From a virus: a stretch of DNA of 36,077 nucleotides. The position numbers and the translations under genes were made by a program. Location of the stretch: IMG/VR virus record IMGVR_UViG_3300028600_000012, positions 1 through 36,077 of that record; one strand, 5' to 3'. Below are positions 1 through 36,077 of the stretch, piece by piece (the first letter of the stretch is position 1; the number at the start of each line of letters is the position of its first letter). Under the pieces are notes generated by a model that saw only the letters and a program-made list of their open reading frames with translations, did not search any database and was not told the origin of the DNA.

Positions 1-71
1 ATACGGATACGGATACGGAGATGGAAAAGGGTACGGATTCGGAGACGGAGACGGAGACGGAAACGGGTACG
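1..71. repeat. 71-bp direct terminal repeat (copy 1), circular-contig signature
   Basis: Bases 1-71 are identical to 36007-36077. Direct joining of the two ends without collapsing this overlap would break the hexamer phase of the array. Collapsing it keeps both the hexamer phase and an open frame running from 35864 to 214. This fits a circular or circularly permuted genome whose assembly was cut inside the repeat. The same 71 bases also occur internally at 661-731, so a false join through the repeat cannot be excluded. Confidence 0.85.
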
Positions 72-214
72 GATTCGGAGACGTATCCGTATCCGTACCC
101 GTAGGCGGAGACGGAGACGGAAACGGAAACGGAAACGGAGACGGACACGGACACGGAGACGGAGACGGAAACGGACACGGACACGGATGGGTGACAATGG
201 ATGGAAATGGATAG
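2..214 (+). CDS. Gly-rich hexamer-encoded repeat protein, 3' part of the gene that starts at 35864
   Basis: The frame is open from the first base to TAG at 212-214 and has no start inside the window. After collapsing the 71-bp terminal overlap it continues the gene that begins at 35864, giving a protein of about 118 residues. This part encodes Gly-Tyr/Asp/Asn/Phe/His dipeptides, a short VSVSVPVGG segment where the DNA repeat is inverted, and a C-terminus GWVTMDGNG. The paralogue at 494-952 ends GWVTLNG, so both ends of the protein are conserved around a variable repeat. I recognise no domain. Alternating Gly-x with D and N could bind cations, but the nonapeptide pattern of RTX repeats is absent. 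Function unknown. Confidence 0.7.
   Translation, partial: YGYGYGDGKGYGFGDGDGDGNGYGFGDVSVSVPVGGDGDGNGNGNGDGHGHGDGDGNGHGHGWVTMDGNG
63..102. repeat. Inverted segment and hairpin inside array A
   Basis: Positions 63-74 (ACGGGTACGGAT) are perfectly complementary to 91-102 (ATCCGTACCCGT), with a 16-base loop. The segment around 84-104 is the reverse complement of an ordinary array stretch, so the array contains a short inverted piece. The identical structure recurs at 723-762 in array B. Confidence 0.9.
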
Positions 215-497
215 AAGAATGATCAAAATTATAATTGCACAAAGAGGCTGGGTTTATGTTGGACGATTCGAGCGGCAGGGGAACCATGTCGTTCTGACGG
301 ATGGCGCCAACGTTCGCAGGTGGGGCACACGAGACAAGGGGCTAGGCTATCTCGCGGAAAGAGGGCCGACGGACGATACGGTACTAGATCCGTGTATCCG
401 ACCTATCGAGATGCTGGAGTTGACAACGGTCGCGCAGCACGAATGCAACGAGGAGGTCTGGGATAAAGTCTTAGACGACCTTGAGTTGCCAGAGTGA
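201..497 (+). CDS. Small conserved phage protein (IIAQRGW...LDPC type)
   Basis: A 98-residue protein if it starts at ATG 201. ATG 207 or 219 are equally possible, and 219 gives the start MIKIIIAQRGW that fits the family better. Visible motifs are IIIAQRGWVYVGR, then RRWGT, GLGYLAERGP and TVLDPC. These match, from memory, a family of short tailed-phage proteins of unknown function that I believe is listed as DUF6948; the family number is uncertain. No Shine-Dalgarno sequence is obvious, so translation is probably coupled to the repeat gene that ends at 214. It lies between the two paralogous repeat genes, and its stop overlaps the GTG start of the second one. Cytoplasmic; role unknown. Confidence 0.75.
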   Translation: MEMDRRMIKIIIAQRGWVYVGRFERQGNHVVLTDGANVRRWGTRDKGLGYLAERGPTDDTVLDPCIRPIEMLELTTVAQHECNEEVWDKVLDDLELPE

Positions 498-952
498 GTA
501 GTCCGAGCGCAATACCTGACTACGACCGAGTGCAGGTTTACGAAGACCAGGCGATCGAAGAACTCGGCGCGGTGCAGTGCTGGTCCGCTGGGCTAGTTGA
601 CGCTGGAGACGGAAACGGAAACGGAGACGGAGACGGATACGGAGACGGATACGGATACGGATACGGATACGGATACGGAGATGGAAAAGGGTACGGATTC
701 GGAGACGGAGACGGAGACGGAAACGGGTACGGATTCGGAGACGTATCCGTATCCGTACCCGTAGGCGGAGACGGAGACGGAAACGGAGACGGAAACGGAG
801 ACGGAAACGGAAACGGATACGGAGACGGAAACGGAAACGGATACGGAGGCGGATTCGGAAACGGAGACGGATACGGAGACGGAGACGGAGACGGAAACGG
901 AGACGGATACGGAGACGGATTCGGAGACGGATGGGTGACACTGAATGGGTAA
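494..952 (+). CDS. Gly-rich hexamer-encoded repeat protein (second paralogue)
   Basis: A 152-residue protein from GTG 494, whose start overlaps the previous stop. The start is supported by the paralogue at 35864, which matches from its first codon: both share SAI-DYDRVQVYEDQAIEELGA-QC over about 30 residues. From residue 38 the protein is an uninterrupted (Gly-Asp/Asn/Tyr/Phe) repeat with one VSVSVPVGG insert, ending GDGWVTLNG. Gly is encoded almost only by GGA, and the partner codons are almost only NAC, unlike the mixed codon use elsewhere in the genome. That points to recent hexamer expansion or to constraint on the nucleic acid. The reverse strand is also open in several frames here, which is a by-product of stop-free hexamers. 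No signal peptide or known domain; function unknown. Confidence 0.8.
   Translation: MSSPSAIPDYDRVQVYEDQAIEELGAVQCWSAGLVDAGDGNGNGDGDGYGDGYGYGYGYGYGDGKGYGFGDGDGDGNGYGFGDVSVSVPVGGDGDGNGDGNGDGNGNGYGDGNGNGYGGGFGNGDGYGDGDGDGNGDGYGDGFGDGWVTLNG
605..931 (+). repeat. Hexanucleotide array GGA-NAC (array B, about 55 units)
   Basis: About 55 tandem six-base units following GGA-NAC, with the fourth base varying among A, G, T and C and a few GGATTC, GGAAAA or GGTTAC-like variants. Positions 661-787 equal 1-127 exactly, and the identity extends back to about 643 when compared with 35983 onward. An inverted segment sits at 744-764. The GC skew is extreme, with the plus strand purine-rich. Confidence 0.97.
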
Positions 953-1262
953 ATCACAAAGAGACAAAGGCAAGCGCGGCGAATACATCGCAAGGGACTG
1001 GCTTAAGCACATCTGGCCGAGCGCGAAACGTGGCGCGAACCAGAGCAGGGCTGGGAACGAGGCAGCGGACGTGGAAGGTACTCCCTTCTGGGTCGAGGTC
1101 AAGATCGGGGCTAGGCCCAACATCATGGCAGCGATGAGGCAGGCGCAAGAGGCCACGGACGGACGCCCGTGCTTGGTCATGAGCAAGAGGGACCGAGAAG
1201 GGATGCTGGTCACGATGACGGTCGAGGATTGGCTGTGGTTGGCGAGAAAGGCGGAGGGATGA
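945..1262 (+). CDS. PD-(D/E)XK nuclease, Holliday-junction-resolvase-like
   Basis: A 105-residue protein whose ATG lies inside the last codons of the repeat gene. A basic N-terminus (GKSQRDKGKRGE) is followed by the nuclease core: Glu13, Asp42 in ADVEG, and Glu51-Val-Lys53 in FWVEVKIG. This is the E...D...ExK arrangement of small PD-(D/E)XK enzymes of the archaeal Hjc/phage resolvase type. The length is typical for the family. The expected role is metal-dependent cleavage of branched DNA during recombination or before packaging, but substrate specificity is inferred only. Its stop overlaps the next start (ATGA at 1259). Alternative: a restriction-like or VRR-NUC-type nuclease. Confidence 0.75.
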   Translation: MGKSQRDKGKRGEYIARDWLKHIWPSAKRGANQSRAGNEAADVEGTPFWVEVKIGARPNIMAAMRQAQEATDGRPCLVMSKRDREGMLVTMTVEDWLWLARKAEG

Positions 1263-1516
1263 TCGAAATTGAGAAGGACATCCCGATCCCGCCAAGGAAC
1301 CAGGACAAGAGCAAGTACCCACTGGACGAAATGGTCAAGGGGGACTCGTTCGCGGTTCCGGCTCCAACTGACAAACTGCTCCTTGGCCGACTGAGAAGCA
1401 ACATCTCAAACGCGTGCGGCCGATCTAGGGACAGGAATAATGATGGACGCGCGTATGCAACCAGGGTGCTACTTGAAGACGGGGAGCACGTGCTAAGGGT
1501 GTGGAGGACAAAATGA
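1259..1516 (+). CDS. Small conserved phage protein (VGDSF-type)
   Basis: An 85-residue protein started by the ATGA overlap with the nuclease gene. It reads MIEIEKDIPIPP, then YPLDEMVKGDSFAVPAP, a basic middle (RLRSNISNACGRSRDRN) and a C-terminus EHVLRVWRTK. The pattern of a PxxxMxxGDSFxVP core, a helix of small and basic residues and a final VRVWR strand matches small phage proteins I recall from many siphoviruses. Their function is not established; the family may be DUF7303, but I am unsure. No membrane segment. Its stop overlaps the next gene start (ATGA at 1513), so it belongs to the same coupled operon. Confidence 0.7.
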   Translation: MIEIEKDIPIPPRNQDKSKYPLDEMVKGDSFAVPAPTDKLLLGRLRSNISNACGRSRDRNNDGRAYATRVLLEDGEHVLRVWRTK

Positions 1517-1659
1517 AAGAGGAAGAGAAAATGAGACAGTTTCTAATGGGGTATGACGAGTTGGGGAACAAGCGCCAAGAGCGGAGGCTGATTACCTGGT
1601 ACGACCTGGCGATCGTCGTCGGACTAGGACTGGCACTAGCGGCGGGGGTGATGTCGTGA
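1513..1659 (+). CDS. 48-residue single-pass membrane protein
   Basis: Starts at the ATGA overlap at 1513. The charged cytosolic-looking N-terminus (MKEEEKMRQFLMGYDE) is followed by basic residues (NKRQERR) and one hydrophobic helix at about residues 30-47 (DLAIVVGLGLALAAGVM). The stop overlaps the GTG start of the next membrane gene. Positive charges before the helix suggest the N-terminus stays inside. Its position far from the lysis genes argues against a holin. Function unknown. Confidence 0.65.
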   Translation: MKEEEKMRQFLMGYDELGNKRQERRLITWYDLAIVVGLGLALAAGVMS

Positions 1660-1808
1660 GTATCACTATGGCAATAGTTGGGGGAGTGATTGTGCTAGTG
1701 GGTATCACAGAGACGATGGCAAAGGCGCCGACCTGGCCGGGAACGGTGTTGGGAGCATTCGCGATTGCGTGCGGCACCGCAATAGCAATAGCCGGGGCAC
1801 TGCTATGA
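1656..1808 (+). CDS. 50-residue two-helix membrane protein
   Basis: GTG start at 1656 overlapping the upstream TGA (GTGA). The protein is almost entirely hydrophobic. Helix 1 is at about residues 4-18 (TMAIVGGVIVLVGIT), followed by a short polar loop (ETMAKAPTWPG) and helix 2 at about 30-50 (VLGAFAIACGTAIAIAGALL). It forms a pair with the single-helix protein just upstream; such pairs could act together in the inner membrane, for example in superinfection exclusion, but nothing in the sequence proves that. It ends in an ATGA overlap with the next gene. Confidence 0.65.
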   Translation: MSITMAIVGGVIVLVGITETMAKAPTWPGTVLGAFAIACGTAIAIAGALL

Positions 1809-2029
1809 GTGCCCCCAAGTTCCGGCGCATTCCGCAGACGAGCTCCAGCTATGGGTTTCACTTGATCAAGAACGAGGACGACGAAAGGACCCCGCTCGAG
1901 GCTGCGCTGTGCAATGATGCGACTGCGGAGATGGACAAGGACGAGCTCGAGGACGACGAGAAGTGGGCAACCACGAAGACGTACGCAGAAGCGATGCAGG
2001 CGTTTGAGAAAGGAAGTTGCGATGAGTGA
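1805..2029 (+). CDS. Acidic small hypothetical protein
   Basis: A 74-residue protein from the ATGA overlap at 1805. The N-terminus is basic and polar (MSAPKFRRIPQTSSSYGF) and the rest very acidic (KNEDDE, DKDELEDDEKW), ending AFEKGSCDE. No domain is recognised. It is coupled to the following gene, whose ATG (2022) lies inside its last codons. Confidence 0.6.
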   Translation: MSAPKFRRIPQTSSSYGFHLIKNEDDERTPLEAALCNDATAEMDKDELEDDEKWATTKTYAEAMQAFEKGSCDE

Positions 2030-2975
2030 CAAAACCATCACACTGACCGAGTTTGTAAGGTCTGACTTTATGCGCCGCCTCGCAGCAGAGAGCCCATGGG
2101 ATCCGGGATCGCAGGTGGTTGCGGAAGAGGCCGAAAGAGAACGAGAGGGAAAACGAATGAGTGAAGATCAGACCCCAGCCTGGCGACAGGTATTGGACAG
2201 GGACAAGGCCGAGGCCAAGCACACGATCGAGCCGGATATTTTCGAGCACCCAACAACGTACTCGGATAAGTTCGAGAAGGCGGCCGTGCTAGTGGGTGAG
2301 CAGGTGGCTGAGATACGAGAGTTGAAGGAAACGATCGAGAATCTGAACGAGCACAACGCGAGCATGTTTAGGAGTTGGAGTAAGGCCCTGGGGGAGGTCC
2401 GGGACCTAAAGAAGGGGGAAGAGCGACAACTCGCACACACGGACAGGCTCCAGCGCTATGTGCGTGACGCAGACGAGTCAGCGACTGAGTTGAAGCAACA
2501 GCTCAAGGTCATGACCGAGGACCGGGACGAGTACCAGAAGGCGTTCAGGGACCAGTGTGCGTTCCAGGACATCACAGGGAAGCTCGCAGATGCACCCAGG
2601 GACGTGCTCGAGGCTGTGAAGGCTGTACTAAAAGGACAGCAGGATACCGCACAACCATTCATAACTCGGGGCATGCAGGCTCTGGTGGGCCAACCAGAAA
2701 AACTAGAGCGTGAGTGGCGACGTCGCACTAGCACCGACGCAGAACTGGATGCCGTGATGGAAGGCGCCACAGCGGACGAATGGGCCCTTGTACGTGGCGC
2801 TGCGATGGGCGCCGCTACCAAGCTTATGCTCGAGGGACGCAGCGAGTACGGTGCCTTCCAGGCTGCGACTGAGACCAGAACCCCGGCTGAGCTCAGGGCC
2901 GAGGGGGCTGCAGAGCACGAGGACGGGAATACGTACTATCGAATGGCGGACATGGTGGAGAGGGCGCAGGGGTAA
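2022..2975 (+). CDS. Coiled-coil protein with shared MADMVERAQG C-terminus
   Basis: A 317-residue protein from ATG 2022, which overlaps the previous stop. The central part (about residues 85-195) is rich in Glu, Lys, Leu and Gln with heptad spacing (VAEIRELKETIENLNEHNASM and following), so a long coiled coil is likely. The C-terminal third is Ala/Glu-rich. The last residues YYRMADMVERAQG recur as YFDMADMVERAQG at the end of the gene at 3653, encoded by a 29-bp exact DNA repeat. No catalytic motif or signal peptide. The next gene begins at TAATG. Function unknown; perhaps a scaffold-like or DNA-associated early protein. Confidence 0.65.
   Translation: MSDKTITLTEFVRSDFMRRLAAESPWDPGSQVVAEEAEREREGKRMSEDQTPAWRQVLDRDKAEAKHTIEPDIFEHPTTYSDKFEKAAVLVGEQVAEIRELKETIENLNEHNASMFRSWSKALGEVRDLKKGEERQLAHTDRLQRYVRDADESATELKQQLKVMTEDRDEYQKAFRDQCAFQDITGKLADAPRDVLEAVKAVLKGQQDTAQPFITRGMQALVGQPEKLEREWRRRTSTDAELDAVMEGATADEWALVRGAAMGAATKLMLEGRSEYGAFQAATETRTPAELRAEGAAEHEDGNTYYRMADMVERAQG
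2943..2971 (+). repeat. 29-bp direct repeat, copy 1 (gene 3' end plus SD)
   Basis: Identical to 3884-3912. It encodes MADMVERAQ, contains a GGAG Shine-Dalgarno-like core, and ends just before the start codon of the following gene in both places. Confidence 0.95.
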
Positions 2976-3184
2976 TGGGGGTAATGCGATGTGATAGGTA
3001 CCGATGCGAAAACATCATGTGTGACCGGTACTCCATCGACTATGGGAGTATCTGTGGTGAGTGCTTTGATGAGCTCGAGGCTTCGAAGACGATGGACATT
3101 GGGCACTTTATGGCGACCCCGAAGGCGAAGCAGCCGCTGGGCGTGACGATTAACTATGACGCGGTGTTTCCGGTGGACCGATGA
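2975..3184 (+). CDS. Small cysteine-cluster (probable zinc) phage protein
   Basis: A 69-residue protein starting at the TAATG overlap at 2975; ATG 2984 is an alternative. The N-terminal half carries Cys6, Cys11, Cys16, Cys27 and Cys30 in CDRYRCENIMCDRYS and ICGECFDEL. This pattern (CENIMCDRYS-x6-C-x2-C-F-x-EL) is familiar from short tailed-phage proteins of unknown function and looks like a zinc-binding knuckle. The C-terminal half is polar and unremarkable. The stop overlaps the next start (ATGA at 3181). Confidence 0.7.
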   Translation: MGVMRCDRYRCENIMCDRYSIDYGSICGECFDELEASKTMDIGHFMATPKAKQPLGVTINYDAVFPVDR

Positions 3185-3663
3185 GCATGATAGAAGCAGT
3201 CCTGATCACACCAGATGGTTTCTTCAAGATAGTCCATGCACCGCCAGGAGCCCAGTCTATTGATGTCGCGGGTCGAGATGTGGCACCTATTGCGTCGATT
3301 CCACCTGGGGGTACTATCCCTCGGCCCTATGATGCGGTCGCGCGACGTACATACCAAAGGGTTCGCTATTGGGTTGGTCCACGCCACGAGCCGTTGCTTT
3401 ATCAAAAGCCAGCTATGTTCGCAGAAGACCCTAGCAGTGTCAGCGACTCAGTAATTGAACAGGTTTTACGCAACATCGGTGCGCTGGAGGAGCAGTGGGC
3501 TAAGCCGTCAAGGCTCCAGGTCGAGAACAAACTCAGGAGAAAGACCCTGGGGCTGAGTAATGCGCTGGACAGGGGGCTGAATCCAGAAGAGGAGTCGATC
3601 GCACTGGATATCTATGAGGAGAGCGGGCAAAAGGCCGCAGAGGATTGGCTAAATGGAAAGTGA
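3181..3663 (+). CDS. Hypothetical protein with PEExxxALDxxEESG module
   Basis: A 160-residue protein from the ATGA overlap. The N-terminal part (ITPDGFFKIVHAP, then a Pro/Gly-rich segment and a VRYWVGP strand) resembles a small beta domain. The C-terminal helices read LNPEEESIALDIYEESG followed by AAEDWL. The same helix motif appears in the gene at 4871 (VSPEDLAVALDVMEESG, AALHWL), so a duplicated module is likely. No known family is recognised. It overlaps the next gene by 11 bases. Confidence 0.6.
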   Translation: MSMIEAVLITPDGFFKIVHAPPGAQSIDVAGRDVAPIASIPPGGTIPRPYDAVARRTYQRVRYWVGPRHEPLLYQKPAMFAEDPSSVSDSVIEQVLRNIGALEEQWAKPSRLQVENKLRRKTLGLSNALDRGLNPEEESIALDIYEESGQKAAEDWLNGK

Positions 3664-3916
3664 GATACTTCGCGCGTATGTGTCGCACGCCAAGTTTGTG
3701 GCAGACGAGTGCGCCATTGAGAGCGTCAGTGCTGCAGTGGCAAGCATTGCTGCGCTTGCCTGCGGTCAACCGCTGCACGCTGCACGCCTAGCTGTGGCTA
3801 GCTCTCGATGCGCCATAGCGGCGACTGTAGTGCGAACCGCTACCCTCACCCTCGAGGTAGAGGATGGCGGGGGATACTTTGACATGGCGGACATGGTGGA
3901 GAGGGCGCAGGGATGA
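3653..3916 (+). CDS. Ala-rich small protein with shared MADMVERAQG C-terminus
   Basis: An 87-residue protein from ATG 3653, overlapping the previous gene by 11 bases. The middle is rich in Ala, Cys and Val (SAAVASIAALACGQ, AARLAVASSRCAIAATVV) and probably helical, but it is interrupted by charged residues, so membrane insertion is doubtful. The C-terminus YFDMADMVERAQG is the same as in the coiled-coil protein at 2022 and comes from the 29-bp repeat. It ends in an ATGA overlap. Function unknown. The shared tail may be a binding peptide or simply a duplicated translational junction. Confidence 0.55.
   Translation: MESEILRAYVSHAKFVADECAIESVSAAVASIAALACGQPLHAARLAVASSRCAIAATVVRTATLTLEVEDGGGYFDMADMVERAQG
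3884..3912 (+). repeat. 29-bp direct repeat, copy 2
   Basis: Exact copy of 2943-2971. It again closes one gene and leads directly into the start codon of the next. Confidence 0.95.
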
Positions 3917-4089
3917 TTGAAGGCGTGAAAGAGAAGATGATTGAGCTAGAAGAACGGGTTTCCAGACTCGAGGCAATGCTCGACGGGAGTGAGCCAACTG
4001 GCGAGCAATCGATGCGAATGCGCTTTTGCCAACACTGCAAAGTGAGGCACTCACGCACTCGAGTCTGTGGCCCTGCCAGTGACTCGTGA
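3913..4089 (+). CDS. 58-residue coiled-coil plus Cys-pair protein
   Basis: Starts at the ATGA overlap at 3913. Residues 1-25 form an amphipathic heptad helix (MIEGVKEKMIELEERVSRLE), and residues 36-52 form a possible zinc site (FCQHCKVRHSRTRVC) with CxxC plus a further Cys and His. This helix-plus-metal layout is common in small phage regulators and adaptor proteins. It is the last gene of this coupled block; a 120-base gap follows. Confidence 0.6.
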   Translation: MIEGVKEKMIELEERVSRLEAMLDGSEPTGEQSMRMRFCQHCKVRHSRTRVCGPASDS

Positions 4090-4209
4090 GCGTACCCTCA
4101 CCCCTCTGAGATCCGACGTACGTGCTCGGGTGCTCGCGTGGGAACTCTCACGTGATGAAAGCCCTTCCAAGCCCCTTCCACAGGGACACAGCCACTTAGG
4201 AGATGCTAA
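4090..4209. other. 120-base intergenic gap
   Basis: The only clear break in the early plus-strand gene chain. It holds no open frame longer than about 14 codons. An AGGAG Shine-Dalgarno sequence lies at about 4198 before ATG 4210. No convincing -35/-10 pair or terminator was found. Confidence 0.5.
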
Positions 4210-4662
4210 ATGAGCAAAGAAATAATCACAGGCGCCGAGTTAGAGGCACTGGAAACCATTGTCAAGGACGCCCTCCAGGACCCCTGGGTGCGCCTCGATT
4301 TGAGCCACATCGCCGTCTCGGGCAGAAGTAATACAGCCATAACCCGAGGAGATGTGTTTAGACTAGTCGCAGAAGTCCGACGACTGCGCGAACAAATCGC
4401 CACAATGCAGTCAGACTGGGATGCTGAGGATGAGGAGATCGAGCGCAAGCTAGCTGAGAAGTACGCCGAAGGAATGCAGCTGAATCAGGACGCGATGGAT
4501 CTCGCAGACGACCTTGACCACGAACGCAAACGCGCCGAAGCATGGAAGGTTGCTGCGGAGATGATGGATTCCGAGTTTAATCCAACTAAGCTGTGCGATT
4601 CAGACGAGATGGTCGAAGCGCTCGAAGCCGCCCGAAAACTAGAGGAGACCAACAACCAATGA
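4210..4662 (+). CDS. Acidic coiled-coil hypothetical protein
   Basis: A 150-residue protein with a good Shine-Dalgarno (AGGAG) upstream of ATG 4210. Most of it is helical and charged: ELEALETIVKDAL, then LVAEVRRLREQIATMQSDWDAE and ERKLAEKYAEG, ending ARKLEETNNQ. The two heptad-rich stretches suggest a dimeric coiled coil. No catalytic or metal motif. The next gene starts at an ATGA overlap (4659). Role unknown. Confidence 0.65.
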   Translation: MSKEIITGAELEALETIVKDALQDPWVRLDLSHIAVSGRSNTAITRGDVFRLVAEVRRLREQIATMQSDWDAEDEEIERKLAEKYAEGMQLNQDAMDLADDLDHERKRAEAWKVAAEMMDSEFNPTKLCDSDEMVEALEAARKLEETNNQ

Positions 4663-4871
4663 CCAAGTACCTGTCCAAGACCCCATTCTCCTCGGGCGCC
4701 AACTCGAAGGCGTACCGAGATAACTACGAGCGCACGTTCGGGCGCAAGACTGAGGAGGCCGACAGTGAGCCAGTAGATGAGGGCTGCCCCATCGAAGATC
4801 ACCAATTCTGCCCAAAGTGTGGGTTCTGGGGCTGCGTGTTCTGCGATAACTGCAATTGCGAGGACGAGTAA
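4659..4871 (+). CDS. Small phage protein with C-terminal zinc ribbon
   Basis: A 70-residue protein from the ATGA overlap. The N-terminus TKYLSKTPFSSGANSKAYRDNYERTFG is a pattern I recall from short conserved phage proteins. The C-terminus carries CPIEDHQFCPKCGFWGCVFC and DNCNC, with seven Cys and a His in about 25 residues, so zinc binding is likely. It is joined to the next gene by TAATG. Function unknown. Confidence 0.7.
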   Translation: MTKYLSKTPFSSGANSKAYRDNYERTFGRKTEEADSEPVDEGCPIEDHQFCPKCGFWGCVFCDNCNCEDE

Positions 4872-5227
4872 TGCCCGGTACTAAGTGGCAGAACGATCGC
4901 AGGATTGGCCACATGTCGCTTAGTGACAGAATGATCTGCCGACATCACCTGTGTCTCAGAAAGGTATCACCCGAGGATCTGGCGGTTGCCCTGGACGTTA
5001 TGGAGGAGTCGGGGGTAGATGCAGCTCTCCACTGGCTGGGTATTAAGCGGATCGCCGTGTCGAAACTAATGGCCATGACGACACGCGGCGCTGGTAAGAC
5101 TTTGGCCATGCGCCAGTTTATGCGACATCGTATGCGCGTCCTTGGACTCCCGACTGGCCACGTGTTTGCACCGAGACTCCGCAGGCGTCTATACGCAGCA
5201 GTTACCTCTTCCGCCCCTTTGAGATGA
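4871..5227 (+). CDS. Basic hypothetical protein with duplicated EESG module
   Basis: A 118-residue protein from the TAATG overlap at 4871; ATG 4913 is an alternative start. Residues about 35-62 (VSPEDLAVALDVMEESG...AALHWLG) repeat the C-terminal module of the protein at 3181. The C-terminal half is very basic (RQFMRHRMRV, APRLRRRLY). TTRGAGKT resembles a terminase-type P-loop but lacks the spacing of a full Walker A. The 3' end runs 26 bases into the convergent gene at 5202. Possibly a nucleic-acid-binding protein; not recognised. Confidence 0.5.
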   Translation: MPGTKWQNDRRIGHMSLSDRMICRHHLCLRKVSPEDLAVALDVMEESGVDAALHWLGIKRIAVSKLMAMTTRGAGKTLAMRQFMRHRMRVLGLPTGHVFAPRLRRRLYAAVTSSAPLR

Positions 5228-5684
5228 TCTTGCGCTTTCCCTTGGCCACTTCCTCGCGCACGGTCTTGTCCTTCATCAGGTCCCTGGACCCGATCTTGAC
5301 CAACTCGAACAACCTCGAGACCAGGTCCCTTGTCGCGCCTGTGAGCCTGCTTGGGCCTACGCGCGTCTCAAAGGTATCGCCAGACTTAACAACCTTGAGC
5401 TCGTCCGCGAGCTTGCCCGAGTCGTTAAATAGCCTTGTGCCCGTCCGACCTTCCCTGCGCCGCTTCGCGATCGTGGACTGAGCCGCGTTCTCATCGATGG
5501 CCCGGATCTGGTCCGCGACCACGTCCCGAATCGCCTCCGCTGGACCCCTCGCGAGTTCGTCCTCGTCGAAGGTGTGGACTAGGGGCTCGCTCTTGACGCG
5601 GATCGAGACCGTCTGTCCAGGGTTTTTCCGCCTTTTGAGCGATTTATATTCGTTAATGGTTACGCGATCTTTTTTGGTTGCCAT
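5202..5684 (-). CDS. Basic hypothetical protein of the minus-strand island
   Basis: A 160-residue protein on the minus strand. ATG 5684 has an AGGA Shine-Dalgarno six bases upstream. It is rich in Lys and Arg (KSLKRRKNPG, AKRRREGRTGTRLFND, KGKRKIISKGRKR), with an acidic patch in between (HTFDEDELARGPAEAIRD). The segments LFNDSGKLADELKVV and FETRVGPSRLTGATRDL recall phage virion-morphogenesis-like small proteins, but I cannot assign a family. It overlaps the upstream gene by 25 bases and is read in the same operon. A DNA-binding or head-associated role is possible. Confidence 0.6.
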   Translation of the reverse strand: MATKKDRVTINEYKSLKRRKNPGQTVSIRVKSEPLVHTFDEDELARGPAEAIRDVVADQIRAIDENAAQSTIAKRRREGRTGTRLFNDSGKLADELKVVKSGDTFETRVGPSRLTGATRDLVSRLFELVKIGSRDLMKDKTVREEVAKGKRKIISKGRKR

Positions 5685-6133
5685 GGTATTCCTAGTCTCT
5701 TTCTGAGCCGGATTAAATGTCTAGTAGACATGCCAAGTAGTTTGGACATCTGGGTATTATTGTCTCCCCGAGCGGCTACCACATCGGTGATTACACGCCT
5801 AGCCGCCGCGTCCATCGCGTCCTGGAGTAGCCCATTTCCACCGAGGTCGTTGGCGCACGCAAAACAGGGTGCAGCCGATGTCATTTTGTCAATGAACTCA
5901 ATCAGCCTAGGGCCATGGGTGAAGTACTCACCCCTGACCCGGTACTCATCAAATATGCGATGTAACTCCCCCTCCGCCGCATATCCGCCATGCATTAGCC
6001 CGAGGATCCTATTCCCGTGCCCCTTGATGTTTTCAACACGAAATATCGGGTCAATACTGGCTCCGATCTTGAGCAGTCCATCAATTTCAGCAATGTAGAC
6101 AGCAACCCCACCTCGGTTGTTTGAGCAGTCCAT
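5660..6133 (-). CDS. GIY-YIG-like (T5orf172/MUG113 type) domain fused to Fis-like HTH
   Basis: A 157-residue protein on the minus strand. Residues 11-75 match the T5orf172/MUG113 branch of the GIY-YIG superfamily: VYIAEIDGLLKIGAS with Tyr13 and Lys22-Ile-Gly, Arg32, the E-x2-LH-xIF helix at about 54-61, and GEYF at 68-71. Residues about 112-150 form a Fis-type helix-turn-helix (ITDVVAARGDNNTQMSKLL, STRHLIRLRKRLGI). Known members of this nuclease-like domain are often fused to DNA-binding modules. The protein may nick DNA at the site its HTH recognises or may act only as a regulator. The gap upstream carries two inverted repeats that could be its operators. Its start is at the divergent gap facing the late genes. 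Confidence 0.75.
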   Translation of the reverse strand: MDCSNNRGGVAVYIAEIDGLLKIGASIDPIFRVENIKGHGNRILGLMHGGYAAEGELHRIFDEYRVRGEYFTHGPRLIEFIDKMTSAAPCFACANDLGGNGLLQDAMDAAARRVITDVVAARGDNNTQMSKLLGMSTRHLIRLRKRLGIPWQPKKIA

Positions 6134-6235
6134 GCGCCAATCGTCTCACAGTATGACCTGAAAGTCATACCTAAATTGACGATCCGGCAAGCAGTTTGTC
6201 AATTTGGCACAAAAGCGTGGCAAAATAACCCGGGT
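6134..6235. promoter_or_regulatory. Divergent control region with two inverted repeats
   Basis: Lies between the minus-strand HTH gene and the plus-strand packaging genes. IR1 is 6151-6170 (GTATGAC-CTGAAA-GTCATAC, perfect 7-bp arms). IR2 is 6173-6205 (AAATTGAC...GTCAATTT, perfect 8-bp arms, 17-bp spacer). A TTGACG at 6176 or TTGTCA at 6196 with CAAAAT at 6221 could serve rightward transcription; the spacing is not ideal. IR1 overlaps a possible leftward -10. Confidence 0.6.
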
Positions 6236-6598
6236 ATGGCTGGGGACCGTAAGAGTGCTGTTGATCGCGCCATTGAGGCAGTCGATTCGGCGCAAAATGA
6301 CGCACCAGACCTACAGCTGCACGCCCGCTCACTCCTAACCTTCACCGGACTGGCGAACGCATACGCAAATCTTGCGGAGCGGGCATCCAGTGAGTGTACT
6401 CGAGACGAGTGCGCGGCCATGAACGTCGAAGTCAAGGTCTACAAGGCGTTCGCGGAGATCCAGGCCCAGGTATTCGAGCATGAACTCGACGCACGCGGCA
6501 CCGCGAAACTGCAAGACCTTGAGGACCTGATCACCAGAAGGGATTCGGGTGCTGGGAGCTTCAGCGAGGAAGACGAACTACCGAAGGCAACGAACTGA
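6236..6598 (+). CDS. terS: Probable terminase small subunit (by position)
   Basis: A 120-residue protein from ATG 6236; an in-frame TTG at 6176 lies in the regulatory region and is less likely. The N-terminus is polar (MAGDRKSAVDRAIEAVDSAQND), and most of the rest is helical with acidic Ala/Glu-rich segments (NLAERASSECTRDECAAM, VYKAFAEIQAQVFEHEL). The C-terminus is acidic. It has no obvious HTH, but its position immediately before the large terminase, with a 50-base overlap, makes it the best candidate for the DNA-recognition subunit. Alternative: an unrelated small protein. Confidence 0.45.
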   Translation: MAGDRKSAVDRAIEAVDSAQNDAPDLQLHARSLLTFTGLANAYANLAERASSECTRDECAAMNVEVKVYKAFAEIQAQVFEHELDARGTAKLQDLEDLITRRDSGAGSFSEEDELPKATN

Positions 6599-8207
6599 TG
6601 AGCTTACCAGCCAGGACGGCTCGCGGTTCGTCGATCTCGCTATCGAGATTCGGACTGTTCGCAAATCCGACGAAGGGTCTGTTCTGCGCGGCACCGATTT
6701 ACCGCCGCTCGTCACTATCGCCGAACCCATCCGAATTGGTGGACGCTATGACACCCGGACCCGAACTTTTCACGGCGAACCCGAACGGTGGACCGTTTGG
6801 TACGTCGGCGAACGACAGCGAGAAATCCTGCTCGATCGTGACCCCGAAAAAACTAGAACTCTACTCTACTCGGCAGAAGGCGCGGGGAAAACGTTCTTGA
6901 TGTCTCAATGGCTCATACTACAGGTTATCTTGCTCGCTACGGCGGGTGAGAGTGGTGCTCTAGGCGCAACGGCCCCCACCGAAAAGCGTCTTGGAACCCT
7001 AATAAAGTCGGTCACGGAAATGGTCCCGACCGCACAGGCGAGGGAACCAAGGCCAGGCGCCTGGGGTACCTTTTTCGCGAACGAGAAAGAGCTCAGATTC
7101 TGCACCGGCCACATGATCCAGTTCAGGGCCACTCAGCGCGCATCTGCCGCAGCCGGCTCGCCCGTCCAGGGCTACACCTGGGTTGCCGCAGCCTGTGATG
7201 AGATCCAGGACCAGGTCGAGCAAGGTGCATACCCCGATATCGAAGCCCGTTTACGCGGTGCCAAGACTTCCCGGGTGATGTCGTCCGCAACGGCCAAGGA
7301 CTCGAGCAATTGGCGCGGATGGCGTGACTCACTATCGATCGACTGGAAAATCGACCGACTACAATACACCGAGACCCCATTTGTTCACGACGAGCACTGG
7401 GAGCGTATGCAACGCAACATGTCCGAGCGTGAATGGAAGCGCCGTGGCCTAGCCCTCGATGTAGGCCCTGAGCGCCAAGTCTACACCTCCTGGGAGCGTT
7501 CTGAAAACCTCGTACCAATTCCTCAGATCGGCGCCAAGGACGTTACGGAGCGAGTTTTAGCCCGTTTTGGCCGCAATTTGCACATGTTGATTGGCCACGA
7601 CCCTGGAAGCTTACAAGACGTGTCAGTTATGCTCAAAGCATTCCAAATTCGAGGCGAAGAGCGGCACCGCTGGTATGTCGTTGACGAACTCCGCACAAAG
7701 ACGACCACGAGCGCCGAACACGCCAAGGCACTCCGCGAACACCTCCAGTCAAAGTGGTCTCTGCAGTACGCGGACCACGATGAGCCCAAAGTTTTGCTTA
7801 GGTGCGACCCATACGGCACCACAGATTTAAAAACGGATCGGTCAGTGTATCTGACCTTTAAACAGGCAGGCTTTGACATCCGTTCGGCCGCATTCAAGAA
7901 AGGGAAGGGGAATGGAGTAATCCCCAAAGAGGCAGGCATTGAAATGGTCAACTCTCTTCTCTGTAATGCGAATCGAGACCGCCGTCTCTTCGTTGCAGTC
8001 AACGAAAGGAAACAGCCATGCGCCCCACTCTTGGTTGAATCCCTAGAGCTGAGTGAGCGCGACGAGGCAGGTAAGGCGGAGACTCAGAAGAAATCCAACA
8101 AAGGGCCCGGGGGAGACCTCAGCGACTTCCCTGCGGCCCTGCGTTACGCGCTCTGGCAGGTTGAGCGCGTCCGTGGATCAACTGGTGCTGGGATGGTACT
8201 CGTATGA
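6549..8207 (+). CDS. terL: Terminase large subunit
   Basis: A 552-residue packaging motor. No ATG precedes the catalytic core, and GTG 6549 has an AGAAGG Shine-Dalgarno at the right distance, so that start is chosen although it overlaps the previous gene. The ATPase half shows Walker A SAEGAGKT (about 108-115), Walker B VAAACDE (about 212-218, Asp-Glu) and the coupling motif SSATAK (about 245-250). The RNase-H-like nuclease half shows Asp351 in IGHDPGS, Asp420 in LRCDPYG and a late Asp pair in GGDLSDFPAALRY. It cuts and pumps genome DNA into the prohead with the portal. The stop overlaps the portal start (ATGA). Confidence 0.93.
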   Translation: MLGASARKTNYRRQRTDELTSQDGSRFVDLAIEIRTVRKSDEGSVLRGTDLPPLVTIAEPIRIGGRYDTRTRTFHGEPERWTVWYVGERQREILLDRDPEKTRTLLYSAEGAGKTFLMSQWLILQVILLATAGESGALGATAPTEKRLGTLIKSVTEMVPTAQAREPRPGAWGTFFANEKELRFCTGHMIQFRATQRASAAAGSPVQGYTWVAAACDEIQDQVEQGAYPDIEARLRGAKTSRVMSSATAKDSSNWRGWRDSLSIDWKIDRLQYTETPFVHDEHWERMQRNMSEREWKRRGLALDVGPERQVYTSWERSENLVPIPQIGAKDVTERVLARFGRNLHMLIGHDPGSLQDVSVMLKAFQIRGEERHRWYVVDELRTKTTTSAEHAKALREHLQSKWSLQYADHDEPKVLLRCDPYGTTDLKTDRSVYLTFKQAGFDIRSAAFKKGKGNGVIPKEAGIEMVNSLLCNANRDRRLFVAVNERKQPCAPLLVESLELSERDEAGKAETQKKSNKGPGGDLSDFPAALRYALWQVERVRGSTGAGMVLV

Positions 8208-9715
8208 AACTGAACGAGATCATGGGCACTCTTCCAAGTGGGACAGTTAGCCCACTGACGGACGACGCAATGGCTAAGGCACTACGCGAAAGCTACGTGT
8301 TCAACGACGCCGAGAAGAAGCGCCGAGCCAAGATGCGCGACCGCATCGATCTCTACAACGGAAACGGCAAGCGGCTCATCGATGCGATGGTTAACGATAT
8401 TTTCAAGAACGCAAAGGTCCGCGAGCTCCGTAAGAAATTCGTTGAACTCGCGATGTTCCAGAACCTAACCCGGCGCATTGTTCGCGAGATCTCTAGTGTG
8501 TACGCAGAGCCAGCAACACGACTGGTCAAGTCTACGCGGATGAACGCGAACTACCGACGGCTGCAGCAAGACATGCGCCTAGATCGTCGGATGCGAGTCG
8601 CAAATCAAATGCTCAACCTCTGCAACGAGGTGGTGGTCTGGTTCGACATCAGGCAAGACAAACCGATTCTTCGCATCGTCACTCCAGACAACTTCTGGGC
8701 CGTATGCCACCCCAACGACCCCACGCACTGTGTTGCCCTAATTTTCGATCGTGCTCCAACTGACAGGATGGTGGACAGTGAAACCACGCCCCACTATCAG
8801 GTTGTGACCGACACCGAGACCTTCAGCTTAAACTCTCGAGGGCGTCTACTCAGCAGCACGCGGAAAGACCACGGCCTTACGCAGATGCCAATGCAGTTGG
8901 TGCACCGCACTGAGCCGACCACCTCACTGCTCGATCCTCATGGTGGAGACGACATCATCTCTGGCCACATGGCGCTCGCACTTGTCAACACCATGATGCT
9001 CAAGCATCAAAAGAGCGGCACAAAACAAGCGTATGCCGCCGGTGACCTCGGCGACATGCCCCAGTCGCAGCCGATGGACGAAGAACACCTTCTGCAAGCA
9101 CCAGAGGGGGTCTCACTGAGCACTCTCGATCTTGGGGCAGACCCAGACAGCTACATCAAGGCCGCGCGGTCGATCATCAAGCAACTCGCCGCGAACTACG
9201 GAATCCCTGAAAGTGTGTTTGACCTCAGCTACCAGGCAACGTCTGGCTACGAGATCGAGCTCAAGCGCACCGGCCTGCGAGAAGTTCGCAGAGACCAAAT
9301 TCTAGACTGGCGCCCAGTTGAGCGCGACTTGGCCAAGATCATGGTCGAAGTTCTCGCAGAAGCAGAATCCGAGTACGCGTTCAACATCGCCGGCTGGTCG
9401 ATCAACTTCGGCGAGGTTGAGACACCACAGGACCCAATGCAGATGCTTATCTATTGGGAAAAGCGCCGCCAGATGGGTCTCATGAACTCGATCGAGATGC
9501 TGATCCAGCTCAATCCCGAGATGGACGAGAAACAGGCCGAAGAACAACTCATCGCCAACGCACTCGTCGAAGCAAAGCGCGTTGAACTCTATCGCGCACT
9601 GAATATTTCCCCGACCACGCCCGCAGACGGCAGTGACCGGGAAGAAGACTCCAACTCTGAGGAATCAGAGGTCGCATCGCCTAGCGAACAAAGGGCGGAT
9701 CAGGAACCCAACTGA
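8204..9715 (+). CDS. Portal protein
   Basis: A 503-residue protein starting at ATGA with the terminase. Portal-like features are an early helical region, the segment FWAVCHPNDPTHCVALIFDR, a central polar loop and the long C-terminal helix around YQATSGYEIELKRTGLREV, followed by RDLAKIMVEVL. The last 40 residues are acidic and low in complexity (DGSDREEDSNSEESE). The length is normal for a siphovirus portal. It forms the dodecameric ring at one head vertex and docks the terminase. Position between terminase and scaffold supports the call. Confidence 0.88.
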   Translation: MKLNEIMGTLPSGTVSPLTDDAMAKALRESYVFNDAEKKRRAKMRDRIDLYNGNGKRLIDAMVNDIFKNAKVRELRKKFVELAMFQNLTRRIVREISSVYAEPATRLVKSTRMNANYRRLQQDMRLDRRMRVANQMLNLCNEVVVWFDIRQDKPILRIVTPDNFWAVCHPNDPTHCVALIFDRAPTDRMVDSETTPHYQVVTDTETFSLNSRGRLLSSTRKDHGLTQMPMQLVHRTEPTTSLLDPHGGDDIISGHMALALVNTMMLKHQKSGTKQAYAAGDLGDMPQSQPMDEEHLLQAPEGVSLSTLDLGADPDSYIKAARSIIKQLAANYGIPESVFDLSYQATSGYEIELKRTGLREVRRDQILDWRPVERDLAKIMVEVLAEAESEYAFNIAGWSINFGEVETPQDPMQMLIYWEKRRQMGLMNSIEMLIQLNPEMDEKQAEEQLIANALVEAKRVELYRALNISPTTPADGSDREEDSNSEESEVASPSEQRADQEPN

Positions 9716-9726
9716 AACAGGGACGC

Positions 9727-10371
9727 ATGAGCGAAGAAAACAAAAAGCAGCCAGAAGACCAGGAACCAACCGAGCTAGTCGAAAGGGAATCCGAACAGGA
9801 AACCCAACAACCAGCACTGGAGCCAACGTTCACACAAGCGCAGTTCAACGCTGCGGTGGGCAAGGCGAAGGCGCAAGCAAAGCGACAGGCAAAGAAAGAG
9901 TTTGAGGCCCAGATGGCACAACCAAAATCAAACGAAGAGAACACCAGCAGCACCGAGCAGGTATCTGATCCTCGTATCGACGGAATCGCAGACCAGCTAG
10001 CGACACTTCTCGCAGCACAATCTGCAAACGCGTTCGCGTCCGAGGTGGCGGGGGTCCAATTGACCGCAGCCGAGACAACTGCCGCACAGCTGATGTACAA
10101 GCACAACCCCGAGGGATTCCAAGCATTCATGGCCGAGAAACGCCAAGTGGATGAGCCACCGCAGAAGAAAGGGCCCGGATTTAAGGGCCTCGATGCTCCC
10201 AACCCCATCGCTACCGTAGATCGCCAGACCGATCCAAAGAGCTGGAGCCAGGAAGACATCGCTGTGATGCGCAAAGACGGAACCTTCCTTAAGCGGATTA
10301 ACGAATACCGAGCAGAACTGCCCGGTGGTGCTGGTGGGCTCTTCCCGGCCAAGAACCCAATGAAAGGGTAG
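9727..10371 (+). CDS. Head scaffolding protein
   Basis: A 214-residue, highly charged protein directly between portal and coat genes. The N-terminus is rich in Glu and Gln (MSEENKKQPEDQEPTE), followed by a Lys/Ala helix (VGKAKAQAKRQAKKEFEAQ), a helical core and a basic, Gly/Pro-rich end. Composition, length and position are those of scaffolds that assemble the prohead and then leave or are cleaved. No protease motif is seen here, so the scaffold is probably released rather than self-cleaved. Motif evidence is limited; the call rests mostly on order. Confidence 0.8.
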   Translation: MSEENKKQPEDQEPTELVERESEQETQQPALEPTFTQAQFNAAVGKAKAQAKRQAKKEFEAQMAQPKSNEENTSSTEQVSDPRIDGIADQLATLLAAQSANAFASEVAGVQLTAAETTAAQLMYKHNPEGFQAFMAEKRQVDEPPQKKGPGFKGLDAPNPIATVDRQTDPKSWSQEDIAVMRKDGTFLKRINEYRAELPGGAGGLFPAKNPMKG

Positions 10372-10389
10372 GCCAGAAAGTAAAAGCAA

Positions 10390-11262
10390 ATGGCTTCTTC
10401 TACCACTACAACTCTGACCGAGCTCGTCAACAGCGAGTTCATCAACCCTGCGATCCTTGACTACGCGCACGACTACGCAGTTGCTGCTCCGTACCTCAAC
10501 TGGCAGGACCTCCGAGGCAAGGGCACCAACGTCGGCAGCTTTGTTCGCAGCGTATTGGACACTGCAACCAAGCCAACCAACGAGGTGACCGAACTCGCAT
10601 CCGAAGCATTCGAGACAACTGATGTCCAGTTGACCGGTGTTGAGGTCGGCGTCCGTCGCGATGTCACCGACGCCGCTCTCGAGGAGACTATCCTTGGCGC
10701 GCAGATCTTCGACTTGCTCTCCAAAGACGCGGGCGTCCTCTTGGGAATCTCCCTAGACAACGACATCGCCGCACTCTTCGGGTCTATCACGGCATCTGTT
10801 GGCGCAACTGGTGTCAACCTTTCGATCGCCAACATGGTCGAGGCGCAGGCACAGATCCGCATCAACGGTATGCGCGGACAGCTTGTCTACATCCTTGACG
10901 ACCAGCAGGCCAGCGACTACCAGGCCGCTCAGGCTGCCGCTACTTCTACAACCGTAAACGACTTCTTCTCTGTCGCGAACGGAATTGACAGCGGATACCT
11001 GGGCACCTTCATGGGTGCTCCGGTCTGGCAGACAGGTCTCTGTGACACTGCTAACGCTGGAGCCGATGTGGCTGGCGCTTGCTTCATCCGAGGTGATGTC
11101 AGCAAGAGCAACAGCTGGGCAGGCGGAGTTATGACCCGCGATGTACGCAGCGAACTACAACGAGACGCATCGCTTCGGAGCACGGAATTTGTCGTGACCG
11201 CAAAGTGGGGCGTGGGCCAGGTTGCCGACGAGGCAGGCTGCTCGATCATCACAGACGCATAA
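10390..11262 (+). CDS. Major capsid protein
   Basis: A 290-residue coat protein after the scaffold gene. The start reads MASSTTTTLTELVNSEF, and the protein has the layout of HK97-fold coats of this size: an extended N-arm, an E-loop-like region (VGSFVRSVLDTATKPTNEV), a spine helix (ANMVEAQAQIRINGMRG), a beta strand (QLVYILDDQQASDYQ) and a final A-domain segment (FVVTAKWGVGQVADEAGCSI). No protease domain is fused. It forms the icosahedral shell. It is followed by a strong hairpin, which fits separate, high expression. Confidence 0.88.
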   Translation: MASSTTTTLTELVNSEFINPAILDYAHDYAVAAPYLNWQDLRGKGTNVGSFVRSVLDTATKPTNEVTELASEAFETTDVQLTGVEVGVRRDVTDAALEETILGAQIFDLLSKDAGVLLGISLDNDIAALFGSITASVGATGVNLSIANMVEAQAQIRINGMRGQLVYILDDQQASDYQAAQAAATSTTVNDFFSVANGIDSGYLGTFMGAPVWQTGLCDTANAGADVAGACFIRGDVSKSNSWAGGVMTRDVRSELQRDASLRSTEFVVTAKWGVGQVADEAGCSIITDA

Positions 11263-11268
11263 CCAAGT

Positions 11269-11294
11269 CGGAGGTCTGGGCGACTGGACCTCCG
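11269..11294 (+). terminator. Hairpin after the major capsid gene
   Basis: Perfect 8-bp stem CGGAGGTC (11269-11276) with GACCTCCG (11287-11294) and a 10-base loop, followed by CAACAATTTCT. The tail is only partly T-rich, so it may be an attenuator or an mRNA 3'-end stabiliser rather than a full terminator. Confidence 0.65.
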
Positions 11295-11315
11295 CAACAA
11301 TTTCTAAGGACAAGC

Positions 11316-11756
11316 ATGAGACTAGATCGAAAACAACCGGTGCATTGGTGTGAAGCCAAGCCGGACAAAACCAACCCCATGAAACTGAAGCGCACAGCCA
11401 TCGGACCAGCCGGTCAGGTAGTAGAGGTTTCGCTCGCATGCGGGAAGACGACCACGTCAATGCTTGGCAATAACTACGGCCAACTCATCCAGGCGCAGAA
11501 AGAGGCCAATGGGTGGGTTTGGTACGACAGTTTCGAAGACGACGAGGCTAGGGACGCACTCATCGCCGCACGACGAGAAGCAAAGAGCCTCAAAAACGAG
11601 GACTATGCGAAACTCTTCGAGACCAAACTCGACAAGCTAGCAAAGGTTCTCGAGGCCAGTGCTGTAGGACAACAGCGCCCTGTGCTTACCGATGAGCAAC
11701 TCGCCGCAGCTATGGCCCCAGAGAAACCCGCCCCGAAGACAAAGAAGGCCAAGTGA
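11316..11756 (+). CDS. Structural-region hypothetical protein
   Basis: A 146-residue protein from ATG 11316 with an AAGGA Shine-Dalgarno. The N-terminal half has beta-rich segments (LKRTAIGPAGQVVEVSLACG, WVWYDSFEDDEARDAL) and the C-terminal half is a Lys/Ala/Glu helix ending PEKPAPKTKKAK. It lies immediately after the coat gene, where decoration proteins and head-completion proteins are usual. No family is recognised. Coupled by GTGA to the next gene. Confidence 0.6.
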   Translation: MRLDRKQPVHWCEAKPDKTNPMKLKRTAIGPAGQVVEVSLACGKTTTSMLGNNYGQLIQAQKEANGWVWYDSFEDDEARDALIAARREAKSLKNEDYAKLFETKLDKLAKVLEASAVGQQRPVLTDEQLAAAMAPEKPAPKTKKAK

Positions 11757-12262
11757 GCAAAGTCGATCCAAGATGGGTTCGCGACTCACTGGTTGAGGAC
11801 CTAGTCAAGCCTGCACACGAAGCGGGTAAGCCCGTGGATGTTGCTGCGGGTGAAGACTACATCGTGGGCGTCTTGGAGAAACTCGAGCGCAAGAGATCAG
11901 AGCGCAAAGCAACCCCCGCCAAGACCGAGACCAAAAGCAAGACCGATGACGAGTTCAAACGCCGGACTGGCCGCGAACTTGACCCTAATTGGAAGCCAGA
12001 CACAGGCCGGCAATCGGTAGTGCGACAAGACCAAGTTCGTCTAGTTGGCGAACATCTGCTGGTCCAACGGCTCAGGTGGATTAGACAAAGACCAGAACTG
12101 TTCGCGCAGGTAAAGCACCTGGCAGTAGCGCTCAACTCGGGCAACCAGGCGACACGCGAGAACGCAGCTCAGCAGATGCGCGCATTTATCGCCAAGACAG
12201 ACAAGTGGGCAGGACATCGATGGGATGCGCCCAAGGGTAAGAAACTCATGTTTAGCGGCTAG
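11753..12262 (+). CDS. Structural-region hypothetical protein
   Basis: A 169-residue protein from GTG 11753 (GTGA overlap). It is basic and Lys/Glu-rich in the middle (LERKRSERKATPAKTETKSKTD), with the core RRTGRELDPNWKPDTGR and a C-terminus WAGHRWDAPKGKKLMFSG. The C-terminal half looks helical (LLVQRLRWIRQRPELFAQ). Its place between coat and connector genes suggests a head or neck role, unproven. It ends three bases before the next gene. Confidence 0.55.
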   Translation: MSKVDPRWVRDSLVEDLVKPAHEAGKPVDVAAGEDYIVGVLEKLERKRSERKATPAKTETKSKTDDEFKRRTGRELDPNWKPDTGRQSVVRQDQVRLVGEHLLVQRLRWIRQRPELFAQVKHLAVALNSGNQATRENAAQQMRAFIAKTDKWAGHRWDAPKGKKLMFSG

Positions 12263-12265
12263 ATC

Positions 12266-13195
12266 ATGCAAAACCTCTACTACAACATCACAGGTGAACA
12301 GACGCTCACATGGGACGCCCCAGAAGGCCGTCCTAGCGCTGTCACGAGCGTGACCGTGTACCCGGCTGGAACCGGTGACGATGGCACTGCCGAGGCCGCT
12401 ACGACCGGTGTTGGCACCGTAGAGACGACCCCAGACACAACCTTTGACGCAGCATCTGGCGACGCTCAAAGCGACCCCACCCAACTCAACCTCACGGCAA
12501 CGACTGGGTGCGCGATCGGGCGCAAGTACCTGGCCACGAATGCAGCCGGTGAGACCGAGTTCGTGGAGTGTACCGAGATCAGCTCCGGCGACAGCATCAG
12601 CACCCGCCACCCACTGCGCAACGACTACGCAAGCGGGGACTCCCTCGAAAGCACGCGCATCAGTATCAGCGTGGATGACACCTGGGTCGCAGACTCGACC
12701 AATATCAGCGATGACCTGGACCCAAATTCGGGCTACCGCGTTCGATGGGTCTATGTCGTTGGCGGACTCACGAAGGTCCATGATTCATATTTCAACCTTG
12801 TGCGCTACCAGGCAGGCCACAGTGTCACACCTGAGCAGATGGACGCAAAACGACCAGGATGGCTTGACTCGTTGCCTACCGATCACATCGAAGACCGTGG
12901 TGCCGTGATCGTTGACGATGCCTACTCAGATTTCCGGTTCGACCTCCATCGCAGACGAATCCCAGCCGAGATGTTGCGCAATCGCGATGTGGTCAACCAT
13001 ATGACCATTCTACGAGCTCTTCTAAACCGCTCCGAGGACCGCGCAGTGCGCACCGGCGACGTAGTAGGTTACGAGATCGACCGCGAGAACTACTTCGGGG
13101 CCCTGGATGGCCTGATCCCAGACAAGACCGACATTGCCACAGACAGTGGTGGTGCAGGTGGAAAAGTCGCAGCACTAGGGATCTGGGAGAAGTAA
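12266..13195 (+). CDS. Head-tail connector-region protein
   Basis: A 309-residue protein. The N-terminal about 190 residues are Thr/Ser/Gly-rich beta sequence (SVTVYPAGTGDDG, ISISVDDTWVADSTN), and the C-terminal about 110 are helical (DSLPTDHIEDRGAVIVDDAYSDF, ILRALLNRSEDRAV). The helical end resembles small head-closure or adaptor domains that precede the tail terminator in siphoviruses, here with an extra beta domain at the front. TAATG overlap with the next gene. Assigned by order and composition rather than by a strong motif. Confidence 0.6.
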   Translation: MQNLYYNITGEQTLTWDAPEGRPSAVTSVTVYPAGTGDDGTAEAATTGVGTVETTPDTTFDAASGDAQSDPTQLNLTATTGCAIGRKYLATNAAGETEFVECTEISSGDSISTRHPLRNDYASGDSLESTRISISVDDTWVADSTNISDDLDPNSGYRVRWVYVVGGLTKVHDSYFNLVRYQAGHSVTPEQMDAKRPGWLDSLPTDHIEDRGAVIVDDAYSDFRFDLHRRRIPAEMLRNRDVVNHMTILRALLNRSEDRAVRTGDVVGYEIDRENYFGALDGLIPDKTDIATDSGGAGGKVAALGIWEK

Positions 13196-14526
13196 TGGCA
13201 ACCGCAACCACAACGGCCAAGCTGATCCGCGAGGACAGGCGTGATATCGTTCGCAACCTACGTCCGGCCGAGTTGGCGAACGTTGGGTTCAGCGAATACG
13301 ACCGAAACGCCGACTTCCGCGAATGGTGCGAGGACAACTCGACGTCGTGCTTTCGTCGGTTCCAGATTGAAGACCAAGCCACATACGAACCACCGGTGAT
13401 CTCAGACTTTGCGATCGAGGAGACGCGTACACAGTTCACCGTCGTAGTCGCCTACCCTGCAGACGGGCGTTTTCGCGGTGGAACAATAAACGCAGTTGAG
13501 GACGCAATCCGAGCGGACCAGGTCAAAATCGACACAAGGCTTGGTGTATTAAACTATGGCAGTTACCCCAGTGGTCTTGATCTCTTCCAACTCGTGGAGA
13601 CGGAGATCGAGCGAGATGGAGACGTGTGGTTCTTGGTCTCAACCTATGACTGCATTTTCAAACGTGCAGTTGACCTCGGTTTCACAAACCTAGTCGGATC
13701 TGCCGCTATTTCAATCGTGGTGTCTGCTATCGAATCGATCTCGTTTAACGAGTCCGCCACACTCCCACTGGCGCTCACAGTATCCGGGTCCGAGACATTT
13801 ACCGATGGCGGAATTGACCAAACCATCGAGGGGATCCTCACTGCTGCAGACCCTATGCAGGAACTAATTGACGCGATGTCATTTGCCACAAAGCCTGACT
13901 ACATGTGGGGCGGCGACGAGGCTAGCGGTGCGACGGAAATCGGCGGCAGTGGGTTTGACTTAGGGGTGGTTAGCACCCCCCTACAGAGTCAGACAAGTTC
14001 TGTCCTCGGGTCGGGTGACTTTACTGTCTTTAATAGCTCGTCAGACAGCCTGGCCAATACGTCAGACTCAGCGTTACAACCCGGTTCGGGATCCTACGCC
14101 GTCCTCTGGATTGGCAGTTTTACCGACCTATTATCCACCAGGTACTTCTTCGGCGACCGCGACTCAACTGGGTGGCAACTCTATCGCCAGAGTGCTGGAC
14201 AGATTGTTTGGTACCTACAGGGTTCTGGTGGTGGACAGGCGCTCACAGTCACAGGGCACTCAGCGGATACGATGATCGTGGTTCTAGCAATCATTGACCA
14301 AACCGCAAACGAGTCAGACCTATGGACCGGTCAGGGCTCGGGCAACCGTGCGATCGATGCCGGTTCATACAACCCAGTCACGCAGAAAATGGCCGTTGGG
14401 GACGGCTCGGTAAGTTCTAGCGCAAATATGGAGTGGGGTATCGGCGCTATCTGGAAGGGCGCGGTGGCGGAGTCGCTAACATCCACTCATAGATCAAACC
14501 TCGCAACGTTCCTGGGGGCAAGTTAA
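13195..14526 (+). CDS. Neck/tail-terminator-like protein with C-terminal lectin-like domain
   Basis: A 443-residue protein. Residues 1-165 look like a neck or tail-completion protein, with segments VVVAYPADGRFRGGTINAVE and DVWFLVSTYDCIFKRAVDL. After a Ser/Thr-rich beta linker, residues about 230-443 have the look of a LamG/concanavalin-A-like jelly roll: GSGDFTVFNSSSD, SYAVLWIGSFTD, YFFGDRDSTGWQLYRQSAGQ, DTMIVVLAIID and a final WKGAVAE...LATFLG strand and helix. That domain type usually binds sugars or other surface ligands. Both neighbours are joined by TAATG. Confidence 0.6.
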   Translation: MATATTTAKLIREDRRDIVRNLRPAELANVGFSEYDRNADFREWCEDNSTSCFRRFQIEDQATYEPPVISDFAIEETRTQFTVVVAYPADGRFRGGTINAVEDAIRADQVKIDTRLGVLNYGSYPSGLDLFQLVETEIERDGDVWFLVSTYDCIFKRAVDLGFTNLVGSAAISIVVSAIESISFNESATLPLALTVSGSETFTDGGIDQTIEGILTAADPMQELIDAMSFATKPDYMWGGDEASGATEIGGSGFDLGVVSTPLQSQTSSVLGSGDFTVFNSSSDSLANTSDSALQPGSGSYAVLWIGSFTDLLSTRYFFGDRDSTGWQLYRQSAGQIVWYLQGSGGGQALTVTGHSADTMIVVLAIIDQTANESDLWTGQGSGNRAIDAGSYNPVTQKMAVGDGSVSSSANMEWGIGAIWKGAVAESLTSTHRSNLATFLGAS

Positions 14527-14888
14527 TGGCTTTCAAACCAGGCCTGGTAGTAAAGCTTGCGGCCGCATACGCCGAGGAGATCGCGCGCGAGGCCGAAGAA
14601 TATCTAGTTTCATCCTGCGGTGTCGTCGATGTGCCAGGTGGGTATGACATTACGCTAGTAATTAACACGGGCTCCACGCACTTCTACACACTGCGCGGAG
14701 GCGAGGCCGCTGCATACAACGATATAGTGGACATTGTCGACGACTACTCTGGTGAACTGACACGGGAGATCAATATTGCGAGGCCTAGAAAACCTAAGGG
14801 TCAGTCGGGACAATCAGCCCAGATTCAAGCGGAAATCGCCGAACATAGCAAAGTCAAAGTAAATGTGACGGGGGAGGGGAAGAAATGA
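14526..14888 (+). CDS. Small neck/tail-region protein
   Basis: A 120-residue protein starting at TAATG. The N-terminal helix (VVKLAAAYAEEIAREAEEYLV) is followed by beta strands (YDITLVINTGSTHFYTLRGG) and another helix, then a basic, Gln/Ser-rich tail. Position after the terminator-like gene suggests a minor structural or assembly role. Not recognised. ATGA overlap with the lipoprotein gene. Confidence 0.55.
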   Translation: MAFKPGLVVKLAAAYAEEIAREAEEYLVSSCGVVDVPGGYDITLVINTGSTHFYTLRGGEAAAYNDIVDIVDDYSGELTREINIARPRKPKGQSGQSAQIQAEIAEHSKVKVNVTGEGKK

Positions 14889-15346
14889 GACTAATCCTTG
14901 TTATAGCCATCCTGGTTTCCTCTTGCGCTCCCATCTCCCCAGAGGAGCGCGGGATCGAAGTCGATCACAGCATCCACAAGGTCTACAACCAGGACAAGGC
15001 TATGCTCATGCTCGAGCGCATGGCTGAGGATCACTTCGACCGCAAGCTCGACAATATTTTTGAACGCGCTCACATCTGGTGGACTACTACACTGTGCCCA
15101 TATTCTGATGACCCTGCAGTCGTCTATGAAGGTCAGTGCTATTACGGCCGTATGTGGAGCTGCCAGGACATGTATGTCGCCCTACCCATAAGCGGCAAGA
15201 CATGTGGAAGTGCTCTACTGCACGAGTTCGCTCACTGCTTGACCATGCATCTAGCGGGTAGCGGCTGGGCCGACCACGACCACAGGGGCGAGATCTGGGA
15301 CCTAGTCGCAGAGGCGCACAACATCTCATGCGAAAGGGGCTGGTAA
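14885..15346 (+). CDS. Lipoprotein with HExxH (SprT-like) zincin domain
   Basis: A 153-residue protein. Its N-terminus MRLILVIAILVSSCAP is a short lipoprotein signal with lipobox Val-Ser-Ser-Cys14. The mature part has a zincin motif HEFAH at 113-117, followed by DHDHRGEIWDL (from 130), which resembles the third ligand and helix of SprT-like metallopeptidases. Five further Cys could form disulfides in the periplasm. Known SprT-like proteins are cytosolic, so an exported version is unusual. It sits inside the tail operon, so it may be a virion-associated or envelope-acting protease; this is inference. Confidence 0.75.
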   Translation: MRLILVIAILVSSCAPISPEERGIEVDHSIHKVYNQDKAMLMLERMAEDHFDRKLDNIFERAHIWWTTTLCPYSDDPAVVYEGQCYYGRMWSCQDMYVALPISGKTCGSALLHEFAHCLTMHLAGSGWADHDHRGEIWDLVAEAHNISCERGW

Positions 15347-15712
15347 ATGTCAGCAGCAAGCAATTATCTAGAAAACGCGCTACTCGATAACTATTTTGGG
15401 ACCGGATGCTACGTCGCCCTATTCTCAGACACTGCGACGGACGCAGGCGGAACCGAACTAGCGAGCAGTAATGGGTACGCAAGACAAGCACTGACAGTCG
15501 CCTCGGCAGCCAGCGGCGCGATTGCGAATACGGTTGCGATCACGTTCACTGCCTCGGGCGGAGCATGGTCGGCGGCACTCTCATTCGGGATCTATGACGC
15601 AATCACAGGCGGAAATCTACTAGCACACGGTGCCCTATCAGCATCACGGACAGCCGGGGACGGCGACTCAATCTCATTCGCAATCGGCGACCTTGATATC
15701 TCGGCCGCATAG
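15347..15712 (+). CDS. Phage tail fibre-like small protein
   Basis: A 121-residue protein beginning MSAASNYLENALLDNYF, then YVALFSDTATDAGGTELAS, YARQALTVA, SFGIYDAITGGNLLAHGALS and SISFAIGDLDISAA. This exact order of motifs is common in small phage proteins annotated as tail fibre or virion proteins in the neck-to-tail region. It is almost entirely beta sheet. It may be a minor appendage at the tail or head-tail junction. The start follows a GAAAGGGG Shine-Dalgarno. Confidence 0.75.
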   Translation: MSAASNYLENALLDNYFGTGCYVALFSDTATDAGGTELASSNGYARQALTVASAASGAIANTVAITFTASGGAWSAALSFGIYDAITGGNLLAHGALSASRTAGDGDSISFAIGDLDISAA

Positions 15713-15721
15713 GGGACGAAC

Positions 15722-16927
15722 ATGACAGCAAAACCAGAAAGACTAATAGCCTGCTCGTACGAGGACGAATCGAGCTGGGCCGAAGACACTGACACTTGGG
15801 CAACTCGCCTACAACTCGTCGGTCAACCAACCGTCACGCTCAACCAAGAGCGCGTCGCAGAACCGATCACGCAACAATACCGCGAAGAAGGCAAGGCGGG
15901 CGTACTTGGACCGAGGACGGGCGAGATTACCCTAACGCTAGCTCTCACAGGTCACGGCGGTACTAGTGCCGGTGCACTAACCAGGACCGACGTTGGAACG
16001 CTCTTGCACAGCTTCATTGGCGAGTGTGAGACCGACGACCAGGGGCGGACAGTATCTAGCGCGACGAGCGCATCCCAGTTCGCACCATCGGGGATCTTTG
16101 TGGACGGCGGCCTTGTCCGAGTTGGCTCACTGGGAGATGGGCGCGGTGATGGACAATTTGCCGCCGTCAACAACGGCACTACGATGACATTACTGACTGC
16201 GCTAGGTGCAACTCCTAATGTTGCAGATGTTATCTACGCAAACCAGCTACTGTACCCGCATGAGACTCCGGCTGGTGTCGCGATCACATCACACCGCATG
16301 CTGATCCAGACTGCAAACAAGCAGTACAAGCTTCGCGGCGTTTTCCCAAGGTCGCTGTCCATCTCGGGCACGAACCCTGGAGAGCAACTGTCAGTTAGCC
16401 TGACTTACGGGATCAGCTGGTGGGACTACGCCAACGAGACATTCCCGAACACGACGGCGACTGACGCCAAGGCCGGCACTATCGTCGGCAACGGTTCGGC
16501 ATTCATTCAGGACGTTGGCACGGTCACTAGGGCGACATACTCAATGCGCTCCTTCTCGCTCAACTTCGACATGAACGTGTCTGAACTCGAGGGCCCGGAC
16601 GCGGTCAACCCATACCAGACGATTGTCGGAGCAGTTCGCAATCGATGTGCCGTTACATGCACGACCGTTCACGACGCCGAGGCCACAGGCACGGAGACCT
16701 TCGGGGACAAGTTCGACGCTGGAACCCTGCAACACATCCTCGTTGGGTTCTCTGTCGTTGACGGTAAGGCTGTAGGCATCTACCTGCCAAACGCAGAGTT
16801 GACATCGCGACCAACGCAAGAGGGCATCGACGGACTCAACCGCGTAACCTGCAACTGGCGCGCGCTCACGAGCACAGATACAACATCTGGCCGGACTCTA
16901 TCGAGTTTCAGAATCGGGATGGGCTAA
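15722..16927 (+). CDS. Major tail (tube) protein
   Basis: A 401-residue protein between the neck genes and the tail chaperone, where siphoviruses keep the tube protein. It is Thr/Gly-rich and beta-structured: GEITLTLALTGHGG, LLHSFIGECETDD, YKLRGVFPRSLSI, LTYGISWWDYAN and WRALTSTDTTSGR. It is longer than minimal tube proteins (about 200), so an added surface domain is likely. It polymerises around the tape measure. Confidence 0.75.
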   Translation: MTAKPERLIACSYEDESSWAEDTDTWATRLQLVGQPTVTLNQERVAEPITQQYREEGKAGVLGPRTGEITLTLALTGHGGTSAGALTRTDVGTLLHSFIGECETDDQGRTVSSATSASQFAPSGIFVDGGLVRVGSLGDGRGDGQFAAVNNGTTMTLLTALGATPNVADVIYANQLLYPHETPAGVAITSHRMLIQTANKQYKLRGVFPRSLSISGTNPGEQLSVSLTYGISWWDYANETFPNTTATDAKAGTIVGNGSAFIQDVGTVTRATYSMRSFSLNFDMNVSELEGPDAVNPYQTIVGAVRNRCAVTCTTVHDAEATGTETFGDKFDAGTLQHILVGFSVVDGKAVGIYLPNAELTSRPTQEGIDGLNRVTCNWRALTSTDTTSGRTLSSFRIGMG

Positions 16928-16930
16928 CAC

Positions 16931-17371
16931 ATGGCACTACGACTTCACGCGCCCTCGCTGATGGGCAAGTTCTCGCGGGTCTCGATCTCAGACCCTGCGA
17001 TCGACAAGACCGGGGACGACTTCTCGGAGCAGTGGCAGCGCTACAACGACGGCGCGACTCCCATGCCTCCGCTTGTCAATGGCGAGGAACCAACTGTATT
17101 TGAACTGACCCCAGTCACTGACGCGGAACTACTCGCGCACATCGAGGGCAAGCTCGATGACAAGGTCGGGCAGAAGTGGGCTGTGGAGATGGCGAGTTAC
17201 TGCCTGACCGGTGTCCAGAACCTGACCGACGAAGACGGCAAGCCGTTCGAGCTCAAGTTCGAGCGTGTAAACGGGTTTAACCGTGTGTGCAAAGAGCACC
17301 GCAACCTTATTGGACGCGACCTACTCGTAGAACTCGGATTCGCAGTAATTAATCGCAAATCCCCCTCTTAA
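16931..17371 (+). CDS. Tail assembly chaperone, short product (gpG-like)
   Basis: A 146-residue protein between tube and tape-measure genes. It is mostly helical and acidic in the middle (DAELLAHIEGKLDDKVGQKW, YCLTGVQNLTDEDG), ending FAVINRKSPS at TAA 17369-17371. A second open frame begins just before this stop and runs on to 17780, the usual two-frame design of tail chaperones. The shorter protein would help load tube subunits onto the tape measure. Sequence alone gives no catalytic motif; the call rests on order, size and the frameshift design. Confidence 0.7.
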   Translation: MALRLHAPSLMGKFSRVSISDPAIDKTGDDFSEQWQRYNDGATPMPPLVNGEEPTVFELTPVTDAELLAHIEGKLDDKVGQKWAVEMASYCLTGVQNLTDEDGKPFELKFERVNGFNRVCKEHRNLIGRDLLVELGFAVINRKSPS

Positions 17372-17780
17372 CCTGACTCACGGGCTGCGGCTGTTCCCGT
17401 GGGTCACTCAGCGAAGAGCCGAACTCTTAGACGAAGGCGCAATGGGCGCAGACGCGTATGCGAAATGTGAGAAATGCATCATGGACAAGACCCAGCGTCA
17501 GTACGCCAACTGCGGCTGGATCCCTGCGCCCGATCGAAAGGGGCGCGCATTGGTGCCCCCTGACTATCCGTACGACTACCCCGAAGTGTGCAGTGGTTAC
17601 TACACCAGCCTTCCCGCCGTCATTGAGGCCGCTCGGGCTGCATCATGGAGACGCGAAGGTGCGCTCAGCGAGTTCTACGACACGAAACCCAACGAGCTCG
17701 TACGCTTCGCGATCGATGTCATCGCTGGCGAGTTTAAGTCCGTTGAGCAGAATTCGATCCGCAAGAGCAAGGAGGGCTAA
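17349..17780 (+). CDS. Tail assembly chaperone, frameshift extension (T part)
   Basis: This frame has no start codon until ATG 17442 but is open from 17349. The upstream part (LNLTHGLRLFPWVTQRRAELLDEG) is protein-like, so it is best read as the second half of a fusion from 16931. The part after 17442 has a Cys pair (CEKCIMD), then WIPAPDRKGRALVPPDYPYDYP and a helical end. CEKC and RRAELL motifs are seen in T parts of other siphovirus chaperones, as I recall. If it is instead translated alone from ATG 17442 it has 112 residues. Confidence 0.65.
   Translation, partial: LIANPPLNLTHGLRLFPWVTQRRAELLDEGAMGADAYAKCEKCIMDKTQRQYANCGWIPAPDRKGRALVPPDYPYDYPEVCSGYYTSLPAVIEAARAASWRREGALSEFYDTKPNELVRFAIDVIAGEFKSVEQNSIRKSKEG
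17360..17369 (+). other. Candidate programmed frameshift site (C5 run, +1 or -2)
   Basis: The zero-frame codons TCC-CCC-TCT-TAA end the short chaperone. The +1 frame (equal to -2) is open from 17349 to 17780 with no ATG until 17442. The run CCCCC at 17361-17365, immediately before a stop codon, gives a proline codon that can re-pair one base forward or two bases back. The predicted join reads NRKSP or NRKSPP followed by LNLTHGLRLFPWV. Confidence 0.65.
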
Positions 17781-17783
17781 CTA

Positions 17784-19559
17784 GTGGGCGTGTTTGACAA
17801 ATTCAAGTCCGTGGTCTTGACCACCTATGAGGTCGACACCAAGCCCATGAAGAAGGGCCTCAAGGACCTCAAGGGCGCGCAAAAGGAACAGGCCGACGCC
17901 GCCGAAGCCGCCGCAGAGAAGCAAGACGCAGCCTCAAAGGCTCAGGTCGCAATGCTCGGCAAGGTCGCGGTCGCGGCAACTGCTGTGGTGGGTGCGTACA
18001 AACTTGCACAGGTCGGCCTAGAGGCTTACGAGAAGCGTAGCCGCTTAGCAGCATCGACCGTTGGCGTTGACCTCAAGGGGCTCCAGAGCGCGACCAAGGG
18101 CCTAGTCTCAGAGACGCGTCTGCTTGAGTTCGCCAGTAAGGCAATGAACGGCACGTTCAAGTTGTCGCAGGCTCAGATGGAGCAAGCGGTCACCGGTGCG
18201 CTAGCGCTCAGGAAAACTCTCGGAGTGGACCTACAGAAAGCACTTGAGGTCACTCAGAAATCCATTACCGAGGGCACGACAGAACCGCTCAAGGAATTGG
18301 GCCTTGTTGTCAAGGATGTTGAGAACGACACCCGCGAAGGACTCAACGCGGCATTGAAGGAACTGGCGGAACAGGCCAAGCTAGCGGGCCCGGACCTTCG
18401 CATCCCCGGCGACGAGATGGCCGAGTCCCAGGTCAAGATGGCTGATGCCGTTGAGGACCTCAAGATCTCACTCGGCAATCTCGCTACTGCCCTGGCCCCA
18501 GTGCTCGCCAGTCTTGCAGAGCTCGTCGGTCTTCTCGCGCAGGCGTCCTCGTTCCTGTTCGAGGGTGATAACCTGTTTGAGACGGCGCAGAAGGCCGCCT
18601 TCGATAAGAGTTTCATCGGGAAGGCGATCAACCCCATAGTCGCCCAACGCGAGACCGCCGCCAAGCTGGTAGCGGGTGCTCGCTCGGCTGGGAGATTCTT
18701 AAACACACCATTGGGCGGTTCAGCACCAGCGAATTCGAACACCCCAAGGGGCCGTCGAGGATCTGGCGGCGGATACACTCTCAGCAACTCAGCAATTCTC
18801 GGAAATGGCTTGGACGGCGGCGGATACACTGGCGCCAACTCGAGCGGACACGGAGCGCTTGCTGCAAGCACCAGGGAGGCTCTAGCAGCCCGGCAGAGTA
18901 TCGCAGGCGTCACAGATGGCCTGGCCGAGTTGGAACAGCAGAGACAGGCGTTTTGGCAGGGTAAAGCTGACTCAGCCGCAGCTGCGGAAGCCGGTATTTT
19001 CGCGGGCATCTTCGGAACCCCGACCGAGATCAACGAGACAGCCATGGCGCTGTCCGCGCTTGCACAGGGGTTTGACGGTTTCGCGGGCGCGTTTGGCTCC
19101 GGTGTCGATGCGCTGATCACGGGCTCGGAGTCGTTCGCAAGCGCGTTCAAGAATGCGATCGGGGAGTCGCTGAGGGCGATGGCTGTTGACATGAGTATTC
19201 GCGCATTCCGTGAGGCTGCGATGGGTATCGGACAATTAGCACTGGGCAACGTTGCCTCGGCCGCAGTCCATGGGAAAGCCGCAGCTATGTATGGAGCGGG
19301 GGCCGTCGCAGCCGGGGTTGGCGCCCGTCTTCTTGGCGCCGGCCAGGCGGCATCAGTTGGAAGCGTGCCATCAACATCTGGTTCTGCCGGGGTTGGCAGT
19401 GCGTCGCCAGCAAACGGCAACGAGAATGGCTCAAGCACGATTATTGTGCTTGGGGACGACTACGGCTCCAGATCTGCACGCGAACGAGAGTCGCTCATCC
19501 GCGAAACCATGCGGGGCGCAGGAATCTCGGCAACTGGTGATTTCGTGGTGAACGGATAA
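17784..19559 (+). CDS. Tape measure protein
   Basis: A 591-residue protein from GTG 17784, with a strong AAGGAGGG Shine-Dalgarno. The N-terminal helical region (KGLKDLKGAQKEQADAAEAA) continues in long Ala/Leu/Lys helices. Two hydrophobic stretches occur, around 55-72 (GKVAVAATAVVGAYKLA) and 232-262 (NLATALAPVLASLAELVGLL). A Gly/Ser-rich middle (RGRRGSGGGYTLSNS) and an Ala/Gly-rich end follow. Its length should set the tail length; at about 1.5 angstrom per residue this predicts a short siphovirus tail near 90 nm. It is joined to the next gene by TAATG. Confidence 0.88.
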   Translation: MGVFDKFKSVVLTTYEVDTKPMKKGLKDLKGAQKEQADAAEAAAEKQDAASKAQVAMLGKVAVAATAVVGAYKLAQVGLEAYEKRSRLAASTVGVDLKGLQSATKGLVSETRLLEFASKAMNGTFKLSQAQMEQAVTGALALRKTLGVDLQKALEVTQKSITEGTTEPLKELGLVVKDVENDTREGLNAALKELAEQAKLAGPDLRIPGDEMAESQVKMADAVEDLKISLGNLATALAPVLASLAELVGLLAQASSFLFEGDNLFETAQKAAFDKSFIGKAINPIVAQRETAAKLVAGARSAGRFLNTPLGGSAPANSNTPRGRRGSGGGYTLSNSAILGNGLDGGGYTGANSSGHGALAASTREALAARQSIAGVTDGLAELEQQRQAFWQGKADSAAAAEAGIFAGIFGTPTEINETAMALSALAQGFDGFAGAFGSGVDALITGSESFASAFKNAIGESLRAMAVDMSIRAFREAAMGIGQLALGNVASAAVHGKAAAMYGAGAVAAGVGARLLGAGQAASVGSVPSTSGSAGVGSASPANGNENGSSTIIVLGDDYGSRSARERESLIRETMRGAGISATGDFVVNG

Positions 19560-20347
19560 TGGCTACCAACGGCAAACTCGAAGCGCAAGTGACTATCCCA
19601 ACGGGCGGATGGACCATCACGTGTACGGACGCCCTAGGAGGCCCCACAGGCGTCGTGGTGCCCGCTGGAACGTATTACCACTCTAGCGATGGTAGCAACT
19701 CCAACACGCTCTCAGAGGCCATCACAACGGCTGTGAACACCCTCTTGGGGCAGACATGGACCTTGACAATCGCAGCGGGTGAGAGTGCCAACGGTAAGTA
19801 CACGATCGGATGCGACGGTGCGACGTGTACGGTCACGTGGACGGACACAGAATTGCGCGACCTCCTAGGCTTCACCGGAGACCTTTCGGGGTCCACATCC
19901 TACGAATCGCCATCCCAGGCACAAGCGCTTTTCGTCGCCTCCAACGGGTTCCAGAAGAAGAACGGCCAGAGCGGTGGATCTGCGCGGAAGTCAAACCAGC
20001 AGGCACGCGTGAACGACGCCGGCTATGTCTTCGCAATCCAGGGCCGAGACTACAAAACGGCCAGCATCACATGGCCGATGGAGACTCGCGCAAAGTGCTG
20101 GACCGTCAACGAGAGTACAACCAACGAGTCGTTCGAAACCTTCATGGTGGACGGAATCTGGGGCCAATCATCATGGGGAACCGTCACTGGCCCCATTCGG
20201 TTCTACCCGGACGCGGACACAGACACAGACTATGGCACTTTCTCGGCGATGGACCTCGGCGAATGGGACCCCCAGGAGCTCACTGAGCACTACGCTGGCG
20301 GACATTGGCGTATAGAGTTGCCTAGGCTGATTGAGGTACCAGAATAA
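19559..20347 (+). CDS. Distal tail-type protein
   Basis: A 262-residue protein at TAATG after the tape measure. It is beta-rich, with the segments WTITCTDALGGPTG, WTLTIAAGESANGKYTIG and VTWTDTELRDLLGFTGDLSG. The last of these, an LGF-type loop, also appears in modified form in the 1137-residue protein that follows (KTLLEFLGFED). The second half contains FAIQGRDYKTASITWPMETR. Position suggests a distal tail or baseplate-hub protein. The assignment is by order and partial similarity. Confidence 0.6.
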   Translation: MATNGKLEAQVTIPTGGWTITCTDALGGPTGVVVPAGTYYHSSDGSNSNTLSEAITTAVNTLLGQTWTLTIAAGESANGKYTIGCDGATCTVTWTDTELRDLLGFTGDLSGSTSYESPSQAQALFVASNGFQKKNGQSGGSARKSNQQARVNDAGYVFAIQGRDYKTASITWPMETRAKCWTVNESTTNESFETFMVDGIWGQSSWGTVTGPIRFYPDADTDTDYGTFSAMDLGEWDPQELTEHYAGGHWRIELPRLIEVPE

Positions 20348-23300
20348 TGGGCACTACTCGCTCAGCTATACGCAGTGAGAACTGCACCCTGGCCTATGTT
20401 CTGTGCATTGAAGGCTACGAGTACCTGCTGACCGACGGCCTGCCATCGGCGGCTGTTACTGCCTGGGCCGCTACAAGTTGGTCCAAGGCTCTACCTGGGC
20501 TGACGATCACCGGTTCTTTCAAGCAGACACTGGCCCCATGGTCCAACGAGGTGCAGATCCCTAGGTTTAAGTTCACCGTTCAGCCGGACGCCACAGATCA
20601 GTTTGGAATTGACATGTTCAGGGCCAAGCCTGAAGTGCGCTCGGAGCTTTCCGTGGGGTTTGACTCTGGTGACTCTGGCGGCGGCGGGTTCAATATCACG
20701 GTCAAGGATGCCGGCTCCTTCGCAACCGGCGCACCGGTCATGATCGGCAACGAGACTTTCAATGTGACCGGCAACCCGGCCGGCACCACGATCCCCGTAG
20801 CTGTCAATGGGTCCGGTTTTATGGCCCCATTCGGTACCTCAGCCGGAAGCGCAAACACACTCCCAGGGCCGCACTCTATTGCATCAAACGAGGCGATCGG
20901 CACCTACGAGAACTCACCTCCGGTCTACGTGTCGTCATCGCCGACAAAATGGGTCGGCAAGAAGGTGGGGCTATGGGTCCATCGCGTAAAAAATGGGGTC
21001 CTCGATACCAAGGCTGAAGCTGAGCTCTGGTTTGCTGGTACCATCGCACGTATATCCGAGGATGGGCTGGTCACATCGGTAGAGTGTGACGGCATCCAGC
21101 AGTCGCTGGTTGACGCGACGCTGATGCAGGACCAATGGTCTGGGACAATCGGGCGCGGGTACACGTTCGAGTCCGACGATTGGGTCTCTGCGCAAATCTC
21201 AACTCCAGCTGGAGACTGGGAGACTTCAGCTAACTTTGAGCCCGGGGCTGGGTTCCAGACAATCGAAGAGTTCGCCAGTGAGTTCGCCCTTCATCTCGAT
21301 ACCGACGCGACCATCGGCGCCGGTGGGTCCGGGCTTTCCCTCCGGTGGTCATCGCATATTACATCTATGTCGGACGGACCCAGATTCACACTGGAGTCGC
21401 AAGAGGCTACGTCACACACCGCGACGATTATCATCAAGGCGAGCAAGAAGACCCTGCTCGAGTTCCTTGGTTTCGAGGACGTGATTAAGATCCACAGGGA
21501 GGCGGGACATTATGTCAAGGGAGAGAAGCAAACCGGGACCACAGTCGGAATCTCGGCCAGCATCGCACCCCGCAGTAGCGACCTTGCGAAGGACTCCAAC
21601 GGCGAGTACACGCTAACAATCAACTCAACCTCTGGCACGTTCGCAGACCATACGTCCATCTTGCCCCCAGAGGCACGCGAGCATGTGGGCACCGGCGAGG
21701 TCTGGTCCTACTACATTATCGGCGGAAAGCTGCTTGTACTTGGGCGACGAGACAGCGACACGAAGATCTCTGGAATTACCGGACTAACGCCAGTCTCACG
21801 GATAACGAATAAGGGCGTCAATCAGGAACTAATCGACACTGTCAATGAAGACTCAAGCATCCGCCAGGTGTTCTTTTCTTCGGACACGTTCACAAATACT
21901 GTTGCCAAACTCTTCGCGAGCATCGACGGAAACGGTGAGAACGAGTCAACCTATGACACTCTGCCGTTCGGCGCCGGTATCCCCTGGGAGCTACTTGGTC
22001 AGAATTTCCTAGACTCACTGGCAGCACTCGAGCAGTCAGGGGCCGAGGACTCGATCTCGCTCATTATTGAAAAGCCCACACGCCTATGGGATGCTATCCG
22101 CTCAGACTTCGCGTTGCGCATGGCCGCACCGATCTGGAAGGATGGCGGGATCCAGGTCGCACAGCTGACCGTTCCCAACGCGTCAACCGCAGACTTCACA
22201 CTGGACGAGACCAACAAGAGCGACAACAGCCGAACTCGTGCGGTGCAGACCAGCGACTACCTGGTCCATACCCTCAAGGTCGACATAAACCGCAACCCCA
22301 TCACAGAGAAATACCTTGACCATTTTGTGGCCAGAGACAAGACCGGTTATGAGTCGGCAGGTGGTGCGGGGGCTACCAAGACCATCAAGTCGCGAAACTC
22401 ATACGCCGGTTCGCTTGCCACTGGATCGTCTACCGAGTTGCTCGCAGACCTTATTACGGCTAGGTTTCTCCCCGTATTTGCCAAGGAGTTGCGAACATGG
22501 CGAAGAAGTATCCCCCACACACTATTCCACATCACACCTGGATCAACGGTCAGGGTCTCAGACGACTCCGTGCGCGATCCAACCACAGGGCAAAGGTCTG
22601 TAAGCAATAGACCCGCGATCGTTTTAAGTGTCTCCCATTCCCTTGGTATCAGTTCGAACGGACAAGACTACTTCGGCGAGGTAGACCTGCTCTACACCGA
22701 AGATGATCGCCTGTTCGAGCTCGCGAGCAGTGCAGAGCACGCAACCGTCACAGCCACAGCAACGGGTCGCAACTGGACCGCAGGGTATGATGACGAGGTG
22801 GGGACCGCTGGAACCTTCTCTCTGCTCGTGCATGCCAACAAGTTCAGCGACTCTAGCGAGCCCAACGACTCAGCAGGATTTGCCGAGGACGACATCGTGC
22901 GAATTACCGAACTCGATCCAGCCGATCCAGCGACTGCAGACTCATTTATCGACACCGTGCGCGGAGTTAACGAGGCCGTAACTACGGTATACGACGAGAT
23001 CGTTCTCACGGACGGTTTCGGTAACTCAGGTAACCCGGCGTTTGACTCAACCAAGACCTACCTAGTGAACTACGCAGAGTATGACCAGGTGCTAGCGAGT
23101 CAACAACTCGTAGCATACCAGGCCGACGCGGCGTCTGCGACCATCCAGGGCCTGATTGAGCCAAATCTCGTCGGAGACTCTACTAAGCTTGGTGGCGCAG
23201 CCGCAGACATCACGATCTTGCCATCGCGACACTCAGATGAAGAGTTTGGGGACGGTGTCCCGGTCAGTGCCTCCTTCGTTCGCGGTCAGGTGCGTATGGC

Positions 23301-23760
23301 CAATAACCTGATCAACTACAAGACCGCGCCGCACTCGCCTATGATGAACTTAGGCGCGGGAACAATCGTCTCCTCAGCCTCTGCAACAACATATGTGGTT
23401 GTCGGTACTTTCCCTTGGCCGATCGGAAACGAGAACTGGTCCGGTACCAAGAAGCGAACGATCAACGTTGCCCCAATGTTCAAGTATGGCGGAGGCGGCG
23501 CATCTGCAAACGTTCGCGTGACAAGCAGCGCAAACCCACCGAACGGCGAGGACAGCACCTGGACAGATACGACCTGGAAGGGGCCCAAGAACCAGATCGT
23601 TTTTAACACGACGTCGACATCGTATGCAGTCGCGACCTCGCAAGAACTTGACGTTGTCCGTGCTGAGGGGATGCCAGAATACACGTGGATCACGGTTGAG
23701 GGCGGGGACCTGTCACAGACATTGGGCTTGGCCGAATTTTACCTAGGACCGATCCAATGA
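20347..23760 (+). CDS. Large tail tip / central tail protein
   Basis: A 1137-residue protein, the largest in the genome, starting at TAATG. It is beta-rich, with many Gly/Thr/Ser segments: EVQIPRFKFTVQPDA near the start, GFQTIEEFASEF...TLLEFLGFEDVIKIH near 295-380, and Asp/Thr-rich loops toward the end (ITELDPADPATADSF). The final 150 residues resemble a receptor-side beta domain (PMFKYGGGGASANVRVTSS, WITVEGGDLSQ). In siphoviruses this position is held by the hub or central fibre that contacts the host. ATGA overlap with the next gene. Confidence 0.7.
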   Translation: MGTTRSAIRSENCTLAYVLCIEGYEYLLTDGLPSAAVTAWAATSWSKALPGLTITGSFKQTLAPWSNEVQIPRFKFTVQPDATDQFGIDMFRAKPEVRSELSVGFDSGDSGGGGFNITVKDAGSFATGAPVMIGNETFNVTGNPAGTTIPVAVNGSGFMAPFGTSAGSANTLPGPHSIASNEAIGTYENSPPVYVSSSPTKWVGKKVGLWVHRVKNGVLDTKAEAELWFAGTIARISEDGLVTSVECDGIQQSLVDATLMQDQWSGTIGRGYTFESDDWVSAQISTPAGDWETSANFEPGAGFQTIEEFASEFALHLDTDATIGAGGSGLSLRWSSHITSMSDGPRFTLESQEATSHTATIIIKASKKTLLEFLGFEDVIKIHREAGHYVKGEKQTGTTVGISASIAPRSSDLAKDSNGEYTLTINSTSGTFADHTSILPPEAREHVGTGEVWSYYIIGGKLLVLGRRDSDTKISGITGLTPVSRITNKGVNQELIDTVNEDSSIRQVFFSSDTFTNTVAKLFASIDGNGENESTYDTLPFGAGIPWELLGQNFLDSLAALEQSGAEDSISLIIEKPTRLWDAIRSDFALRMAAPIWKDGGIQVAQLTVPNASTADFTLDETNKSDNSRTRAVQTSDYLVHTLKVDINRNPITEKYLDHFVARDKTGYESAGGAGATKTIKSRNSYAGSLATGSSTELLADLITARFLPVFAKELRTWRRSIPHTLFHITPGSTVRVSDDSVRDPTTGQRSVSNRPAIVLSVSHSLGISSNGQDYFGEVDLLYTEDDRLFELASSAEHATVTATATGRNWTAGYDDEVGTAGTFSLLVHANKFSDSSEPNDSAGFAEDDIVRITELDPADPATADSFIDTVRGVNEAVTTVYDEIVLTDGFGNSGNPAFDSTKTYLVNYAEYDQVLASQQLVAYQADAASATIQGLIEPNLVGDSTKLGGAAADITILPSRHSDEEFGDGVPVSASFVRGQVRMANNLINYKTAPHSPMMNLGAGTIVSSASATTYVVVGTFPWPIGNENWSGTKKRTINVAPMFKYGGGGASANVRVTSSANPPNGEDSTWTDTTWKGPKNQIVFNTTSTSYAVATSQELDVVRAEGMPEYTWITVEGGDLSQTLGLAEFYLGPIQ

Positions 23761-24809
23761 CCACCACAGTAATTGTTCCACCTATCAGGCCAAACTCGAT
23801 CCCCGAGGATCGATTCGCCCAGAATGGAGACGTTCCAGACCAGGCGGCCCTTCGCAGATGTGCGTGGGCGTACAACCACGCGAGTGTGCACCAACGCAAA
23901 GTAGTGTTTGCACGCTACTACGACACCCAGGGAACGTACACGCCGGCAACCGCAGCCGAGACCACAGTCTACTTCTCGTTCCGAACAGGATCGAATATAG
24001 AAGATCTGGTGTTTTTCTTCGGTCTCGCGCCAGCCACCCAGACGAACGGCACAAATAAGGCACACTGCCAGGCGAAGATCTTCGACGGAACTACTACAAT
24101 CAGCGCGCCAGAGGTCTACTACCCGCGAGTGCAGTCGGGCGCATTCCAGCCCTCGGAAGTTGCCTGGTCTCGAGTCCGGATAACAACCGCCGACGGACTA
24201 GCGCCAAACACGGATTACTGCGGGTTCGTGAATCAACTCCACTACTCGAGGTTGGCTGCGCTGGTTATCCATGAGGGCGCCGACACAACTGCTGTTTCGT
24301 CTGTGACCGGAGTTGCGGACCCGATGGCGTTCGAGGTCAACAAGCCGATCACAGATGCAGCATGCCAGAACCTAGCCGAGACCGGAACTGAGCTCTGGCA
24401 GCACAACGCAAGACAAATTCTTAGTATTGGCCGCGATGACTCGACAAGCCGATTCACGGTCAACTCGACCACCTACACCAACATCCACAGCTCAGACACC
24501 GCATGGTCTGCGAGTTCACCAGGTTACGTTATCAACACCCAGTACCACGACACCCAGAAGGGCGACGTACCAGTTGAACTCGCGATCAGGTGCACGAGGA
24601 CGGGTGGCGCCGGCGATCTCAACGTTCGCTTTGTGCAAGACGGAGCGACCCTGTTTACGCAATCACTCACGGCAAGTGTGACCCCACACGCCACAGCTAC
24701 ATTCACAATCCCGGCGCACACATCGCGCAAGACAGACATCCTGATGAGTTGCGACTCGGGCGCCACGTTCGTGGTCGATTGCATTGGGCTCTGGGAGTAC
24801 GAGGCATAG
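23757..24809 (+). CDS. Tail tip / putative receptor-binding protein
   Basis: A 350-residue protein, the last of the tail operon before the lysis genes. It has a polar N-terminus (RPNSIPEDRFAQNGDVPDQAAL) and many beta strands (TTVYFSFRTGSNIEDLVFFFG, LAALVIHEG, GDVPVELAIRCTRTGGAG), ending CIGLWEYEA. Seven Cys are present. No enzymatic motif was found. The position suggests an adsorption role; it could also be a minor tip protein. Confidence 0.55.
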   Translation: MTTTVIVPPIRPNSIPEDRFAQNGDVPDQAALRRCAWAYNHASVHQRKVVFARYYDTQGTYTPATAAETTVYFSFRTGSNIEDLVFFFGLAPATQTNGTNKAHCQAKIFDGTTTISAPEVYYPRVQSGAFQPSEVAWSRVRITTADGLAPNTDYCGFVNQLHYSRLAALVIHEGADTTAVSSVTGVADPMAFEVNKPITDAACQNLAETGTELWQHNARQILSIGRDDSTSRFTVNSTTYTNIHSSDTAWSASSPGYVINTQYHDTQKGDVPVELAIRCTRTGGAGDLNVRFVQDGATLFTQSLTASVTPHATATFTIPAHTSRKTDILMSCDSGATFVVDCIGLWEYEA

Positions 24810-24811
24810 CA

Positions 24812-25132
24812 ATGGCACCAATGGGCACAGACAGGCTGATAGAACTACTCCTTGACGAGATCAAGAACGTCAACACGCACGTAGCAAAACTTGAAACAGT
24901 GGTTGCAGGGCTGTCAGCAAGCCTTGAGGTATCCAGAGAAAGCAAGCGTCTACAGATAGACAACATTGTACAGGACATCCACGGGCTTCGCGGCGACCTA
25001 AAAGACTTGGCCAAGCAGCACCAGGAGATGGGTGAGCAGTTGGCCAAACAAACAGGATCGGCGGCAATTCCGCTATCGATCGTCGGATTTATTACTGCCG
25101 TTGTAGTTGCAATATTGCAAGCGACGGGGTGA
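24812..25132 (+). CDS. Coiled-coil protein with C-terminal membrane helix (XhlA-like)
   Basis: A 106-residue protein from ATG 24812. Heptad-rich helix over about residues 8-80 (LIELLLDEIKNVNTHVAKLETVV...DIHGLRGDLKDLAKQHQEM), then a single hydrophobic helix at 86-104 (IPLSIVGFITAVVVAILQA). This is the layout of XhlA-type hemolysin/holin-associated proteins found next to holins. Position directly before a holin-like gene supports a lysis role. Confidence 0.7.
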   Translation: MAPMGTDRLIELLLDEIKNVNTHVAKLETVVAGLSASLEVSRESKRLQIDNIVQDIHGLRGDLKDLAKQHQEMGEQLAKQTGSAAIPLSIVGFITAVVVAILQATG

Positions 25133-25145
25133 ACGGAGAACAGAC

Positions 25146-25406
25146 ATGTGGAAAACAATCAAACCAATTCTAGGACAAATTCTTAGCAGCAAGAAGGCAC
25201 TAGCGCTTATTACAGGCGCAATCGTTTGGGCCCTATCTCAGGCCGGAATCGGCGCCAGCGAGGCCCAAGTACTCCCGCTCCTGGGCTTCATTGCCTCGTA
25301 CATCCTTGGCCAAGGTATTGCGGATCTGGGCAAAGAGGAGGCGAAGGTGATCGCGAAGAGCCTGGGAAAGCCGCCAGCGCCGGAAGCTCAACCAGCGAAG
25401 GAGTAG
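25146..25406 (+). CDS. Holin-like membrane protein
   Basis: An 86-residue protein from ATG 25146 with a GGAG Shine-Dalgarno. The basic N-terminus (MWKTIKPILGQILSSKK) is followed by two hydrophobic helices at about 18-34 (ALALITGAIVWALSQAG) and 42-60 (VLPLLGFIASYILGQGIAD), then a charged tail (KPPAPEAQPAKE). Size, topology and neighbourhood fit a class II-like holin that would open the inner membrane to the endolysin. Confidence 0.7.
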   Translation: MWKTIKPILGQILSSKKALALITGAIVWALSQAGIGASEAQVLPLLGFIASYILGQGIADLGKEEAKVIAKSLGKPPAPEAQPAKE

Positions 25407-25423
25407 AGACGTTTTCTCTGCGA

Positions 25424-25681
25424 ATGCGCGATGACCGACTTACAGAGATTACGGATGGCCTTGATCGAGCCTGGGGTATGCGACCTGGCAGTGGTCGATT
25501 CGACCTTTCGGGTAGTCTCGATCGACTTGGAGACACTTGGAGAATTGGTGGTCGGGCTACCCTGGAGTCTCGATTATCCCGGTCTTGGGGCGCATACGGT
25601 GCTGCTGAGTTGGGAGCGCTTTGGAATGGACGGGCTCAACTAGAGGCCCGCGCTGTGATGGGTTTGCGTGCCAGATGGTAG
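25424..25681 (+). CDS. Lysis-region hypothetical protein (beta-strand type)
   Basis: An 85-residue protein from ATG 25424. Its C-terminal half is an alternating polar/aromatic pattern (GRATLESRLSRSWGAYGAAE, WNGRAQLEARAVMGLRARW) like a small beta-barrel or amphipathic-strand protein. A competing frame at 25431-25643 codes a 70-residue leucine-rich sequence. I favour the longer frame because its stop overlaps the next gene start and its pattern fits small lysis-cassette proteins I recall. No signal peptide. Confidence 0.5.
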   Translation: MRDDRLTEITDGLDRAWGMRPGSGRFDLSGSLDRLGDTWRIGGRATLESRLSRSWGAYGAAELGALWNGRAQLEARAVMGLRARW

Positions 25682-25890
25682 GTGATGACTTCCCGTACAG
25701 TGATACTGCAAACGACCACCGACTGAGTACGGCCCTTGGTCTCCATCGTAGGCGGAAAAGTATGGATACCGTACCCATACCCGTAACACGGCCTGAATTG
25801 GTCCGAGAAATCCGGCGCGCCCGAGCTGAAAACCGCTTCCTGATTGGTCTAGCTGTGTTAGCCTTTGTCCTAGTAACATTTCTTGCATAG
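25675..25890 (+). CDS. Small C-terminally anchored membrane protein
   Basis: A 71-residue protein from ATG 25675, which overlaps the previous stop; ATG 25762 would give a 42-residue form. The end VREIRRARAENRFLIGLAVLAFVLVTFLA is one basic helix leading into a hydrophobic helix. It sits between holin-like and endolysin genes, so it may be a second holin, antiholin or spanin-like anchor. No lipobox is present. Confidence 0.6.
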   Translation: MVGDDFPYSDTANDHRLSTALGLHRRRKSMDTVPIPVTRPELVREIRRARAENRFLIGLAVLAFVLVTFLA

Positions 25891-25901
25891 GAGGATAGCG
25901 C

Positions 25902-26507
25902 ATGTGGGCACAGATTCGAGCTTGGTTTACAGACAATCACAGGGAGATGCTGATGCGTCACAACTCCTCAGACTGGGGCGAACACGCACTTGTGGCCGCG
26001 TGCTCGATCCTCGACTGGGGTGAAGAGGGGGCCAACAATAAGGGCCCAGAGATCACCCTCTTGCGCCGTGGCAAGCTGCTTAAGAAGTGGCAGCGTGGCG
26101 AGTGGTGCGCTGTTGCTTGCTCGTACGAGATCGAGGAAGGCTGGGCGGGCGTGAACGGATACTCTCGCTGGGACTGGATGCCGCGCCATCGGCAACTCCG
26201 ATGCCCGGTGAAGCGTAGCCGTGGGGCTATCCAACTCGGGAACCGCATCGCAAAGGCCGGTTGTCTTGTTTCCGATCGCGACGTGAGGCCCGGAGACTTT
26301 GCCGTGTACTCGCGCAAAGGCGGGGGCCATATCGCTATTGTCTCGGAGGTGCGCGAGAACGGGTACCAGACGATCGACGGCAACAAGGGGCGATTTAACA
26401 AGAGGACCAAGCAGGGGTCAAAGGTCCGCAAGTTCGAGCACGAGTGGAACGAGCCAAACCTTAAATTCTTCGCACGTCTCCCATCGATCTCAAAGGGGAC
26501 CAAATGA
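25902..26507 (+). CDS. CHAP-domain endolysin
   Basis: A 201-residue protein with a strong AGGAGG Shine-Dalgarno before ATG 25902. CHAP features are Cys69 in GEWCAVACSYEI, His143 in GGGHIAIVSEV and Asn161 in IDGNKGRF, in the right order and spacing for the catalytic Cys-His-Asn triad. The fold is a peptidoglycan amidase or endopeptidase. There is no N-terminal signal peptide, so release would need the holin. No separate cell-wall-binding domain is visible. Its stop overlaps the next gene (ATGA at 26504). Confidence 0.82.
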   Translation: MWAQIRAWFTDNHREMLMRHNSSDWGEHALVAACSILDWGEEGANNKGPEITLLRRGKLLKKWQRGEWCAVACSYEIEEGWAGVNGYSRWDWMPRHRQLRCPVKRSRGAIQLGNRIAKAGCLVSDRDVRPGDFAVYSRKGGGHIAIVSEVRENGYQTIDGNKGRFNKRTKQGSKVRKFEHEWNEPNLKFFARLPSISKGTK

Positions 26508-27649
26508 GAGTGTGCAAGACCTGTAGCGAGGAGAAGTCGCTCTCAGAGTTCCATAAGAACGGAGACGGTTGGAGGACCGACTGCAAGCAATGTGCGAAGA
26601 CGGCCCAGGCTATTCGCAGAGCGAAGAAAGACCCCACGGAGCATGACTACGGTCGCAAGGATGTTCCAGAAGGGTTCCGTATCAAGGGGGTCACCCAGCT
26701 ACTTGGCTCCGATGGAAGCATCAAGAGTCAGCACGTTAAAACCGAACGAGAACCAGAGACCAAACAGGACCCCAAGGTAGCGTTCACAGCAATGACCGCA
26801 GCCCTATGCGAGCCATACAGGGGCAGTATCAAGCCACGCGCGCGCACCGCAGAGCACGTTGACGAAGACCTCATAGCTGTGATTCCGATCGGCGACCTTC
26901 ATCACGGACTTATCACCCACGCAGAAGAGGTTGGTGAGACATGGGACTACCGCAACTCAGAAGAGTGTCTGTTTGATGCAGTTGACGGGCTACTCGATGC
27001 AGCACCACCCGCCAGGGAATGCCTAATCGGAAACGTTGGAGACTTCCTGCACTCGGATAATTCAAAGAGCCAGACCAGTAAGGGCACCCCATTAGACACC
27101 CAGGGGCCCAGATTCTCCGTTATGCTCACCTGTATCAGGATGCTTCGGCGATGCATTGACCGAGCACTCGAAAACCACGAGCTGGTCACGGTAATTACGT
27201 GCACTGGGAACCATGACGGCGAAAGTAGCCTATGGCTAAGGCTCTGCCTATCGTTGGCGTATGAAAACGAACCCCGAGTAGTTATTCGAACCGAGGACCA
27301 CAAGATTCATTATCACAGGTTCGGTAAATGCTTCTTTGCCTGGACGCATGGAGATACCGGCAAACTCGCAGATGTTCCACTGGTAATGGCTGTAGACCGC
27401 CCACATGACTGGGCTGAGACCGAGCACCGTAAAGTCTTCTCTGGCCACATCCACCACACCACGGTCAAGGAAATGCCGGGCGCGGTTTGCCAGACCTACC
27501 GCTCGCTGAGCAAGGGGGACAAGTGGCACAACTGGAGCCAGTACAGATCCGACCGGGACCTCGTTCTTGAGCTATGGCACCGAGAATACGGGCACATCCA
27601 AACCTTTACGCATGGAATCAAAAGGATTTTGGCGAGGCAGTCATCGTGA
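26504..27649 (+). CDS. Zinc-ribbon plus calcineurin-like metallophosphoesterase
   Basis: A 381-residue protein at the ATGA overlap with the endolysin gene. Residues 1-35 form a Cys4 zinc ribbon (CKTCSEEKSLSEF and CKQC). The rest has the metallophosphoesterase motifs in order: GDLHHG (about 132), GNVGDFLHSD (about 172), GNHDGE (about 236), HGD in AWTHGDTG and GHIHH (about 312). Two metal ions would catalyse phosphoester cleavage, perhaps of DNA ends or nucleotides. The zinc ribbon suggests nucleic-acid binding. Substrate unknown. Confidence 0.85.
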   Translation: MRVCKTCSEEKSLSEFHKNGDGWRTDCKQCAKTAQAIRRAKKDPTEHDYGRKDVPEGFRIKGVTQLLGSDGSIKSQHVKTEREPETKQDPKVAFTAMTAALCEPYRGSIKPRARTAEHVDEDLIAVIPIGDLHHGLITHAEEVGETWDYRNSEECLFDAVDGLLDAAPPARECLIGNVGDFLHSDNSKSQTSKGTPLDTQGPRFSVMLTCIRMLRRCIDRALENHELVTVITCTGNHDGESSLWLRLCLSLAYENEPRVVIRTEDHKIHYHRFGKCFFAWTHGDTGKLADVPLVMAVDRPHDWAETEHRKVFSGHIHHTTVKEMPGAVCQTYRSLSKGDKWHNWSQYRSDRDLVLELWHREYGHIQTFTHGIKRILARQSS

Positions 27650-27984
27650 CTGTCTGGCCCACCGAGTACGTAATCAAATCCAGGCTCTGGAAGATCGAGT
27701 ACGTCAACAAGGACCACCCCGCACTGGCCGACGGAGACGGACCCGAGGACTACTGCCTGGGCATCTGTAGGGCTGACAAGCGCCACATATGGGTATGCTT
27801 GGACCAGTCCGAGTGCTCAATGAAAGACACGCTCTATCACGAGCTCGTTCACGCCTGTTACTCGACCGCGAGCATGGCCGGGGCCACAGAAGAGGCCGAA
27901 GACGAGGAAGAGAACGTGGTCTTGTTCGCGACCGAGGCTTTTTTCGAGATCATCCGCAACGCCCAGACTGACTGGTGGCGATGA
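27646..27984 (+). CDS. Zincin-like phage protein with HExxH
   Basis: A 112-residue protein from GTG 27646, which overlaps the upstream TGA (GTGA); the alternative ATG at 27574 lies inside the phosphoesterase gene. Motifs are YHELVHACY (HExxH at residues 65-69), followed by an acidic stretch (TEEAEDEEENVV) and a helical end (TEAFFEIIRNAQTDWW). It resembles small tailed-phage zincins whose substrate is not known. No signal peptide, so it is likely cytosolic. Confidence 0.7.
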   Translation: MTVWPTEYVIKSRLWKIEYVNKDHPALADGDGPEDYCLGICRADKRHIWVCLDQSECSMKDTLYHELVHACYSTASMAGATEEAEDEEENVVLFATEAFFEIIRNAQTDWWR

Positions 27985-28226
27985 CCAGGATACTACTAGT
28001 CGCTCTCGTGCTCTCGTGCTCATCCGGGCCCAAGGCCGTGCGCTCGTCCGGGTTCTCGCCGCCGAATCTGCCCTGGTGCGTTGATGTGAAATACCGCAAC
28101 AACTCGACCCTAGAGACCGGCCGGGCCTGTTTCCGGTACGAGAAGCATTGTGAGAAGGTGCGAAAGGGCGCGCTCAAGTACGGGCGACTGAGCGGCGTAA
28201 GTGCGGTCTCTGCCTGCTTCCGCTAG
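27981..28226 (+). CDS. Small lipoprotein
   Basis: An 81-residue protein from the ATGA overlap at 27981. MTRILLVALVLSCSSG is a short lipoprotein signal with Cys13 after Leu-Val-Leu-Ser. The mature part has four further Cys and many basic residues (CFRYEKHCEKVRKGALKYGR). It could be an outer-membrane-anchored partner of the lysis system (an o-spanin analogue) or an exclusion lipoprotein. It is the last plus-strand gene before the convergent recombination operon. Confidence 0.65.
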   Translation: MTRILLVALVLSCSSGPKAVRSSGFSPPNLPWCVDVKYRNNSTLETGRACFRYEKHCEKVRKGALKYGRLSGVSAVSACFR

Positions 28227-28405
28227 ATGTCGCGAAATAGCGGGGTCCGGTAACGATCCGGGTGTCAGCTCACGATCGTCTGTTGCCGACACTTCCCGGC
28301 AGCGCTAGGCGTGCCTACCCCAAAAAAACAATCGAGCTGGATTTTACCTGGCGCTCGGTCCAGCACTTGTCCGAGTCCCCAACTCGGTTAAGTTCTTAGG
28401 CGGTG
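28227..28405. other. Convergent intergenic region
   Basis: A 179-base gap, the longest in the genome, between the plus-strand lysis and accessory block and the minus-strand recombination operon. It contains several short hairpins (for example TAGGC-GT-GCCTA near 28308, and GCTGGA/TCCAGC arms around 28336-28363) and an A7 run at 28322. No reading frame of note. Confidence 0.6.
28371..28397 (+). terminator. Rho-independent-like terminator for plus-strand transcripts
   Basis: Perfect 6-bp stem CCGAGT (28371-28376) with ACTCGG (28382-28387) around the loop CCCCA, followed by TTAAGTTCTT. A moderate T tract and the location at the convergent junction support it. Confidence 0.5.
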
Positions 28406-28759
28406 TTAGAACGGAATGTCGTCAGTAGGTTGCGGCGCCTCGTTCCGCGCACTCTGCGCAGGAGCAGCACCCTCAACCCTCCACGCTTTCAGGCTCGTGA
28501 AAAACTGCCCGGCCTTGTTCTTGTTCTCACGACAGCTGATGTTGTAGTGCACCGTGACCACGTCCCCGGCCTTATACCCGTTCGCGATGTCAAGTGTCTT
28601 TCCGCCAAGCTCGAACACGATCGTGTCGTTGTATTGGTCGTCTTGTTCTAGTACGAGAGTGCGCTTCTCGAAGGTCTTCTGCTCGCCGTCCTTCGTGTAG
28701 GGGATGGCCTCGACCGGCCCCAAGGTTCTGATTGCTGATGTGTATGTGTTGTTGCTCAT
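28406..28759 (-). CDS. ssb: DUF3127-type single-stranded DNA-binding protein
   Basis: A 117-residue protein with an AAGGAAA Shine-Dalgarno before ATG 28759. It has an OB-like pattern (RTLVLEQDDQYNDTIVFELGG, GDVVTVHYNISCRENKN, FFTSLKAWRVEG) and an acidic C-terminal tail ending DDIPF, the classical SSB-type tip for partner binding. The pattern matches DUF3127 proteins, which are OB-fold ssDNA-binding proteins. It would protect ssDNA made by the RecE-like exonuclease upstream in the same operon. Confidence 0.82.
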   Translation of the reverse strand: MSNNTYTSAIRTLGPVEAIPYTKDGEQKTFEKRTLVLEQDDQYNDTIVFELGGKTLDIANGYKAGDVVTVHYNISCRENKNKAGQFFTSLKAWRVEGAAPAQSARNEAPQPTDDIPF

Positions 28760-29152
28760 TTAGTTTCCTTTCACACGGACGCCGCCATGGCCGCCCTGTG
28801 GGTTTCTGATTTTCTTCCTGGTCCCTGGCTCTGTCTCGGTGAAGAACAGAGTAAGTGTTTTACCTATCCACAGGTCCTGGGGCAAGCCTTGGCCGTAGAT
28901 AGCCTCAATTCGGAGTTTGTTGGTCTTGTTCACGATCCACTTGTTTTTTTTGGGCTCGGCAAACTCAATAACCAGATCCGGCTCGTCGTCGTCGCCGTGC
29001 CAGTCCTGTTCAACCCCAAGGACACGCTGAATCGTCCACTGGTGTTCAACCAGACCTCCAGCATCGGTCAAGAACTCAGGTTTACCAATGTAGTACTTTG
29101 CTGGCTTCAGCTTGGCACTGTGGACCTTACTCAAATCTCTCACTTTAGGCAT
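28760..29152 (-). CDS. Recombination-operon hypothetical protein
   Basis: A 130-residue protein. ATG 29152 is chosen because an AAGGAGG Shine-Dalgarno lies nine bases upstream; the in-frame ATG at 29173 would place that signal inside the gene. Segments include YYIGKPEFLTDAGGLVEHQW, LVIEFAEPKKNKWIVNKTNK and a beta end (LTLFFTETEPGTRKK). It is basic and beta-rich. It lies between exonuclease and SSB genes, where many phages keep an annealing protein, but no RecT, Erf or Rad52 motif is visible. Confidence 0.55.
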   Translation of the reverse strand: MPKVRDLSKVHSAKLKPAKYYIGKPEFLTDAGGLVEHQWTIQRVLGVEQDWHGDDDEPDLVIEFAEPKKNKWIVNKTNKLRIEAIYGQGLPQDLWIGKTLTLFFTETEPGTRKKIRNPQGGHGGVRVKGN

Positions 29153-30020
29153 GTACCTTAACCTCCTTGCCATCCACCAGGACGGTCTCTAGTTGTTCTG
29201 CGTACTCGCGCCAGAGGTATTCCGAGCCCTCAACCCGGCGCGATGTTGGGCACTTTCCGGGATAGATTCCGGTGCGCTCACATTCCAGGTACTGCTCTAT
29301 CCATCCCTCATATTTGAGCCGACCAATACCAAGGAGAGCGTCGTCGATCCAATCCACGGATGTGTCATACGGCCGGCTCTTTTCCACGCCGATAATGGCA
29401 AATGGTAGACGCTCGCCAGTGGAGTAGAAAACCGCATCCTGATACATCGCCGCCTGGGCGTGGTACATGCGGGTCTCAATCTCTCGGTGAAACGGTTTTG
29501 TGCCAACGTTTTGGGTTGACTTGAGGTCTCCTAGGAAGCTCTTGCCAACGATATCAAGCCTAGACTTACACCTAACGCCAAGCGGATGATCCCAGATGAA
29601 GCTGATCTCATGGCATGAGTCTTTGATAAGCTTTGATGCTTCGGCGTGACCAAGAACAGAGTTCGCGATGGCCTTGTACCATCCAAGCTTCCACTCCTCA
29701 CGAACAAGAACGCCATCGGCTTCGGCCCTGGCGTGGAATTCGCGGTAATCCGATGAGTTCTTATTCATCGTTGGTTTGCCAGCCTTGGTTAGACCACCAG
29801 CCCAAACGCGAACCTGGAATTCAAGCTGATCTGGTTCCAGGGTCGCAGTATGGATCAGGGTGCCATCCTCCATGGCCTCAGTCCGCTTCATCGGGTTGTT
29901 GCGAGCATCTTCGGCTGCTGCGGCGCTCTCTTCGAAGACCTTTATCCATGAAAAGTTCAGCGCGTCAAATGCTCTGTACTCGGCCTCAGTCATGACCTCG
30001 ATTCGTCCTGTACTAGTCAC
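29145..30020 (-). CDS. RecE-like exonuclease (PD-(D/E)XK)
   Basis: A 291-residue protein from GTG 30020, which overlaps the upstream TAG; the internal ATG at 29993 (MTEAEYRAFDALNFS) gives the N-terminus usual for the family. Motifs are ALNFSWIK near the start, GTLIHTATLEPD (about 54), the catalytic core CKSRLDIVGKSFLGDLKST (Asp and Asp-x-Lys, about 150-168) and the helix YHAQAAMYQDA. These are the hallmarks of the RecE/DUF3799 5'-3' exonucleases. It would resect DNA ends for phage recombination with the SSB of the same operon. Confidence 0.85.
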   Translation of the reverse strand: MTSTGRIEVMTEAEYRAFDALNFSWIKVFEESAAAAEDARNNPMKRTEAMEDGTLIHTATLEPDQLEFQVRVWAGGLTKAGKPTMNKNSSDYREFHARAEADGVLVREEWKLGWYKAIANSVLGHAEASKLIKDSCHEISFIWDHPLGVRCKSRLDIVGKSFLGDLKSTQNVGTKPFHREIETRMYHAQAAMYQDAVFYSTGERLPFAIIGVEKSRPYDTSVDWIDDALLGIGRLKYEGWIEQYLECERTGIYPGKCPTSRRVEGSEYLWREYAEQLETVLVDGKEVKVHA

Positions 30021-30186
30021 GTTGTGTCTCCTCCATCTCGACCAACCACTCCCACGCCCCGCTCTCAGATAGGGATGCGACTAGGCCGCCAGTTTTCTTT
30101 TCGTAAATGTCAAAATTGCCCCCGGTCTTGGGCTGTTGTTTGGACCTGTACCCAGCCTTGTTAAGGGCCTTCTCGAGGTCTGTCAT
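30013..30186 (-). CDS. 57-residue small protein upstream of recE
   Basis: From ATG 30186, overlapping the previous stop (ATGA), to TAG overlapping the RecE start. The sequence reads MTDLEKALNKAGYRSKQQPK, then NFDIYEKKTGGLVASLSE and WEWLVEMEETQRD. It is mixed alpha/beta and charged. Too short for the usual gene lists, but the coupling on both sides supports it. Function unknown. Confidence 0.65.
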   Translation of the reverse strand: MTDLEKALNKAGYRSKQQPKTGGNFDIYEKKTGGLVASLSESGAWEWLVEMEETQRD

Positions 30187-30374
30187 GCCCGATCCTCGTC
30201 GCGTGCTCGGCTCATATCTAGGTCCAGCCTGATAAGCTTGCCTTGGATAGTCCGGAGTCGCAGTCTGCGCGATGGTGTCTCAGAACACGACAGTAGTTGC
30301 AATCGCTCGAGTTGCAGCCGCTCGGTCTCGCGCTCCATCTTAGCTAGGTCGGCTTCTATTGCCTTGCGAGTCAC
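30183..30374 (-). CDS. 63-residue coiled-coil protein
   Basis: GTG 30374 start (GTGA overlap with the upstream gene). The sequence is a charged helix (ADLAKMERETERLQLERLQ, RLRTIQGKLIRLDLDMSRA) and ends at an ATGA overlap. A longer upstream extension in this frame exists but is Pro/His/Arg-rich and unlikely. Function unknown. Confidence 0.6.
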   Translation of the reverse strand: MTRKAIEADLAKMERETERLQLERLQLLSCSETPSRRLRLRTIQGKLIRLDLDMSRARDEDRA

Positions 30375-30685
30375 AGACCTGCCTCCGGGAGCGCATCTAT
30401 TACAATCTGGCGCAGCCGTTCCTTGAACCGGTCGTCGTCTGTGATGATGTATGCAAGGTTTCGTGCTCGTCGGCCGCACTCCTCACGTATTACAGACTGA
30501 GCCTCGGCCACAATGTTCTTAGATGCTTCCTGCAGCCCGTCAACAATTGCCCTGTCAAGCATTTCTGCAAGGCCGGAGGTTGTTGAGTTAAAATGCTGTA
30601 ACATTGTGTGCCTCATGTGCTCGATTTCTAGCCGAAACCTAGCTTCTAGCGGCTCCTTGACACGTACTGGATCTAGAATACTCAT
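30371..30685 (-). CDS. Helical hypothetical protein
   Basis: A 104-residue protein from ATG 30685. It is rich in Glu, Arg, Ile and Ala (ARFRLEIEHMRHTMLQHFNS, AIVDGLQEASKNIVAEAQSV, RFKERLRQIVIDALPEAG). Likely all-helical and possibly oligomeric. Coupled by GTGA to the following gene. Not recognised. Confidence 0.6.
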   Translation of the reverse strand: MSILDPVRVKEPLEARFRLEIEHMRHTMLQHFNSTTSGLAEMLDRAIVDGLQEASKNIVAEAQSVIREECGRRARNLAYIITDDDRFKERLRQIVIDALPEAGL

Positions 30686-30687
30686 GG

Positions 30688-31086
30688 CTAGTTCACCGGC
30701 CCAAGCTGGAGTCGTTCCCGCTGCGTCATAGTCGCGCGCTGGTACTCCTCGAGAGCCGCCTTGGCGTCCTCGTCAACGACCGGGTGTGGCACGTAGCACT
30801 CTGGAGCTCGAACCGTGACCGACTGCGTGACCATCGGCCGGAGTGTTGCCAGATCAAAGGCCAGAGTCGACCCGCAGCAAGGACAATCGCCCCAGAACAG
30901 GTCTATATCGTACTCGGGCTGGTGGTCGAAGCGATGGCGCACCGTCCGCGCCTTGAACGTGGCCAGGTCCGCTTTATAGGCCTCGTGGCTGTCCTGGGTG
31001 CAGGTGTACTCGCAGGACCGACAAAGGCCCTTGCTTGTGAATCTGGAGCCTTTGCAGGCTTTGCATGTGTTCTTCGATTGGGGCAT
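30688..31086 (-). CDS. Double zinc-ribbon protein at head of recombination operon
   Basis: A 132-residue protein from ATG 31086. Cys pairs CKACKG, LCRSCEYTC and DCPCCGS suggest two zinc sites, at residues about 8-29 and 68-71. Between them lies a charged helix (KADLATFKARTVRHRF). It is the first gene after the divergent control region. It could bind nucleic acid or regulate. It has little Shine-Dalgarno, and the predicted transcription start is within a few bases of ATG. Confidence 0.6.
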   Translation of the reverse strand: MPQSKNTCKACKGSRFTSKGLCRSCEYTCTQDSHEAYKADLATFKARTVRHRFDHQPEYDIDLFWGDCPCCGSTLAFDLATLRPMVTQSVTVRAPECYVPHPVVDEDAKAALEEYQRATMTQRERLQLGPVN

Positions 31087-31193
31087 GCCTAATAACTATA
31101 TGCTATCGCCGTCAGGGTCAAGGACAAATCGAACAAAAAGATATCGCACAAAATCACTTGCCATGGGGATAGCGTTTTGCTACTCATAAACCC
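31087..31193. promoter_or_regulatory. Divergent promoter/operator region of the replication-recombination switch
   Basis: Minus strand: TTGACC (31116-31121) with TATAGT (31095-31100, 15-bp spacing) or TAGTTA (31093-31098, 17-bp). Plus strand: TTGCCA (31158-31163) with TACTCA (31181-31186, 17-bp). Both -10 boxes lie only about eight bases before the start codons. Half-sites GCTATC (31102-31107), GATAGC (31168-31173) and GCTA (31179-31182) are spread through the gap and may be operators for the XRE protein. Confidence 0.55.
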
Positions 31194-31397
31194 ATGCTAA
31201 GTGAGCGACTACGAAAACTGAGAGAGCATGACGGGGCAACCCGTGACGAGCTCGCCGACGCCCTGGGTGTGCAGCCGAGCACAGTCAAGCACTGGGAAAA
31301 TGGGTTCAGGTCCCCGAACGAGGCCAGGATCAGAACCATAGCCGAGTTCTACGGCTTGACCATGGTCGAGTTCTACAGCTTTGGCGAGGTTGAGTAA
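31194..31397 (+). CDS. XRE/Cro-CI-type helix-turn-helix regulator
   Basis: A 67-residue protein almost entirely made of the XRE HTH: SERLRKLREHDGATRDELAD, ALGVQPSTVKHWENG, then RSPNEARIRTIAEFYGLTMV. This is the fold of lambda Cro and many phage repressors. No separate dimerisation or protease domain is present. It lies between divergent operons, the natural place of a switch regulator. There is no Shine-Dalgarno before ATG 31194, and the predicted -10 lies about eight bases upstream, so it may be translated leaderless. TAATG overlap with the next gene. Confidence 0.82.
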   Translation: MLSERLRKLREHDGATRDELADALGVQPSTVKHWENGFRSPNEARIRTIAEFYGLTMVEFYSFGEVE

Positions 31398-32029
31398 TGC
31401 ACACGTCCAAACAAATCGCAGCGCTCTATGTGGAACATGGTGGGTGCTACTTCGGGGTCGATGGGGTTGACCCATGGGACCTCGAGCGGGATGCCAGGTC
31501 GTATTCGGGTCCACACCCTGTCGTAGCCCACCCACCGTGCAAGCGATGGGGGCGATATTGGTCAGGAGGCCCGTCGGCTAAGGTGCGCAGAAAACTCGGG
31601 GACGACTTAGGGTGTTTCGACAGGGCTCTTTGGGCGGTGCGAACGTTCGGTGGTGTTATCGAGCACCCTGAAGCGTCGAAGGCTTGGACATGGTTCGGCC
31701 TCAATAAGCCACCGCGCTCGGGAGGCTGGGTGGTTGGCGATGAGTTCGGGTCTTGGGTCTGCTGTGTGGAGCAGGGACACTATGGCCATGCCGCACGTAA
31801 GGCCACCTGGCTTTACTACAGAGGCTTAGTGTCAACCCGGCCGCCAGAGCTGATCTGGGGCCCATGCGATGGGAAGGTTAGACTAGATCCTGGGTTTCAT
31901 TCGACCGAAGAGCGCAAGGCTGCAACGGTAGACCAGCGCGGCTGTGAGCGACTGAGCGCGAAACAGCGTCTTGCCACCCCCATCCCATTCAGGGATCTGC
32001 TCATTTCAATTGCAAGGGGTGTGGTATGA
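31397..32029 (+). CDS. Conserved phage protein with HPPC motif
   Basis: A 210-residue protein. Characteristic segments are ALYVEHGGCYFGVDGVDPWD, YSGPHPVVAHPPCKRWGRYW (about 36-55), GGVIEHPEASKAWTWFGL, CCVEQGHYGHAARKATWLYY and PFRDLLISIAR. These fit a conserved phage protein group I recall from annotations without a tested function. HPPC looks like the Pro-Cys active site of cytosine-C5 methyltransferases, but I see no clear S-adenosylmethionine loop. It may be a DNA-modification protein; unsure. ATGA overlap with the lipoprotein gene. Confidence 0.7.
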   Translation: MHTSKQIAALYVEHGGCYFGVDGVDPWDLERDARSYSGPHPVVAHPPCKRWGRYWSGGPSAKVRRKLGDDLGCFDRALWAVRTFGGVIEHPEASKAWTWFGLNKPPRSGGWVVGDEFGSWVCCVEQGHYGHAARKATWLYYRGLVSTRPPELIWGPCDGKVRLDPGFHSTEERKAATVDQRGCERLSAKQRLATPIPFRDLLISIARGVV

Positions 32030-32307
32030 GACGACTAGTCACACTATTGGCCATTTTTGCCACATCGTGCTGCGACCAATCGGTACCCGAACCCGAACCA
32101 GAACCGGACTCAGGGACTATCCAGTACTGCGAGCAGTACCAGCACGCACCAGCTCCTTGCTGGGGCCAGGACTGCCCCGTGGGTGAGAGGGTGTGTGGGA
32201 ACGAGCGAGTGTGTAAGGACTGGGACGACTGCAACGTCCCGGGGTCGGACTCTGGACCATCTGAGTGTTTCCAATGCCGAACCCTACACTGGTGTGACTG
32301 TCTATGA
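32026..32307 (+). CDS. Cys-rich small lipoprotein
   Basis: A 93-residue protein. MRRLVTLLAIFATSCC is a lipoprotein signal with Cys15. An acidic Pro-Glu spacer (PEPEPEPD) follows, then a compact domain with ten more Cys (twelve in total), which suggests disulfide bonds in the periplasm. It is made early, with the replication genes, so it may alter the cell envelope after infection, for example by superinfection exclusion. That is inference. ATGA overlap with the next gene. Confidence 0.72.
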   Translation: MRRLVTLLAIFATSCCDQSVPEPEPEPDSGTIQYCEQYQHAPAPCWGQDCPVGERVCGNERVCKDWDDCNVPGSDSGPSECFQCRTLHWCDCL

Positions 32308-32612
32308 ACAACTCGAGGCTTGAACTATCTGGGAAGCGTTTTGGACGTCTGTACGCCGTGCGCGCTACCGATGCCAGGGCTAATGGGTTCGTTCTTTGGC
32401 TGTGCTTCTGTGACTGCGGCCATCGCTGTTATGTGCGGTCGACGTACCTGACCAACGGCACCACCCGATCGTGTGGTTGTCTTCGGCGAGAACGCTTGTC
32501 GGACTCTCACAAGGCGGGGGGTAACAAGTGGTCCAAACGCACCCCCTGGACCGATGACGATATTGAGCAGGGCGATGCAGAGGTCGCAGAACTGAGAAAG
32601 CGGGGACTATAG
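32304..32612 (+). CDS. Zinc-cluster protein related to N-terminal domain of AP2/HNH homing-type proteins
   Basis: A 102-residue protein. GKRFGRLYAVRATDARANGF, LWLCFCDCGHRCYVRSTYL and SCGCLRRERLSD are the pattern (W-x-C-x-CDCG ... SCGCL) that precedes AP2 or HNH domains in phage homing endonucleases. No HNH or AP2 domain follows; the protein continues with a charged helix. It may be a stand-alone DNA-binding remnant. It starts at an ATGA overlap and ends five bases before the initiator gene. Confidence 0.65.
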   Translation: MNNSRLELSGKRFGRLYAVRATDARANGFVLWLCFCDCGHRCYVRSTYLTNGTTRSCGCLRRERLSDSHKAGGNKWSKRTPWTDDDIEQGDAEVAELRKRGL

Positions 32613-32616
32613 ACTC

Positions 32617-33294
32617 ATGGACTGGGAAAACGAAAGCTGGATTAAGCTTTATACCAGGGAGACAGGCGAGACCGTGGCCATGGGCTGGGAGGCTCGTGCT
32701 CTACTCCGAGAAATGCTCTGCAAGTGCGACCGGGCCGGGTTGATTCAGGTGGATAGCGACGAGGACTTGGCCGCGCTCGTACGTATGCCGTCACACGTTG
32801 TCACAGCATGTCACACGGTGTTACGCGAACGCGGGGTAGTGTCACGCACTGATCACGGGCTACTCGTGCACAACTTCATCGAGGCGCAAGAGGCACGCAC
32901 GTCTGACAAGGAAAGACAGCGTCGCAGCCGTGCACGCCGTAGAGATATCGCGAGGTTAGAGTCGGAAGATGTCACAGCCTGTCACACGGTGTCACAGCCT
33001 GTCACGAATAGAATAGATAAGAAGAGAATAGAAAAGAATAGAGAGGGTGCACGCAAGCGCGCCCACGCCCTCCCCGATTCCTGGAAGCCGACCGACAAGC
33101 ACGTCGCGAAGGCACTCGCCATCGGAGCCGACCTAGCCGAGGAGGTGGCAAGCTTCCGCGACCATCACCTGGCCAAGGGCTCGTCCATGAAGGACTGGGG
33201 GCGGGCGTTCAACACCTGGCTGCGGAACTCGGAAAAGTTCGCGACCGAGCGCAAGGCCAAGCAACCAACAGCACCGGAGATTAAGTGGCTATGA
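32617..33294 (+). CDS. Phage replication initiator / replisome organiser (O-like)
   Basis: A 225-residue protein. The N-terminal about 100 residues are a winged-helix-like DNA-binding region (WIKLYTRETGETVAMGWEAR, LIQVDSDEDLAALVRMPSHV, ERGVVSRTDHGLLVHNF). The middle is basic (RQRRSRARRRDIAR, NRIDKKRIEKNREG). The C-terminal region (LPDSWKPTDKHVAKALAIGA, KDWGRAFNTWLRN) is the usual helicase-loading end of replisome organisers. Two tandem 10-bp repeat blocks and an A-rich tract inside the gene support an internal origin. The stop overlaps the DnaB start (ATGA). Confidence 0.82.
   Translation: MDWENESWIKLYTRETGETVAMGWEARALLREMLCKCDRAGLIQVDSDEDLAALVRMPSHVVTACHTVLRERGVVSRTDHGLLVHNFIEAQEARTSDKERQRRSRARRRDIARLESEDVTACHTVSQPVTNRIDKKRIEKNREGARKRAHALPDSWKPTDKHVAKALAIGADLAEEVASFRDHHLAKGSSMKDWGRAFNTWLRNSEKFATERKAKQPTAPEIKWL
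32791..32830 (+). repeat. Iteron block 1 (four 10-bp units)
   Basis: Units TCACACGTTG, TCACAGCATG, TCACACGGTG and TTACGCGAAC follow each other without spacers. The 10-bp period places each unit on the same face of DNA. Inside the initiator gene; encodes part of VVTACHTVLRE. Confidence 0.85.
32971..33010 (+). repeat. Iteron block 2 (four 10-bp units)
   Basis: Units GTCACAGCCT, GTCACACGGT, GTCACAGCCT and GTCACGAATA, again in a perfect 10-bp register. Encodes VTACHTVSQPVT. The first and third units are identical. Confidence 0.9.
33004..33046 (+). other. A-rich, purine-rich tract next to iterons: candidate DNA unwinding element
   Basis: Directly after iteron block 2 comes a stretch built from GAATAGAATAGATAAGAAGA and similar, with very few C bases, in an otherwise GC-rich genome. 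This is the arrangement of lambda-type origins: iterons next to an easily melted A-rich region inside the initiator gene. Confidence 0.7.
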
Positions 33295-34634
33295 GCAAAG
33301 AATTCACAAGCGTCTCAGCCGAGGAGGCGGAATCCCGCATTATCGCGATCTGCGCCGAGAACCCAACCAAGCTAGATCTCGTGACCGCAGAGCCGGCTGA
33401 CTTTCTCAGCGTCAAGTGGCGTACCTGCTTCGAGGTCCTGCGCGACCTACAGGCCGAGTACGGGGACGGCGTCGATCCGCTGATCGTCTTCGACCGAGTC
33501 AAGGACCAGGCACAGGGTATCGAGCTCTCGGATTTGATTAACCCGGAAGCGACCCCGGTCATGATCGAGCGCTACTCCGAGATCGTGCGAGAGGAGGCTT
33601 CTAAGCGGCGGTTACGCCTTGGGTTGTCTGGGGTCCTCTATGAGTTAGAAAAGGGCGCCACGGCCTCGGAAGGGCTGTCTATGGCCTCACGAGCGATCAG
33701 TGACGCGACCCTGGGCACACCAGACTCTGCACAACTCATCGGCGACATCGTCAAAGAGCGGTTTTTAGAGCTCGCCGAGATAGCGGACAGGATCGCGAAG
33801 GGGGACCAGTCGGCGACCGGACTCACGACCGGGCATGAGAAGCTGGACGAGACCCTAGGTGGACTACAGCCTGGGATCGTGACCCTGCTCGCAGCTCGCC
33901 CAGCGATGGGGAAGTCACTGCTAGCGCTCTGCATCTCGAACGCGGTCTCCAAGACTTGTAATGGGGTTCACATTTTCTCGCTGGAGGACACCCGGGCCTC
34001 GTACGCCGATCGAGTTCTGTCCATGGGCAGCCAGGTCAACTCCAAGCTGATTCGCTCGTGCCAGATCAGCCAGGGGCAGCGCATCGACCTTCAGGGTGCA
34101 GCAGAGCGAATCATGAAACGGGACAACTGGCTGGTTGACGATCGCAGCGGCATCACAGCCGAGGAGGTGGTCAGGTGCGCACGCAGGAACCGAGACAAGA
34201 ACGGAACCAAGCTTGTGATTGTGGACTACATCCAGTTGGTACGTGGTGAACGTGGACAGGGCCCCAGGGACAGGATCAGTGAGGCCGTGAACTGCTTCGG
34301 CGATGCCGCTAAGGCTGACGGGATATCGTACTTGGTCTTGTCCCAACTCAACCGCAGCCTGGAGAGCCGAGACGACAAGCGGCCCTTGCTCAGCGACCTC
34401 AAGGAATCGGGCACGCTCGAGGAACGGGCTAAGGCCGTGATCATGCTCTACCGCCCAGCCGTGTATGGGGACAAGTACGCGAAGGGGCAGTACGCCGGGC
34501 GACAAATTAACGGGCAAGTTTCAGGGCAACCGATTCCCGAACATGTGATAGAAATGCATGTTAGGAAAAACTCTCAGGGGCAGACCGGGGCCGTACTCGG
34601 TACTTGGCTGCCGGAAAGGATGACGATCAAATGA
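33291..34634 (+). CDS. dnaB: DnaB-type replicative helicase
   Basis: A 447-residue protein from ATG 33291 (ATGA overlap). The N-terminal helical domain (about 1-110) is followed by a linker and a RecA-like ATPase: Walker A AARPAMGKS (about 201-209), DnaB-type FSLEDTRASYADRVLS, Walker B KLVIVDYIQL (about 300) and the downstream LVLSQLNRSLESRDDKRPLL, LSDLKESGTLEERAKAVIML. Normal length for phage DnaB helicases; no intein. It unwinds DNA ahead of the host or phage polymerase and is probably loaded by the initiator encoded just upstream. Its stop overlaps the next start. Confidence 0.93.
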   Translation: MSKEFTSVSAEEAESRIIAICAENPTKLDLVTAEPADFLSVKWRTCFEVLRDLQAEYGDGVDPLIVFDRVKDQAQGIELSDLINPEATPVMIERYSEIVREEASKRRLRLGLSGVLYELEKGATASEGLSMASRAISDATLGTPDSAQLIGDIVKERFLELAEIADRIAKGDQSATGLTTGHEKLDETLGGLQPGIVTLLAARPAMGKSLLALCISNAVSKTCNGVHIFSLEDTRASYADRVLSMGSQVNSKLIRSCQISQGQRIDLQGAAERIMKRDNWLVDDRSGITAEEVVRCARRNRDKNGTKLVIVDYIQLVRGERGQGPRDRISEAVNCFGDAAKADGISYLVLSQLNRSLESRDDKRPLLSDLKESGTLEERAKAVIMLYRPAVYGDKYAKGQYAGRQINGQVSGQPIPEHVIEMHVRKNSQGQTGAVLGTWLPERMTIK

Positions 34635-34825
34635 CCGAACGAGAACTGGGGCGCCGACTAATGCGAGTCACAGCCATATCCGAGGAACGACTCGGCCGAC
34701 ATACCGTAGCCGAACAGCTTCACCGAGACGTAATCGCCGACGCTCGAGCAGAAGTGGCAGAACGGGCGTGCGGGGAGTGTAAGCGGGGCAAGTGCGAGTG
34801 TGACTGGGAGATGAGCTATGTCTAA
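34631..34825 (+). CDS. 64-residue protein with C-terminal Cys cluster
   Basis: From ATG 34631, ATGA overlap with the helicase. A charged helical N-terminus (LGRRLMRVTAISEERLGRHT) and a C-terminal CGECKRGKCECDW with four Cys in about ten residues, a likely small zinc site. Not recognised. Confidence 0.6.
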   Translation: MTERELGRRLMRVTAISEERLGRHTVAEQLHRDVIADARAEVAERACGECKRGKCECDWEMSYV

Positions 34826-34940
34826 GAAAGACGAATTGATAGCGGTGATGTTGCCGCGCGATGATGTGGAGCGATTTGTCGAGACAGGTGGATGCCAGTC
34901 TGATCAGCAAAACACGGACCTGGAGCTGGAGGTGGAGTGA
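34818..34940 (+). CDS. 40-residue acidic micro-protein
   Basis: From ATG 34818, inside the last codons of the previous gene, to TGA 34938-34940, which overlaps the next ATG. Sequence start MSKKDELIAVMLPRDDVERF; the end is acidic (DLELEVE). Overlaps on both sides support it, but it has no recognisable domain. Confidence 0.5.
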   Translation: MSKKDELIAVMLPRDDVERFVETGGCQSDQQNTDLELEVE

Positions 34941-35125
34941 TGTCTACCCCAAACACCTACGCCGAAGAATTCTTAGCTATCAAAAAGCGCTGGGGCGATG
35001 ACGACTCAATACCAGGCCGCTCGATTATGAGGTTGGCCATGGAGTTGCGCGAGACACGATGCCGGTCTTGGGTTGTGGATATTCAACTGCAGGCGCTACT
35101 GAGGAGATATGACAATGACAAGTAA
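34940..35125 (+). CDS. 61-residue hypothetical protein
   Basis: Begins at TGATG (ATG 34940); GTG 34937 is a less likely start one codon earlier. Reads MSTPNTYAEEFLAIKKRWGD, then SIMRLAMELRETRCRSWVVD and LQALLRRYDNDK. Mostly helical and basic. Overlaps the next gene by 11 bases. Function unknown. Confidence 0.6.
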   Translation: MSTPNTYAEEFLAIKKRWGDDDSIPGRSIMRLAMELRETRCRSWVVDIQLQALLRRYDNDK

Positions 35126-35246
35126 TCGAAAGCACGAAATCAAACTACTACTCGGCCATCCGTGCGGAGTGTGCAAGTCCTGGGACAAGAAACTACGCGC
35201 AGAGGTCCGACGAGAGATTGCAGAATTGGAGGGGTTGGTCAAATGA
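35115..35246 (+). CDS. 43-residue protein with CxxC
   Basis: ATG 35115 lies within the previous gene's end. The product reads MTSNRKHEIKLLLGHPCGVC, then KSWDKKLRAEVRREIAELEG. It has one CGVC motif and a basic helix. Too short for usual gene lists, but the ATGA overlap with the next gene supports expression. Function unknown. Confidence 0.5.
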   Translation: MTSNRKHEIKLLLGHPCGVCKSWDKKLRAEVRREIAELEGLVK

Positions 35247-35443
35247 GTAAAAAGAAGTACTGGGTGAGCATCCCAATCAGGGGCACTATCACCTGCGAGG
35301 TTGAGGCCGAAGACCAAGAGCAGGCTATAGAGCAGGCTTTCGAACTGTATCACGAAGACGGGTATCAGGATGGGAAGTTCAAGGAGGAGTGGGAGACCTG
35401 GGAGTCAGAGTACCTTGGTTTTACGGTGGAGGTGTCAGAATGA
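35243..35443 (+). CDS. 66-residue acidic protein
   Basis: From the ATGA overlap at 35243. MSKKKYWVSIPIRGTITCEV is followed by a strongly acidic helix (EAEDQEQAIEQAFELYHEDG) and EWETWESEYLGFTVEVSE. A beta-strand plus acidic-helix layout, as in small regulators or DNA mimics. The DNA-mimic idea is speculative and rests on charge only. Confidence 0.6.
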   Translation: MSKKKYWVSIPIRGTITCEVEAEDQEQAIEQAFELYHEDGYQDGKFKEEWETWESEYLGFTVEVSE

Positions 35444-35871
35444 GCAAAGACGAATTCGAGATCGATCGCGAGGTTATTGCTGCGGCGAACAGGGCACACG
35501 AACTATGTCCAACTGCGATGACCGGAACAACTAGCCACTGTGACCAATTCATCGCCCGCGCCCGGGAACGCTGGCCGGCTGCACTGGACGAGGTTGAGCG
35601 GTTGCGCGAGGAGGGCGGAAAGTACGTTCAGGCTGGAGTAAACGGAATAGCTGAAGCCCAAGCCGAACGCGACCAACTACGGTCCGAACTCAACGCTCGC
35701 GAGAACTGGGAACACAGCCAGGCCAAGACCATTCGCGACCAAGCGGCCGAGATAAAGCGGCTTCGGGACAGGAACGCGTCCCTGGACGCACGCGCGAACA
35801 AACGCGGACTCGCGCAGGACAAGGCGATAGAGCGGATCAGGGACGCGGAAAGGGACTGGACCGATGAGTAG
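35440..35871 (+). CDS. 143-residue coiled-coil protein
   Basis: From the ATGA overlap at 35440. The N-terminal part (EFEIDREVIAAANRAHELCP) is followed by long charged helices (DEVERLREEGGKYVQAG, AERDQLRSELNARENWEHSQ, IRDQAAEIKRLRDRNAS). The ATG of the downstream repeat gene (35864) overlaps its stop. Function unknown. Confidence 0.6.
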   Translation: MSKDEFEIDREVIAAANRAHELCPTAMTGTTSHCDQFIARARERWPAALDEVERLREEGGKYVQAGVNGIAEAQAERDQLRSELNARENWEHSQAKTIRDQAAEIKRLRDRNASLDARANKRGLAQDKAIERIRDAERDWTDE

Positions 35872-36077
35872 GCCGAGCGCAATACTGGACTACGACCGGG
35901 TACAGGTTTACGAGGACCAAGCGATCGAGGAATTGGGCGCGGCGCAGTGTTTTATGGCTTCGCATGTTAGCGCTGGACACGGATACGGAGACGGATACGG
36001 ATACGGATACGGATACGGATACGGAGATGGAAAAGGGTACGGATTCGGAGACGGAGACGGAGACGGAAACGGGTACG
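35864..36077 (+). CDS. Gly-rich hexamer-encoded repeat protein, 5' part (continues at position 72)
   Basis: ATG 35864 overlaps the upstream TAG. The first about 30 residues (MSRPSAILDYDRVQVYEDQA and on) are nearly identical to those of the protein at 494, and the rest enters the GGA-NAC repeat. The window ends inside a codon. After the 71-bp overlap is collapsed, the frame continues at 71/72 to 214 for about 118 residues in all. Two paralogous copies thus flank the small gene at 201-497. Function unknown. Confidence 0.8.
   Translation, partial: MSRPSAILDYDRVQVYEDQAIEELGAAQCFMASHVSAGHGYGDGYGYGYGYGYGDGKGYGFGDGDGDGNGY
35975..36077 (+). repeat. Hexanucleotide array A, 5' half
   Basis: GGA-NAC units from 35975 to the end of the window. 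From about 35983 they are identical to array B from about 643. They end inside the 71-bp terminal repeat. Confidence 0.95.
36007..36077. repeat. 71-bp direct terminal repeat (copy 2)
   Basis: Identical to 1-71; see the first copy. Also present at 661-731. Confidence 0.85.

Follow-up and report, generated by a model that had tools for sequence, protein, structure and literature searches.

Replication origins nested within the gene of their own initiator are already known in phages. The direct-repeat-rich regions of the rep genes of Tuc2009 and TP901-1 are reported to be bound by the initiator and to serve as the origin (PMC8965321). The annotation of Tuc2009 rep accordingly reads 'contains origin of replication' (ori2009), and the gene carries four CAACC units at 11 bp followed by a GGATAG/GATAAG-type tract. 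The same arrangement is found in pro11 of phage r1t, with four GGAACC units at 11 bp preceding a tract of this type. In SPP1, oriL lies in gene 38 and combines direct repeats with an AT-rich unwinding element, the repeats being bound by the gene product (PMC6316719), while the lambda ori in gene O is composed of four iterons, each an inverted repeat, and an AT-rich tract (PMC7466680).

The window analysed here, that is, the whole stretch of 36,077 nucleotides of IMG/VR record IMGVR_UViG_3300028600_000012, contains a comparable arrangement inside one gene, with the following features:

32617-33294, + strand: predicted initiator (replisome organiser) gene, product P0001 of 225 aa (PHROG and Pfam profiles, AlphaFold2 model)
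32790-32829, + strand: iteron block 1, exact GTCAC(A) at 32790, 32800 and 32810, degenerate GTTAC at 32820
32841-32845, + strand: isolated extra GTCAC, 51 bp past the start of block 1
32971-33010, + strand: iteron block 2, GTCAC at 32971, 32981, 32991 and 33001, exact 10-bp period
33006-33045, + strand: tract rich in A and in purines, putative DNA unwinding element (nearest-neighbour stability)
33291-34634, + strand: DnaB-type replicative helicase (PF03796, 6e-55; phrog_19, 2.2e-59)

Judged from the sequence, positions 32790-33045 very probably constitute a replication origin of the theta type, which is built from iterons and an unwinding element and lies within the gene for the initiator that would bind it. 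A probable origin inside the initiator gene had been proposed in an earlier note on this DNA, and the proposal is upheld here by codon-level constraint, by the signature of an unwinding element and by a broad comparison with other phages. The arrays are located 170-390 bp inside the gene, and their units are 10 bp long with a GTCAC core that is not palindromic. The units of block 1 are, in order, GTCACACGTT, GTCACAGCAT, GTCACACGGT and the degenerate GTTACGCGAA; those of block 2 are GTCACAGCCT, GTCACACGGT, GTCACAGCCT and GTCACGAATA. Hence the four tandem units previously ascribed to each block are all exact in block 2, whereas in block 1 three are exact and the fourth reads GTTAC. The gap between the blocks, given earlier as about 140 bases, measures 141 bp. 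The A-rich tract noted after the repeats, GAATAGAATAGATAAGAAGAGAATAGAAAAGAATAGAGA, covers 39 nt from within the fourth unit of block 2 to 33044 and forms the least stable window of the 36-kb record at both 30 bp and 40 bp (rank 0 of 36,047 and 36,037, respectively). On the protein level, block 1 supplies some of the codons for the predicted recognition helix (residues 59-71), block 2 encodes the start of a predicted disordered linker, and the tract also falls within linker codons.

The assignment of P0001 is based on profile searches and on a structure prediction. The protein matched the PHROG profiles phrog_1032 (replication initiation protein, 4.6e-12), phrog_4880 (replisome organizer, 1.3e-4) and phrog_10469 (2.5e-4), and phrog_1163 weakly (E 0.012). 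The Pfam matches to DnaT (PF17948, E 0.0022, 18.1 bits) and Phage_rep_org_N (PF09681, E 0.029, 14.8 bits) lie below the gathering cut-offs of 25 and 23.3 bits, respectively; L195, a relative in which TGTCAC recurs every 11 bp, passes the PF09681 cut-off with 148.6 bits. Since the single-sequence model was too poor, a model based on an alignment of 24 related sequences (A4) was used, with a mean pLDDT of 80. The model comprises (i) an N-terminal winged helix at about residues 20-87; (ii) a long basic helix at 97-118; (iii) a low-confidence, probably disordered linker at about 119-150; and (iv) a helical DnaT-like C-terminal domain at 160-215. The winged helix is of the CRP type at Z 7.8, a middling value for so common a fold, and its E-values against family profiles are only marginal. 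Foldseek comparison of the model with the PDB gave no match at E <= 0.001, and the profile of the relatives' alignment (A2) gave none against PDB sequences. The predicted fold, which is clear where the family profiles are marginal, places P0001 among the winged-helix replisome organisers, with a C-terminus resembling DnaT. The DnaB gene starts just before the initiator gene has ended, the two frames sharing 4 bp (33291-33294), and the initiator likely recruits this phage DnaB, with a presumed role in helicase loading.

The arrangement suggests the following mode of action. The N-terminal winged helices of initiator protomers would contact one iteron after the next, always from the same face of the DNA helix, and the bound protomers would build a nucleoprotein complex that strains and then opens the A-rich tract, whereupon the DnaT-like C-terminal domain could pass the DnaB of the phage to the strand exposed there. 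A loop of about 140 bp may bring the two blocks together, or they may act as main and auxiliary arrays; block 1 could provide auxiliary sites, a looping partner or autoregulation. As block 2 lies in codons of the disordered linker, an intragenic DNA site would burden the protein little, and the origin would be inherited along with its initiator.

When 2.9 million viral contigs were scanned for runs of three TGTCAC units placed 10 bp or 11 bp apart, at least about 120 stretches emerged for either spacing, against 34 for the reversed-motif control. Among the matches listed, arrays within frames of at least 100 aa lie on the coding strand in 20 of 20 and 39 of 39 clusters (2 of 6 for the control). 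Many of these frames, again among the matches listed, resemble winged-helix initiators, in which the array is located just past the basic helix and just ahead of a purine tract. Arrays of TGTCAC with a 10-bp period also occur outside any clear gene (L009, L096, L104, L105 and other clusters), several of them directly 5' of promoter-like TATGAT sequences; they may represent origins or operators of other replicons.

A comparative set was then assembled with similarity of the N-terminal protein sequence as the sole criterion. Its 96 loci, 80 from viruses and 16 from genomes, were reduced to 68 nonredundant genes; as the query alignment was made from three members, two of them originally found through their arrays, the set is unbiased only within this winged-helix class. 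An array was defined as a non-purine pentamer occurring at least three times at 10/11-bp phase. By this test 57 of the 68 genes carry an array and 11 do not, whereas synonymous shuffles gave 2.8 on average and 7 at most, and flanking segments gave none (0 of 124). The arrays lie 350-435 nt into the gene, mostly just 5' of a purine tract, and a lag scan showed peaks at one and two helix turns only. The pentamer is GTCAC in about half of the genes and of the GCAAC/AACGC type in most others, and relatives with other iteron words encode other residues at the same place. In three related initiators (L282, 1995-2783; L378, from 2501; L387, 1830-2831) other words occupy this position, TGCAACGA in a cyanophage and CGAACGC in the two others. 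The initiator gene of Mwe-JY25 has no array. The earlier note had made its claim depend on conservation of the repeats at the DNA level among initiator relatives; a check on distant relatives did not refute the claim. No close relative of P0001 or of the helicase was found in viral contigs, so that iteron turnover near this phage cannot be followed, and no near match of the replication module was found in plasmids.

These data also bear on the possibility that the arrays are an operator, to which the initiator or a repressor binds so as to silence its own operon, and take no part in the start of replication. A winged helix of the CRP type would suit such a function, as would the intergenic TGTCAC arrays, some of which directly precede promoter-like sequences. 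In the present phage, however, the array lies well inside the gene and adjoins the weakest duplex of the record; the order of array and purine tract recurs in most relatives and matches that of the intragenic origins reported for Tuc2009 and SPP1. We therefore regard a purely operator function as improbable and retain the reading of the locus as an origin.

Comparison of domain architectures indicates which part of the protein goes with the iterons. Evi, pAEv1818 and Marin have a common N-terminal winged helix and different C-termini, and both arrays are kept; Rac-SA53 YdaU, PPompW_EH2246 and Chris1 have the common C-terminus with another N-terminus and are without arrays. When the iteron class was mapped on the winged-helix tree, 13 changes were counted, compared with a mean of 20.6 and a minimum of 16 in 200 shuffles. 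The swaps, although few, point to the repeats going with the N-terminal winged helix and not with the C-terminal domain, and together with the tree they suggest that the N-terminal domain is the reader of the iterons. The literature searched did not show where the Rac origin oriJ lies with respect to ydaU, and oriJ plays no part in this argument.

The same comparison concerns a second alternative, in which the sites bind a host factor, such as actinobacterial MtrA or a PhoB-like protein, instead of the phage initiator. MtrA sites are GTCAC-like direct repeats, and PhoB-like sites are TGTCA repeats of 11 bp; the likeness to the present arrays is what speaks for this proposal. Yet the same arrays are found in phages or prophages of E. 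coli, Pseudomonas, Aeromonas and Burkholderiales, the iteron class tracks a phage domain, and the arrays are absent where that domain has been replaced. A host factor as the reader is thus very improbable, and binding by the phage initiator is the reading followed below.

The repeats were further examined for chance and codon choice. Within the whole 36-kb record the three-unit pattern occurs only in gene 32617-33294, and the reversed pattern is absent throughout. The gene contains eight GTCAC; no more than six arose in any of 2,000 trials in which its synonymous codons were shuffled, and in 20,000 back-translations with the codon usage of the phage the maximum was seven. None of the 20,000 synonymous recodings thus reached the observed count, which identifies the repeat as a feature of the DNA and not a protein motif. 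The triple of block 1 arose in 55 and the quadruple of block 2 in 21 of the 20,000 back-translations. The 10-bp period also moves the reading frame with every unit, which is not the behaviour of a simple protein repeat. In the Evi/Rac-like family, codons for the same residue with their third base in the GTCAC core are identical in 10 of 10, 9 of 9 and 8 of 8 cases, the lowest value being 8 of 9, while other same-residue codons agree at 40-51% in pairs except the closest ones; whole units are gained and lost (L004 compared with Evi, L034 compared with L004). That the repeat is a protein motif only resembling a DNA repeat, as VTACHTV, which does occur twice as the earlier note had said, and the recurrence of CH, VT and MS residues in relatives might suggest, is therefore scarcely credible, for the 10/11-bp period reads the same DNA as CH, VT and MS in turn, the repeat is lost on synonymous recoding, the core codons are frozen where others drift, and relatives with other iteron words encode other residues there.

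As for the remainder of the record, its ends (1-71 and 36007-36077) are identical, an exact overlap of 71 bp, so that the genome is probably complete at about 36,006 bp and circular or terminally redundant, although the overlap falls in a hexamer-repeat stretch and may be a repeat artefact. The collection classes the record as linear. Long GGAGAC/GGATAC hexamer arrays are present at 3-187, 605-931 and 35975-36077. Nine large frames in the presumed structural region (1914-23760), one of 1137 aa, had no PHROG match at E 0.001, which indicates an unusually divergent phage. In the circularised sequence the detrended cumulative GC skew has its minimum at 30915, about 2 kb from the proposed origin, but this is weak evidence for an origin, as the minimum also marks a divergent promoter region.

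Beyond this phage, we lean slightly towards the view that a general plan for replication origins exists among tailed phages, those of Lactococcus as well as those of E. coli, Pseudomonas and Burkholderiales, in which phased short iterons in the linker codons of winged-helix initiators are followed by a purine unwinding tract. The iteron words would then make up a recognition code that varies with the winged helix, TGTCAC being the most frequent of them, and in the present gene one array would encode its own presumed reader helix. The regularity and spread of the plan go beyond a single case. No description of it as a general plan was found in the literature searched, which was thin in subscription journals and older phage work, and the pattern may be partly known already. 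With this signature, in which a pentamer recurs every 10-11 bp across the linker codons of the initiator and a meltable purine tract follows, origins can be placed in uncharacterised phages from sequence alone, and the natural pairs of winged helix and iteron word offer material for working out a recognition code.

There are several similarities and differences between the present locus and the known systems. A lambda-type ori with an O protein was considered and rejected: no O-family match was obtained in Pfam or PHROG, and the units are non-palindromic and 10 bp long. Lambda iterons are about 20 bp long. The locus resembles the lambda ori in having iterons and an AT-rich tract within the initiator gene; lambda differs in its initiator family, its longer inverted-repeat iterons and its separate loader P. 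Consequently, of the earlier proposal of an O-like initiator directly upstream of DnaB on the lambda plan, the initiator, the adjoining DnaB and the intragenic iterons with their tract are retained, and the O-family relationship and iterons of the lambda type are not. SPP1 oriL, by its published description, is similar in placing repeats and an unwinding element inside the gene of their own binder, but SPP1 has a separate loader, gp39, and a second origin, oriR.

The Evi and Rac-like 'primosomal protein I' genes, Marin and pAEv1818 likewise carry two blocks of GTCAC units. The first is located in the winged-helix part; the second lies in the linker and is followed by a GATAAAGATACAGAT-type tract, as in the present gene. 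Their spacing is a mixture of 10 and 11 bp, whereas it is exactly 10 bp here, and their block 1 encodes the loop ahead of the recognition helix, in contrast to the recognition helix itself in P0001. These arrays are not annotated as origins.

The closest precedents for 32790-33045 are Tuc2009 rep and r1t pro11. In these genes, as here, short direct repeats one helix turn apart lie inside the initiator gene and adjoin an A-rich purine tract, in the order seen for block 2. Short, contiguous and phased units, presented earlier as a departure from lambda, are indeed present, yet they are not peculiar to this phage, given the four 11-bp units of r1t and Tuc2009. Neither is such phasing universal among intragenic origins, as TP901-1 rep, with its reported origin, has no 10/11-bp run by the array test. 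Tuc2009 Rep and P0001 both match phrog_10469, and the r1t initiator shares with P0001 the match to phrog_1163, weak for the latter. The differences relate to the period (11 bp compared with 10 bp here), the repeat word (GGAACC or CAACC compared with GTCAC), the number of blocks (one compared with two), the C-terminal domains (Phg_2220_C and Rep_Org_C in the two phages) and, for r1t, the neighbouring gene, which encodes a DnaC-like loader where the present phage has DnaB. What this locus has in common with the Tuc2009/r1t type is the combination of intragenic phased repeats, an adjoining meltable tract, and an initiator with predicted winged-helix and helicase-loading-type domains.
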